From Verrucomicrobiales bacterium (GTDB taxonomy: Bacteria > Verrucomicrobiota > Verrucomicrobiia > Verrucomicrobiales > DEV007), in contig JANQVJ010000011.1 of the NCBI GenBank assembly GCA_030730365.1, positions 1 to 46,067 on the forward strand: a stretch of 46,067 nt of DNA, written 5' to 3'. Under the pieces are notes generated by a model. That model was given only the letters and a program-made list of their open reading frames with translations. It was not told the DNA's origin and did not search any database. The position numbers and the translations under genes are program-made. Of the stretch, positions 1-46,067 are shown piece by piece (within the stretch, counting starts at the first letter, position 1; each line of letters begins with the position of its first letter).

Positions 1-30
1 CACCACGAGATTGAAAATCGGCTTCGACAT
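1..30 (-). CDS. 5' end of an unidentified CDS (runs off the window)
   Basis: The minus strand opens an ATG at position 30 and reads MSKPIFNLVV before the window ends. Ten codons are too few to name a family. The start is supported by a good promoter-like pair just upstream (TTGACA, 18 nt, TACTCT) whose -10 box ends 6 nt before the ATG, the same spacing seen at several other genes here. It lies downstream of the ABC-F gene in the same direction but probably has its own promoter. Confidence 0.55.
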   Translation of the reverse strand, partial: MSKPIFNLVV

Positions 31-36
31 GGAGCG

Positions 37-66
37 AGAGTAGAGAGGAGAGCGGGGAATTGTCAA
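37..66 (-). promoter_or_regulatory. Putative promoter of the partial gene at 1-30
   Basis: On the minus strand TTGACA (61-66) and TACTCT (37-42) are separated by 18 nt. The -10-like box ends 6 nt before the ATG, so the transcript would be leaderless or nearly so. Confidence 0.5.
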
Positions 67-121
67 TCACGGCGGAGGTGACTGCATGATTGTGGATGAG
101 GAAAAGAGCAAGCGGGGGGGC

Positions 122-2035
<1,914 letters not shown>

Positions 2036-2055
2036 GGAGGGGATGAAGAGTCGCG

Positions 2056-2083
2056 AATGTAGGCGCAGCCCGTCACAACTCAA
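2056..2083 (-). promoter_or_regulatory. Putative promoter of the ABC-F gene
   Basis: Minus strand TTGAGT (2078-2083), 16 nt spacer, TACATT (2056-2061). The -10-like box ends 20 nt before the ATG at 2035. TACATT also occurs in the promoter at 5314. Confidence 0.4.
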
Positions 2084-2153
2084 CCCTGTTAAGTAGCAGA
2101 GTGAAGAGGGTTGAATGCACCACCACTGGCCTGGTGCCCGTCCTTCCCGGGCT

Positions 2154-2885
2154 TCAAATCCCGACCGCTTCGCGCCACACCTTCGCCATGAGTCCATGTC
2201 CGGCCTGGGTCGGGTGGACGCCGTCAGCCGCCCAGTAGGCGGGCTCGGTTCCGGCCTTGACGGCCTCATCGAACTTTGCCTGAAAGGGAACCCAGATCGC
2301 GCCGGCCGCCTTGGCGACTTCTTCGGCGAAGCTGCGTCGGGTCTCAAACTCGGGGAACCAGCTGTCATTGACCGCGCCGCAGCGCAGCACGAAGGGTTCG
2401 CAGACGACGAGGGTGACTGCGGGCAAGGCTGTCTTGGTTCGCTCGAGAAGGGCGGTGAAGCCGTCCCTATAGACCTCGGGCGTGCCGTCGTAGTTGCCGT
2501 TGAGCTTGTGCCAGATGTCGTTCACTCCGATGAGAATGCTCAGTATACCGGGCTTCAGGGCGAGGCAATCCTGCTGCCAGCGCGCTTCGAGGTCGGGGAC
2601 CTTGTTCCCGGAGATCCCGCGATTGTAAATGCTGAGCCCGAGCGCGGCGTGGTCGGTGAGGAGCTGTCCGGCGAGGTGGAAGGGATAACCGCGGCCGAGC
2701 ATGGCGGGGTGGTTCGCGTTGCCTTCGGTCTTGCGGTCGCGACCCGCGTCAGTGATGGAGTCACCTTGAAAAAGAATCGTCGCGCCCTTTTCAAGCTTTA
2801 CCGCCGGGGCGGCGAGAGCGGGGCAGGGGAGAAGTGACGCGGCCGAGCCGGCGGCGGTGAGGGAGAGAAGATCGCGGCGGTTCAT
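2154..2885 (-). CDS. Secreted SGNH/GDSL-family hydrolase
   Basis: A 243-residue esterase/lipase-type hydrolase with a Tat-like signal (MNRRDLL, then a hydrophobic stretch to about residue 27), so it is probably exported. The SGNH blocks are all visible: GDSITD with catalytic Ser43, GISGNK with Gly93 region, GVND with Asn122 and DGVHP with Asp221 and His224. Family members deacetylate or de-esterify sugars and lipids; the substrate is not readable here. Its ATG overlaps the stop of the upstream pectate lyase-like gene (ATGA), so it is the third gene of an operon starting at 5307. This context suggests it removes ester groups from plant or algal polysaccharide, which is inference. Two small GC-rich hairpins without a T-run follow the stop (2120-2152). 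Confidence 0.88.
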   Translation of the reverse strand: MNRRDLLSLTAAGSAASLLPCPALAAPAVKLEKGATILFQGDSITDAGRDRKTEGNANHPAMLGRGYPFHLAGQLLTDHAALGLSIYNRGISGNKVPDLEARWQQDCLALKPGILSILIGVNDIWHKLNGNYDGTPEVYRDGFTALLERTKTALPAVTLVVCEPFVLRCGAVNDSWFPEFETRRSFAEEVAKAAGAIWVPFQAKFDEAVKAGTEPAYWAADGVHPTQAGHGLMAKVWREAVGI

Positions 2886-4366
2886 TTGGGGAAGGGGTTG
2901 AGGGGTTGAGGGGTTGAGGGATTGAGTTTTGCTTTTGCGCTCGCGTTGACGTAGGTCGACATGGCGTTGAGGTGTTTAACGAAGAGACCGGCCTCGATTT
3001 CGTTGTCGTCGGTCCAGACGCCATCTTTGTTTTGGTCCTCGAGGGCGGTTTTGACTTTGCTGCGGACGTTGCGGGCGGCCTTGAGCCAGCGCTCGGCGGT
3101 CTCGGGATCTTTGCGGGAGGCGAGGACTTCGTCGCGGGGCTTGGCGAGGGCTTCGCGGAGCTTTTCGATTTTGCCTATCAGGTCGCCTTCGATTTTGAAG
3201 CCGTAGCGGTCCGGGGTGTTTGAACCGTCGTAGGTGAGCGCGTAGGTTTTGTCTTCGCAGTAGAGCGGCTTGTTCGTGTGCAGTTCGTAAAAGCGTGCCC
3301 ATTGCCCGTCGGGAAGGCGGCTCTTTTCGAGCCAGTCGAGGGCCGCGGGGATCGTGGCGCGGTATTTCTCTTCGCCGGTCGCAATCCAGATTTCAAAGAG
3401 GGTCGTGCAGGCGCCGAAGGACTCGGTCGAGGTCAGCGCGGGAGGCTCGAACTTGCGCGCCCAGACCGGGATCATTTCCTGATTGTACTGCTGCGCCCAG
3501 GCGGGCTGATTGCCTTCGAACTGGGCAAGGAGGAGAAAATCGCCGCAACGTTTTGCCGCCTCGAGGTATCGATCTTTACCGGTTAGTTCGCGGGCACGCA
3601 GCATCAGCAAAACAAGTTTCTCGAGATTGCCGTCGTTGAGGGTGTGAAAGTTAGTGTATTTCTCATTTGGAAATTCCCTCGGCCATTCCATGGGCATCGT
3701 GGCTTTTTTCACGATGCCGTCGGTCGGGGCGGGGTCGCTGAACTGCTGAGGCCACGAACCGATCTTTGTCTGCGCGGCGAGGACACGGTCAAAGGCGTAG
3801 GTGACCGCCTCGCGCAGTTCCGCATCGTCGCGACCGGCGGGATCGTGAGAGAGTTCGAGGAGGAGGCGCAGCGCCGACTGCGTCTTGTTGTCGTCGAGGG
3901 TGGAGGAGTTCCTCTGTTTTCCGATTTCCGTTTGCCCGGCGAGGACCTCTTTTCTCAGCCACCAGTTTTTCGGATCATCGCCTCCGAAGTCAAAGTCCGC
4001 CGGCCACCCGCCCGACTCGAGTTGGCAATCAATGAGCGCCTTTGCCGCCCCCTTTGCCCCCGCGAGAAAGGCCTCGTCGCCTGTCGCCTGCCAAGCCTGC
4101 AGCATCGCCAGACCGACCGTGGTCGTACCGTGCGGCTGGATCGAGATGATCGTTTTGCTCCGCTTTCCTTCGACCATGGCTTCGCTGAGATCACATTTCC
4201 AGGCCGAGGCGTAGCCGCCGTGAGAGGCGAGTTTGAAAAGGTAAAAATCGTTCGCCTCGCGCATTGCCGTCGTCACCCTCGCCGGATCGGGAAGGTCCTC
4301 GGCGGTGAGCAGTGGGGGGAATGTCAGGATCGCGGCGAGGAGCGCTGAGGACATGATCGTCTTCAT
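2882..4366 (-). CDS. Pectate lyase-like secreted protein (PL10-type / PF09492-like)
   Basis: A 494-residue protein with a signal peptide (MKTIMSSALLAAILTFPPLL). The body resembles the alpha/alpha-toroid pectic acid lyases: GGYASAW early on, PHGTTTVGLAML, the segment LESGGWPADFDFGGDD, then NDGNLEKLVLLMLRARE and AWAQQYNQEM, with repeated helices typical of a six-helix barrel. The reaction would be beta-elimination of polygalacturonate outside the cytoplasm; the fold is also shared with other polysaccharide enzymes, so the substrate is uncertain. The start at 4366 was chosen over a codon 13 residues upstream because it begins the signal peptide and overlaps the preceding stop as ATGA. The extreme C-terminus (NPSTPQPLNPFPK) is encoded by an 8-bp tandem repeat and is probably not part of the enzyme fold. 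Confidence 0.78.
   Translation of the reverse strand: MKTIMSSALLAAILTFPPLLTAEDLPDPARVTTAMREANDFYLFKLASHGGYASAWKCDLSEAMVEGKRSKTIISIQPHGTTTVGLAMLQAWQATGDEAFLAGAKGAAKALIDCQLESGGWPADFDFGGDDPKNWWLRKEVLAGQTEIGKQRNSSTLDDNKTQSALRLLLELSHDPAGRDDAELREAVTYAFDRVLAAQTKIGSWPQQFSDPAPTDGIVKKATMPMEWPREFPNEKYTNFHTLNDGNLEKLVLLMLRARELTGKDRYLEAAKRCGDFLLLAQFEGNQPAWAQQYNQEMIPVWARKFEPPALTSTESFGACTTLFEIWIATGEEKYRATIPAALDWLEKSRLPDGQWARFYELHTNKPLYCEDKTYALTYDGSNTPDRYGFKIEGDLIGKIEKLREALAKPRDEVLASRKDPETAERWLKAARNVRSKVKTALEDQNKDGVWTDDNEIEAGLFVKHLNAMSTYVNASAKAKLNPSTPQPLNPFPK
2894..2925. repeat. 8-bp tandem repeat at the end of the pectate lyase-like gene
   Basis: Three perfect copies of GGGGTTGA (2894-2901, 2902-2909, 2910-2917) are followed by a degenerate fourth (GGGATTGA, 2918-2925). 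The repeat lies inside the last codons of the 2882-4366 gene and 8 nt upstream of the SGNH start. The unit is not a multiple of three, so copy-number change would shift the reading frame at the C-terminus and break the ATGA overlap. Confidence 0.9.
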
Positions 4367-5307
4367 GGAGTGCGGGCGTCGCCAAGTCTTTGCGCAAAGA
4401 TCCATTCGTGGAGTTCGGGTTTCGCGTAGACGACAGAGGTGATGAGATGCCCCTCGCCTTCGAGGATCGTGATCTGGGCCTTGGAGCCTCCGGCCGCCTT
4501 GATCGCCTCGATCATCGAAGTAGAGCGTTCCAGCGGGACGTCTTCGTCCTTATCGCCGTGAAAAGCCCAGAGCGGAGTCTCTTTCAGCGCCGCGGCCTTC
4601 GAAGGATCACCGCCGCCGCAGAGCGGAATGATCGCGGCGAAGACACCCGGATTTTCCGTGCCGAGATACCACGAGCCCGAGCCGCCCATAGACGAGCCGG
4701 TCAGGTAGATGCGCGACTCGTCAATGGGGAGTGCGTCGGAGAGCGAGCGGATCACCTGCATGAGATTCGCGGCGACCTCGTTGCGGAATCCGACGGCCCG
4801 GTCGGGACATTGCGGAGCGAGGACAAAGCAGGGATGCTCCTCCTGATTCGCTTCTTCCGTGAAGGGCTTCGTCGCGCCGCCCATCTGGGCTTCGTTGTCC
4901 GAGCCGCTCTGGCCCGCGCCGTGCAGCCAGATCACGAGGGGGTAACGCTCCGTCGCCTTCCAGCGGGGATTGCCGTAGAACTGGTAGTTGAGTCCCTCTT
5001 CGGAAGTGTTCCTGACAAAGGTTCCCGTGACCAGTTTGGCGAGGGGGCCGTCCTTGAGCCCGGCATCGCGGGCCTGTTCGCGGAGGAGCCCTTTCACGTA
5101 GGCCTGATCGGCCTCCGACAGTTTATCGAGCGGCACCTTAAAGGTTTGAAAATCCGCCGAGCGTTTAATCCGAACTTCGCTCGCCGTGAACTCCATCAGT
5201 TCACCTTCGAAGGTCGACTTTCCGTCCGATGAAGACCAGGTTCGCTTTTCGGCGAAGGCGCTTGAAACGAGGGTGAAGGCGAGCAAGACGAGAACGGGGA
5301 TCCGCAT
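4363..5307 (-). CDS. SHD1-domain alpha/beta hydrolase (esterase, prolyl-oligopeptidase/dienelactone hydrolase-like)
   Basis: A 314-residue secreted protein. A signal peptide (MRIPVLVLLAFTLVSSAFA) is followed by a small beta domain (about 22-75: TWSSSDGKSTFEGELMEF ... KVPLDKLSEADQAYVK) of the SLA1-homology (SHD1) type common in Planctomycetes and Verrucomicrobia. The rest is an alpha/beta hydrolase: IWLHGAGQSG oxyanion region near 127, GSSMGGSGS nucleophile elbow with Ser206, HGDKDEDVP acid near 254, GEGH with His287. Such enzymes are often feruloyl or acetyl esterases acting on polysaccharide. It is the first gene of the operon with the pectate lyase-like and SGNH genes. The start was chosen because an in-frame ORF extends 54 codons further but the signal peptide begins here and a promoter ends 6 nt before it. 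Confidence 0.83.
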   Translation of the reverse strand: MRIPVLVLLAFTLVSSAFAEKRTWSSSDGKSTFEGELMEFTASEVRIKRSADFQTFKVPLDKLSEADQAYVKGLLREQARDAGLKDGPLAKLVTGTFVRNTSEEGLNYQFYGNPRWKATERYPLVIWLHGAGQSGSDNEAQMGGATKPFTEEANQEEHPCFVLAPQCPDRAVGFRNEVAANLMQVIRSLSDALPIDESRIYLTGSSMGGSGSWYLGTENPGVFAAIIPLCGGGDPSKAAALKETPLWAFHGDKDEDVPLERSTSMIEAIKAAGGSKAQITILEGEGHLITSVVYAKPELHEWIFAQRLGDARTP

Positions 5308-5313
5308 GCGCGG

Positions 5314-5342
5314 AATGTAGTGAGAGCCACGGTCTCTGGCAA
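5314..5342 (-). promoter_or_regulatory. Putative leaderless promoter of the hydrolase operon
   Basis: Minus strand TTGCCA (5337-5342), 17 nt, TACATT (5314-5319), then 6 nt to the ATG at 5307. Transcription would start within or just before the start codon. No Shine-Dalgarno sequence is present. Confidence 0.55.
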
Positions 5343-5465
5343 GTGTGTTCTGTGAGGGAGAAGGAAGGGGCACCTCCCTTCGCGGGAAGTGGCAAAGAGG
5401 CGAGGCGGGATTCTCGCGGCCCGCCATTCTCCGGGGGCGTGGGTGCTGCAGGCTCGTCTTCTCAC

Positions 5466-6470
5466 TCACCCCCCGATCGCAATCATCCGCCTGCCGGGTT
5501 GATAATTCTCCCTGAACTCGTGCATCTCGGGTTTTCGTTCGACGACGTGCATGAAAAAGCGGGCCACCTCTCCGTCGGTCATCGCCGGATCGCGGAGGAC
5601 TTCGCGCATGTCGAACTCAAGGTGGCTGCCGAGGCAGGGCCGCAACTTTCCTTCGCAGGTGAGGCGGAGCTTGTTGCAGGTTTCGCAGAAATGGAGATTG
5701 GTCATCGCGCCAATGAAGCCGATGATCTGTCCGGTCCCGGGAATCTCGAAGTAACTGGACGGTCCGTTGGTGCGTATGTCAGGACGCGCGGTGAGTGCCC
5801 CAAGTTTGAATTCGATGATCTTTTTCGCCTCCCCCGAGGCGAGGAAATTGTCCTCCGTGAGGACTTCGGTCGTGCTCACGGGCATGAGCTCGATGAAGCG
5901 CAGGAGAAGGTCCCGTCCGCGGGCGAATTCGATGAGGTCCCAGAGCTCATGCTCATTGCGGTGACGCATGAGGACGGTGTTGATCTTGATCTTCTCAAAC
6001 CCGGCTTCGCGGGCGGCGTCGATCCCGGCAATGACTTCGTCGAAAAGGTCGCGTCCCGTCGTGGTGGCGTAAGTCTTCGCGTCGAGGGTGTCGAGGGAGA
6101 TGTTGACGGTGCGGACCCCGGCATCTTTCAGGGCCTGAGCGGTGGTCTGTCCCGCGGCGTCGCGGCGGGCGAGGAGAGTCCCGTTCGTCGAGATACCGAT
6201 GTCATCGATCCCGGGGATGTCGCGGAGCTGTTCGAAGAACCAGATGACATTGCGCCGCGTGAGCGGTTCACCCCCTGTGATGCGGAGTTTGGAGATTCCG
6301 AGACCGGCCCCGACGCGGATGACGCGGAGGATTTCCTCATAGCTCAGCACTTCGCCGCGCGGGAGCCACTCCTGCTCCTCGTGCGGCATGCAATACTGGC
6401 AGCGCTCGTTGCACCGGTCGGTGATCGAGACCCGCAGGTAGCTGATGTGATGGCCGAAGCGGTCCTCCAT
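5466..6470 (-). CDS. moaA: GTP 3',8-cyclase MoaA (molybdenum cofactor biosynthesis)
   Basis: A 334-residue radical SAM enzyme for the first step of molybdopterin synthesis, converting GTP to 3',8-cyclo-GTP in the cytoplasm. The N-terminal 4Fe-4S motif CNERCQYC (Cys20, Cys24, Cys27) follows the typical RVSITDR, and RITGGEPL binds SAM. The second, C-terminal cluster is present as HFCETCNKLRLTCEGKLRPCL. The protein ends in Gly-Gly, the conserved MoaA tail that works in the active site. Length is normal for the family. It begins 6 nt after the stop of the small lipoprotein gene and shares its transcript. No other mo genes are in the window, so the rest of the pathway must lie elsewhere. Confidence 0.96.
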   Translation of the reverse strand: MEDRFGHHISYLRVSITDRCNERCQYCMPHEEQEWLPRGEVLSYEEILRVIRVGAGLGISKLRITGGEPLTRRNVIWFFEQLRDIPGIDDIGISTNGTLLARRDAAGQTTAQALKDAGVRTVNISLDTLDAKTYATTTGRDLFDEVIAGIDAAREAGFEKIKINTVLMRHRNEHELWDLIEFARGRDLLLRFIELMPVSTTEVLTEDNFLASGEAKKIIEFKLGALTARPDIRTNGPSSYFEIPGTGQIIGFIGAMTNLHFCETCNKLRLTCEGKLRPCLGSHLEFDMREVLRDPAMTDGEVARFFMHVVERKPEMHEFRENYQPGRRMIAIGG

Positions 6471-6476
6471 GGCGAT

Positions 6477-6956
6477 TTACTCGGTTCTCTCCCAGGCGAC
6501 GACCCGGCCATCGATGAACTCGACGGTGCTGCCGATGTAGGGATGGTAGTTGACGCCGGTGGACATTCCCCAGCCGGATCCGTAACCATATCCGTAGGCG
6601 GGATGGATGCCGTAGCTGGAATAGAAAGGGTGACTGGCGTAGCTGCCAAATCCGATCGAATTCGTCTGGACGGGGGCGGTGCGGAAGTAGGCCCACTTTT
6701 CGCTGCCGCGTCCGTCCCGGCTCCCGCTCATGACCCGGCCCGGCCTCCCCCAGGCAAGGTAGACGGCGTCGCGGGACATGCCTTCCTCGATCTTGCCCTG
6801 ATCGACGAGCGCTTTCTCTTTTTCAGAAAGGCCCGCAAAAAGCTCGGGGCTCTGTTTGATGCGCCGCTGCGCGGGGTTGAGCGTCTCGCAACCGGGGAGG
6901 GCGAGGGCACAGAAGAGCGCGAGCGAAAGAAGGGCGGGGGAAAAGGATCGTGCCAT
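6477..6956 (-). CDS. Small lipoprotein with a BamE/SmpA-like segment
   Basis: A 159-residue protein with a lipoprotein signal (MARSFSPALLSLALFCALALPGC; lipobox ALPGC). After the lipidated Cys comes a charged helix and the segment EEGMSRDAVYLAWGRPGRV, which resembles the 'GMs.dev...lG.P' core of BamE/SmpA-like outer-membrane lipoproteins. The C-terminal half is rich in Gly, Tyr and Ser (YGIHPAYGYGYGSGWG) and ends with a short beta-like stretch STVEFIDGRVVAWERT. Function is unknown; envelope assembly or surface structure is possible. It is followed 6 nt later by moaA, an unexpected operon partner. Confidence 0.75.
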   Translation of the reverse strand: MARSFSPALLSLALFCALALPGCETLNPAQRRIKQSPELFAGLSEKEKALVDQGKIEEGMSRDAVYLAWGRPGRVMSGSRDGRGSEKWAYFRTAPVQTNSIGFGSYASHPFYSSYGIHPAYGYGYGSGWGMSTGVNYHPYIGSTVEFIDGRVVAWERTE

Positions 6957-6983
6957 GGGGGGCGGCGTAAAAGGTGGTCGCTT

Positions 6984-7012
6984 AAAGTGGGCACGGAGAA
7001 GGCCACGCGCAA
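6984..7012 (-). promoter_or_regulatory. Putative promoter of the lipoprotein-moaA unit
   Basis: Minus strand TTGCGC (7007-7012), 17 nt, CACTTT (6984-6989), then 27 nt to the ATG. The -35 sits in TAATCACTTGC, an 11-bp word also found in the hrpB promoter at 9717-9727. Confidence 0.35.
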
Positions 7013-7115
7013 GTGATTACGCGGCCCGTCCCTGGCGGGAAAGAGGTGAACAGGAATATCCACCCTCCTTGGGGTGTATTCGCTCTACCTTTCCGTCGGC
7101 CGACGCTTTTTCCGT

Positions 7116-9677
7116 TCACCCGAACTCGGGCCAGTCGTGTTTCGGGTAACGTCCCCGCAACTGCGCCCGGACAGCGGGGTAGCTCCCGGTCCAGAAGCCG
7201 GCGAGGTTCTCAGTGACCTGCACAGGGCGGTGACCCGGTGAGAGAATTTCAATGACGACAGGGACGCGGCCTTCGCAGATCGTGGGGGAATCCTTGAGTC
7301 CGAAGAGATGCTGGATGAGCACGGAGATGCGCGGTTTCTCTCCGGTGCGGTAGTGGACCCGCACGCTCTTGCCGGTCGAGAGGCTGATGGACTCGGGCGT
7401 GAGGAAGTCGATCGCCGCGGCCTGGTGCGAGGGCAGCCAGTCGCGCACGACATTCCAGGCCTGCCGGTCCTTGATCTCTTTGTAGCTCATCGCTCCGGCG
7501 CAGATCTGCTCGAGCATGAGCTGTTTGGCCTCTTCATCGATGGGCGAGAGTTCATATTCGGGAGATACCTCCGCGATGAGATTGATGCGGGCGAAATAGG
7601 CGTCGACCTTGTCGTCCCAGGCCTTAAGATTAAGTTCGCCCGAGAGGACCCGTTCGGCGAGGATCGCGGCGGCTTCGCCCCTCGGAATCGTGCCCGAGGG
7701 TTTTGTCTCGAGAACGAGGTCGCGGAAACGCCGCTCACGCCGGGCCTCGACGCGGCGGTTGCGCTCGTCGTAGACAGCTCCGTCCTTTTCATCGAAGTCG
7801 TTCGGGAAAAGCTCGCGCAGGCAGATTTCCTCAATGCGGGTGCAGAGGTCCAGCTTTACCGCTACATCTTTCCCCTCAACCTCGATCATCTCGCCGGCGA
7901 TGAAAAGATGGGTTTCTTTAGTCGCGGCGACGCTTTCCTTTTCGAGTTGGCCGCGTCGTCCTCCGATGACGGCGCAGGAGAGGGTGGCGGCACTGTGGCG
8001 GAGGGCGAGGCGGTCCGAGAATCCGCTCAGGAGGACGCGGCCGATGAGATCACCGTCGGGCTCCGCGACATAGGTGCCCTCGCCCGACCATCGCGAGGCG
8101 AGGCGGATGAGTTGATCGGCGACACGGCCGACATCGCGGGAGGCTCCGGCGTGAATCCCGAGTCTTTCTCCGACTTCGCGGCGGAACTGGTTCCGCTGCA
8201 TCTCGGCCCAGGCGCGGAGGAGCGCCTGAAAGTCCGAGACATCATCGGGCCGGGCGAAGTCCGCCGGCATGAGGTGTTCGGAATGCTTTTTGCGGGTGGG
8301 AAAAAGCGGGCGTGACTGGGTCAGGGCGGTGATGAGGGCAAAATATTCGAGGCAACCGTGACGCGATGACTCGAGGAGGATGCGTCCGAAACGGGGCGGT
8401 ACGGGGAGCGCGCCCATGGCCCGACCATCGGCGGTGAGGTCCTCGTTTTCATCGAGGGCACCGAGAATGCGGAGACGTCGGATCGCTTCATCGAGGGCGC
8501 GGGGCTCGGGCCGCTCGAACCAGTTGAACTCCCGCACTCGGGGCACGCCGCTGGAGCTGAGAATGAGAACGGCCTCGGCGAGGTCCATGCGCTGGATCTC
8601 CGCGGGGGTGGCGACGGCGCGCTGTTCGTGTTCGCGCGCGCTCCAGAGCCGGATCGCGGTGCCCGGTCCGGTGCGTCCGGCGCGTCCGGCCCGCTGATCG
8701 GCGGAGGCGCGCGAGATTTTCTCAATGTGCAGGGTCGTGATGCCGCGGCGATGATCGAAAGAGGAGCGTCGCTCGAGTCCCGAGTCCACGACGAGGCGCA
8801 CTCCGTCTATCGTGATCGAGGTCTCGGCGACGTTGGTCGCGACGACGATCTTCGGTTTGCTGCTGCGCGAGACGGCGGCGTCCTGCTTGTCGGGGGAAAG
8901 TTCCCCGTAGAGTTCGTGCAGCTCGAAGCCACTGCTCCACGAGGCATTTCGGATGGCCGTGACGGTCTTCTGGATTTCATACCGCCCAGGCATAAAAATG
9001 AGAATATGTCCCTGAATGCCATGCTCTTTTAGATGGTCTTTGATCGCGCGGGAGATGTGATCCCAGAGATCGCCGGTGTGGCGTTCGCGCGGGGGCTCGA
9101 ACTGGACGACCACGGGAAAGGTTCGCCCGTCCGAGATGAGATGACGACAGCCTTCGCCGAGGTATTGTTTCAGCGCCAGCGTCTCGAGGGTCGCGGACAT
9201 GACCACGATCTTGAGGTCGGGACGCCGCTCGCGCTGCACGTCGAGGCAGCGGGCGAGGCTAATGTCACCGAAGAAATGGCGTTCGTGAAACTCGTCGAGG
9301 ATGACCGCTGCGACATCGGCGAGGTCGGGCTGCTCGATGAGTTTGCGAATGAGGATGCCCTCTGTCACGAAGCGAATCCGGGTGCGGGAGGAGACCTCGT
9401 TTTCAAAGCGCACCTGATACCCGACCTCGTCGCCGAGACGAGCTCCGCGCTCCTGTGCGACGCGGTTCGCGAGCATGCGTGCGGCGAGGCGGCGCGGTTG
9501 CAGCACGTAGATTTCACGATCGCCGCAGATGCCGCTGTCGGCGAGAAATTGCGGGATTTGTGTCGATTTCCCTGAACCGGTCGGAGCCTCCACGACGATG
9601 CGCGCCCGATCTTCCCGGAGAGCGCCGAGAAACTCGGACTCGAGTTCAAAAATGGGAAGGGAACGGTCTCGGGACAT
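7116..9677 (-). CDS. hrpB: ATP-dependent helicase HrpB
   Basis: An 853-residue DEAH-box helicase. Motif I is EAPTGSGKSTQIPQF near residue 30, motif II is the HrpB-type DEFHER, motif III MSATLE, and motif VI is QRAGRAGRTGPG. The C-terminal third carries the family's own domain, ending in the diagnostic GRYPKHDWPE. HrpB homologues act on RNA; their biological role is poorly defined outside a few proteobacteria, where they affect mRNA processing and virulence. Length matches the family (about 800-850). It stands alone, 250 nt from the next upstream gene, with its own promoter. The lipoprotein gene downstream also has its own promoter. Confidence 0.95.
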   Translation of the reverse strand: MSRDRSLPIFELESEFLGALREDRARIVVEAPTGSGKSTQIPQFLADSGICGDREIYVLQPRRLAARMLANRVAQERGARLGDEVGYQVRFENEVSSRTRIRFVTEGILIRKLIEQPDLADVAAVILDEFHERHFFGDISLARCLDVQRERRPDLKIVVMSATLETLALKQYLGEGCRHLISDGRTFPVVVQFEPPRERHTGDLWDHISRAIKDHLKEHGIQGHILIFMPGRYEIQKTVTAIRNASWSSGFELHELYGELSPDKQDAAVSRSSKPKIVVATNVAETSITIDGVRLVVDSGLERRSSFDHRRGITTLHIEKISRASADQRAGRAGRTGPGTAIRLWSAREHEQRAVATPAEIQRMDLAEAVLILSSSGVPRVREFNWFERPEPRALDEAIRRLRILGALDENEDLTADGRAMGALPVPPRFGRILLESSRHGCLEYFALITALTQSRPLFPTRKKHSEHLMPADFARPDDVSDFQALLRAWAEMQRNQFRREVGERLGIHAGASRDVGRVADQLIRLASRWSGEGTYVAEPDGDLIGRVLLSGFSDRLALRHSAATLSCAVIGGRRGQLEKESVAATKETHLFIAGEMIEVEGKDVAVKLDLCTRIEEICLRELFPNDFDEKDGAVYDERNRRVEARRERRFRDLVLETKPSGTIPRGEAAAILAERVLSGELNLKAWDDKVDAYFARINLIAEVSPEYELSPIDEEAKQLMLEQICAGAMSYKEIKDRQAWNVVRDWLPSHQAAAIDFLTPESISLSTGKSVRVHYRTGEKPRISVLIQHLFGLKDSPTICEGRVPVVIEILSPGHRPVQVTENLAGFWTGSYPAVRAQLRGRYPKHDWPEFG

Positions 9678-9691
9678 GCGGGGCGGGCCCG

Positions 9692-9720
9692 ACTATTCCG
9701 GTTTTCGCCCCGCCGTGCAA
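9692..9720 (-). promoter_or_regulatory. Putative promoter of hrpB
   Basis: Minus strand TTGCAC (9715-9720), 17 nt, AATAGT (9692-9697), then 14 nt to the ATG at 9677. The -10 is a weak match. Confidence 0.35.
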
Positions 9721-9765
9721 GTGATTAGGGGTGGGTGAGTTCCGGTCCGTGGCGGAGCCACCGTC

Positions 9766-9886
9766 GACTGCGGCAGGCCGGGTTCTAAATCGCGAGTTTT
9801 CCCCAAAGCCGAAGTCCACTCCTCCGCTCGGTTCCATCGAAGCGATACCGGAATCCATCTCGGCGAGCAGCAGGCCTGCCGCAGTC
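9766..9886. repeat. Imperfect palindromic intergenic element with perfect 14-bp terminal arms
   Basis: GACTGCGGCAGGCC (9766-9779) recurs as its exact reverse complement at 9873-9886, about 93 nt away. Outward from the arms the match continues imperfectly (20 of 23 positions over GCCACCGTC / GGCACCCTG plus the arm). The second arm contains the palindrome GCAGGCCTGC (9870-9879). It fills most of the 252-nt gap between hrpB and the lipoprotein gene. The form suggests an interspersed palindromic repeat (REP-like) or a structured RNA; the class is inferred, the symmetry is seen. Confidence 0.6.
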
Positions 9887-9929
9887 CAGGGTGCCGGTGA
9901 TGCCGTCTCGAACCGGGAATCGACTGACC

Positions 9930-10376
9930 TCACTCCGGCCGCCGCATCTCGAAATCACCGAGGTCGTCCTTATCGCTCGAGTAGGTCGCTTTGAAGGTGT
10001 TTTTCGTGATGGTGGCCTTGTGGCCGAAGGTCCCGAAAATACCAAGCGTTTCATCACCGTTAGCGAGATAGGTGCCGCCGCGACGGGTCACGGGGTAGCG
10101 GACTTTGTAGGCACCGGAGAAGATGTCTGCCCAGGTTGCGTGGTAGTGGAAATCATACTTCCCCGGTTCGTCGGTGGCGGGAGTGACGATAGCTCGGAGA
10201 TCTCCGGTGTGGCCGTTGCTCGCGGTCGTCCACGATCCGGTCCACGGACCTGCGGGCGAGGTGATTTTACCGGACTTGTATTCGGCGACGGACTGGTTCC
10301 ATTTGCGTTCGTAAGTTCCGCAACTGGTGAGAAAGAGTCCGGCCAGGGCAAGAGTGAGGATGGGCAGAGACTTCAT
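9930..10376 (-). CDS. Small lipoprotein of unknown function
   Basis: A 148-residue protein starting with a clear lipoprotein signal (MKSLPILTLALAGLFLTSC; lipobox LTSC). The mature part looks like a small beta-barrel or lipocalin-like sheet protein: GPWTGSWTTASNGHTGDLRA, KYDFHYHATW, YPVTRRGGTYLANG and GTFGHKATITKNTFKATYSS alternate hydrophobic and polar residues. No catalytic motif is visible. The start was placed at residue 15 of the longest frame because the signal begins there and the promoter at 10390 fits it. Function is not recognised. Confidence 0.72.
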   Translation of the reverse strand: MKSLPILTLALAGLFLTSCGTYERKWNQSVAEYKSGKITSPAGPWTGSWTTASNGHTGDLRAIVTPATDEPGKYDFHYHATWADIFSGAYKVRYPVTRRGGTYLANGDETLGIFGTFGHKATITKNTFKATYSSDKDDLGDFEMRRPE

Positions 10377-10389
10377 TTGATGGTTTGTG

Positions 10390-10418
10390 AAGGTAGCGAG
10401 GGAAGGACGCGTCGGCAA
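10390..10418 (-). promoter_or_regulatory. Putative promoter of the 148-residue lipoprotein gene
   Basis: Minus strand TTGCCG (10413-10418), 17 nt, TACCTT (10390-10395), then 13 nt to the ATG. TACCTT is also the -10 of the VanX-like gene. Confidence 0.5.
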
Positions 10419-10432
10419 GTGGCAGAAACGCG

Positions 10433-11011
10433 TCAGCCCTGGCGCGGTTCGCTGCGACCGCTCCCGCTGTTGATCGCACTACAAAGGGAGAGAATGTTTT
10501 TCGCTTTCTGGAGGAGGAGTGTCGCTCGTGTTCCTGAGCCGGGTGCATTCCCGAACTTCACCTCCTCGCCGGCGAGGAGGAAATCGAGCAGTTCCTGCTG
10601 GGCGGCGGGAGGAAGTTTCGTTGCTTCGTCGCGCGAGAGGCGGGCGAGATACTCCTGGGTCGTCTCGTAGCGCACCGGATCAGCGAACGTGGCGGCGAGA
10701 AAGTCCTTGAGTGTCTCGGAGAGAGCGAGAGCGTAGCGATTCGGCTCGAGTTCACCTTCGCTTTGCGCGAGGTTCCGTAATTGGCGTTGCGCGATGACCA
10801 CGGGAGACTCCTTCCCTGTTGCCGTTTTCCGCGACCGCAGGTAATACCAGGCGATCAGGGCGATGCCGGCGAGGAGGAAGAGAAAGAGGGCGCTGTAGAT
10901 GATGAGCGGCCATATCGATGTCTCGGGCGCGAGTTCGACGATGTCGTAGAGCTCATCGGGCGAGGTGCCGGTCTCCTGGGCGAGGATTATTCTGGGAAAG
11001 GCGGGGATCAT
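10433..11011 (-). CDS. DUF4381-like single-pass membrane protein
   Basis: A 192-residue protein with one strong membrane helix (WPLIIYSALFLFLLAGIALIAWYYL, about residues 34-58) and a cytoplasmic helical domain (RQLRNLAQSEGELEPNRYALALSETLKDFL ... YLARLS). This pattern, directly after a DUF58 gene, matches the DUF4381-type component of bacterial MoxR/von Willebrand operons (Bat-like, aerotolerance or protein maturation). Its ATG overlaps the DUF58 stop (ATGA), so the two are translationally coupled. The usual MoxR ATPase and VWA membrane proteins are missing on both sides. Confidence 0.7.
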   Translation of the reverse strand: MIPAFPRIILAQETGTSPDELYDIVELAPETSIWPLIIYSALFLFLLAGIALIAWYYLRSRKTATGKESPVVIAQRQLRNLAQSEGELEPNRYALALSETLKDFLAATFADPVRYETTQEYLARLSRDEATKLPPAAQQELLDFLLAGEEVKFGNAPGSGTRATLLLQKAKNILSLCSAINSGSGRSEPRQG

Positions 11012-11940
11012 GAGGTTCCCTGGCGGCGTTTGAAAAAGCGGTGGAGGGCGCCGTGATACTCTTCGTCGGTGCGCAGCGAGATCTTGTCGATAGAGAGGCG
11101 CTTGAACTGCTGATCGATCTCCGCCTGCCAGCGCGCCGCCTCGGCATTGTAGGCGTATCGGATGCGGGGATTCGACGTATTGACCTCAATCTGGCGTCCC
11201 GTCTCGGGATCCTCGAGGCGCACGTGACCGGCCGCGGGAAGAGCGAGTTCGGCGGGATCGCTTACCTGAATGGCGACGAGGTCATGCTTGCGATTCACGA
11301 TGCGCAGGTCGGTGGAGAGGTCTTCGTCGAAAAGAAAATCCGAGAGCATGAAGACGAGGGAACGTTTCCGCACCGCGTTTTTCAGCAAATGGATGGGCGC
11401 GGCGAGTGAGGTGCGGTGTCCTGCGGGTTCGAAGAGGAGAATCTCGCGGATGAGGCGCAGGGCATGCGCGGTGCCTTTTTTCGGCGGCAGGTAGAGTTCG
11501 ACCTCGTTGGTGAAAAGGACGAGCCCGACCTTGTCCTTGTTCTGCAGGGCGCTGAAGGTGAGGAGGGCGGCGACCTCGGCCATCATCTCGCGCTTGCTCG
11601 GGCCGACGCTGCCGTAGTTGCCCGACGCGCTGATGTCGACGCAGACGAAGACCGTCATTTCGCGCTCTTCGGTAAATTTTTTCACGAAGGGGTGCCCCAT
11701 GCGGGCGGTCACGTTCCAGTCGATCGCGCGGACTTCATCGCCGGGCTGGTACTCGCGGAAGTCCTCAAAGTCGATGCCTTCGCCCTTGAAACAGCTGTGG
11801 TATTCGCCGCCGAAACTCTCGCGGACGAGTCCCTTGGTGCGCAGCTCGATCTTGCGGACCTTTTTGAGGATCTCGGTGATCTCGGAGCGGGAATGTTCGG
11901 TAAGGGGGGCGGATCCCGCTTTGGCTCGACTCTTCTGCAT
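11008..11940 (-). CDS. DUF58 domain protein (MoxR/BatA-type operon)
   Basis: A 310-residue cytoplasmic protein with the DUF58 signature in order: GGEYHSCFKGEGIDFEDFREY, QPGDEVRAIDWNVTARMG, and a VWA-like fold with DISASG (metal-ion-dependent adhesion-like motif) followed by MLSDFL. DUF58 proteins work with MoxR AAA+ ATPases, which insert or mature metal- or calcium-dependent enzymes; the client here is unknown. The start at 11940 (MQKSRAK) follows a 38-nt gap after the DUF6807 gene, so read-through from the sulfatase operon is likely. A possible job in maturing secreted sulfatase or cytochrome is speculation. Confidence 0.88.
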   Translation of the reverse strand: MQKSRAKAGSAPLTEHSRSEITEILKKVRKIELRTKGLVRESFGGEYHSCFKGEGIDFEDFREYQPGDEVRAIDWNVTARMGHPFVKKFTEEREMTVFVCVDISASGNYGSVGPSKREMMAEVAALLTFSALQNKDKVGLVLFTNEVELYLPPKKGTAHALRLIREILLFEPAGHRTSLAAPIHLLKNAVRKRSLVFMLSDFLFDEDLSTDLRIVNRKHDLVAIQVSDPAELALPAAGHVRLEDPETGRQIEVNTSNPRIRYAYNAEAARWQAEIDQQFKRLSIDKISLRTDEEYHGALHRFFKRRQGTS

Positions 11941-11978
11941 CAGGGGAGGGGGGAAAGGGAAAGTCCGGTTCGTCTGGA

Positions 11979-12950
11979 CTAACCTTTGAAATCCTTGCTC
12001 AGTTTCGTGATCTCCTCCACCGTCATTTCCCCCTGACGGATGACGAGCCGATAGCGCACCGTGAGTGGTTTTTCGGGAATGACGTCGGTCGCGAAGTAGG
12101 TGCCGAAGCGGCCATACTGCCGCTCGCTTGCCCTGGCCGGTTTGGGATTGCCCGGATGATCGAGGTAGGCCACGGTGAAGAACTTGTTGTCGAGGAGGAA
12201 ACACATCCCTTTCCAGAGAAGGTCGCGGGTCTGATCGTTGTCCGTCTTTGGCGTCCAGTTGATCGCGATGCCGGGTTGGCCGATACCGGAGACGGGGCGG
12301 ATGTAGTAGGTGGCGTTAGGGCTCACGTCGTGGATGTCATTATGCGCCCGGAAGTGAAAGCCGGCATGCTGCGGGTCCCCGTCGAGTCGCAGCGAGGGCA
12401 CCGTGGGAGTGAGCTTTGACTCGAAGCCGACGACGAGGTCCTTCACCGGATACGAGAACCGCATCGTGCGTTCCTCGGTCGCGAAGACCTGCCCGTCGTC
12501 TCCGACCCAGTCGATCACCGAGATGAAATGGGCGGTCTTTTCGTCCGCCTCTTTCGCGGAGAAACTGCGGTGGAGTTGGTGTGCTTTGCGGCAATGCCAC
12601 GTATCGACATTATTCCACTGTTTCCCGTCGCGATCGGTGTAGCTGATTTTCGAAAAGCCGTAGTAGATGCCGCGGTGGTGGGTGAAACTGCCGCCCGCTC
12701 CTTTGGTGAGGAAGTCATCCCGTTTGTCGGGGCGGAAAATGTGGCAAAAGGGCTTGTAGGTCTCGTCGCGACGCTGCGGGCTGCTCTCGTCGATGGCCTC
12801 GTAGACGTAGCGGGCAACGGGGCGATTCTGGAAGGTCAGCTCGAGGTGTTTGCCCTCCGTGTCGGTCCAAGTAAACTGCGCTGATGCGGGAGCGTGGGCG
12901 AAAAGGAGGAGGAGGGCGAGGAGAGCAGGAAAAGCGAAGGGGGGCTTCAT
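11979..12950 (-). CDS. DUF6807 secreted protein (often mislabelled 'methane oxygenase PmoA')
   Basis: A 323-residue protein with a signal peptide (MKPPFAFPALLALLLLFAHAPASA). It has the features of the DUF6807 family abundant in Planctomycetes and Verrucomicrobia: YKPFCHIFRPD near the start, HHRGIYYGF, WHCRKAHQL, and the beta-sandwich pair HAGFHFRAHNDI and ATYYIRP. The 'PmoA' name in databases is historical; nothing here resembles the copper membrane monooxygenase subunit. Members occur with sugar dehydrogenases and glycan-degrading enzymes, so a role in carbohydrate use is plausible. It begins 27 nt after the sulfatase stop and is presumably co-transcribed. Confidence 0.82.
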   Translation of the reverse strand: MKPPFAFPALLALLLLFAHAPASAQFTWTDTEGKHLELTFQNRPVARYVYEAIDESSPQRRDETYKPFCHIFRPDKRDDFLTKGAGGSFTHHRGIYYGFSKISYTDRDGKQWNNVDTWHCRKAHQLHRSFSAKEADEKTAHFISVIDWVGDDGQVFATEERTMRFSYPVKDLVVGFESKLTPTVPSLRLDGDPQHAGFHFRAHNDIHDVSPNATYYIRPVSGIGQPGIAINWTPKTDNDQTRDLLWKGMCFLLDNKFFTVAYLDHPGNPKPARASERQYGRFGTYFATDVIPEKPLTVRYRLVIRQGEMTVEEITKLSKDFKG

Positions 12951-12977
12951 AGAAGGGCGGGAATTCGTTGTCGGATA

Positions 12978-14549
12978 TTAGGGGGCGGCGAGTCCCTGCT
13001 CGACCATTTCTTTTTTCGGGAGACGGGGGCGGATCCGGGCAGAGGTGGGCATGCCGGTGAGTCGGTCGAATTCGTCGGCGGTGCGCAGCTCGGGAGCGGC
13101 GTCTTTCGTCCTGCTTTCCCAGTCCGCGAGAGCGGACCGCATCGCGTCCAGGAGAGGGGAATAGCGCTCGTCGGCGGCGAGATTTTTGATCTCGTGCGGG
13201 TCTAGTTTGAGGTCGTAGAGTTCCTCGGCAGGGCGAGGCGCCGAGAAGCAGATCGACTGGGCCGGGGTGAGTTTGCCTTTTTCATGGAGCCGCACGAGTT
13301 CGAGGTAGGTGGGGCAGCGTACGACATCGGCCGGCGGGGTGAGGGGGAGATCCTCGAAGTAGTTACGGATGTACTTGTAGCGTTCGTTCCGCACGGCCCG
13401 GGCGTGGTCCTCGTAGTCGTGCCAGTTTTTCTCGGCGAAGACGTAGTCCCGAATCGGTCTTTCCGGATCGCTAAAGAGCGGCGAAAAATCGACTCCCTCG
13501 AAGGTGATTCCCGGTTTTTCGATTTTAGCGAGGCTGAGGAAGGTCCCGGCGATATCGATGGAGCTGACGAGGCGCGGGCAGACCGAGCCGGGAGAGATTG
13601 TCCCGGGCCAGCGGGCGATCATCGGGGTCTTGATGCCGCTGTCGTAAAGAGTCGTCTTGTCACGGGGGAAAGGACGTCCGTTGTCGCTGATGAAAAGGAC
13701 GAGTGTCTTGTCGGCAATTTTCTGTTCTTCGAGTTCGTCGAGGACTTCTCCGACAAAGCGGTCGAGCCGGGTAATCTCGTCGTAATACTGCTGGTAGTCG
13801 GCCCGCACCGCAGGCGTATCAGGATGGTAGGGTGGCACCCGGATCTCGTCGGGGAGGGCGCCCTCTTCGAGGATAGATTGATCGTAGGGCCGGTGCGGAT
13901 CGAGGGCGGCGAGCCATAGGAAAAAGGGCCTCGCCCGGTCGCGCTCGCGCATCAGCGGAACCCAGTCGGCCGCTCCGCTTTTCGCATCGCCTTCCAGGGT
14001 CTCTTCAAAGTTGCCCGCCGTCGCCGCGTCGCCCGCGGGCAGTTGAAAGCCCGAGGTGTCGACGTCTTTCACCACATCGAAACGATCTTTCACTTCCTCG
14101 CCGAGATGCCACTTTCCGGCTGCGCCGGTCCAGTATCCTTTTTCCTTCAACTTCTCGACGAAGGTGACCTGTTCCTTCGGCAGCGGCCAGTGTAGTTCCT
14201 CGGCATCAGTCTGGTGGGGATAGCGACCTGTCAGGATACTCGCGCGGCTGGGGCTGCATGACGAGGCTGTGAGAATCGCGTTGTCGAAGCGCATCCCGCC
14301 GTCGGCGAGGCGCTGCAAGTTCGGTGTCATGATGGATTCATGTCCGTAGGGTGAGGAATCATCCCAGGCGAGGTCGTCGGCGATGATGAGGACGAAGTTC
14401 GGGAGTCGCAGAAGTTCCTCCGCCTTAGCCACTTCCTCCGCAGAGGGAGCCTCCTCTTCCTTGTCGCTCTTCTCGTCCTGTGCCGACGCTGGCAACGCGG
14501 CGGCAAAAATGAGAACGAAAAAGCAAATGGACGCGAAACGGCACGGCAT
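12978..14549 (-). CDS. Secreted type I (formylglycine) sulfatase
   Basis: A 523-residue exported sulfatase with a signal peptide (MPCRFASICFFVLIFAAALPASA). The metal-binding start of the fold is visible (VLIIADDLAWDDSSPYG, Asp58/Asp59) and the activation signature is C-S-P-S-R with Cys98 (SSCSPSRASILTGRYP), which must be converted to formylglycine. Further conserved pieces are GKWHLG, the second metal site DNG (LFISDNGRPF) and a C-terminal DLKLDPHEIKNL that is typical of the family. The overall form resembles heparan N-sulfatase or choline-sulfatase-like S1 enzymes; substrates are probably sulfated polysaccharides from algae or animals. It heads a unit with DUF6807 and DUF58 genes. The start is supported by a promoter ending 6 nt upstream. 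Confidence 0.93.
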   Translation of the reverse strand: MPCRFASICFFVLIFAAALPASAQDEKSDKEEEAPSAEEVAKAEELLRLPNFVLIIADDLAWDDSSPYGHESIMTPNLQRLADGGMRFDNAILTASSCSPSRASILTGRYPHQTDAEELHWPLPKEQVTFVEKLKEKGYWTGAAGKWHLGEEVKDRFDVVKDVDTSGFQLPAGDAATAGNFEETLEGDAKSGAADWVPLMRERDRARPFFLWLAALDPHRPYDQSILEEGALPDEIRVPPYHPDTPAVRADYQQYYDEITRLDRFVGEVLDELEEQKIADKTLVLFISDNGRPFPRDKTTLYDSGIKTPMIARWPGTISPGSVCPRLVSSIDIAGTFLSLAKIEKPGITFEGVDFSPLFSDPERPIRDYVFAEKNWHDYEDHARAVRNERYKYIRNYFEDLPLTPPADVVRCPTYLELVRLHEKGKLTPAQSICFSAPRPAEELYDLKLDPHEIKNLAADERYSPLLDAMRSALADWESRTKDAAPELRTADEFDRLTGMPTSARIRPRLPKKEMVEQGLAAP

Positions 14550-14555
14550 GCGGCG

Positions 14556-14584
14556 AATGAAGCAGATTCTTTAAGAAATGCCAA
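14556..14584 (-). promoter_or_regulatory. Putative leaderless promoter of the sulfatase unit
   Basis: Minus strand TTGGCA (14579-14584), 17 nt, TTCATT (14556-14561), then 6 nt to the ATG at 14549. Confidence 0.5.
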
Positions 14585-14712
14585 GTTTACTGAAGGGAAA
14601 AGGACATCGCAATGTTCACTTGCGTCGCGTGGACGACAGGCCTAATCGATATAGAGCGGTATTGAGCTGCGGCATTCCACGGGGAAAAACCAACCTGAAC
14701 TTCCATCTTCTG

Positions 14713-15591
14713 ATGAAACGCCTGATTGAGATGAAAAAATGGAAGATCCCTCGCCGATTTTTTCTCCTCTCACTGCTGGCTGTGATTTTGACGGTTGGGA
14801 GCAGAGAGACCACTCTGGCCCGGGGCGGAGAAGTAGCGGTCACCTTTACCAACGCCACCCCCAAAAGTGTGACTTTGCATCGTCTTGACCACGGAAAAGC
14901 CGCCCAGTCCTTCGACACGATCGCTCCCGGCAAGGTCTTGGCCGTGCAGTCCCTTCCGGGTCAAATTTGGATCCTTCTGAAACGAAATAACAAAGAATTG
15001 GGCCGTTACCTGGTCACTCCCGCCCCGCGCCAGTCCTTCCTGATTTCGACGGAGGTCGCTAACGGGCCTCTCGAGAAGGCGGTCCCGGCTGATCCCGCTG
15101 CGAAGCTCGCCGGCAATACCGGATCCAAGGTCGATGCGCAGGAGGCTCAGCAACTAATCAACTACCATAACGAGAAAAGGCAGGAAGTAGGTGCAGCCCC
15201 CCTTACCTGGTCCCCGAAGATCGCGCAATACGCCCAAGGGCGCGCGGATACGATCGCACGGACGAAGAAGTTCGCCCACCTTCCGCAAGGGCGTAATCCC
15301 TATGGTGAAAACCTCGCCCAGGGCGGCAGCGGCGGGGGAGTATCGGGTTTTACTGCCCTGAACGCCGCGGAGAGTTGGTATGCCGAAAAAGCGAAGATGC
15401 CGAAAGGAGCGCGCATCATGACAATGGACCTTTTTAATCGCGGAGTCGGGCACTACACACAGATGATCTGGAAAGGCACCACCGAAATCGGCGTCGGTAT
15501 TGCCAACTTCCAGCAAAATGGTTTAGCGATGACCATCGTGGTCTGCTGCTACCATCCGCCCGGTAACTTCATCAGCGGCACCATTTTCTAA
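14713..15591 (+). CDS. Secreted CAP (SCP/PR-1) protein with an N-terminal VHL-beta-like domain
   Basis: Reading from the ATG at 14713 gives 292 residues; a second ATG at 14731 would also start the same signal peptide (MKKWKIPRRFFLLSLLAVIL), and neither has a ribosome site. After export comes a beta domain (about residues 40-115: VTFTNATPKSVTLHRLD, FDTIAPGK, GQIWILL) that matches the strand order and turn residues of the von Hippel-Lindau beta domain, known from many bacterial secreted proteins. The C-terminal CAP domain has NYHNEKRQEVG, LTWSPKIAQYAQGRAD, YGENLA, AAESWYAE, GHYTQMIWKGT and VVCCYHPPGNF, so the His/Glu pocket of CAP proteins is intact. Bacterial CAP proteins are extracellular; their activity is unsettled. 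The gene stands alone between divergent and convergent neighbours. Confidence 0.85.
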   Translation: MKRLIEMKKWKIPRRFFLLSLLAVILTVGSRETTLARGGEVAVTFTNATPKSVTLHRLDHGKAAQSFDTIAPGKVLAVQSLPGQIWILLKRNNKELGRYLVTPAPRQSFLISTEVANGPLEKAVPADPAAKLAGNTGSKVDAQEAQQLINYHNEKRQEVGAAPLTWSPKIAQYAQGRADTIARTKKFAHLPQGRNPYGENLAQGGSGGGVSGFTALNAAESWYAEKAKMPKGARIMTMDLFNRGVGHYTQMIWKGTTEIGVGIANFQQNGLAMTIVVCCYHPPGNFISGTIF

Positions 15592-15602
15592 GCACTACGC
15601 AC

Positions 15603-16451
15603 TCACAGCAGCGTCTCAACGAACTCCGCCGGGACAAACGGCTTGAAATCCGCGGCGGTCTCGCCCGTTCCGATGAAACGAGTAGGCACTCCCAGTTCGT
15701 GGCGGATCGCGACGACACTTCCGCCCTTACCTGATCCGTCGAGCTTGGTGACGATGACGCCGTTGAGGTCAAGTGCTGATTGGAATTCGCGGGTTTGCGA
15801 GACCGCATTCGAACCGGTCGTGGCATCGACGACGATCCAACGTTCGTGCGGGGCGGATTCGTCCTGCTTCGCGAGGGTGCGCCGAATCTTGCGGAGCTCT
15901 TCCATGAGATTGTGCCGCGTGTGGAGACGGCCCGCCGTGTCGCAGATGAGGTAGGCAGCTCCGGTCGCGATGGCCTTCTGGTGGGCATCAAAGCAGACCG
16001 CTGAGGGATCGCCCTGATACTGCGTCGTGACGATAGGGACGTCGATGCGCTCGGCCCAGACCGTGAGCTGCTCGATCGCGGCGGCGCGGAAGGTGTCGGC
16101 GGCGGCGATGACGACGCCGTGGCCCTGTGACTTGAGAAAAGCGGCGAGCTTGGCGACCGAAGTTGTCTTGCCGACTCCGTTGACCCCTGCCACAAGAATG
16201 ACGGTGGGTTTCCCGGGAGGGCCCGGCGGGGGCAGGGGCAGGGGGGTGTCACCGAGGATGGCCTTGATCTCGGTGCGGCAGGCCTCGACGACGGACTCCG
16301 CATCGAGCTTGCCTTTGCGGTCGCGAAGCCGGTCGACGATTTCAGTCGTCAGACGGATGCCGAGATCACCGGAGATGAGGGTCTCTTCGAGGTCGTCCCA
16401 GTCAATATCGTTTCCGCGAAAGCGGTTCAGAATCGATTTAAACAGTCCCAT
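15603..16451 (-). CDS. ftsY: Signal recognition particle receptor FtsY
   Basis: A 282-residue SRP GTPase that docks ribosome-nascent chain complexes to the membrane. G-motifs are complete: GVNGVGKTT near residue 89, DTFRAAAIEQL, DTAGRLHTRHNLMEEL, and TKLDGSGKGG, followed by GTGETAADFKPF, which separates FtsY from Ffh. The N-domain is short and the long acidic A-domain found in enterobacteria is absent, as in many other phyla. It starts 3 nt downstream of nusB and ends the cytochrome-apbE-nusB-ftsY run. Confidence 0.96.
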   Translation of the reverse strand: MGLFKSILNRFRGNDIDWDDLEETLISGDLGIRLTTEIVDRLRDRKGKLDAESVVEACRTEIKAILGDTPLPLPPPGPPGKPTVILVAGVNGVGKTTSVAKLAAFLKSQGHGVVIAAADTFRAAAIEQLTVWAERIDVPIVTTQYQGDPSAVCFDAHQKAIATGAAYLICDTAGRLHTRHNLMEELRKIRRTLAKQDESAPHERWIVVDATTGSNAVSQTREFQSALDLNGVIVTKLDGSGKGGSVVAIRHELGVPTRFIGTGETAADFKPFVPAEFVETLL

Positions 16452-16454
16452 GGA

Positions 16455-16904
16455 TCAGCGCTTCAGTATCTTGTCGAGGACGCCGTTCACAAAGCGGGCC
16501 GAGTCGTCGGTGCCAAATCGCTTCGCAATCTCGATGGCCTCGTTGATCGCCGCCTGCGGCGGAATGTGGCTCGCGTGGAGAATCTCAAAGGCACCCAGTC
16601 GCAGGATATTACGGTCGACCGCGGCAAGTCGCTGGAAAGAGAAATTCTCGAGCTGATTCCTTATCATGGAATCGATCTCGCCGAGGTTATCCATCACCCC
16701 GGCGATCAACTCGGCGGCAAATTCACGGACGAAAGGCTTCGCATCGCGCAATTCCCAGAAGGCCTCGAGGGTTCCGGGTGAATAATCGATGATGCCCTGA
16801 AGGTCGTTGCCGTAGAGGAACTGTACAGCCGCCTCACGACCGTCACGGCGCGGCGACGGGGCTTTCTTTTTGGTGGTTTGTTCCCTGGAATTGGAGGAAT
16901 CCAT
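16455..16904 (-). CDS. nusB: Transcription antitermination factor NusB
   Basis: A 149-residue all-helical protein that binds boxA RNA with S10 in rRNA antitermination. Recognisable parts are RRDGREAAVQFLYG at the N-terminal core, FVREFAAELIAGVMDN, FSFQRLAAVDRNILRLGAFE and the C-terminal INEAIEIAKRFGTDDSARFVNGVLDKIL. The first 20 residues (MDSSNSREQTTKKKAPSPR) are a hydrophilic extension. No other ATG, GTG or TTG is available between the start and the conserved core, so the gene truly overlaps the 3' end of apbE by 62 nt in another frame. Confidence 0.95.
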   Translation of the reverse strand: MDSSNSREQTTKKKAPSPRRDGREAAVQFLYGNDLQGIIDYSPGTLEAFWELRDAKPFVREFAAELIAGVMDNLGEIDSMIRNQLENFSFQRLAAVDRNILRLGAFEILHASHIPPQAAINEAIEIAKRFGTDDSARFVNGVLDKILKR

Positions 16905-17928
16905 CTGAGTGAGTGAACACTTCACGCCCGTCGCAGAGGGCGACGATTTGGCATTCGATTCCTCGTTTATTCTCGATGAATTGCAAGCCCTCCTTTGTCC
17001 CCAAAAGCACCACCGCCGTCGCATAACTGTCTGATGTGGTTGCGTTAGGACTGATCACGCTCGCGCCGATGCGCTCGGTCAGTCCCAACCCGGTGCGGGT
17101 TGAGACGATATGGGAATACCTTTGTCCGCCGAGCTCGAGATAACGGCGCGTGTCACCGGAGGTCGAGATCGCCGCGTTGACCAGAGTTATCGTCTCGAGG
17201 TCTTTGAGATCGCGTCCGAGCTCAAGAGTCTCGATACCTATTTTCCAACCTGCCTCGCCCGGCGGTCCGTCGCCGACGGCGATGTCACCGCTCGCGGCGA
17301 CGAGACTGCGGGGGAATCCGCCCTCTTTCAGAATCGCGAGGGCTGCGTCCGCAGCGTAGCCCTTGGCGATCCCGCCCAGATCGAAGAGCATGCCGTCGAT
17401 CTTTTTCAATATGGTGCGTTTTTCCGGATCGAGGACGAGATGGTGGAAGCCAGTGCGGGCTTTCGCCGAGTCGATTTGATCAGGAGTGGGAAGCATCCGA
17501 TTCTTCCTCCCCATGCGCCACAGCCGGATGATGGGTCCGGCTGTGATGTCAAAAGCACCGCCGGACTGCTCCGTGAGTTGACCGGCCTTTTCGAAAAGAG
17601 TGAAGAGATCCTCGCTCACCGGAAAAGCCTGACCTGCGGGGGCTTTCGCCAGCTCATTGATCTCGGACTCGGGCAGGTAATCCGAGAGGGTGCGGTTTAG
17701 CGCGGCGATTCGGGCAAAGGCCTTCCGAGCGGCGAGAGTCAGATCCTCGACCCGACCCTCTTCAGCCCAGGATCGTACCGTGAACTCGATCCCCATGTGG
17801 GGCTCTTTGAAAGTGTAGAGTTGCTCTTCACCCCGGACTGTAATCGCCGAAAGCAGGGCGATGCAAAAAAGGCGAACCGGAAGGCTCGCCTTTTTCACTA
17901 AGTTTCGCGCCGGATAGGACTCCGTCAT
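16843..17928 (-). CDS. apbE: FAD:protein FMN transferase ApbE
   Basis: A 361-residue exported enzyme that attaches FMN covalently to a threonine of partner flavoproteins, as in Rnf and Nqr complexes. A signal peptide lies at about residues 11-33 (VKKASLPVRLFCIALLSAIT). Family motifs follow: MGIEF, LSDYLPESEINEL, SGGAFDITAGP near 122, DLGGIAKGYAADA near 183, ASGD near 212, NAAISTSGD near 251 and YSHIVSTRTG near 271. The usual 'HIiDPrTG' is changed to HIVSTRTG. The start at 17928 sits 8 nt after the cytochrome-FGE gene; a GTG at 17898 is an alternative. An intrinsic-terminator structure lies within codons 11-21. No Rnf or Nqr target is in the window. Confidence 0.93.
   Translation of the reverse strand: MTESYPARNLVKKASLPVRLFCIALLSAITVRGEEQLYTFKEPHMGIEFTVRSWAEEGRVEDLTLAARKAFARIAALNRTLSDYLPESEINELAKAPAGQAFPVSEDLFTLFEKAGQLTEQSGGAFDITAGPIIRLWRMGRKNRMLPTPDQIDSAKARTGFHHLVLDPEKRTILKKIDGMLFDLGGIAKGYAADAALAILKEGGFPRSLVAASGDIAVGDGPPGEAGWKIGIETLELGRDLKDLETITLVNAAISTSGDTRRYLELGGQRYSHIVSTRTGLGLTERIGASVISPNATTSDSYATAVVLLGTKEGLQFIENKRGIECQIVALCDGREVFTHSDGFLQFQGTNHQKESPVAAP
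17865..17895 (-). terminator. Intrinsic-terminator-like hairpin inside the 5' end of apbE
   Basis: On the minus strand GGCGAGCC, loop TTCC, GGTTCGCC forms an 8-bp stem (with one G-T pair), preceded by five A and followed by six T. It lies 42-72 nt after the stop of the cytochrome-FGE gene and encodes ApbE residues 11-21. It fits a terminator for the upstream gene that apbE expression must pass, or an attenuator. The plus strand also ends in a T-run, with one A-C mismatch in the stem. Confidence 0.7.
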
Positions 17929-17936
17929 TGATTTGA

Positions 17937-19475
17937 TCAGCCGCCGATGCGACCCAGGTTCCAGAGCAGGTTCATCTGCTCGGCTTCGGGGACTTCGAGG
18001 GGACGAACAATGCGGAAGCCGAGCCAGTGGGCATCGGTGTGGTACCAGATCGACTTGGGAAGCTGGGGATCTTGCACCTTCCAGTTTTCGTCGGAAAAGA
18101 TGCGGCGGGCCGAGCGGAGTTCTTCGGCCGGGTCATACCAGGAACCGCCACGGGCGACGCGGGGATAGAGGGTCGTGGGAATGGCGAGGGGATTTTCGGC
18201 CACCTTGCCTTCGCGACCGGCATAGCCGTCGGCGAGATACTGGTCGAGGACCCATTCCATGACGTTGCCGTGCATGTCGTGGAGACCCCAGGGATTAGGC
18301 TTTTTCGTGCCGACCTTTTCGTAGCCGACGCGGACCTGCTCGGGATCGAGCACGGCGAAATCGGCGAGCTGCTCGGGCGGACAGCTGTAGGGGCCGGTCG
18401 TGCCGGCGCGGCAGGCATACTCCCACTCGGCCTCGGTGGGGAGGCGGTAGTAGTGTCCGGTCTGGGCGCTGAGCCACTGGCAGAATTTACTCGCGGCGTG
18501 CTCGGTCATGCAGATGGCGGGGTAGCCGTCGGTGCCCATGCCGAAGCTCATCTCGGTGTAGGGAGTGGTCGGGCTCGAAACGATGTCTACTGGCTCGGCC
18601 CCGTCGGGAATGTTCTCGGGTGATCCGTCTTTGTTGCGGGCAACTCCTGTGATCATGAAGGGCTCATACATGTTCCAGGTGACCTCGAACTTGCCCATCC
18701 AGAAGGGATTGACTTTGACCTCGTGCTGAGGGCCCTCATCCTCCATGCGACCGTCTTCGTCGGCGGGGCTGCCCATCATGAATTCGCCACCCTTGATCGG
18801 AACCATGTCAAATTTCACTCCCGTCTTGGGGATCGTGCCGGTATATTCCTTCATCTCGGCCTCGGACTTCTCGGTCGACGTGGTGACGATGTTTTCGCGG
18901 ATCTTTTCGACGAGTTCGAGGTTGTCGGCAGGCCCGGCAGCGGCGGCGGATTCACTGCCCCCGAGTTTCATGTCAGCGGGCCAGACGGCACCCTGCTCGA
19001 CCCAGAGGCGCAGCATGTTCTGCTCTTCGGCTTTGAAGGGACCGCCTTTGCTGAGGAGCGGGAGGACGTTGATTTTGAAATCCATGCGGGGCTTTTCCTC
19101 GAGGACGACTCCCTCGGGCCAGACGGCGCCTTCAGTGATCCAGACCTTGAGGATCTCCTGCTGCTCAACGGTGAGCGGCTTTTTCGGAGGCATGATGTCG
19201 GCGCTGTCGTGGGGCTCGGCCGTCATCCAGTAAACGGAGCTGCCGTCGGCGTCTTTGGGAATGATCGTCTCGTCGGGATAGTTCTCCCCGCCGGCGAAGG
19301 CAGCCTCCATCGTGTCCATGCGGTATTCGCCCTCCTGTTTCTTCGCTCCGTGGCAACTGATGCAGGTGGCCTCGATAAGGGGCTTCACCTGGGTCATGAA
19401 ATCGACGGTCTGACCGTTGACGGAGAGCGGAAGCAGGGCAGCGGCCAAAAAGAAGGGGAGTGATCGTTTACGCAT
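17937..19475 (-). CDS. Planctomycete-type cytochrome c joined to an FGE-sulfatase (SUMF1-like) domain
   Basis: A 512-residue secreted protein. The signal peptide (MRKRSLPFFLAAALLPLSVNG) is followed by a heme-binding domain with CISCH (Cys38, Cys41, His42) and MPPKKPLT carrying a likely axial Met. Two copies of a VWITEGAVWP/LWVEQGAVWP segment (about 111 and 157) suggest an internal duplication. Residues about 219-500 form an FGE-type C-lectin-like domain: GGEFMMGSP, EGPQHEVKVNPFWMGKFEVT, YYRLPTEAEWEYACRAGTTGPY, NPWGLHDMHGNVMEWVLD, ARGGSWYD, GFRIVR. The two redox cysteines of true formylglycine-generating enzymes, expected after RGGS, are absent (WYDPAEELRSARR). It is probably a ligand- or substrate-binding module, not a sulfatase activator. 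The start was set by the signal peptide; an open frame runs 143 codons further upstream without support. Confidence 0.85.
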   Translation of the reverse strand: MRKRSLPFFLAAALLPLSVNGQTVDFMTQVKPLIEATCISCHGAKKQEGEYRMDTMEAAFAGGENYPDETIIPKDADGSSVYWMTAEPHDSADIMPPKKPLTVEQQEILKVWITEGAVWPEGVVLEEKPRMDFKINVLPLLSKGGPFKAEEQNMLRLWVEQGAVWPADMKLGGSESAAAAGPADNLELVEKIRENIVTTSTEKSEAEMKEYTGTIPKTGVKFDMVPIKGGEFMMGSPADEDGRMEDEGPQHEVKVNPFWMGKFEVTWNMYEPFMITGVARNKDGSPENIPDGAEPVDIVSSPTTPYTEMSFGMGTDGYPAICMTEHAASKFCQWLSAQTGHYYRLPTEAEWEYACRAGTTGPYSCPPEQLADFAVLDPEQVRVGYEKVGTKKPNPWGLHDMHGNVMEWVLDQYLADGYAGREGKVAENPLAIPTTLYPRVARGGSWYDPAEELRSARRIFSDENWKVQDPQLPKSIWYHTDAHWLGFRIVRPLEVPEAEQMNLLWNLGRIGG

Positions 19476-19496
19476 GGTCAATTTTCGTGAGCGTGG

Positions 19497-19525
19497 AACA
19501 AAGCAAAGAATAGCGGCCGAATCAA
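19497..19525 (-). promoter_or_regulatory. Putative promoter of the cytochrome-FGE / apbE / nusB / ftsY unit
   Basis: Minus strand TTGATT (19520-19525), 17 nt, TTTGTT (19497-19502), then 21 nt to the ATG at 19475. Confidence 0.4.
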
Positions 19526-19609
19526 GAACCGTCTTCATGGCTTTTTTTACCGATTGTAGACAATGATGAATGGTTGCGTGCGGGGGCGCGAGCGCGATAT
19601 CTGAATCAG

Positions 19610-19638
19610 TTGACGCGTGGCGCGGCGCGGCTTTGGTT
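19610..19638 (+). promoter_or_regulatory. Putative leaderless promoter of the ABC operon
   Basis: TTGACG (19610-19615), 17 nt, TTGGTT (19633-19638), then 6 nt to the ATG at 19645. This spacing decides the start codon of the first gene. Confidence 0.5.
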
Positions 19639-19644
19639 CCGTCG

Positions 19645-20868
19645 ATGTTTCTCGATGTCGTCAGACTTGTTCCGGGTGCCGCCCTCGGCATCCTCCTTTT
19701 TCTACTGCCCCCGGTCGGGGCGGAGTCGGCCGATGACGCGATTCGCGGGTTTGTCAGCGTGGAGCCCTTTGAATTCCGTCTCGAGGCTCTCGTCCGGGTG
19801 GAACCCTTTCGCGAATCCTGGCGCATGGAGACCGATGCCCTGGGACCGGTCGAGCAGCAGGCCGTCCTCGAGAATTTGCAAACGCTCCTCGAGTCGGGGG
19901 TCAAGGTAAAGGTGCCCGGTGCTCCGCCGCTTTACACGGAGCGCATCGTGCGGTTCATCGTGCCCGACGCGGAAAAGGGTTTCGTCCCGGATGAGCGGGA
20001 TCTTATCCCCATGGGCGAGGCGCTCGTCGGTCTTACTTTTTCGGCCGGGGCACGCGGAATCTCGGAGATGGAACTTGAGTGGCTTTGGTTCGCGCCGGGG
20101 CAGGAGCGTCTCGTCGTCGAGATCGCGAGTCGGGGCAAACCTTCGGCGCGGGCGCTCACGCCGACGGAGAACAGGACGACGTGGAAACAAAGCGGCGAGA
20201 CGGCACTGCCGTCGTTGCAGGACATTCCTATTCTGGAGACAAGAGAGAGGCGTCCCCTGCGGCACCTCATTTATCTCGGCCTCGCGATGGTGCTCTGGGC
20301 CGCGGTCGTCGTCGTGCAGCGGAAAACGAAGTCCCCCGCCTGGGTTGGCTGGCTCATCGTCGGCGGGGTCGTGACGGTCTTTCTCTCGATGAAGGTGCGG
20401 TCGCGCGAACTCGTCGTGCCGGCGGGAGCGGCGGTCGAGGACCTCGTCTACGCGCTGCTGCGGAACACCTACCACGCCTTTGACTTCCGCGATGAGTCGG
20501 CCATTTACGACACGCTCGAGGCGAGTGTGACCGGTCCGCTCCTCGAGCAGGTCTACCTGGAGATGCGCGAGTCGCTCGAACTCGAGAGCTCCGGCGGACC
20601 GAGAGTTCGGGTCTACGAAATCGCTTTGCGCGAGTGCAAAGAGACCGGGGCCGGCGGTCTCGCGCAGGGAGGGTTCCGCACCCGGGCCGAGTGGGTCACG
20701 ATAGGCGAGGTCACGCACTGGGGTCATACTCACGAGCGCACGAATCGCTACGAGGCGGAGATGACGGTCTCGGCAGCAGAGGAGACTTGGAGAATCAGCG
20801 CGCTCGATTTGCTCAATGAAGAGCGGGTTCAGAAAATCTCACGTCGGGAGGCGGCACCCGAGTCATGA
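19645..20868 (+). CDS. Membrane protein of unknown function, partner of an ABC transporter
   Basis: A 407-residue protein. It has an N-terminal signal or anchor (MFLDVVRLVPGAALGILLFLLPPVGA), a periplasmic domain to about residue 200, two adjacent membrane helices (LIYLGLAMVLWAAVVVVQ and AWVGWLIVGGVVTVFLSM) and a C-terminal domain of about 160 residues. That domain contains TIGEVTHWGHTHERTNRYEAEMTVS, a His-rich conserved-looking stretch. I do not recognise a named family. The ATG overlaps of this gene with the ATPase and of the ATPase with the permease indicate one functional unit. It could be a substrate-delivery or regulatory subunit; metal handling is suggested only by the histidines. The promoter at 19610 supports this start over the longer frame beginning at 19570. 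Confidence 0.8.
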   Translation: MFLDVVRLVPGAALGILLFLLPPVGAESADDAIRGFVSVEPFEFRLEALVRVEPFRESWRMETDALGPVEQQAVLENLQTLLESGVKVKVPGAPPLYTERIVRFIVPDAEKGFVPDERDLIPMGEALVGLTFSAGARGISEMELEWLWFAPGQERLVVEIASRGKPSARALTPTENRTTWKQSGETALPSLQDIPILETRERRPLRHLIYLGLAMVLWAAVVVVQRKTKSPAWVGWLIVGGVVTVFLSMKVRSRELVVPAGAAVEDLVYALLRNTYHAFDFRDESAIYDTLEASVTGPLLEQVYLEMRESLELESSGGPRVRVYEIALRECKETGAGGLAQGGFRTRAEWVTIGEVTHWGHTHERTNRYEAEMTVSAAEETWRISALDLLNEERVQKISRREAAPES

Positions 20869-21539
20869 TGATCCACTGTGAGAACCTGCGTTTCACCTAT
20901 CCGGCGGAGTCTTTCCAGCTCGCCATCGAGGCGTTTTCCGTTGAAAAAGGGGAGTCGGTCGCCCTTATCGGTCCGAGCGGCTGCGGCAAGACGACGCTGA
21001 TGAATCTTCTTTCCGGTATTCTATCGCCCGACGGCGGGCAGGTCATCGTCAATGGAGTCGTCGTCAACGAACTGCCGATGGCGGCGCGGCAGCGATTCCG
21101 GCTCGGCACGATCGGATTGGTCCCGCAGAATTTCGAACTGCTCGACTACCTCACGATTCGGGAAAATATCCTCGTGCCCTGTCGGGTGAGTTCGCAATTG
21201 CGCCTCACCGGGGAGATTGAAGCCCGCTGCGGAGATCTCGCGGAACGCGCCGGAATCGCAGCCCATCTCGATAAATTTCCAAGGCAACTCTCTCAGGGGG
21301 AAAGGCAACGCGCCGCGCTCTGTCGCGGATTGGTGACTTCGCCGCCGCTCCTGCTCGCCGACGAACCCACCGGCAATCTCGACCCGGAGAATCAGGATAA
21401 AATCGTCTCCCTTCTCCTCGGCGAAGCGGCCCGCATCGGGGCGAGTGCGCTGATGATCACCCACGATCCCGTGCTGCTGCCGCGTTTTGACCGCGTCGTC
21501 GAAGTCATGAAACTCCGTCAAAAGGGAGGTGCGGCGTGA
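20865..21539 (+). CDS. ABC transporter ATP-binding protein (LolD/MacB-type)
   Basis: A 224-residue ATPase with Walker A GPSGCGKTT near residue 36, Q-loop VPQNFELLDYLTIRENILVP, signature LSQGERQRAALCRGL, Walker B LLLADEPTGNLD and H-loop MITHD. The Q-loop region, the LDYLT stretch and the DEPTGNLD form are those of the LolD/MacB/FtsE group, which drives mechanotransmission across the membrane rather than classical import. The start codon overlaps the previous stop (ATGA); a second ATG follows directly. The permease gene overlaps its 3' end. Confidence 0.92.
   Translation: MMIHCENLRFTYPAESFQLAIEAFSVEKGESVALIGPSGCGKTTLMNLLSGILSPDGGQVIVNGVVVNELPMAARQRFRLGTIGLVPQNFELLDYLTIRENILVPCRVSSQLRLTGEIEARCGDLAERAGIAAHLDKFPRQLSQGERQRAALCRGLVTSPPLLLADEPTGNLDPENQDKIVSLLLGEAARIGASALMITHDPVLLPRFDRVVEVMKLRQKGGAA
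21524..21529 (+). promoter_or_regulatory. Shine-Dalgarno sequence before the GTG of the permease gene
   Basis: GGGAGG at 21524-21529 lies 6 nt before GTG at 21536. It is one of the few recognisable ribosome sites in the window and supports the unusual GTG start, which overlaps the ATPase stop as GTGA. Confidence 0.65.
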
Positions 21540-22723
21540 ACACGCGCGGAGTCCTTTTTCTCGGCCTGCGCTACCTGCAGCGAAACCGCGCCAAGACGCT
21601 GCTGCTTGTCGCGGCCTTTACTCTCGTCTGGCTGCTCCCTGCGGGGATCGGTCTGATCGTGGCAAAGGTCGAGTCCCAACTGCGGGCGAGGGCCGGGGGG
21701 ACGCCGCTCCTCCTCGGGCAGGCGGGCAGCCCGCTGGAGCTTGTTTTTAACGGGATCTATTTTACGAAGCCGCAGGTCGCGACTCTGCCGCTCCGTGAGG
21801 TCGATGCCGTCGCCGAAACCGGTCTCGCTGACGTGATCCCGATCTACGCCCGCTATGCGGCAGGCGGCCACCGCATCGTCGGAACGACGCTGGACTATTT
21901 TGATTTCCGCCAACTCGAAATCGCGGTGGGGCGAAATCTCCTGCGGCTCGGTGAATGTGTCGTCGGCGCTTCGGTCGCGGAGAGGAACGGGCTGAAGGCG
22001 GGTGATGCTGTCATTTCGACGCCGGAGACGCTCTTCGATCTCGCGGGGGTCTATCCGCTCAAGATGACCGTCGTCGGCGTCCTCGCGCCCTCCGCTTCGC
22101 CTGACGACGAGGCGATTTTTGTTGATCTCAAGACCGCGTGGATCATCGAGGGACTCGGGCACGGACATGATGAGGCGGAGGATCTCGGCGAGGAGGAAAA
22201 GATCGCCCCGACCATACCCGGAGACACCGCCGTGCGTCTCAATGCCTCGGTCCTCGAGTACAACGAGATCACACCCGGGAATGCGGAGCGTTTCCATTTT
22301 CATGGTGATGTCTCCGACTATCCCGTCACGGCTGCCATTATTCTCCCGCCCGACGCCCGCAATCAGGCTCTCATCAAGGGGCGCTACACGAAGGCCGGAG
22401 GTCTCCAGCTCGTCTCACCCGCGGCGGAAATGGACGAACTTTTTGCCACTGTCTTCAGCGTGCAACGTTTCGTCCTCACGCTTCTCCTCGCCATTGGCAT
22501 CGCCACCGTGGCGATCGGAGCCCTCGTCTTTTTGCTCTCCTATCGACTGAGAGAGGACGAGTTCCGTCACCTCCGTCACCTTGGGGCCGACCTCGCGACC
22601 TTGCGCGCTCTCGTCGCCTTCGAGGCGGGGTTCGTCATTCTCGCCAGCCTCATTGCCAGTGGGATTGGGATGGCTCTTATTCACACCATCGCCCCGGTGA
22701 TTATCCGGGAAATGATGGGGTAG
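21536..22723 (+). CDS. FtsX/MacB-like ABC transporter permease
   Basis: A 395-residue permease that starts with GTG. Membrane helix 1 (about residues 20-43: KTLLLVAAFTLVWLLPAGIGLIVA) precedes a large extracytoplasmic domain with beta-rich MacB-like segments (VIPIYARYAAGGHRIVGT, MTVVGVLAPSASPDDEAIFVDL). Helix 2 is FVLTLLLAIGIATVAIGALVFLL, followed by the cytoplasmic coupling loop LREDEFRHLRHLGA and helix 3 VILASLIASGIGMALIH. The protein then ends, without the fourth helix usual in FtsX domains. A charged insert GLGHGHDEAEDLGEEEK sits in the periplasmic domain and could bind metal. It pairs with the ATPase and the upstream membrane protein. Confidence 0.88.
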   Translation: MNTRGVLFLGLRYLQRNRAKTLLLVAAFTLVWLLPAGIGLIVAKVESQLRARAGGTPLLLGQAGSPLELVFNGIYFTKPQVATLPLREVDAVAETGLADVIPIYARYAAGGHRIVGTTLDYFDFRQLEIAVGRNLLRLGECVVGASVAERNGLKAGDAVISTPETLFDLAGVYPLKMTVVGVLAPSASPDDEAIFVDLKTAWIIEGLGHGHDEAEDLGEEEKIAPTIPGDTAVRLNASVLEYNEITPGNAERFHFHGDVSDYPVTAAIILPPDARNQALIKGRYTKAGGLQLVSPAAEMDELFATVFSVQRFVLTLLLAIGIATVAIGALVFLLSYRLREDEFRHLRHLGADLATLRALVAFEAGFVILASLIASGIGMALIHTIAPVIIREMMG

Positions 22724-22751
22724 AGGGGCGTTTCGGGAAAAACCGCTTCGC

Positions 22752-23321
22752 TCACTCCTTCATCGCCACGGGAGTGTCGAGAATCTCTTTTAGGATGAGC
22801 GCCTCGCGAAGCGTTCCGCGATTCTTGAGAATGCGATTCAGGTTGGATGAAGTTTTCCCTCGAACGCGCTCGACTCTAAGAGGCGCGGCCACCTTTTCAG
22901 CCTTCCCGGGTCCGTAAAAAATGCGGTCAACTTCCGATTGAACGGGAGCGACCGGAACGGGCAGTGGGGGAGGCGCGTAGGGCCGTGGTTCCTCTATGGG
23001 CGCCGGAGCGGCCTGCTCCTGCAACATTTCAAAGAGTTCCCGAAAGGTCTTCGGGGTCTCGATCCCGGCGGCCGGCACCGGTGCGGGAACCGGAATCTCG
23101 GGCGAGGTGGGAGCGCGCTCGGGAACCGATGTCGGCGTGGGGGAGCGATAGGGAGACGGCGGGGGTGCCGGCTGCGCCCGGTTGCGGGCTTCCTGTGCGG
23201 CGCGTTTTGTCGCTGCCCGGGCGCGCCGAATCTCGGCCGCTTCTTTGAGGCGGCCATAGACCCAGCTCACGAACGCGATGAAAATCATCGCCACGTAAGC
23301 CCATGGGATATCGTCGTTCAT
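22752..23321 (-). CDS. Proline-rich single-pass membrane protein, partner of floA
   Basis: A 189-residue protein with one N-terminal membrane helix (WAYVAMIFIAFVSWVYG, about 7-23), a basic, Ala-rich coil (KEAAEIRRARAATKRAAQEARNRAQ), and a long Pro/Ala-rich linker to about residue 130. A short C-terminal helix (SNLNRILKNRGTLREALILKEIL) looks conserved in style, with the phrase 'LREALILKEIL' probably mediating contacts. No enzymatic motif is visible. It starts 27 nt after floA and is likely co-transcribed, which suggests a role in membrane organisation with FloA. The family is not recognised. Confidence 0.8.
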   Translation of the reverse strand: MNDDIPWAYVAMIFIAFVSWVYGRLKEAAEIRRARAATKRAAQEARNRAQPAPPPSPYRSPTPTSVPERAPTSPEIPVPAPVPAAGIETPKTFRELFEMLQEQAAPAPIEEPRPYAPPPLPVPVAPVQSEVDRIFYGPGKAEKVAAPLRVERVRGKTSSNLNRILKNRGTLREALILKEILDTPVAMKE

Positions 23322-23348
23322 TGGACTGCTGGCGGCGGGAAAAGGCGG

Positions 23349-24368
23349 CTAGACCTTGTTGGAAGCGCCCTTCGAATCTTCGTCCTCTTTCACCTCGTTG
23401 GCGATGCTGGTGCGCATCTCCGTGTCGGCGACGACGTTGCGGTAGCGGGCGTAGTCCATGATCCCGAGGTTACCGTTGCGGAAGGCCTCGGCCATGGCGA
23501 TGGGGATGAGGGCTTCAGCCTCGACGAGTTTGGCGCGCATCTCCTGAGTGCGCGCGGACATTTCCTGCTCGGTGGCGACAGCGGCGGCGCGGCGCACCTC
23601 GGCGCGGGCCTGGGCGACTTGTTTGTCGGCTTCAGCCTGGCTGGCCTGGAGGGTTGCCCCGATGTTCTGGCCGACATCGACGTCAGCGATGTCGATGGAG
23701 AGAATCTCGAACTGCGTGTTGGCGTCGAGCCCACGCTCGAGAACGCGTTTTGAGATATGGTCGGGATTCTCCAGCACGTCTTTGTGGGAAACGGCCGAGC
23801 CGATCGAGGTGACGATGCCCTCGTTAACGCGGGCGATGATGGTCTCTTCGGTCGCGCCGCCGACAAAGCGGTCGAGGTTTGTGCGCACGGTGACGCGGGC
23901 GCGGGCCCGCAACTGAATACCGTCGCGGGCCACTGCGTCGATCTTGCCGCCACCCCCGGGGCAGTCGATCACGGCGGGGTTGATGGAGGTCCGGACCGCC
24001 TCGAGGACAGTCTTAGAAGTGCCCTTTACGGCGAGATCGATGGCGCAGGCTCGATCGAAGGCGAGGGGGATACCGGCTTTGTCGGCGGCAATCATCGAGA
24101 GGACGACGTCGGCGACGTGTCCGCCGGCGAGGTAGTGGGCCTCAAGCTGATCCGTGGTGAAATCGAGCCCTGCCTTTGCCGCGGTGATGCGGCTGTCCAC
24201 GATGAGCGAGGTCGGCACTTTCCGAATCCACATCGCGACGAGGTTGAGTAGACCGATGGGGGCGTTCGACACCTTCGCCCGTATCCACAGCCCAATGAAC
24301 CTGGCGAGGATCATGAAAATCACGAGAACGACGAGAATGATGAGGCCGATGATAATGAACTTAGTCAT
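23349..24368 (-). CDS. floA: Flotillin-like protein FloA
   Basis: A 339-residue SPFH-domain protein that organises functional membrane microdomains. A hydrophobic hairpin ([25 protein letters not shown]) anchors it, followed by [27 protein letters not shown], the conserved [13 protein letters not shown] and [21 protein letters not shown] at the start of the Ala/Glu coiled-coil region. FloA length (about 330) and order match well. The start at MTKFII was chosen over an open frame that extends 48 codons upstream without signal features. The upstream SGNH gene ends 34 nt earlier on the same strand. Confidence 0.95.
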
Positions 24369-24402
24369 GGGATAAGGGGAGTGTCTCGAGTAAGAGGGGT
24401 GT

Positions 24403-25527
24403 TTAGTTTTGTCCGAGCGCTTTTCGCAGGACTGGTTCGAAGATATCGGCCTGGCGCATGAAGCCGAGATCGTTGGGATGAGAGCCGTCAGTGGCGCCCT
24501 CGGTGTCGTCACCGAGCAGATTTTCGCCCTCGATGTAGTGAAGATTTTTCACCCCAGAGGATACGAGTAGATCAAAGGCACGGATGAGGGAAGCTCTATT
24601 TTCCGCATGGCGGTCCCTCCGGGCTTTGAAAATCCAGGAATTGGTAAAGGACCGGTCTTCGACGAGGACAATCGGAGTATCGGGTCTGGCCTTGCGGAGT
24701 TGACGCACAAGTGGCTCCGCTCTTTCCGCTACTTCAGCGCCGGTCATATTGGGGAGGCAGTCGATCACATAGACGGCGGCATCGATCTCGCTGAGAAGAG
24801 CCACAACCTCGGGCTCCATCTTACCGTTTCCGGAAAAACCGAGATTGATGACAGGCCGATCGAGGCGGCGCCCGAGGATGGCGGGATGACAAAGCCCTGG
24901 ACGGGAGGCGGAGGCACCGTGGGTGATGGAAGTACCGTAAAATACGACGGGCTTCGCCGTTCGCGGAGCAATGGGTTCGAACGCGGTGCCTTCGGGGATG
25001 CCGATCTCGATTTTAACCGTGCTGTTGTAGAGCGGCAGATAGCCCATGTAGGTGCGCTTGCCGGGATCGAGCCCGGCGATCGTGTAGGTGGTCGCGGGTT
25101 CTTTAGGGCGGGTGACATCGACCCACTTCCAGGTGCCTTTGTCGAGAGCGTAAAGATCAACTCCGCTGACACCGGTAGCCGGCATGTGAGGGAGGGCAAT
25201 GGCTTTGTCACCGACGGTGTAGCGAATCTGAATGGTCGTCGCATCCGTGTTGAACCGGAAAGCAATGCCGGCACTGTCGCGGCTGAGACTCCAAACAGGC
25301 GGGCGGACGATTTTTTCCGCTTTGGCGGGAAGTCTGTCATAACGCGAGTGGAGATCGGCAGGGAGCCAGCCTTGTCCTTCGACTCCCCATTCAGAGACAT
25401 CGCGCCAGATGGTCGTGTCGGTGACCTTTTCCGCTGCGCGGGTCGCCAGTGGCGAAGTGATGAGTAGACAGAAAGTGAAAGCGCGGAGGTAAACCGCGAG
25501 GGAGCGAGTGGGAAAAAGCATCATCAT
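24403..25527 (-). CDS. Two-domain secreted SGNH hydrolase
   Basis: About 374 residues, starting at one of three consecutive ATG codons (25527, 25524, 25521). A signal peptide ([19 protein letters not shown]) is followed by a beta-sandwich domain (about 35-190: [46 protein letters not shown]), then an SGNH domain with [10 protein letters not shown] (catalytic Ser), [23 protein letters not shown] in place of the usual GxND block, and [10 protein letters not shown] with Asp/His. This layout is found in acetylxylan-esterase-like proteins of the phylum. It sits upstream of floA but is not evidently linked by function. Confidence 0.88.
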
Positions 25528-25550
25528 CGAGCGCACGAATCAACCCCGGT

Positions 25551-25579
25551 AATGGAAGCAACGCTTAGCCCCGCGTCAA
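25551..25579 (-). promoter_or_regulatory. Putative promoter of the two-domain SGNH gene
   Basis: Minus strand TTGACG (25574-25579), 17 nt, TCCATT (25551-25556), then 23 nt to the first ATG. Confidence 0.4.
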
Positions 25580-25596
25580 CCTCCGATGCAGGGTCC

Positions 25597-26922
25597 TCAG
25601 CCCGATAATCCTGCGAGCCGCTTATCGAGCCAGTGCAGCGCTTCTTCGCGGCTCGTGAGAGTGCCCTCGAGTTGAAGGTCCTGCGCCTCGGTAAGAATTT
25701 CGCCAAAGCGGGGCCCGGCGGGCATCCCCCGGGCGATGAGATCACCACCATTGATAAAGCGGGGCGGGAGGAGGGGCTTACGAGTCACTTCAAAATCCCG
25801 GCGTTTTTCGACGACGTAGTCATAGTTCTCAAATAGTCCGTTGCTCCCGGCGCAATCGACGCGATGCAGTTCGAGTTCGTCCTCAAAGTTGTCGCGCGCC
25901 ATGAAACGCTTCAGAGTCGAGGTGCGCATTTTCTTAACATCTTTGAACTGCATATGGTGCGCGACGGCGGAGGTAGCGGACTTGATGAGGGCATTGGAAT
26001 ATTTCAGTCGTTTCAGGATGCCCTCGGTCATTTGAGCACCGATGTGATCGTGCCCGGAAAAGCGTATCCTGTCGTCCGCTGGGTCATAGGTATAGGTGAC
26101 CGGCTTGGCAATGTCGTGGAAGAGCACCGAGAGCACCAGCGGCAGGCTCGCGTCGGGAGGAAGATGCGAGAGCATGAGGCGTGTGTGGACGAAGACATCG
26201 CCCTCCGGATGCCATTGAGGTGGCTGCTCGCAGCCCTGCAGGTCGATAATCTCAGGGAGGACGGCTTTCATGAGACCGCTTCCCACGAGCAGGTCGAAGG
26301 CCCGCAGGCGTGCGGGACTGAGCCATAGTTGGTCGAGCTCTTCGCGGATGCGCTCGGGGCTGATGAGGGTAATGCGGTCAGCGAGGGCGAGGATCGCCGA
26401 CCAGGTCGACGTTTCGATTTCGAAATCCAGCAACGTGGCAAAGCGCACGGCCCGGAGGAGGCGCAGGTAGTCCTCCTCAAAACGTTCGCGTGGCTCGCCG
26501 ATGGCGCGGACGAGCCCCGAGCGCAGGTCCGCCTCGCCGCCGACGTGGTCAATCAGCCTTTCTCCGATGGGATCGTAAAACATCCCGTTGATCGTGAAGT
26601 CACGCCGCCGCGCATCGGCGGCACTCGTGGAAAAGGTGACGGATTCGGGACGGCGACCGTCGCTGTAAGTGCCGTCTTCCCGAAAAGTCGCGATTTCAAA
26701 ATGATGGCCTCCACGACGGACGAGGATGACCCCAAAGTGCGCCCCGATGGTGTCGGCGCGAGGGTAGAGCTTCAAGATCTCCCCGGGAGTCGCGCTGGTG
26801 GCGATGTCGTAATCTTTAGGGGCGACTCCGCGCAGTCGGTCTCGAACACAGCCCCCCGCGAAGTAGGCCTCGTGGCCCGCTTCCTGCAATTCTCGGACGA
26901 TCACGAGGGCGGTTTTCTCCAT
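25597..26922 (-). CDS. cca: CCA tRNA nucleotidyltransferase / poly(A) polymerase family with HD domain
   Basis: A 441-residue class II nucleotidyltransferase. The head has AYFAGGCVRDRLRG and KDYDIATSATP with the catalytic Asp pair, then RRRDFTINGMFYDP, the RERFEEDYLRLLRAVRFA neck, and PERIREELDQL. A C-terminal HD domain is visible (FHDIAKP, HDHIGAQ). The role is adding or repairing the 3' CCA of tRNAs. The tRNA-Ala gene in this window does not encode CCA, so this activity is needed. The stop of the VanX-like gene lies 14 nt upstream, so the two form a unit. Confidence 0.93.
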   Translation of the reverse strand: MEKTALVIVRELQEAGHEAYFAGGCVRDRLRGVAPKDYDIATSATPGEILKLYPRADTIGAHFGVILVRRGGHHFEIATFREDGTYSDGRRPESVTFSTSAADARRRDFTINGMFYDPIGERLIDHVGGEADLRSGLVRAIGEPRERFEEDYLRLLRAVRFATLLDFEIETSTWSAILALADRITLISPERIREELDQLWLSPARLRAFDLLVGSGLMKAVLPEIIDLQGCEQPPQWHPEGDVFVHTRLMLSHLPPDASLPLVLSVLFHDIAKPVTYTYDPADDRIRFSGHDHIGAQMTEGILKRLKYSNALIKSATSAVAHHMQFKDVKKMRTSTLKRFMARDNFEDELELHRVDCAGSNGLFENYDYVVEKRRDFEVTRKPLLPPRFINGGDLIARGMPAGPRFGEILTEAQDLQLEGTLTSREEALHWLDKRLAGLSG

Positions 26923-26936
26923 GGCAGAGGGAAGTT

Positions 26937-27620
26937 TCAGGGCATGCGGATGCCGAGGTCGGCAGCGGTGACATTACGGATGCCGCCTCTGGTCTTCATG
27001 TCGTCGAAGTGCCACCATTCTGATTTGATAACGCGAAAACCGGCTTGCCGCATCGCGTTCTGTAAGAGGGCGACGCGGCGCGCGATCTCGGGATCTCCGC
27101 CCGCGTAGTTCGACGCGGCGCGGGGCGAGAACTCGTCGAAATCGGATGGCATCGCAACGGGTTTGCCGTCGAGGGTCACGAGGGTGAGATCTACGGAGAT
27201 GCCGTAGCAATGCCACGAGGGGCCCTTACTCGGCGGAACGACGAATTTCGAATCCCGGACCGCATCCCACAGGGCCTGATGCGCCTCTGGCGGTCTCCAT
27301 GCGTCCCATATCTTCAGAGCATAACCGCTCGCGGCGAGGACTTTGCTCACCTTTACCAGCTTTTCCGCCGTCGACCGATGGATGAGACAGGGCATTTCGG
27401 TACGGTAGAGTGGACGATTCGCCGCTGAGGTGATTTTATACCGCATGTCGATAAAGGCACCGGGCACGGCTTTTTCCACCGAGACGAGATTGTATTGCTT
27501 CGCTTTGCGGTAGATCGCAGCATTCGGATCGCGATCAAAGAGTCCCTGGCCGTCGGACATGAAGGGAAGGCACAGGAGCAGCGAAAAAATCAGGGCGGTC
27601 GTCCGGGGATGATTCGTCAT
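26937..27620 (-). CDS. D-alanyl-D-alanine dipeptidase, VanX/DdpX family
   Basis: A 227-residue exported zinc peptidase with a signal peptide (MTNHPRTTALIFSLLLCLPFMSDG). The family's zinc and catalytic elements are present: WDAWRPPEAHQ with the conserved Arg, SWHCYGISVDLTLV (SxHxxGxxxD, zinc ligands His and Asp), and SEWWHFDD (catalytic Glu and third ligand His). Outside resistance clusters such enzymes recycle D-Ala-D-Ala from peptidoglycan. No van ligase or dehydrogenase is nearby, so vancomycin resistance is not implied. The start follows a promoter with 12 nt spacing. Confidence 0.92.
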   Translation of the reverse strand: MTNHPRTTALIFSLLLCLPFMSDGQGLFDRDPNAAIYRKAKQYNLVSVEKAVPGAFIDMRYKITSAANRPLYRTEMPCLIHRSTAEKLVKVSKVLAASGYALKIWDAWRPPEAHQALWDAVRDSKFVVPPSKGPSWHCYGISVDLTLVTLDGKPVAMPSDFDEFSPRAASNYAGGDPEIARRVALLQNAMRQAGFRVIKSEWWHFDDMKTRGGIRNVTAADLGIRMP

Positions 27621-27632
27621 AGCGTCGGAGAG

Positions 27633-27660
27633 AAGGTAGGCTGATTCACCTGATGCGCAA
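27633..27660 (-). promoter_or_regulatory. Putative promoter of the VanX-like gene and cca
   Basis: Minus strand TTGCGC (27655-27660), 16 nt, TACCTT (27633-27638), then 12 nt to the ATG at 27620. Confidence 0.45.
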
Positions 27661-27722
27661 CGCGTCGGTGCTTTAACCCGCAAGATGATAAACACGAAAG
27701 TCGAAGCTTTCGATTTTGATGC

Positions 27723-27751
27723 TTGTCAAGCCATCGTCGCCCGCTGACACT
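27723..27751 (+). promoter_or_regulatory. Putative leaderless promoter of the DUF3597 gene
   Basis: TTGTCA (27723-27728), 17 nt, GACACT (27746-27751), then 7 nt to the ATG at 27759. Confidence 0.45.
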
Positions 27752-27758
27752 AAATTCT

Positions 27759-28136
27759 ATGAGAATGTTCTCGAAGCTGATGGGCCTGATTTTTGGCAAA
27801 AGAGAAGAAGCAGGAACTCCTGCTCCGGCTCCCGGGCTGGCCGTTGAGGCTGCGCCCGCGGCCCTCTCAGCCGTGGATGTGGAGGCCAACCTCGCCGCTA
27901 TGGCGAAAGTGCATCCTGAAGACCCCGACTGGAAGCACTCCATCGTCGACCTCCTTAAGCTCGTCGGGATGGACAGCAGCTACGGTGCCCGCAAAGAACT
28001 CGCCATTGAGCTTGGTTACAGCCAGGCCGAAATCGACAGTAAAGGTTCCGCCGAGATGAACATATGGTTGCACCAGACGGTCATGAGGCAGCTCGCCGAA
28101 AACGGCGGAATGGTTCCTGCCGATCTGCTGGACTAA
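27759..28136 (+). CDS. DUF3597 family protein
   Basis: A 125-residue protein starting MRMFSKLMGLIFGK, an Ala/Pro linker, then the DUF3597 domain: VDVEANLAAMAKVHPEDPDW, HSIVDLLKLVGMDSS, ARKELAIELGY, EMNIWLHQTVMRQLAENGG, ending VPADLLD. The domain resembles a small helical unit seen alone or attached to LysM proteins; its function is unknown. ATG codons at 27759 and 27765 both give the same core; the promoter spacing favours 27759. The gene is monocistronic and followed by an intrinsic terminator. Confidence 0.9.
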   Translation: MRMFSKLMGLIFGKREEAGTPAPAPGLAVEAAPAALSAVDVEANLAAMAKVHPEDPDWKHSIVDLLKLVGMDSSYGARKELAIELGYSQAEIDSKGSAEMNIWLHQTVMRQLAENGGMVPADLLD

Positions 28137-28159
28137 TTTCGAAAATCCCGTTCTCACCC

Positions 28160-28195
28160 AGGCCCGATTTTCTCTGTGGGAGATCGGCCTTTTTT
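28160..28195 (+). terminator. Intrinsic terminator of the DUF3597 gene
   Basis: AGGCC-(C)-GAT (28160-28168) pairs with ATCGGCCT (28183-28190), followed by six T (28190-28195). It is oriented for the plus strand and lies between convergent genes. Confidence 0.75.
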
Positions 28196-28198
28196 GGA

Positions 28199-29557
28199 TC
28201 AGTTTACCCGGCGCTGGTGAACGGTGTAAAAGGATTCGGTGCCGAGAAGTGTCTCACCGGTCTCAGACGGCACGCTCTTGCAGACTACTTGCAGGACCCT
28301 CCCCTCAGGAATCCGGGCAGTATTGAGAACGACGGTTCTTCCGTCAGGCTCAATCACGATGTCCGAGATGATAATCGCGGTGCTGCCGGTCGCGGCGAGG
28401 GCCTTGATCTGGTAACTTCCCTGCTGAGAGGCCTGAAGCCGGTCCACCGGGCGATTGAAACCGAGAACGATTCCGTCCCCGGCGAGGTCGAGACGGGTGA
28501 TGCGGTAAGGATCTGCGGAACCGGTGAGGGGAAGGAAACCTTCGTCGCCTCCTCCGAGGACCATACCTGTCGACATCTCGACGAGGGTCTCGACGGGGGA
28601 TGGCGTCAGGGCCCGCAAGAGAATGGCGCCCTGCCAGAGCTGTCCTGGTCGATCGGGGACGATCTCGATGAGCTGCTTCGAACCCGGGCAGGCGAGGAGG
28701 ATCTTTTCTCTCTTGTTCTCCTCGAAAAAGCACATCTGCGTCGGCGGCGACTTCTTCGTGAGCTCGGCCGGAATCACGAGAGAGGGGAGCGTGGTCGGCA
28801 TAGGGTTGGGAACTGCATCGGCTTGTTCTAGGTCGAAAGGGGGGAGTCCGGTGAGGGATAAAAAATAACCATCGGGATAGTCAGGTAAATGGAGACGTGC
28901 GGCGAGGAGCCCGCTACGATTCACCGCAAAGGCATCGACCCTCAGTTCGCTCTCGGTCACCGTGACCAGCCCCTTTGCCTTCGGGTGCCACGCAACGACG
29001 CGCGCCCGGGGGGGGGCTCCCGGTTTGGCAGCGGCGGGTGAGAGGGCGAAGAGGATCCGACCGTAAGGATCAGCGATCGGGCCGGCGGTGATGACGACTC
29101 CGCCATCACGTCCCGGCCAGTCCTGCACGAGGGCTTGAAAGAAGTCGAGAGAGACATCCTGATTCGTGTCAAAGGCTTGGGTTACCTCATTCACGGAAGC
29201 AGTGATCACGGAGTAGTTCGGACCTAGGGTGATCGACGGCAGAGCGGAGAGTTTTACTTCGGAGTAAAACTGCCATCCGATCTGACTAAGTCCCGGACTG
29301 AACTTTGCTATCCCGATCTGACCCCGGTGATTCAGGAAGAAAACGTTGGCACCATCGAGCGGCACGATCGCTCGAACCGTCGGTGCTTTGTCCTGAGGAT
29401 TCAGCTGGACGAAGGGCCGCGCCGAGCTCACGGCGGGATTCGCGTCCACAGCGGCCTCTTCGGATTGGGAAAGGACCGGCGATATCAAGGGATTCCCCGC
29501 CATCATGATCACGGCACAGAGCAGGGGCATCCCGTGGGGTGAAAGATAACAGCTCAA
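28199..29557 (-). CDS. Secreted protein of unknown function (second gene of a pair)
   Basis: Up to 452 residues. The frame opens with TTG at 29557, overlapping the upstream stop as TTGA; an ATG at 29530 (MPLLCAVIMMAGNPLISPVLS) is the alternative and either gives a signal-like N-terminus. The body alternates beta-strand-like segments (RAIVPLDGANVFFLNHRGQIGIAKF, PYGRILFALS, GYFLSLTGLPPFD) that suggest a beta-propeller, and a C-terminal Ig-like domain (FNRPVDRLQASQQGSYQIKAL ... FYTVHQRRV). The order resembles secreted proteins of this phylum that bind or sense polysaccharide, but no named family is recognised. Co-occurrence with the 29554-30390 gene through the 4-nt overlap is the main clue to function. 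Confidence 0.8.
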   Translation of the reverse strand: MSCYLSPHGMPLLCAVIMMAGNPLISPVLSQSEEAAVDANPAVSSARPFVQLNPQDKAPTVRAIVPLDGANVFFLNHRGQIGIAKFSPGLSQIGWQFYSEVKLSALPSITLGPNYSVITASVNEVTQAFDTNQDVSLDFFQALVQDWPGRDGGVVITAGPIADPYGRILFALSPAAAKPGAPPRARVVAWHPKAKGLVTVTESELRVDAFAVNRSGLLAARLHLPDYPDGYFLSLTGLPPFDLEQADAVPNPMPTTLPSLVIPAELTKKSPPTQMCFFEENKREKILLACPGSKQLIEIVPDRPGQLWQGAILLRALTPSPVETLVEMSTGMVLGGGDEGFLPLTGSADPYRITRLDLAGDGIVLGFNRPVDRLQASQQGSYQIKALAATGSTAIIISDIVIEPDGRTVVLNTARIPEGRVLQVVCKSVPSETGETLLGTESFYTVHQRRVN

Positions 29558-30390
29558 TTGGATTCCGCGGGTAGGGGTGGCGGCAGGGTGCTAAGTCTGT
29601 AGCTGAGGATGACTTCGGCGGACGATTCTTTAGGAACGGTAAGGACGTTCTTTTCCCAGGTTCCTGCCGAAGCCTCGGCGCGGGTTTTCCAGGATTCGGG
29701 CAAGGTTATTTGAAGGCCGCGCGGCGCGTCGCGAACTGAGAAACGCTGCTTCATTACCGTGCCGCCTTCATCGAGCCAGAGGCGTTCCTCCACCGCGAGG
29801 GCCCCGAAGGTATAGAGAAACTCGGGCATGCCGCCGACGAGACGGAACCCGAAAAAGACCGGTCTTCCGCTCCCTCCGCCGGATCCGGTGAGTGGATGCC
29901 GGCCTTCAGCCATCAACAAATAGGGTGATGGGGGTGCCGGGGGCGGAGTGTCCTCACCTTCACCCTCCGTCCTTTCCTCGCCTCCCTCCGGTCCGGGATC
30001 CTGCACTTCAAATTGAGGAGCCGGAGCCGGAGCATCAAGGTCGAGCACCCCGAGAAGCCGGCAGGCGAGAGGATCCCAGAAGACGGCACGAGGGACAGCG
30101 CCCGAACCGATCACGAAGATCTCCTGAAGCGATGCACTGATCCCTTCAACTTTCAGGTAAGGGGAGAGACTCTCCGCGTCAGTGAGGAAGTTTTTGAGAT
30201 CGCGACGGGCGATATCGAGTTTCAGCGGAGCAATAGCAGGAGCAGGAGCAGGAGCAGGCGTTTCCGGGCTGTCCGAGATCAAGAGGGGGCTTCCCGGCGT
30301 CGCTTCCTGCGCGCTGACAGAGCACGGAAGCAACCCCGACAACCCGGCGAGCGGTAAGAGAACGAGCAACGAGCGGGGAAGCGCGGGCAT
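29554..30390 (-). CDS. Secreted protein of unknown function (first gene of a pair)
   Basis: A 278-residue exported protein with a signal peptide (MPALPRSLLVLLPLAGLSGLLPCSVSA). A Pro/Ala linker encoded by a hexanucleotide repeat follows, then a domain with IFVIGSGAVPRAVFWDPLACRLLGVLDL and, after an acidic Pro/Glu linker, FFGFRLVGGMPEFLYTFGALAVEERLWL and a beta-rich C-terminus. The 'FxGFRL...PEFLYTFG...VEE' phrase recalls a beta-sandwich module found next to cytochrome c domains in large secreted proteins of Planctomycetes and Verrucomicrobia; here no heme motif is present. Its function is not known. It starts 29 nt after yaaA ends and is coupled to the next gene. Confidence 0.78.
   Translation of the reverse strand: MPALPRSLLVLLPLAGLSGLLPCSVSAQEATPGSPLLISDSPETPAPAPAPAIAPLKLDIARRDLKNFLTDAESLSPYLKVEGISASLQEIFVIGSGAVPRAVFWDPLACRLLGVLDLDAPAPAPQFEVQDPGPEGGEERTEGEGEDTPPPAPPSPYLLMAEGRHPLTGSGGGSGRPVFFGFRLVGGMPEFLYTFGALAVEERLWLDEGGTVMKQRFSVRDAPRGLQITLPESWKTRAEASAGTWEKNVLTVPKESSAEVILSYRLSTLPPPLPAESN
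30236..30258. repeat. Hexanucleotide repeat encoding a Pro-Ala linker
   Basis: GCAGGA is repeated 3.8 times on the plus strand. On the coding minus strand it gives alternating Pro-Ala codons just after the signal peptide. The unit keeps the reading frame, so copy number could vary the linker length without loss of function. Confidence 0.85.
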
Positions 30391-30419
30391 GGAGAGCGGT
30401 GGTGAGGCAGTCTGCTGGT

Positions 30420-31187
30420 TCAGCCACGGGTGAAGACCCAGTTGTCGGAATCGCCCAATTCAGGATTGAACCGGTAGCCGTCCGTGTCAAAGGACTTCAT
30501 TGGCTCGGGCTCGTTGATCGCATTTTTAATGATGTAATCAACCATCATACCTCGCGCCCTTTTGGCGAAAAAGCTGACGATTTTATATTCCCCGTTCTTC
30601 ATCTCCTTGAAGTGTGGTGTCACCAGGCGACCTTCGAGCTTCGAGGCGGGGATGGCCTTGAAGTATTCCTGTGAGGCCAGATTCACGAGGGTGCCTGAGC
30701 CCGATTTGGCGAGTGCCGTATTGACCCCCTCTGCGATCCGCTCACCCCAGAACTCGTAGAGGTTTTTCCCTCGTTTCGTTTTCAGAGATGTGCCCATCTC
30801 GAGGCGGTAGGGCAGCATTAGATCCAGCGGTCGCAGCAGTCCATAAAGTCCCGAAAGGATGCGCAGGTGTTTTTGAGCGAAGGTCAGGTCGGCAACCCGG
30901 TAGGTATCAAGAGTAAGGCCAGTGTAAACGTCTCCTTTGAAGGCAAAGAGAGCGGCTCGGGCGTTGTCCTGTGTGAGAGGGAGGGACCAATTACGGTAAC
31001 GCTGGTGATTCAGCTCAGCGAGGGGTGGACTTATACCCATCATTACACCGAGCTGTTCCCGATTTTTCTTGCGCAGCACCCCGATGAGTTCTTCGGCAGA
31101 GTTAAGATAATCGCACACGCTGATCTCATGGGGAGGGCAGGCGGATTCGAAATCCAGTGTTTTGGCCGGGGAGATAACGGAAAGCAT
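30420..31187 (-). CDS. yaaA: Peroxide stress protein YaaA (UPF0246)
   Basis: A 255-residue protein of the YaaA family, which limits free iron and DNA damage during peroxide stress. Family phrases are intact: SPAKTLDF near the start, ALFAFKGDVYTGL, LRILSGLYGLLRPLDLMLPY, EMGTSLKT, LVNLASQEYFK and the positively charged FFAKRARGMMVDYIIKN. Length matches the family. The ATG at 31187 lies 5 nt after a -10-like TATCCA, which supports it over a frame running 40 codons further into AT-rich DNA. Confidence 0.95.
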   Translation of the reverse strand: MLSVISPAKTLDFESACPPHEISVCDYLNSAEELIGVLRKKNREQLGVMMGISPPLAELNHQRYRNWSLPLTQDNARAALFAFKGDVYTGLTLDTYRVADLTFAQKHLRILSGLYGLLRPLDLMLPYRLEMGTSLKTKRGKNLYEFWGERIAEGVNTALAKSGSGTLVNLASQEYFKAIPASKLEGRLVTPHFKEMKNGEYKIVSFFAKRARGMMVDYIIKNAINEPEPMKSFDTDGYRFNPELGDSDNWVFTRG

Positions 31188-31192
31188 CGGGC

Positions 31193-31221
31193 TGGATAAT
31201 GGCGGAGCGTGTGCCAGGCAA
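31193..31221 (-). promoter_or_regulatory. Putative leaderless promoter of yaaA
   Basis: Minus strand TTGCCT (31216-31221), 17 nt, TATCCA (31193-31198), then 5 nt to the ATG. The -35 box is embedded in CACTTGCC, also seen at 5307 and 10376. Confidence 0.55.
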
Positions 31222-31261
31222 GTGTAAAGCAGCACCCCGCAAAGCTCAACCAGTCCGCCAT

Positions 31262-31359
31262 GATGACTTGATAATAATGAGGTAAAAAATTCAAAAAAAG
31301 AAAACAAATAGTTTTAAATTTATATAAAATTGTTAATATTATGGGAATCCTAGCTTCCC
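31262..31359. other. AT-rich intergenic block with a hairpin abutting a start codon
   Basis: From about 31262 to 31345 the sequence is almost entirely A and T, in sharp contrast to the GC-rich surroundings. It ends with GGGAA-TCCTAGC-TTCCC (31343-31359), a 5-bp hairpin touching the ATG at 31360. Several TATAAT-like words are available on both strands. It could be a strong promoter or UP element, a bent-DNA or nucleoid-protein site, or a trace of inserted DNA. Confidence 0.6.
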
Positions 31360-31668
31360 ATGACTTCTCTACCTCCGGTATCGATAGTGTATCTGGCCTT
31401 TTTTAGTGCCGCGCTCTTCGTGCTCTTCTTGATCGCTTGCGTGAAGATGCCGGAGGCGATTCGAGGGGTGCGCCGGTTTCTCCGTCAGATGGGCGCCCGG
31501 AAAACCCGCGGTGAACGCATGCTGGCGGATTTGGAGAAGTTGATTGCCGACTCGCGTCAGTTGGAGGGTGTCTATCGTTTCGAGAATGTTGAGCCCCATC
31601 GCTCGCCCCGTCAGGCTGATGCGGCCGCCGCGATTGCTTCGATGCCGTCGAAGGTGGCGGCAAGGTAA
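31360..31668 (+). CDS. Small single-pass membrane protein, hypothetical
   Basis: A 102-residue reading frame with one membrane helix (SIVYLAFFSAALFVLFLIACV, about 8-28), a basic stretch (RGVRRFLRQMGARKTRGERM) and a short acidic helix. No family is recognised. It is supported by the AT-rich upstream block and by the membrane-then-basic layout. Against it, the last 58 nt overlap the convergent dus gene and no ribosome site is visible; the hairpin at 31343-31359 occupies that place. Confidence 0.55.
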   Translation: MTSLPPVSIVYLAFFSAALFVLFLIACVKMPEAIRGVRRFLRQMGARKTRGERMLADLEKLIADSRQLEGVYRFENVEPHRSPRQADAAAAIASMPSKVAAR

Positions 31669-32630
31669 TCAGCGGCGATGTCTTCGAGCTCGGGGACGGA
31701 ATTTACGACCGAAAAGCGTCCGCGGAGAATTTTGCCGTGTCGCAGTCCCTTAGAGTATGCCATTAGCCGCGATCGCAGGGCCTGCATCGCGTGGCGCTCA
31801 GTGGGGAATTTACCCCACTCGATGAGGAGGCGCGCGTGCCGCAGGATGAGGTCCCACCGCTCTTCGCAGGAGACCGGTTCGGGGTGGATCCCGGACTCGA
31901 GGTATCGTTTCGCATCCCGGAAGATCCAGGGGTATTGCATCGCGGCGCGGCCAATCATGACGCCGCTGACCCCGGTGCTCTTGCGGCGGCGTTCCACGTC
32001 CATGCCTGATTGGATGTCGCCGTTGCCGATCACTGGGATTGAAACAGCGCGACTGCAGGCATCGATGACGTCCCAGTCAGCCTCGCCCGAATAGCCCTGG
32101 GCGCGGGTGCGGCCGTGGACGGCGATGGCCTGCATGCCGCAGTCTTCGAGGATGCGGCACACTTCGGGGGCATTGATGAGGTTCTGGTCCCACCCGATCC
32201 GAATTTTTGCGGTGACGGGGACTTGATCCCCAACACCTTTAGCGATGGAAGAGGCGACCTCTGTGAGCAGCGGGCAGTCGCGCAGGAGGGAGGATCCGCC
32301 GTTTTTCGAGACGACCTTTTTGACGGGGCAGCCGAAGTTGATGTCGATGAAGTCGGGCTGTTTCCAGTCGATGATCTTTTTAGCCGCCTCAGCCATACGG
32401 GGCCCGTCGGCACCGAAGAGCTGGACCCCGACAGGGCGCTGCTCGTCGTCGAACTCGGTGTAAATGCGGGTCCGCTCGTCGGCCTGCATGATGCCCTCGG
32501 CCGAGACGAATTCCGTCACCATGACGTCGGCGCCGAGTTCTTTGCAGATGCGGCGGAAGACCAGATCCGTCACGCCCGCCATAGGGGCGAGATAGAGGGG
32601 GAATTGATCGTTCTGGAACCACGGCAGCAT
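31611..32630 (-). CDS. tRNA-dihydrouridine synthase (DusB-like)
   Basis: A 339-residue flavoenzyme that reduces uridine in tRNA D-loops. Family parts in order are APMAGVTDLVFRRICKELGA, VGVQLFGADG, FIDINFGCPVKKV with the catalytic Cys, KIRIGW, AIAVHGRTRAQGYSG, PVIGNGDI and GVMIGRAAMQYPWIF. The subfamily is hard to fix by eye; the sequence fits DusB best. The gene has its own promoter, 54 nt after the radical SAM gene, and its 3' end overlaps the small membrane protein gene. Confidence 0.93.
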   Translation of the reverse strand: MLPWFQNDQFPLYLAPMAGVTDLVFRRICKELGADVMVTEFVSAEGIMQADERTRIYTEFDDEQRPVGVQLFGADGPRMAEAAKKIIDWKQPDFIDINFGCPVKKVVSKNGGSSLLRDCPLLTEVASSIAKGVGDQVPVTAKIRIGWDQNLINAPEVCRILEDCGMQAIAVHGRTRAQGYSGEADWDVIDACSRAVSIPVIGNGDIQSGMDVERRRKSTGVSGVMIGRAAMQYPWIFRDAKRYLESGIHPEPVSCEERWDLILRHARLLIEWGKFPTERHAMQALRSRLMAYSKGLRHGKILRGRFSVVNSVPELEDIAADYLAATFDGIEAIAAAASA

Positions 32631-32642
32631 GGGAAAGCGCTC

Positions 32643-32671
32643 AGTCTAGGCCTGAACCGGCCCGGCGGCAA
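32643..32671 (-). promoter_or_regulatory. Putative promoter of dus
   Basis: Minus strand TTGCCG (32666-32671), 17 nt, TAGACT (32643-32648), then 12 nt to the ATG at 32630. Confidence 0.45.
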
Positions 32672-32684
32672 ATGCGGTGGCGTC

Positions 32685-33914
32685 TCAGCGCTCTGCGGCG
32701 GACTTATCAAGGCCGTCGTAGACGCCGAAATCGTTGAACCAGATCCGCTTTGCCCAACGGTAGACGGGGTGTTTTTCCGGAACTTCTTCTCCGGTGGGGA
32801 GCCACTGACTGTTGCGCGGGGTCATCGCGTCGAGCTCGGCGATGGCTGTTTTGCGAAGCGTCGTGTCGGTCGCGGAATGCTTTTCAGCGAGCGCTTTGAC
32901 GAGGTCGGGCCGCTCGAGGACGATGCAGCCACGCGTATGTTTCGCCGCCGTCTCGCGGAAGTCTTTCAGGAACTCCGACTGGGTGAGGGAGTCGTAAATC
33001 GAGCCGTCGCGGACGTTTTCCTTCGCAAACTGGATGATGGGGCAGGGTTCGATGGCGCCGGTCGGCGAAATGTGGTGGGAAATGCCGTTGGCCATGGGAC
33101 AAAGGGCGCGACCTTCTCCGTCGTAGTAGGCGTCGATGATGCCGAGAGGCAGCTTCACCCGCATGTTCACGACAAATTGCCGGACACGGCGGGCCTGCTC
33201 GGGGGTGAGGGCGAGGGCTTCGTTCGGCTGCGGGCCGACGGGGCGATAGCTGTGATACCAGGCGTAATGAACCCCGCGATCGATCAGCTTGCGCAGCCAG
33301 GTCTCGGTGAGGAGGTCGTCGATATTCGTCTGGCAAAGGCTCGTCGCGACGCCGGTGAGGAGCTTGTTTTCGAGGCAGTGGTCGAGACCTTTGAGAGTGC
33401 GGTTGAGGACGTCCTTTCCCCCGCGACGCTCGTTGGCGATCAGTTCGGTGCCTTCGATGGAGATGAGCGGGGTCGCGTTGCCGAGTTGGCGCAGCTGTTT
33501 CGCTTTCTTCTCCGTGATCATCTGACCGTTTGTGAAAACCTGGAAAAAGCAGTCGGGATGCTCCGCCAGAAAATCAAGCAACTCGCTGTGCATGAACGGC
33601 TCACCGCCTAATATCCCGAAAAATGAATTCCCGTGCGACTTGGCTTCGTTAACGATCTTGTTGAGGTCGGCAAGGTCGAGTTTGACCTGCGGTTTGTCCA
33701 CATCGACCCAGCATCCCTGGCAGCGCAGGTTACAACTGTTGAGGATGGAGATGTAAAGGAAGGGCGGGAAATAAATGCCCTCCTTCATCCGCTTTTTGTA
33801 GAGATTGACCGAGTGGATCCCCTTGACCCCGAAGTTCCACATGAACTTCGCGAGATGGCGCTTGTCTGCGGTGCGGAGGACACGGCCGGCGTATTGGAGG
33901 CTGGGGACGATCAT
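32685..33914 (-). CDS. Radical SAM protein with SPASM-like C-terminus, unknown substrate
   Basis: A 409-residue radical SAM enzyme. The SAM cluster motif is CNLRCQGC after FLYISILNS, and FGILGGEPFMH is the SAM-binding GGEP. Later Cys residues in ALCPMANGISHHISPTGAIEPCPII look like an auxiliary cluster region. The N-terminal RTADKRHLAKFMWNFGVKG and the phrase GVATSLCQTNIDDLLTETWL are characteristic of an unnamed family I believe is widespread in Planctomycetes, Verrucomicrobia and Bacteroidetes. Gene order suggests it works with the aldolase that starts 21 nt upstream. The reaction is unknown; sugar or lipid modification is possible. Confidence 0.82.
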   Translation of the reverse strand: MIVPSLQYAGRVLRTADKRHLAKFMWNFGVKGIHSVNLYKKRMKEGIYFPPFLYISILNSCNLRCQGCWVDVDKPQVKLDLADLNKIVNEAKSHGNSFFGILGGEPFMHSELLDFLAEHPDCFFQVFTNGQMITEKKAKQLRQLGNATPLISIEGTELIANERRGGKDVLNRTLKGLDHCLENKLLTGVATSLCQTNIDDLLTETWLRKLIDRGVHYAWYHSYRPVGPQPNEALALTPEQARRVRQFVVNMRVKLPLGIIDAYYDGEGRALCPMANGISHHISPTGAIEPCPIIQFAKENVRDGSIYDSLTQSEFLKDFRETAAKHTRGCIVLERPDLVKALAEKHSATDTTLRKTAIAELDAMTPRNSQWLPTGEEVPEKHPVYRWAKRIWFNDFGVYDGLDKSAAER

Positions 33915-33935
33915 GGGGAGATGGAGACTTGCGTC

Positions 33936-34724
33936 TTAGGCGAGACACTTCAGAGCCGAAGCGACCGAGGCATCGTCGTGAACAACGGCATGCAGGGCGG
34001 CGGCGATTTTGGCGGGTTTGGGATGCTGCCAGACGTTACGTCCCACGGCGATACCGGCGGCACCGGCATCGATTGCATTTTTTACCATGGTCAGGAGCGC
34101 TTCGTCGTCCCCGAGGGCGGAACCGCCGAGAATGATGACGGGAACAAAGCAGGCTTCAACGATAGTGCGGAATTCGTCCGAGCTCGCGCCGGTCGGGTAG
34201 GCGGTCTTGACGATGTCGGCTCCCAGCTCGGCCGCGGCGCGGACGGTGTAACCGATGTTTTCCAGGGTATAATCGGCAGGGCGGCCGATTCCGAAAGGCA
34301 GTGCTTCGAGGATGACGGGGATATCGGCGTCGAGGCTCTCACTAATGAGCTCGGCCGCTTCGCGGAAAATGCCCGCCTCGTTGCTGTGGTGAGTGTAAAG
34401 CATGTTCATGACGGCGTGCGCGCCCACCGTGAGGGCCTCTTCTGCTCCGTAGAGGCGGTAGCTGCCTTCGTCAAGATTGTCGCCGTAGCGGGGCTTGTAG
34501 CAGTCGGTGCGCAGACAGACTCCTTTCCCTTCGAGGGCGTCGCCAGCGGCGAGAGCGACCCCGAGATTGACAACGTAGCCGTCTACGACAGGGTTGAGTG
34601 CCTCGATCAACCCTATCGGGTCCTCCATCCCGGTAACGGGGATGGCAGTGCCGTGGTCAATGGGAAGGATAACGGTGCGGCCATCGGACTGGAGAAAGCG
34701 GGAGAGGTTTTGATCACGATCCAT
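33936..34724 (-). CDS. Class I aldolase of the DhnA/LsrF family
   Basis: A 262-residue TIM-barrel aldolase. VILPIDHGTAIPV opens the barrel, and DIVKTAYP carries the Schiff-base lysine, followed by PVIILGGSALGDDE and AGAAGIAVGRNVWQH at the phosphate-binding end. The family includes archaeal-type fructose-bisphosphate aldolase, 2-amino-3,7-dideoxy-D-threo-hept-6-ulosonate synthase and LsrF; the sequence does not decide which. It heads an operon with the radical SAM gene, and its -35 box overlaps the end of the nuclease gene. Confidence 0.88.
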   Translation of the reverse strand: MDRDQNLSRFLQSDGRTVILPIDHGTAIPVTGMEDPIGLIEALNPVVDGYVVNLGVALAAGDALEGKGVCLRTDCYKPRYGDNLDEGSYRLYGAEEALTVGAHAVMNMLYTHHSNEAGIFREAAELISESLDADIPVILEALPFGIGRPADYTLENIGYTVRAAAELGADIVKTAYPTGASSDEFRTIVEACFVPVIILGGSALGDDEALLTMVKNAIDAGAAGIAVGRNVWQHPKPAKIAAALHAVVHDDASVASALKCLA

Positions 34725-34732
34725 AGGCTCGT

Positions 34733-34761
34733 AACGAAGCCGTGAATGGCAGAAAGATCAA
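34733..34761 (-). promoter_or_regulatory. Putative promoter of the aldolase-radical SAM operon
   Basis: Minus strand TTGATC (34756-34761), 17 nt, TTCGTT (34733-34738), then 8 nt to the ATG at 34724. Confidence 0.45.
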
Positions 34762-35651
34762 GGTGCGGCTTTCGCGGCGGGGGCACTGATCACGATCAGA
34801 TAGGGCCGCACTTTTTTAAACGTCGCGGGACCGATCCCTTTGACGTCGAGAAGATCCTCGATTTTCGCAAAGGGTCTTTTTCTGACCACGGCATCGGCGA
34901 GGGATTCGCGTAGCCCGGCCCGCATGAGATCCTCGATCGCGGCGGTATTGACATCGACGGGCTCGGAGGGCGGGGCTACGACGAGGGCGTCGTCGATGGC
35001 CTCGAGCCCCCGCATTTCTTCGCGTTCTTCTTTCCGCATCGCGACGATCTGCCCGGCATCCGAGTGCCCCCAGATGCCCTTGCGTCCGATCGCGGCCACG
35101 AGTTCTAAGTCTTTTAAATAGGCGTCCCACTCATCCCGCGAGGTGGCTGTCGGTGTCTCTCGTCCGAGACCGAAGGCTCGTGCGAGTCCGTTCTCGACGA
35201 GGAGGTGGCCCAGGTCGCGGCCTTCGGAGGTTCGGACGAAGGCATAGTAGCGGGGTTTTCCCGAGCGTCCTCTCGCATCAGCGTAGGCGGTGTGAATCGT
35301 AAAAGGTTGGCTCAGAGCGGCGGCGGTGAAGGCGGCGGCTTTCTTTCCGTGCTCAACGGCGGTGAGATAATTGCTGACTCCGAAGTAGCGCGACTGCTCA
35401 CGGAGTCGGCGTTTGTCGTTCGTATCGCTCACCGTCTGCTCGATGCAGTCCACAAAATAGAGACGAAAGACGTGCTCTTTTCCGTCGGGTAGCTTAACCA
35501 GAAAAGAATCGCCGTCGGCCCATTCTGTCGCTATGTAAGTGCAGGGCCCGATCTCTTCGAGACCGCTGGCCCACGCTTCGCCAATGACGGGGAGCAAACT
35601 ACAAATGAATACACAGAGTCTATTTCGGAAGCCCGGGGAAGCTGTCGACAT
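34758..35651 (-). CDS. Secreted thermonuclease (SNase-like) fused to a ComEA-type HhH domain
   Basis: A 297-residue protein. A signal peptide (RLCVFICSLLPVIGEAWASG) is followed by an SNase fold: CTYIATEWADGDSFLVKL, HVFRLYFVDCIEQ, TIHTAYADARGRSG, LGHLLVENGLARAFG. The C-terminal part (VDVNTAAIEDLMRAGLRESLADAVV, KIEDLLDVKGIGPATFKKVRPYL) is a ComEA-like helix-hairpin-helix DNA-binding unit. Secreted SNases cleave DNA or RNA; the added HhH should hold DNA, so a role in DNA uptake or extracellular DNA use is plausible. The start overlaps the 3' end of the upstream repeat gene by 32 nt. Confidence 0.88.
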   Translation of the reverse strand: MSTASPGFRNRLCVFICSLLPVIGEAWASGLEEIGPCTYIATEWADGDSFLVKLPDGKEHVFRLYFVDCIEQTVSDTNDKRRLREQSRYFGVSNYLTAVEHGKKAAAFTAAALSQPFTIHTAYADARGRSGKPRYYAFVRTSEGRDLGHLLVENGLARAFGLGRETPTATSRDEWDAYLKDLELVAAIGRKGIWGHSDAGQIVAMRKEEREEMRGLEAIDDALVVAPPSEPVDVNTAAIEDLMRAGLRESLADAVVRKRPFAKIEDLLDVKGIGPATFKKVRPYLIVISAPAAKAAP

Positions 35652-35931
35652 ACTTTATCTTAAAATCTGGAAAGCTATTCACAATCTGTATTTTGAAATC
35701 CGGGAAACTCTCCACGATTTGCCACTTCCCCGGACTGTTCGGAAAAGAGGAAACTCGCTGGACATGCAGATCGGCGAAGGATTCGACGACCTGCACTTTG
35801 TAATCCGGGAAGCTACTCACGAATTGGATTTTCCCGTAGATTTTGGCGGCCTGCGGCCGCCTCGCCGACGCAAAACTGGTCGAGACGAGGATTAAAAAGA
35901 CGAGGGACGAAATAAGGGGGAGACGATTCAT
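35620..35931 (-). CDS. Small secreted repeat protein, likely 7(1)-septoil-knot family
   Basis: A 103-residue protein. After a signal peptide (MNRLPLISSLVFLILVSTSFA) come six short repeats: KIQFVSSFPD, YKVQVVESFAD, LHVQRVSSFPN, KWQIVESFPD, FKIQIVNSFPD, FKIKYVDSFPG, with an SPG insertion before KWQ. I recall this sequence type as the family named after its predicted 7(1) knot (a beta-strand knot predicted by structure modelling); I cannot verify it here. Its function is unknown. It starts the operon with the secreted nuclease. An alternative start 9 codons upstream lacks support, because the promoter ends 6 nt before 35931. Confidence 0.8.
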   Translation of the reverse strand: MNRLPLISSLVFLILVSTSFASARRPQAAKIYGKIQFVSSFPDYKVQVVESFADLHVQRVSSFPNSPGKWQIVESFPDFKIQIVNSFPDFKIKYVDSFPGLPK

Positions 35932-35937
35932 GAACTG

Positions 35938-35966
35938 ATGGACGAAGGAAAGTATCAAGATATCAA
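35938..35966 (-). promoter_or_regulatory. Putative leaderless promoter of the knot-protein/nuclease operon
   Basis: Minus strand TTGATA (35961-35966), 17 nt, GTCCAT (35938-35943), then 6 nt to the ATG at 35931. A second TTGATA follows at 35952-35957. Confidence 0.45.
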
Positions 35967-36339
35967 AAGATGGCGCGTCTTGTATGTCGAAAAATGTTGA
36001 GTTTTAGCCTCGCTGGATGGGGGTAAAGTGGTGAAACCGGCCATCGTCAGTAAAAACCGATCATTCAAGCGATCGAGCCGTTTGGCAGGGAAGGAAAGTT
36101 CTCCGGGAATATGACAAGCTCTCCGAGGACTCGCACTCCCAAAAGAAGTCTAACGGGCAGGTATCCGGTTAGACCCTCTGTGAGGGTGCCCGTCCCTATA
36201 GGGAGTGTATCCGATTCGTTCGACACCACAGTGGTCATGCGCCGACGATCCCTCTAGAGAAATGGTCGCCGTGCGAAAAATGAGGGCACCGAGAAGCCGC
36301 GCATCGAGCCGGAACGACGCGATCCGGTTGGGGAAAACG
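35967..36339. other. Gene-free stretch between the knot-protein gene and tRNA-Ala
   Basis: No convincing reading frame is present. The middle holds a stacked palindromic set: ACGGGC (36153-36158) pairs with GCCCGT (36188-36193), enclosing ACCCTC-TGT-GAGGGT (36173-36187). The 10-bp palindrome CCCTATAGGG (36194-36203) follows at once, then CTCTAGAG (36252-36259). GTATCCGGTT and GTATCCGATT form a short direct repeat around it. It may encode a small structured RNA or a regulatory region. A 5-bp hairpin at 36309-36327 lies just downstream of the tRNA on its strand but lacks a T-run. Confidence 0.6.
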
Positions 36340-36412
36340 TGGAGCATAGCGGATTTGAACCGCTGACCCCCTGCATGCCATGCAGGTGCTCTACCAACTG
36401 AGCTAATGCCCC
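36340..36412 (-). tRNA. tRNA-Ala (anticodon GGC)
   Basis: The minus strand folds as a cloverleaf: acceptor GGGGCAT pairs with ATGCTCC, the D-arm is GCTCAGTTGGTAGAGC, the anticodon stem is CCTGC/GCAGG with loop ATGGCAT giving anticodon GGC (codon GCC), and the T-arm is AGCGGTTCAAATCCGCT. The discriminator is A and CCA is not encoded, so the cca product must add it. Confidence 0.97.
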
Positions 36413-36516
36413 GTTTTCCAGGTCCCTCAGAGGACGGGCGGGGATAATGCAACAAGATCGGCAGATCGGCAAACGGAATTTCCCTCCATCCTGATTTTCC
36501 TCGCAAAAGCGGGCGC

Positions 36517-37614
36517 TCAGGAGGCGGCGATGCTCCACTCGAGCGTCAGTCCCATGCCGTAAGGAAGGGGGACGACGGGGCCGTCTTCGGTCAGATGCGG
36601 CTTGGTGTGAGAGGTCTCGCGCTTCATCATGAAAGTCTCTTTTGAACCCTCGAAGCCGTAAAAGGCGGGACCGTTGCTGCAAAGAAAGCGGGTGAAACTT
36701 TCGCGTCCGGCGTCGGAGCCAAGATCGGCGCCGGCTTCTTCGAAGGCCATCGCGTAGAGCTGGGGCGCACAGCCACCGGTGTAACAACCGGCCGCGCATC
36801 CACATTCGGTCGCTTTGGTGGTGTGCGGGGCGCTATCGGTCCCGGCGAAGAATTTCGACTGTCCCGGGGTCATGACGGCTTCGCGCAGGGCGGCACGGTC
36901 GCTCTCGAATTTCACGATGGGCAGGCAGTAGAGATGATACTTCAGCCCCTGGATGAGATGGCCGACGGTGTAGAGGAGATGCTGCGGAGTGATCGTCGCC
37001 CCGACACGATCCGGTGCTCCCGTGACAAAGGAGGCCGCCGCCGCCGTCGTGATATGCTCGCAAACGATTCGAAGCCGCGGATGAGCCTCGAGAATTCGAG
37101 GCAGGGTTTGAGCATAAAAAATAGACTCGGCAGTCTGATGGGCATCGAAATAGGCGGATCCAATGAGTCCGTGTTGCTCTCCGTGGATGCAGAGGACGAT
37201 CCCGTGATCCTCCATCGCCGTGAAGACCTCACCGCCTATCCATTCATCCATCGGAACACCATGCTCCGAGTTCGTCGTGCCGTGGGGCGGGTAATATTTA
37301 CAGGCTCTGAGGAGGCCCGACTCTGCCCCCGCCACTATCATGGCGGGAGTCGTCTCGCGGGTGAGGTAGAGAGGGATGATAAGCTGATCAAAAGCGGAAG
37401 CACCCGCTTCGAACAGTTCCTCGCGGTAAGCCTCGATCGATCGTGCCGTCTTCGTGTCCGCTCCCGAGATCCGCGAGACGGGTGGCTTTGTGTTCGGCAT
37501 GGCGAGCGCTCCCGCACAGCCCATCGCGAGATGGTCGGCGACGTAGAGTCCCACATTGGCCCCCTGGCGGAAGTGGGTGTGGAGGTCGTACCATTTCGGG
37601 AGCGTCAGATCCAT
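36517..37614 (-). CDS. pyrC: Dihydroorotase PyrC
   Basis: A 365-residue class II dihydroorotase, the third step of pyrimidine synthesis. Metal-binding and active-site parts are visible: YDLHTHFRQG, ALAMPNTKPPV, ACKYYPPHGTTNSEHG with the carboxylated Lys, GIVLCIHGEQHG, CEHITT, ITPQHLLYT, and FFAGTDSAPH with the last metal/catalytic Asp. The Cys-rich ECGCAAGCYTGGCAP region is normal for this class. GTG at 37617 directly precedes ATG at 37614; the ATG is chosen. It follows the DUF1080 stop by 11 nt, so it is expressed from the 38298 promoter region. Confidence 0.96.
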   Translation of the reverse strand: MDLTLPKWYDLHTHFRQGANVGLYVADHLAMGCAGALAMPNTKPPVSRISGADTKTARSIEAYREELFEAGASAFDQLIIPLYLTRETTPAMIVAGAESGLLRACKYYPPHGTTNSEHGVPMDEWIGGEVFTAMEDHGIVLCIHGEQHGLIGSAYFDAHQTAESIFYAQTLPRILEAHPRLRIVCEHITTAAAASFVTGAPDRVGATITPQHLLYTVGHLIQGLKYHLYCLPIVKFESDRAALREAVMTPGQSKFFAGTDSAPHTTKATECGCAAGCYTGGCAPQLYAMAFEEAGADLGSDAGRESFTRFLCSNGPAFYGFEGSKETFMMKRETSHTKPHLTEDGPVVPLPYGMGLTLEWSIAAS

Positions 37615-37625
37615 CACAGGAAAGA

Positions 37626-38297
37626 TTAGAGGGTCTTGATCCGAAGATTCCTGAAGCGATAGGTCTGGCCCTTTTCCCCGTGGTGTTGTATCCCGAGATG
37701 GCCTTTCGCATCGGTGTCGTCGGTATATTCGGTGGTGGCGACGCCGTTTAGCTCGATTTTCAAAAGGTTCCCTTTGCAGGTGATGCGGATCTTGTTCCAG
37801 TCATTCCGTTTCAGCGCATCGCGAACTTCGGGCTTTTTAAAATGTGCCTGCGACTCGGCCTCGTGGGCGAGGGCTGCCTCAACTTTGGTGCGTCCTTTCT
37901 GGCTTGGCCAGAGCCACTGGTTGCGGCCCTCGTCGTAGAGTCCGCCCGACCAGCGGCGGTCCGATCCGTCGATCTCGGACTGGTAGCCGTAAACCTTGTT
38001 CGGCTCGACATGACAGCGGAACATGAAACCCGAGTTCGCGGGGCCTTCGGGCAGGTGAACTTCGCCCTCGAAGATAAAGTCCGCATATTGCTCTTCAGTC
38101 ACGAGGAAGAATTTTTTGTCCGCGGTGAGGTGGATCTCATCACCGACGACTTCTGCTTCACCCCACTCGTAGGGGTTTTTCCAGCCGCTGAGGTCTTTGC
38201 CGTTGAAGAGAGGAGTGAAGCCATCCTCTACAGCGAAGAGCAGGGCGGGAGCCGCGACGAGGGCGGCGAGGGCTTTGAGATAAGTCGGGGCTTTCAT
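37626..38297 (-). CDS. Secreted DUF1080 (3-keto-disaccharide hydrolase-like) protein
   Basis: A 223-residue exported protein with a signal peptide (MKAPTYLKALAALVAAPALLFA). The domain is the jelly-roll DUF1080 fold: FTPLFNGKDLSGWKNP, FEGEVHLPEGPANSGFMFRC, DRRWSGGLYDEGRNQWLWP, WNKIRITCKGNLLKIELNGV and GHLGIQHHGEKGQTYRFRNLRIK. Characterised relatives hydrolyse 3-keto-glycosides or bind carbohydrate. It is transcribed divergently from a second, only distantly similar DUF1080 gene, and pyrC follows downstream. Confidence 0.92.
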   Translation of the reverse strand: MKAPTYLKALAALVAAPALLFAVEDGFTPLFNGKDLSGWKNPYEWGEAEVVGDEIHLTADKKFFLVTEEQYADFIFEGEVHLPEGPANSGFMFRCHVEPNKVYGYQSEIDGSDRRWSGGLYDEGRNQWLWPSQKGRTKVEAALAHEAESQAHFKKPEVRDALKRNDWNKIRITCKGNLLKIELNGVATTEYTDDTDAKGHLGIQHHGEKGQTYRFRNLRIKTL

Positions 38298-38305
38298 GAT
38301 GCGGG

Positions 38306-38334
38306 AGGATCGCGGAGTTCGTGCCGTGGTGCAA
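38306..38334 (-). promoter_or_regulatory. Putative promoter of DUF1080-pyrC
   Basis: Minus strand TTGCAC (38329-38334), 17 nt, GATCCT (38306-38311), then 8 nt to the ATG at 38297. The -10 is weak. Confidence 0.3.
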
Positions 38335-38382
38335 GAGATTCTCGCCGGAGCAACCCGGCCACGAAAGACCGTATCACCGGTC

Positions 38383-38411
38383 TTGTCACGACGACCGTGA
38401 GGTGGTAAACA
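38383..38411 (+). promoter_or_regulatory. Putative leaderless promoter of the plus-strand DUF1080 gene
   Basis: TTGTCA (38383-38388), 17 nt, TAAACA (38406-38411), then 6 nt to the ATG at 38418. It lies in the 120-nt region between the two divergent DUF1080 genes. Confidence 0.5.
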
Positions 38412-38417
38412 GCATCA

Positions 38418-39113
38418 ATGAAACGATCGATCCTATTTTTTGGTGCCCTTATTGGAATGCTGTCATCAGTCCTCGCGGACGAGAAAGCGGCTGGTTTGAA
38501 CGTCCTCACTGAGGCGGAAAAAGCGGAGGGCTGGTCCCTGCTCTTCGACGGCAAGGACCTCTCGCAGTGGAAAAATTATCAGAAGGACGGCGTCGATCCC
38601 AAGTGGCAGGTCGCCGACGGCGCCTTCACCCTCACGGAAAAAGGCGGGGGCGATATCCTTACGAAAGAGCAGTATGGATCTTTTGAGCTCAAGCTCGACT
38701 ACAATATTTCCAAAGGCGGCAACAGCGGACTGATGTTTCACGTCCTCGAAACGGAGAAGACTCCCTGGATGACCGGACCCGAGATCCAGATTCAGGACAA
38801 TGTTGACGGCACCGATCCGCAGAAGGCCGGCTGGCTCTACCAACTCTACGCTCCCACCGTCGACGCGACGAATCCCGCCGGTGAGTGGAATACCCTCCAT
38901 ATTGTTATCACCCCCGGGAAGTGCGTCCACACCATGAATGGCACCAAGTATGTCGAGTATGTCAAAGGCTCGGCCGACTGGGACGCCAAGGTCGCGGCGA
39001 GCAAGTTCTCGAAGTTTCTCCAGTTCGGCAAGCCGACCAAGGGCCACCTCTGCCTGCAGGACCACGGTAATCTCGTCTCGTTCCGCAATGTGAAGATAAA
39101 GTCGCTCGACTGA
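38418..39113 (+). CDS. Second secreted DUF1080 protein
   Basis: A 231-residue exported protein with a signal peptide (MKRSILFFGALIGMLSSVLA). The DUF1080 fold is clear: WSLLFDGKDLSQWKNYQK, GGDILTKEQYGSFELKLDY, KGGNSGLMFHV, GPEIQIQDN, WLYQLYAPT, EWNTLHIVI, GKCVHTMNGTKYVEY and GHLCLQDHGNLVSFRNVKIKSL. The EIQIQDN and LQDHG motifs are those of the main DUF1080 group found beside glycan-degrading systems. Its stop touches the stop of the convergent DUF1501 gene. Confidence 0.94.
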   Translation: MKRSILFFGALIGMLSSVLADEKAAGLNVLTEAEKAEGWSLLFDGKDLSQWKNYQKDGVDPKWQVADGAFTLTEKGGGDILTKEQYGSFELKLDYNISKGGNSGLMFHVLETEKTPWMTGPEIQIQDNVDGTDPQKAGWLYQLYAPTVDATNPAGEWNTLHIVITPGKCVHTMNGTKYVEYVKGSADWDAKVAASKFSKFLQFGKPTKGHLCLQDHGNLVSFRNVKIKSLD

Positions 39114-40433
39114 TCACGAGCTCAGTTCCCGGATGACGCGACCGTCGCTGATGGCGATGGGACGCCCGATCGGGGTCATTTGTTCGTAGTCGTAATCGAT
39201 GCCGAGTTGGTGGAAGATCGTCGCGTGGATGTCCTCCACGCGGACTTTCCCGGTAGGCTCCTGACTTTCCCCGGTTGGGTCGGTCTCTCCGATCGCAAGC
39301 CCGCCGCGAAAGCCGCCGCCGCCGAGGAGCACGCTGAACCCGTGCGGCCAATGGTCGCGTCCCTCGGCGAGGTTCAGCTTCGGAGTGCGCCCGAACTCCG
39401 TCGCGACCATCACGATGGTGTTCTCATACAAGTCGCGATCTTTCAACAGTCCGATCAGCGCGGCGAGGGCCGGATCGAGGATCCCGAGCTGTTTGGCTTG
39501 GCCTTCGTAGTTATTGATATGGGTATCCCACCCGTTCAACGTCACTTCGACGCAGCGCACCCCGACCTCGACGAGGCGGACGGCGGCGAGACAACTGCGC
39601 CCGAATGCCGTATCACCAAAGGCCTCCCGCTCCGCTTTGGGGGCGTCACTGACGTCAAAGGCGGCGAGTTGATCTGAGCTCATCATGCGTCGGGCGCGCT
39701 CGATGGAGGTGCGGTGAAGGGTCCGCGATTTCTCGAGATCGGCGAGGCGGCCTGCGGCAAAGGACTGCTCCAGCACGTCCAGTCCATCGAGGCGAAGGGA
39801 CTGTCCCTCGTCATCGGTGCGCGATCGTAGATCGGGTAAGGGCTTGACGGGGTCGTAGGCCTGAAAGGCGTCGTATTGTGCCCCGAGATAGCCTCCGCGA
39901 GCCGGATTCTGCCCCGGGAGGATGGAAATGTGCGAGGGGATGTCGATGGGCGGCATCTTCTCGTCGAGCCCCGGCATTTCGTGGCAGAGGATCGATCCTA
40001 TCGCCGGATGAATGAGCCCCGGAAAGGGCCGGTAACCCGTTTTCACGTTGTAGATTGCGCGGGTGTGGTCGCCTTCTTTGCTGGTGACCGCGCGGAGAAT
40101 GGAGAAATCCTGCGCCCGTTCCGCCGTGAGCGGCAGTCCTTCGCCGAATTTCATTCCGCGCACAGCCGTTTCGATCGCCTTCGCCCCGTAGGCAATCGCG
40201 CGGCCGGGATGCGGGTCGAAAGTCTCGAGCTGACTCGCCCCGCCCTCCATCCAGAGGATGATAACAGACTGCGGTCGTTTTCCCGATTTTTCCGAACCGC
40301 GCGCGAGCTGTTGGGCGAGAGGAGTGAGCCAGCCAAGACCGGCGACGGCCGAGCTTTTTAAGAGGGCGCGCCGGGTGAAATGATCGCTCTGACCGCAGGC
40401 TCCGTGTCTTGAGAAAGGTGAAAAAGGCGTCAT
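39114..40433 (-). CDS. DUF1501 protein (Tat-exported)
   Basis: A 439-residue protein with a Tat-type signal (FTRRALLKSSAVAGLGWL). DUF1501 features are PQSVIILWMEGGASQLETFDP, DFSILRAVTSKEGDHTRAIYNVKTGY, RPFPGLIHPAIGSIL, a central helical part, VEVTLNGWDTHINNY and VMVATEFGRTPKLN with GRDHWPHGFSVLLGGGGFRGG. DUF1501 is distantly alkaline-phosphatase/sulfatase-like and almost always paired with DUF1549/DUF1553 proteins, as here; the reaction is unknown. The ATG overlaps the stop of that partner (ATGA). Confidence 0.93.
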   Translation of the reverse strand: MTPFSPFSRHGACGQSDHFTRRALLKSSAVAGLGWLTPLAQQLARGSEKSGKRPQSVIILWMEGGASQLETFDPHPGRAIAYGAKAIETAVRGMKFGEGLPLTAERAQDFSILRAVTSKEGDHTRAIYNVKTGYRPFPGLIHPAIGSILCHEMPGLDEKMPPIDIPSHISILPGQNPARGGYLGAQYDAFQAYDPVKPLPDLRSRTDDEGQSLRLDGLDVLEQSFAAGRLADLEKSRTLHRTSIERARRMMSSDQLAAFDVSDAPKAEREAFGDTAFGRSCLAAVRLVEVGVRCVEVTLNGWDTHINNYEGQAKQLGILDPALAALIGLLKDRDLYENTIVMVATEFGRTPKLNLAEGRDHWPHGFSVLLGGGGFRGGLAIGETDPTGESQEPTGKVRVEDIHATIFHQLGIDYDYEQMTPIGRPIAISDGRVIRELSS

Positions 40434-42061
40434 CGGTTCCAGGAGAATTCTGTGGAGTTGATCAGTGACCAGTAGAGATCGGCCATGGCTCGTTCTCTCG
40501 CTTTTTTCTCCTTTCCTTCGAGGAGACGGGTGAAATGCTCCCGCTCGGGGTCGGTCGGGTAGCGTGAAAGGAGTGCGAGGAAAGCCGCATCGAGCGTTTT
40601 CGCATCGGACGGGGCATAGTGCGCCAGTCGTGTCGAGCTGTTCATGACCGGATTCGGCTTGGTCCTTTCGTTGACGAGCTTCCCGTTCATGAGGAGGAGT
40701 CGTTGCGGGATCGTCCCGGACTCCTCGGCGAACTCATCCTCGCCGCGGTCGCCGTAGCGTTTCACAAAGTCACGCGTCTCCCCGTAGCGCCGCAACTTTT
40801 GCATGATGTGGGTCGACCCGTCGAGTGCCTGCAGGGTGCTGGCCTGGATGACGCTGCCGGCGACCTGTTCGGGACGCAGCGGGGTGACGGGAAAGGCGGC
40901 CCAGGTCGATTCCTGTTCTGCGGTGACCGGTTTGTCGGGATCGACGGAGCGACTCTCGCGACGAAAGGGATCCGAGCCCGCGATGACGCGGATGAGCCGC
41001 TCCATGTCGTAGCCGCTCGCGATGAAGCCGTGCGCCAGCTCCTCGAGGCCGGTGGAGTAGGGGCCCTCAAGAGGAATGTCATCGACCGGTTCACTGAGGG
41101 GACGCCCGAAGAGGATCGCCCAGGTGCGGTTCACCGTGACCCTGGCAAAGGCGGTGTTCTCCGGATGCGTGATCCAGCGCGCGAGCTGTTCGCGGCGCGA
41201 TCCGCCAGCGGCAAAAAGTTCGGGAAGAAAGGGGACCTGCGGAGCGATTTTCGTTTCACTTTTTTCCCCGAGGTAGCGTGCCTCGTACTCCTTCGTCCGT
41301 TTCTCTCTCACGCCGGTGATCGTGGTATCGGCCTGGGCAAAGAAGGCGGCGAGTTGGTGGAAATCCTTCTGCTTCCAGCGATCACTGAACTTGTCATCGT
41401 GGCACTGCATGCAATCGAGGCTGACCCCGAGAAAGGCTCGTGCCGTCCGCGCGGCGAGCTTTGTTTCGTCAGGGCCGCCACCGCCCGCTACGACCGAGAC
41501 GGTGATGAAGTTCGCCTCGGGATGGCTCGTCCAGAGGCCCTCGGCCGAGATGAGTTGCCGCACCAGTTCGTCGTAGGGGCGGTTGATCGCGATCTGATCT
41601 CCCAGCCAGGTCACCAGCCTTCGTCGCCGATAGACAAGGAAAGGGCCCGTCTCGACCCCGACGAAAGCCCGCGCAAAACGCTCCGCAAGGTAGTCCGCAT
41701 AGCGACGGTCGGCAAAAAGGTGATCGAGCCAGGCATTTACCGGGTCAGCGCCAGCCGGCAGGGCCTCGAGTCGGCGAATCTCCTCCAGCGAGGGCGGTGC
41801 ACCGGTCAGGGAGAGGGAGAGGCGCCGTGCGAGGGTGAGCGCATCGGCCGCGGGGACAGACGATAGGGGGGGCGTCGTCTGCGCGCGGGCAAAGGCGGCG
41901 TTCACGAGGGCGATCTCACCGGCGAGATCTTCGTGTGGAGAGGTAAGAAGCGGGAGCACCGTCGGCTCGTCCAGATACCGCCACATCATCATTCCGAGGA
42001 CGACCAGGACCGTGGACAGTCCGGTGAGGCAGGGGAGAGTGCGGGTAAGAAAGCGCTTCAT
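40430..42061 (-). CDS. DUF1549/DUF1553 protein with a heme-type CxxCH motif
   Basis: A 543-residue protein anchored by one N-terminal membrane helix (LTGLSTVLVVLGMMMW). The DUF1549 part holds ALTLARRLSLSLTGAPPSLEEI, RYADYLAERFARAFVG and LGVSLDCMQCHDDKFSDRWKQKDFHQLAAFF, where CMQCH could bind heme c. The DUF1553 part holds TAFARVTVNRTWAILFGR, VDDIPLEGPYSTGLEELAHGF, GYDMERLIRVIAGSDPFR and RRYPTDPEREHF-like SRYPTDPER. It lacks the N-terminal planctomycete cytochrome domain found in many relatives, so it is shorter than usual. With DUF1501 it forms a secreted pair thought to act on polysaccharides. The open frame continues 276 codons upstream antisense to tlyA, but the helix and conserved parts fix this start. 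Confidence 0.9.
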   Translation of the reverse strand: MKRFLTRTLPCLTGLSTVLVVLGMMMWRYLDEPTVLPLLTSPHEDLAGEIALVNAAFARAQTTPPLSSVPAADALTLARRLSLSLTGAPPSLEEIRRLEALPAGADPVNAWLDHLFADRRYADYLAERFARAFVGVETGPFLVYRRRRLVTWLGDQIAINRPYDELVRQLISAEGLWTSHPEANFITVSVVAGGGGPDETKLAARTARAFLGVSLDCMQCHDDKFSDRWKQKDFHQLAAFFAQADTTITGVREKRTKEYEARYLGEKSETKIAPQVPFLPELFAAGGSRREQLARWITHPENTAFARVTVNRTWAILFGRPLSEPVDDIPLEGPYSTGLEELAHGFIASGYDMERLIRVIAGSDPFRRESRSVDPDKPVTAEQESTWAAFPVTPLRPEQVAGSVIQASTLQALDGSTHIMQKLRRYGETRDFVKRYGDRGEDEFAEESGTIPQRLLLMNGKLVNERTKPNPVMNSSTRLAHYAPSDAKTLDAAFLALLSRYPTDPEREHFTRLLEGKEKKARERAMADLYWSLINSTEFSWNR

Positions 42062-42157
42062 CGGGTCAGGTTCCGTAGTTGAAAAGCGGACAATACCACG
42101 TTCACTCAGGGAAGACGCGGTTCGGACCGCGGGGGTTACAAGTGGATACACAAAGAC

Positions 42158-42898
42158 ATGGCAAAAGAACGACTCGATCAGGTGATGTTTCGCCGCGGGC
42201 TCTGTGACTCCCGCGAGGTGGCCAAACGCCTCATTATCGCCGGGGAAGTGCGCGTCGAGGGACACGAGGGAATCCTCAAGCCCGGGCTCAGGGTCGATGA
42301 TGAGGCCGCTATCGAGGTAAAAAGTCGCCCGAAGTTCGTCAGTCGCGGCGGTTTCAAAATTGAGAAAGCCCTCGATGAATTTGCCATCGACGTCACCGGA
42401 AAGGTCGTCTTCGATGCCGGGGCTTCCACCGGCGGCTTCACCGACTGCGTCCTTCAGCGCGGTGCTGCGAAGGTCTACGCCTATGACGTCGGGACGAACC
42501 AGCTCGCGTGGAAGCTCCGCAGCGACGAGCGTGTCGCCTCGCGGGAGGGTTTCAACATCCGCTACCTCGCCGCGTCGGACCTTCCCGAGACCGTCGACCT
42601 CGTCGTCATCGACGTTTCTTTTATCTCCCTGACCCTCATCCTCGGACCTGTCTTCGAAGTGCTGAAGTCTGACGGCGACATCGTCTGTCTCATCAAGCCG
42701 CAGTTCGAGCTGAAAAAAGAACAAATCGGCAAAGGCGGCATCGTCCGCGACCCTGCGCTGCATGAAGAAGCGGTCGAAAAGATCCGCACCTTCGTCACCG
42801 GTCCGCTCGGAAAAAGCTGGCATGGCCTGACGCAGTCGCCTATCAGTGGCACCGACGGTAATATCGAATTTCTCGCATGGCTGAAACACGAAGAATAG
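42158..42898 (+). CDS. tlyA: TlyA-family rRNA 2'-O-methyltransferase
   Basis: A 246-residue protein with an S4 RNA-binding domain (ERLDQVMFRRGLCDSREVAKRLI, VRVEG) and an FtsJ-like methyltransferase: FVSRGGFKIEKALDEF, VVFDAGASTGGFTDCVLQRGA (SAM motif I), VYAYDVGTNQLAWKLR, VIDVSFISL and LIKPQFEL with GIVRDP. TlyA methylates 16S and 23S rRNA cytidines, which allows capreomycin action, and some members are called hemolysins. The 3' end overlaps nadK by 22 nt, a common pairing. Confidence 0.93.
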   Translation: MAKERLDQVMFRRGLCDSREVAKRLIIAGEVRVEGHEGILKPGLRVDDEAAIEVKSRPKFVSRGGFKIEKALDEFAIDVTGKVVFDAGASTGGFTDCVLQRGAAKVYAYDVGTNQLAWKLRSDERVASREGFNIRYLAASDLPETVDLVVIDVSFISLTLILGPVFEVLKSDGDIVCLIKPQFELKKEQIGKGGIVRDPALHEEAVEKIRTFVTGPLGKSWHGLTQSPISGTDGNIEFLAWLKHEE

Positions 42899-43758
42899 GG
42901 ATCATCGCGAACCCCGACAAGCCCGGGGCGGGAGAGCTCCTCCTCGATCTTGTCATCCAGTTGCGCAAGGGTGGACTGACTGTTCTACTCGAGGAAAGAA
43001 CCGCTGCTCTGGTCAAATTACCCGACGGCGTGCCGCTCGATCAGCTAAGTGATCGCATCGACCTCCTCGTCGTCCTCGGTGGCGACGGCACCATTCTCTG
43101 GGTCCTGCGGCAGATGGGTGATCGCATCAAACCTATCGCCGCGATCAACACCGGCACCCTCGGCTTTCTCACCTGCGCCACCGCCGGGGAGAGCGGACAA
43201 CTCGTCGAGGCACTCGTCTCGGGCTCATTCACCCTCTCCGAGCGTCTCCTCATCGCCGGTGACCTCGAGCGTGAAGGCCGTCTCGAGGCCTCTTTCGTCG
43301 CCCTCAACGAGGTAACCCTTTGCCGTGCCGTGGCCTCACGTGTCATCCACGTCGAGGCCCACATCAACGACAAGCTCGCGAACCGCTACACTGGCGACGG
43401 GCTCATCCTCTCTAGCCCGACCGGTTCGACCGCCTATTCCCTCTCGGCCGGAGGCCCCCTCGTGCAACCCGACGCGAACGTCTTTGTTATCACCCCGATC
43501 TGCCCGCATTCTCTCGCGAATCGGCCCCTTGTCGTCGATGCGACCAGCCGTATCCTTTTCGAATCGCCGAAACAGCGCGACGACCTCTCACTCCTCGTCG
43601 ACGGTCAGCTTGTCGCCGTCCTTTCCGGCAACGCCCGCATCCACCTCCGCCGCGCCGCCTTCAGTCTCACTCTCGTCTCGATGACTGATCAGGATTTCTA
43701 CGACGTCCTCCACCAGAAAATGGGCTGGACCGGGACTTCGATTAGCGGGGAAGGTTGA
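42877..43758 (+). CDS. nadK: NAD kinase NadK
   Basis: A 293-residue kinase making NADP from NAD. The diagnostic parts are GIIANPDKPGA at the N-terminus, VLGGDGTILWVLRQM, INTGTLGFLT, LNEVTLCRA, YTGDGLILSSPTGSTAYSLSAGGPLVQP and ITPICPHSLANRPLVV. The catalytic Asp of GGDGT and the ATP-binding NE are intact. The start overlaps tlyA by 22 nt, so translation is coupled. Downstream it converges with the nos gene, with a small hairpin (43837-43850) in the 100-nt gap. Confidence 0.96.
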   Translation: MAETRRIGIIANPDKPGAGELLLDLVIQLRKGGLTVLLEERTAALVKLPDGVPLDQLSDRIDLLVVLGGDGTILWVLRQMGDRIKPIAAINTGTLGFLTCATAGESGQLVEALVSGSFTLSERLLIAGDLEREGRLEASFVALNEVTLCRAVASRVIHVEAHINDKLANRYTGDGLILSSPTGSTAYSLSAGGPLVQPDANVFVITPICPHSLANRPLVVDATSRILFESPKQRDDLSLLVDGQLVAVLSGNARIHLRRAAFSLTLVSMTDQDFYDVLHQKMGWTGTSISGEG

Positions 43759-43836
43759 GGATTGCCGGAAACACCCTTCTTAAATAGCATTCCACATTCA
43801 CTGCTCCCGTCGAGTTCCGGGCAGGGACGTCGTTGG

Positions 43837-43850
43837 CCGCTTCGCAGCGG
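43837..43850. terminator. Small hairpin between convergent nadK and nos
   Basis: CCGCT-TCGC-AGCGG forms a 5-bp stem with a tight loop. It lacks a T-run, so it is at most a weak or factor-assisted bidirectional end signal. Confidence 0.25.
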
Positions 43851-43860
43851 GTTCGCGGAT

Positions 43861-44904
43861 TCATCCATGGAAAGGACATCTCGCAGGTGAACCGACCCCG
43901 CCATCCTCCCATGCGTTGCTCTGGGCGACAAATGCGGGTCCCTCTTTGGGCGATTCATAGTAATGGTGAAACACTTCCATGGTCGATCCGGAAAGCGGCG
44001 GCACGAGCCAGGACCAGTCGCCGGCAACGGATCGTCCTGCAGCTTCCTCTTTCCTGAAGAACTGCATGAACTGCTCGGAAGCGGTGTGGTGGTCTACCAT
44101 GGTGACTCCCGCTTCCCGGTAGGAATGGAGAACGGCGGTGTTTACCTCGATGAGAGCCCTGTCTTTCCAAAGTTTGCTGCGGTCCGTGCAATTTAGGCCC
44201 ATGCCATCTGCGATCATCGGGAGGATGTTGTAACGGCCTTCATCGCAGAGATTCCTGCAAGCGACTTCGGTTCCGAGATAGAATCCGCTGAAAGGGGCCG
44301 CCGGGAAGTAATGGCTCCCTCCCACAAGTGCCATGTCGGAAATAACGGGTAGTGCATGCCATCGCAGGCCCAGGTCTGCAAACCACGGAAAGTCAGGATG
44401 GGTGAGTGGCACCTCGAGCACTGCTTCATCGGGCAACTCATACCACCGGGCGGAATATCCGGGCACATCGATGATGATGGGGAGCCGGTCGAATGCGGTG
44501 GGTCTTGTTGGGGGTGACCAACCCAACGCGACGGCGCGCTGCGTAAAATCAAGCTGGGCGGGATCTCCGAGGATGGAACCGTCGGCGGCCCGATATCCCG
44601 CGTAACGTATTAGCTGATGGTTCCAAATGCGGAAGCCGCGTTCATCGCTTGCGGACTCCCTGAAAACCGTGATGAGGGGACGGATCTTACCTCCATTGGT
44701 GGAGCGGTGAAGATGGGCCAGGCAGGCTTCGAATGCTTCACCGGGGGTGGAACAGTCTCGTGCGTCAGCGAGTTCGAGTGAGGGCCAGAAAAGCCGGCCG
44801 AGGCAGCGCGGAGCATTTCGCCAAGCCTCGCGAGCCATCTCCGTGAGAGCCGCTGCGGACGGGGAACGAGTTGAGCTATCGTAGGAGAGAGGCGTGAACT
44901 GCAT
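43861..44904 (-). CDS. nos: Nitric oxide synthase, oxygenase domain (bacterial NOS)
   Basis: A 347-residue protein that makes NO from L-arginine. The heme-thiolate motif is EAWRNAPRCLGRLFW with Cys34 as ligand and Trp28 stacking on the heme. Further conserved parts are GGKIRPLITVF, IWNHQLIRYAGY, GDPAQLDF, WHALPVISDM, AAPFSGFYLGTEVACRN with substrate-binding Glu213 and cofactor Arg217, ALIEVNTAVLHSY, VDHHTASEQFM and GDWSWLVPPLSGS with pterin-stacking Trp297/299. The usual PFNGWYM is PFSGFYL here. There is no reductase domain and no N-terminal zinc hook, as in other bacterial NOS, so electrons must come from a cellular flavodoxin or ferredoxin system. Function in bacteria includes oxidative stress and antibiotic protection. 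The gene is next to arsC but lacks a clear promoter of the local type, and its codon use looks less GC-biased than its neighbours (impression only). Confidence 0.96.
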   Translation of the reverse strand: MQFTPLSYDSSTRSPSAAALTEMAREAWRNAPRCLGRLFWPSLELADARDCSTPGEAFEACLAHLHRSTNGGKIRPLITVFRESASDERGFRIWNHQLIRYAGYRAADGSILGDPAQLDFTQRAVALGWSPPTRPTAFDRLPIIIDVPGYSARWYELPDEAVLEVPLTHPDFPWFADLGLRWHALPVISDMALVGGSHYFPAAPFSGFYLGTEVACRNLCDEGRYNILPMIADGMGLNCTDRSKLWKDRALIEVNTAVLHSYREAGVTMVDHHTASEQFMQFFRKEEAAGRSVAGDWSWLVPPLSGSTMEVFHHYYESPKEGPAFVAQSNAWEDGGVGSPARCPFHG

Positions 44905-44995
44905 CAGGATGATTGGTCGGACGTGTAAGGTTACGCCAGATGTTGGCTCGAGGGATCACTCTACAGGGTCACCGCAGCGACTCAACCCTCGTTAC

Positions 44996-45436
44996 TCAGA
45001 CGCGCTTTGCCTCATCAAGTCGTCCGGCGGCATAGGCGTCGAAGACGCGTTTGATCTCGTCCCGGACGCGGCGAAAAACGGCCATTTGTTCTTCCTCCGT
45101 GCCGGTGGCGTGGGCGGGGTCGTCGAAGCCCCAGTGGTGACGATTGATCTGACCGGGGAATAGGGGACAGACCTGATCGGCGTTGCCGCAAACGGTGATG
45201 ACCGTCTCGACCTCCTCTTCGAGGAATTCGTCGAGGTGCTTGGACTGGTGATCGCTGATATCTAGCCCGATTTCCTCCATCGCGCGGATTGCAAGGGGGT
45301 GCACGTAGCCTGACGGGTTGGAGCCGGCACTGGCGACGGTGAAGCGTTCATTAAGGGCGGTGCGGAGGAGCCCTTCAGCGAGGTGGGAACGGCATGAGTT
45401 GCCGGTGCAGAGAATGAGAATGAGCGGGGTTGCCAT
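44996..45436 (-). CDS. arsC: Arsenate reductase ArsC, thioredoxin-coupled (LMW-phosphatase fold)
   Basis: A 146-residue enzyme reducing arsenate to arsenite. The P-loop is CTGNSCRS with Cys10, Cys15 and Arg16; the relay pair is [10 protein letters not shown] with Cys83 and Cys90, corresponding to Cys82/Cys89 of the B. subtilis enzyme. The phrases [12 protein letters not shown] and [13 protein letters not shown] are also family-specific. It starts 21 nt after the acr3 gene, forming an acr3-arsC operon. No arsR repressor is visible in this part. Confidence 0.95.
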
Positions 45437-45457
45437 GAATTTTGAAAAGAGGGGTGG

Positions 45458-46067
45458 TCAGTTCGCGAACCAGCCGCGGGTGCGCTGGCAGACTTTTACA
45501 AGGAAGAGCATGAGAGGCACCTCAATGAGCACTCCCACGACGGTGGCGAGGGCGGCTCCGGAGCTCAGTCCGAAGAGCATCACGGCCGTGGCGATGGCGA
45601 CTTCGAAGTGATTAGAGGCACCTATCATGGCGGAGGGAGCGGCGTCTTCGTAGGAAAATTTGAGCCATTTCGCGATGCCGTAGGTGATCGCAAAGATCAG
45701 GACCGTCTGAATTGTCAGGGGAATCGCGATCCAGAGAATGGTGAGCGGATTGGCAAGGATGGTCTCGCCCTTGAAGCTGAAAAGGAGCACGAGCGTGGCG
45801 AGGAGGGCGGTGATGGAGACGGGCGTGAGGAAATGGAGGAACTTGTCCCGGAACCACTCCGGCCCTTTCGCCTTCATGATCCACTTGCGCGAGTAGTAGC
45901 CCGCCACGAGCGGCAGGGCGACGTAGATCCCGACGGAGAGCAGGAGCGCCTCCCATGGCACGGGCATCTGATTGACCCCGAGGAGCCAGCCGCCGAGAAG
46001 CCCGTAGAGAAAGAGCATCGTGAGCGAATTGATCGCGACCATGACGAGGGTGAGTCCCTGATTGCCC
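45458..46067 (-). CDS. acr3: Arsenite efflux transporter Acr3 (3' part; 5' end outside the window)
   Basis: About 203 C-terminal residues of an Acr3-family arsenite/H+ antiporter. The frame enters at the window edge ([15 protein letters not shown]) without a start, so it continues upstream. Hydrophobic helices alternate ([50 protein letters not shown]), and the family core [39 protein letters not shown] is present. Acr3 exports arsenite produced by the ArsC encoded 21 nt downstream. Confidence 0.95.

Follow-up and report, generated by a model that had tools for sequence, protein, structure and literature searches.

The stretch of DNA analysed here, called the window throughout, is one entire contig (C11, 46067 bp) of a Verrucomicrobiales genome assembly of 3.86 Mb in 81 contigs, which is 93.5% complete with a contamination estimate of 0.81%. 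About 1.2 kb from one end of this contig lies an intact 347-aa reading frame for a nitric oxide synthase (NOS) oxygenase with a single in-frame start codon available, and it is the only NO_synthase match in the source genome (Table 1). For the PSCyt2/PSD1 frame further along the contig, the true start probably lies downstream of the listed one, which makes the frame run into the TlyA-like gene on the opposite strand. No reductase or pterin gene was recognised by Pfam among the scanned neighbours in the window. The source genome has two flavodoxin-domain frames and one PTPS-family gene, the latter perhaps a queuosine gene; nothing ties any of them to NOS. The GC3 of the NOS gene is 0.63 compared to 0.71-0.82 for nine other reading frames of the contig, and its codon composition therefore suggests that it may be a fairly recent arrival.

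Table 1. Features located in the window, with strand and supporting evidence.
Feature	Position	Strand	Evidence and remarks
tRNA-Ala (GGC)	36339-36412		only tRNA found in the window
PSCyt2/PSD1 (DUF1549/DUF1553) protein	40430-42889	opposite to TlyA-like gene	profile match
TlyA-like S4/FtsJ methyltransferase	42158..42898	(+)	profile match
NAD kinase	42877..43758	(+)	profile match; convergent with NOS
NOS oxygenase gene	43861..44904	(-)	347 aa, stand-alone, short N-terminus; ORF, Pfam, alignment, model
C-terminal tag Arg-Cys-Pro-Phe-His-Gly, residues 342-347	43864..43881	(-)	pattern match 43867-43878; tail predicted disordered
Cys34 codon, proximal heme ligand by homology (RCLGR)	44803..44805	(-)	sequence; invariant in both alignments
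Arsenate reductase-like (LMW phosphatase family)	44996..45436	(-)	147.5 bits, below curated cut-off of 174.3
ACR3-type arsenite transporter, 3' part, running off the contig end	45458..46067	(-)	partial, 234 bits, below cut-off of 282.8

The protein matches the Pfam family PF02898 (NO_synthase) at 8.2e-132 and 440 bits, against a curated cut-off of 22.7, with residues 20-333 spanning profile positions 51-362 of 362. This is its sole Pfam domain, in agreement with the preliminary description of the locus as a stand-alone NOS oxygenase in a Verrucomicrobiota genome; among the NCBIfam profiles, no family matched at E 0.001. All the heme, arginine and pterin residues named in that description (Cys34, Glu213, Arg217, Trp297 and Trp299) were found and are invariant in alignments of 16 and of 55 NOS, and by homology they would serve the heme, substrate and pterin side. 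The segments PFSGFYL, EAWRNAPRC, LGDPAQ and GRYN that it quoted are likewise present, the last as EGRYN. Structure prediction, also proposed there, returned the NOS fold: an AlphaFold2 model from 55 sequences had a mean pLDDT of 90.1 and a pTM of 0.88, and Foldseek matched it to NOS heme domains, including eNOS, at a TM-score of 0.87 (by query length). The top PDB sequence match is G. stearothermophilus NOS (2flq, 361 bits), followed by eNOS (335 bits) and B. subtilis NOS (333 bits). Like the G. stearothermophilus and B. subtilis enzymes, to which it is 47-52% identical, the window NOS is a stand-alone oxygenase, and it has in common with them the fold, the catalytic residues and the bacterial His and Ile markers. 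The Sorangium cellulosum NOS belongs to the same oxygenase family but carries an N-terminal 2Fe2S-FAD-NAD reductase that the window enzyme lacks (PMC3701330). Judged by sequence and predicted model, the protein is a NOS in identity, residues and fold, and it is probably active as an enzyme.

Bacterial NOS had been characterised at the outset as known mainly from Firmicutes, Deinococcus and some actinobacteria and cyanobacteria. This overstates its rarity, since NOS in verrucomicrobial MAGs was already in print in 2017 (PMC5673642), and the occurrence of NOS in Verrucomicrobiota is therefore not new. These MAG enzymes come from the same phylum, and that report likewise saw no toxin genes adjoining NOS; the part of it consulted reports presence, to which the present analysis adds the tree, the N-terminal loss and the tail. 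What is new is the short N-terminus together with a Cys-Pro tail; the enzyme itself, and its presence in the phylum, were known before. NOS was found in 18/387 genomes of a phylum sample, 49/384 of a class sample (which took E values up to 1e-50) and 71/288 of an order sample, each count including the source genome; within the genus, nine other genomes of the order sample have NOS and at least 20 do not. A set of 80 NOS loci comprised the best 80 of 589 confirmed, with near relatives over-represented.

We placed the window NOS in an IQ-TREE phylogeny of 93 rows, three of them PDB sequences, obtained by thinning 129 at 82% identity, merging identical cores and leaving out L032, L036 and L037 as short. 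It falls within a clade of 18 Verrucomicrobiales rows with support of 96/95, nearest to Akkermansiaceae and Luteolibacter rows, with identities of up to 66%. The 37 nearest of 128 other NOS are all from Verrucomicrobiota (57-66%), and the first from another phylum is at 56%. Other verrucomicrobial NOS fall in further lineages of the same tree. A single monophyletic verrucomicrobial NOS was also considered and set aside, as the best tree splits the rows; forced unity of 51 rows is, however, not rejected (p 0.274). The genus of the window holds two NOS types, one window-type (L050, which was removed when the tree was thinned and is assigned by identity, and L054, at the base of the clade) and another represented by L103, L208, L209 and L215. 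Moreover, the genus mate L050 is closest to L159 and L041 rather than to the window NOS. These two types in one genus, the nearest kin of L050 and the low GC3 of the window gene speak for an exchange of NOS genes within the order. In one further genome (G357, loci L014/L032) the NOS frame has one internal TAG, perhaps marking a pseudogene or a sequence error.

Some segments had at first seemed as close to animal as to bacterial NOS. The raw likeness holds: the window NOS is 48% identical to human eNOS, much as it is to B. subtilis NOS (47%) and not far below its identity to the G. stearothermophilus enzyme (52%). A special nearness to animals is not supported. A review names three residues separating bacterial from animal NOS (PMC9500659). 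In the window NOS, His96 (animal Ser) and Ile188 (animal Val) are bacterial, and Asn218 is bacterial-type but non-diagnostic, as eNOS also has Asn there in our alignment. The animal features we looked for were absent, namely the reductase domain and the Zn-binding Cys-X4-Cys, the first Cys being the heme Cys34. Lateral acquisition of the gene from an animal or another eukaryote would account for the eNOS identity and for the PFSG, RNAPRC and RNLCD segments common to the two proteins. Forcing eNOS into the clade costs 34 log-likelihood units, although the AU test does not formally reject that placement (p 0.0999). Human eNOS, the only animal row in the tree, nevertheless falls outside the clade, and the 37 closest relatives, all verrucomicrobial, the clade support and the two bacterial markers make a eukaryotic origin highly improbable. 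The tree position, which the preliminary description had wished to see checked, is thus with Verrucomicrobiales and not with the animal row. We give equally little credence to the gene being a contaminant contig end or an assembly artefact, which its place near the contig end and its GC3 might suggest. The contamination estimate is low, the closest NOS come from the same order within a supported clade, nine other genomes of the genus carry NOS, and a TlyA-like homologue lies convergent beside NOS in another genome as well (G327, L024/L039). The low estimate, the NOS of the same genus and this common neighbour effectively rule out contamination, one of the outcomes under which the original reading was to be abandoned.

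The N-terminus is indeed shorter than that of B. subtilis NOS, as had been noted, although by 31-32 rather than 28 residues: query residue 20 pairs with B. subtilis chain residues 51-52, leaving 19 residues ahead of the conserved core compared to about 50. The window frame, read from its upstream stop, has room for 36 residues before the core. Fewer than 45 codons separate the upstream stop from the core in 20/36 window-type loci (drawn from identity and tree and including the basal L054-L056, without which the count is 19/33), compared to 1/85 other, non-identical loci with an upstream stop present in the sequence; the shortest frames have room for 11-12 residues. Because the stops themselves impose this limit, loss of most of the pre-core segment is a property of the group and not the product of a wrong start codon. 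Such a loss may affect pterin binding or dimerisation. Most of what is known about bacterial NOS comes from a few Gram-positive enzymes. A clade with short N-termini, most of its members having about 320-350 residues, offers a natural test of pterin and dimer-interface requirements.

The arsC-like gene lies upstream of NOS on the same strand with a gap of 91 bp, and the ACR3-type gene lies further upstream on that strand, an arrangement that would suit a NOS acting in an arsenic-response operon. However, among 146 NOS loci the window is the only one with arsC and ACR3 homologues nearby (the loci being of unequal lengths, some with a 1.5 kb flank only, and including duplicates). This rules out the arsenic operon as a conserved unit and makes a working arsenic operon in the window very doubtful. 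No conserved neighbour gene was found for the window's clade. In 9/21 same-clade loci NOS has a sensor kinase or response-regulator gene no more than 7 kb away, which hints that NOS of the clade may be linked to signalling; on the available sequence, no regulator gene adjoining the window NOS was recognised. Four regulator genes near clade NOS (L044:7063-9720, L047:9554-10393, L048:1191-4670 and L039:4493-5950) were scanned with Pfam and comprise a GAF/PAS histidine kinase, a LuxR-type regulator, a hybrid kinase and an NtrC-type regulator.

A second notable feature of the window NOS is its tail, SPARCPFHG, which falls in a region (residues 336-347) with pLDDT <50 in the AlphaFold2 model. Of 90 non-redundant NOS, 37 have a Cys-Pro-[FYLIVM] tag in a tail (24 at the N end, 13 at the C end, none at both), and the tag state changes at least 23 times on the NOS tree. 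When tails were shuffled in 2000 rounds, the means were 1.15 (N) and 0.27 (C) and the maxima 5 and 3, compared to the observed 24 and 13. Across the initial set of 127 loci, which still contained redundant ones, CP[FY] was found in 15 N tails and nine C tails, and the permuted patterns PC[FY], [FY]PC, C[FY]P, [FY]CP and P[FY]C in none. At the C end, 13/17 tail cysteines lie inside a tag, and 11 of these 13 sit 4-11 residues from the end; at the N end the figure is 25/72. The residue preceding the tag Cys is Arg or Lys in 15/38 tags. C ends with CP[FY] are spread over Bacteroidota (L058, L081), Cyanobacteria (L067, L090), Actinomycetota (L083, L085), Bacillota (L084) and Verrucomicrobiota (L021 and the window).

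Among 22 loci fetched once the pattern had been defined, 16 were tagged (14 N, two C, none at both ends). A single genus (g271) supplies ten of these 14 N tags. Five loci (L284, L286, L288, L301, L304) share 82% identity or more with a NOS of the initial set; without them the count is 14/17, again with ten from one genus. The tag lies in the last 12 residues of 10/76 NOS ORFs compared to 0/606 other ORFs (of at least 250 aa, from the loci examined), and in the first 25 residues of 6/606 of the latter; the N-end tag counts rely on rule-chosen start codons, of which the C-end counts are independent. Inside the core, CP[LIVM] occurs in 49/127 loci, and this variant of the pattern is therefore not unusual for NOS as such. 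Only two rows of the 18-row clade are tagged, the window NOS at its C end and L025 at its N end, and the clade therefore does not need the tag. B. subtilis and G. stearothermophilus NOS show no such tail in their aligned parts (to 362/363 and 370/375; crystal constructs may be trimmed). Selection most likely acts on the RCPFHG tail, which would be one of many Cys-Pro tags placed separately on bacterial NOS. A genome-wide CP[FY]H tag was tried and rejected: TGYCCNTWYCAY has 26 matches in the source genome and the reversed pattern 32, and there is therefore no genome-wide excess. Of the 26, the NOS match alone sits right at the terminus of a long ORF.

A similar KCPFH-like tag occurs near the N-terminus of the catalase-peroxidase KatG, a heme enzyme unrelated to NOS, in 28/28 N-termini located (30 loci), and the KatG of the source genome has KCPVMG after what appears by eye to be a signal peptide. 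Six of these 28 verrucomicrobial KatG (L181, L185, L187, L191, L193 and L194) have two consecutive Cys-Pro tags near the start, for example SCPVDH then KCPFHH. Catalases were tagged in 0/12 of the N-termini located (29 loci). Among P450s, located in 23/30 loci, 6/23 were tagged, all six from one P450-like family. These members of a P450-like family of the order (L241, L242, L245, L247, L248 and L249) have a KCPFHGE-like segment about 20 residues in, deeper in L247, and their relatives L244 and L250 have CEF where it would sit; the segment is possibly part of the fold.

What might such a tag do? Arg or Lys before the Cys, then Pro and a hydrophobic residue, fits the consensus of heme-regulatory motifs, which hand heme to the active site. 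As a Cys-Pro-hydrophobic sequence in a flexible region (pLDDT <50), RCPFHG has the sequence hallmark of a heme-regulatory (CP) motif, and the NOS tag looks like one, with its function argued by analogy. CP motifs of several other proteins also sit in low-confidence model regions, and C-terminal CP motifs of heme oxygenase-2 are described, in a reference title cited there, as redox-regulated heme-binding sites (PMC11101860). Such motifs resemble the window tag in placing a Cys-Pro in a disordered part of a protein, and those of heme oxygenase-2 also in being C-terminal on a heme enzyme; a heme role of the NOS tag would be assigned by resemblance. Contact of the tag with heme is a reasoned guess, and the lack of a tag in all 12 located catalases counts against it. 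Our literature search, confined to main texts in a largely open-access library, found nothing on this terminal tag in NOS or KatG; a Cys20 passage that it turned up concerns redox-sensing cysteines of OxyR-type regulators.

The CPFH tag may instead be a thiol for disulfides, for metal or for NO sensing (S-nitrosation), or a partner-docking peptide, and not a heme site; this is quite conceivable, if somewhat short of an even chance. Chemically, a reactive Cys would be well placed next to an NO source, the tag can sit at either end of the protein, and in two of the fusion proteins described below (L204 and L205) the tag lies about 700 residues away from the NOS domain, as a docking peptide could. 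The tagging of KatG, another redox enzyme, is in keeping with it too, but Pro and a hydrophobic residue after Arg or Lys suit a heme-regulatory motif, by the consensus above, better than a bare thiol. Tentatively, and with still less confidence, we propose that NOS and KatG have in common a portable terminal heme tag, approximately [R/K/Q/G]-C-P-[F/V]-[H/S/A], repeatedly gained and lost in NOS and there found at one end only. It would contact heme outside the active site and control how enzymes that produce or break down reactive oxygen and nitrogen species are loaded with heme or shut off by redox state; the window NOS would be a recent C-terminal case in a stripped-down clade. If functional, a tag found across NOS of Verrucomicrobiota, Bacteroidota, Cyanobacteria, Actinomycetota and Bacillota and in KatG would point to a common heme supply or sensing in bacterial oxidative enzymes. 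The recurring tag is the part deserving experiment.

Overall, we put at roughly 0.85 the probability that the window protein works as a bacterial NOS and belongs to a clade of Verrucomicrobiales enzymes, with a tail that is most likely selected as one of many Cys-Pro tag placements. By family precedent the enzyme would work as a homodimer in the cytosol, with heme bound via Cys34, L-arginine via Glu213 and a reduced pterin, most likely tetrahydrofolate, on the Trp297/Trp299 side. With O2 and electrons from what is presumably a general cellular reductase, it would convert arginine to citrulline and NO, and the flexible RCPFHG tail would be carried as one of the separate tag placements seen on bacterial NOS.

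NOS also occurs in fused form elsewhere in Verrucomicrobiota, where Sorangium-type reductase NOS is found in L203-L205, L306 and L307. Fusions of about 1063-1075 aa (L203:2466-5660, L204:1665-4853, L205:1317-4505, L307:1170-4394 and the cut L036:3-2618) have one or two cNMP-binding domains, a BFD-like 2Fe2S domain, a FAD domain and NOS at the C end, that is, the inverted layout of the Sorangium type plus a cyclic-nucleotide-binding part; none of the papers returned by a text search on such NOS fusions mentions cNMP. A 1121-aa fusion (L306:1246-4608) has 2Fe2S, FAD, NAD and NOS domains and ends in GCPFH; no Pfam family matches its first 430 residues at E 0.001. Several fusions are themselves tagged, at the N-terminus (MATCPFSS and MPSCPFSS in L204 and L205) or at the C-terminus (LGCPFH and AKCPFY in L306 and L307).
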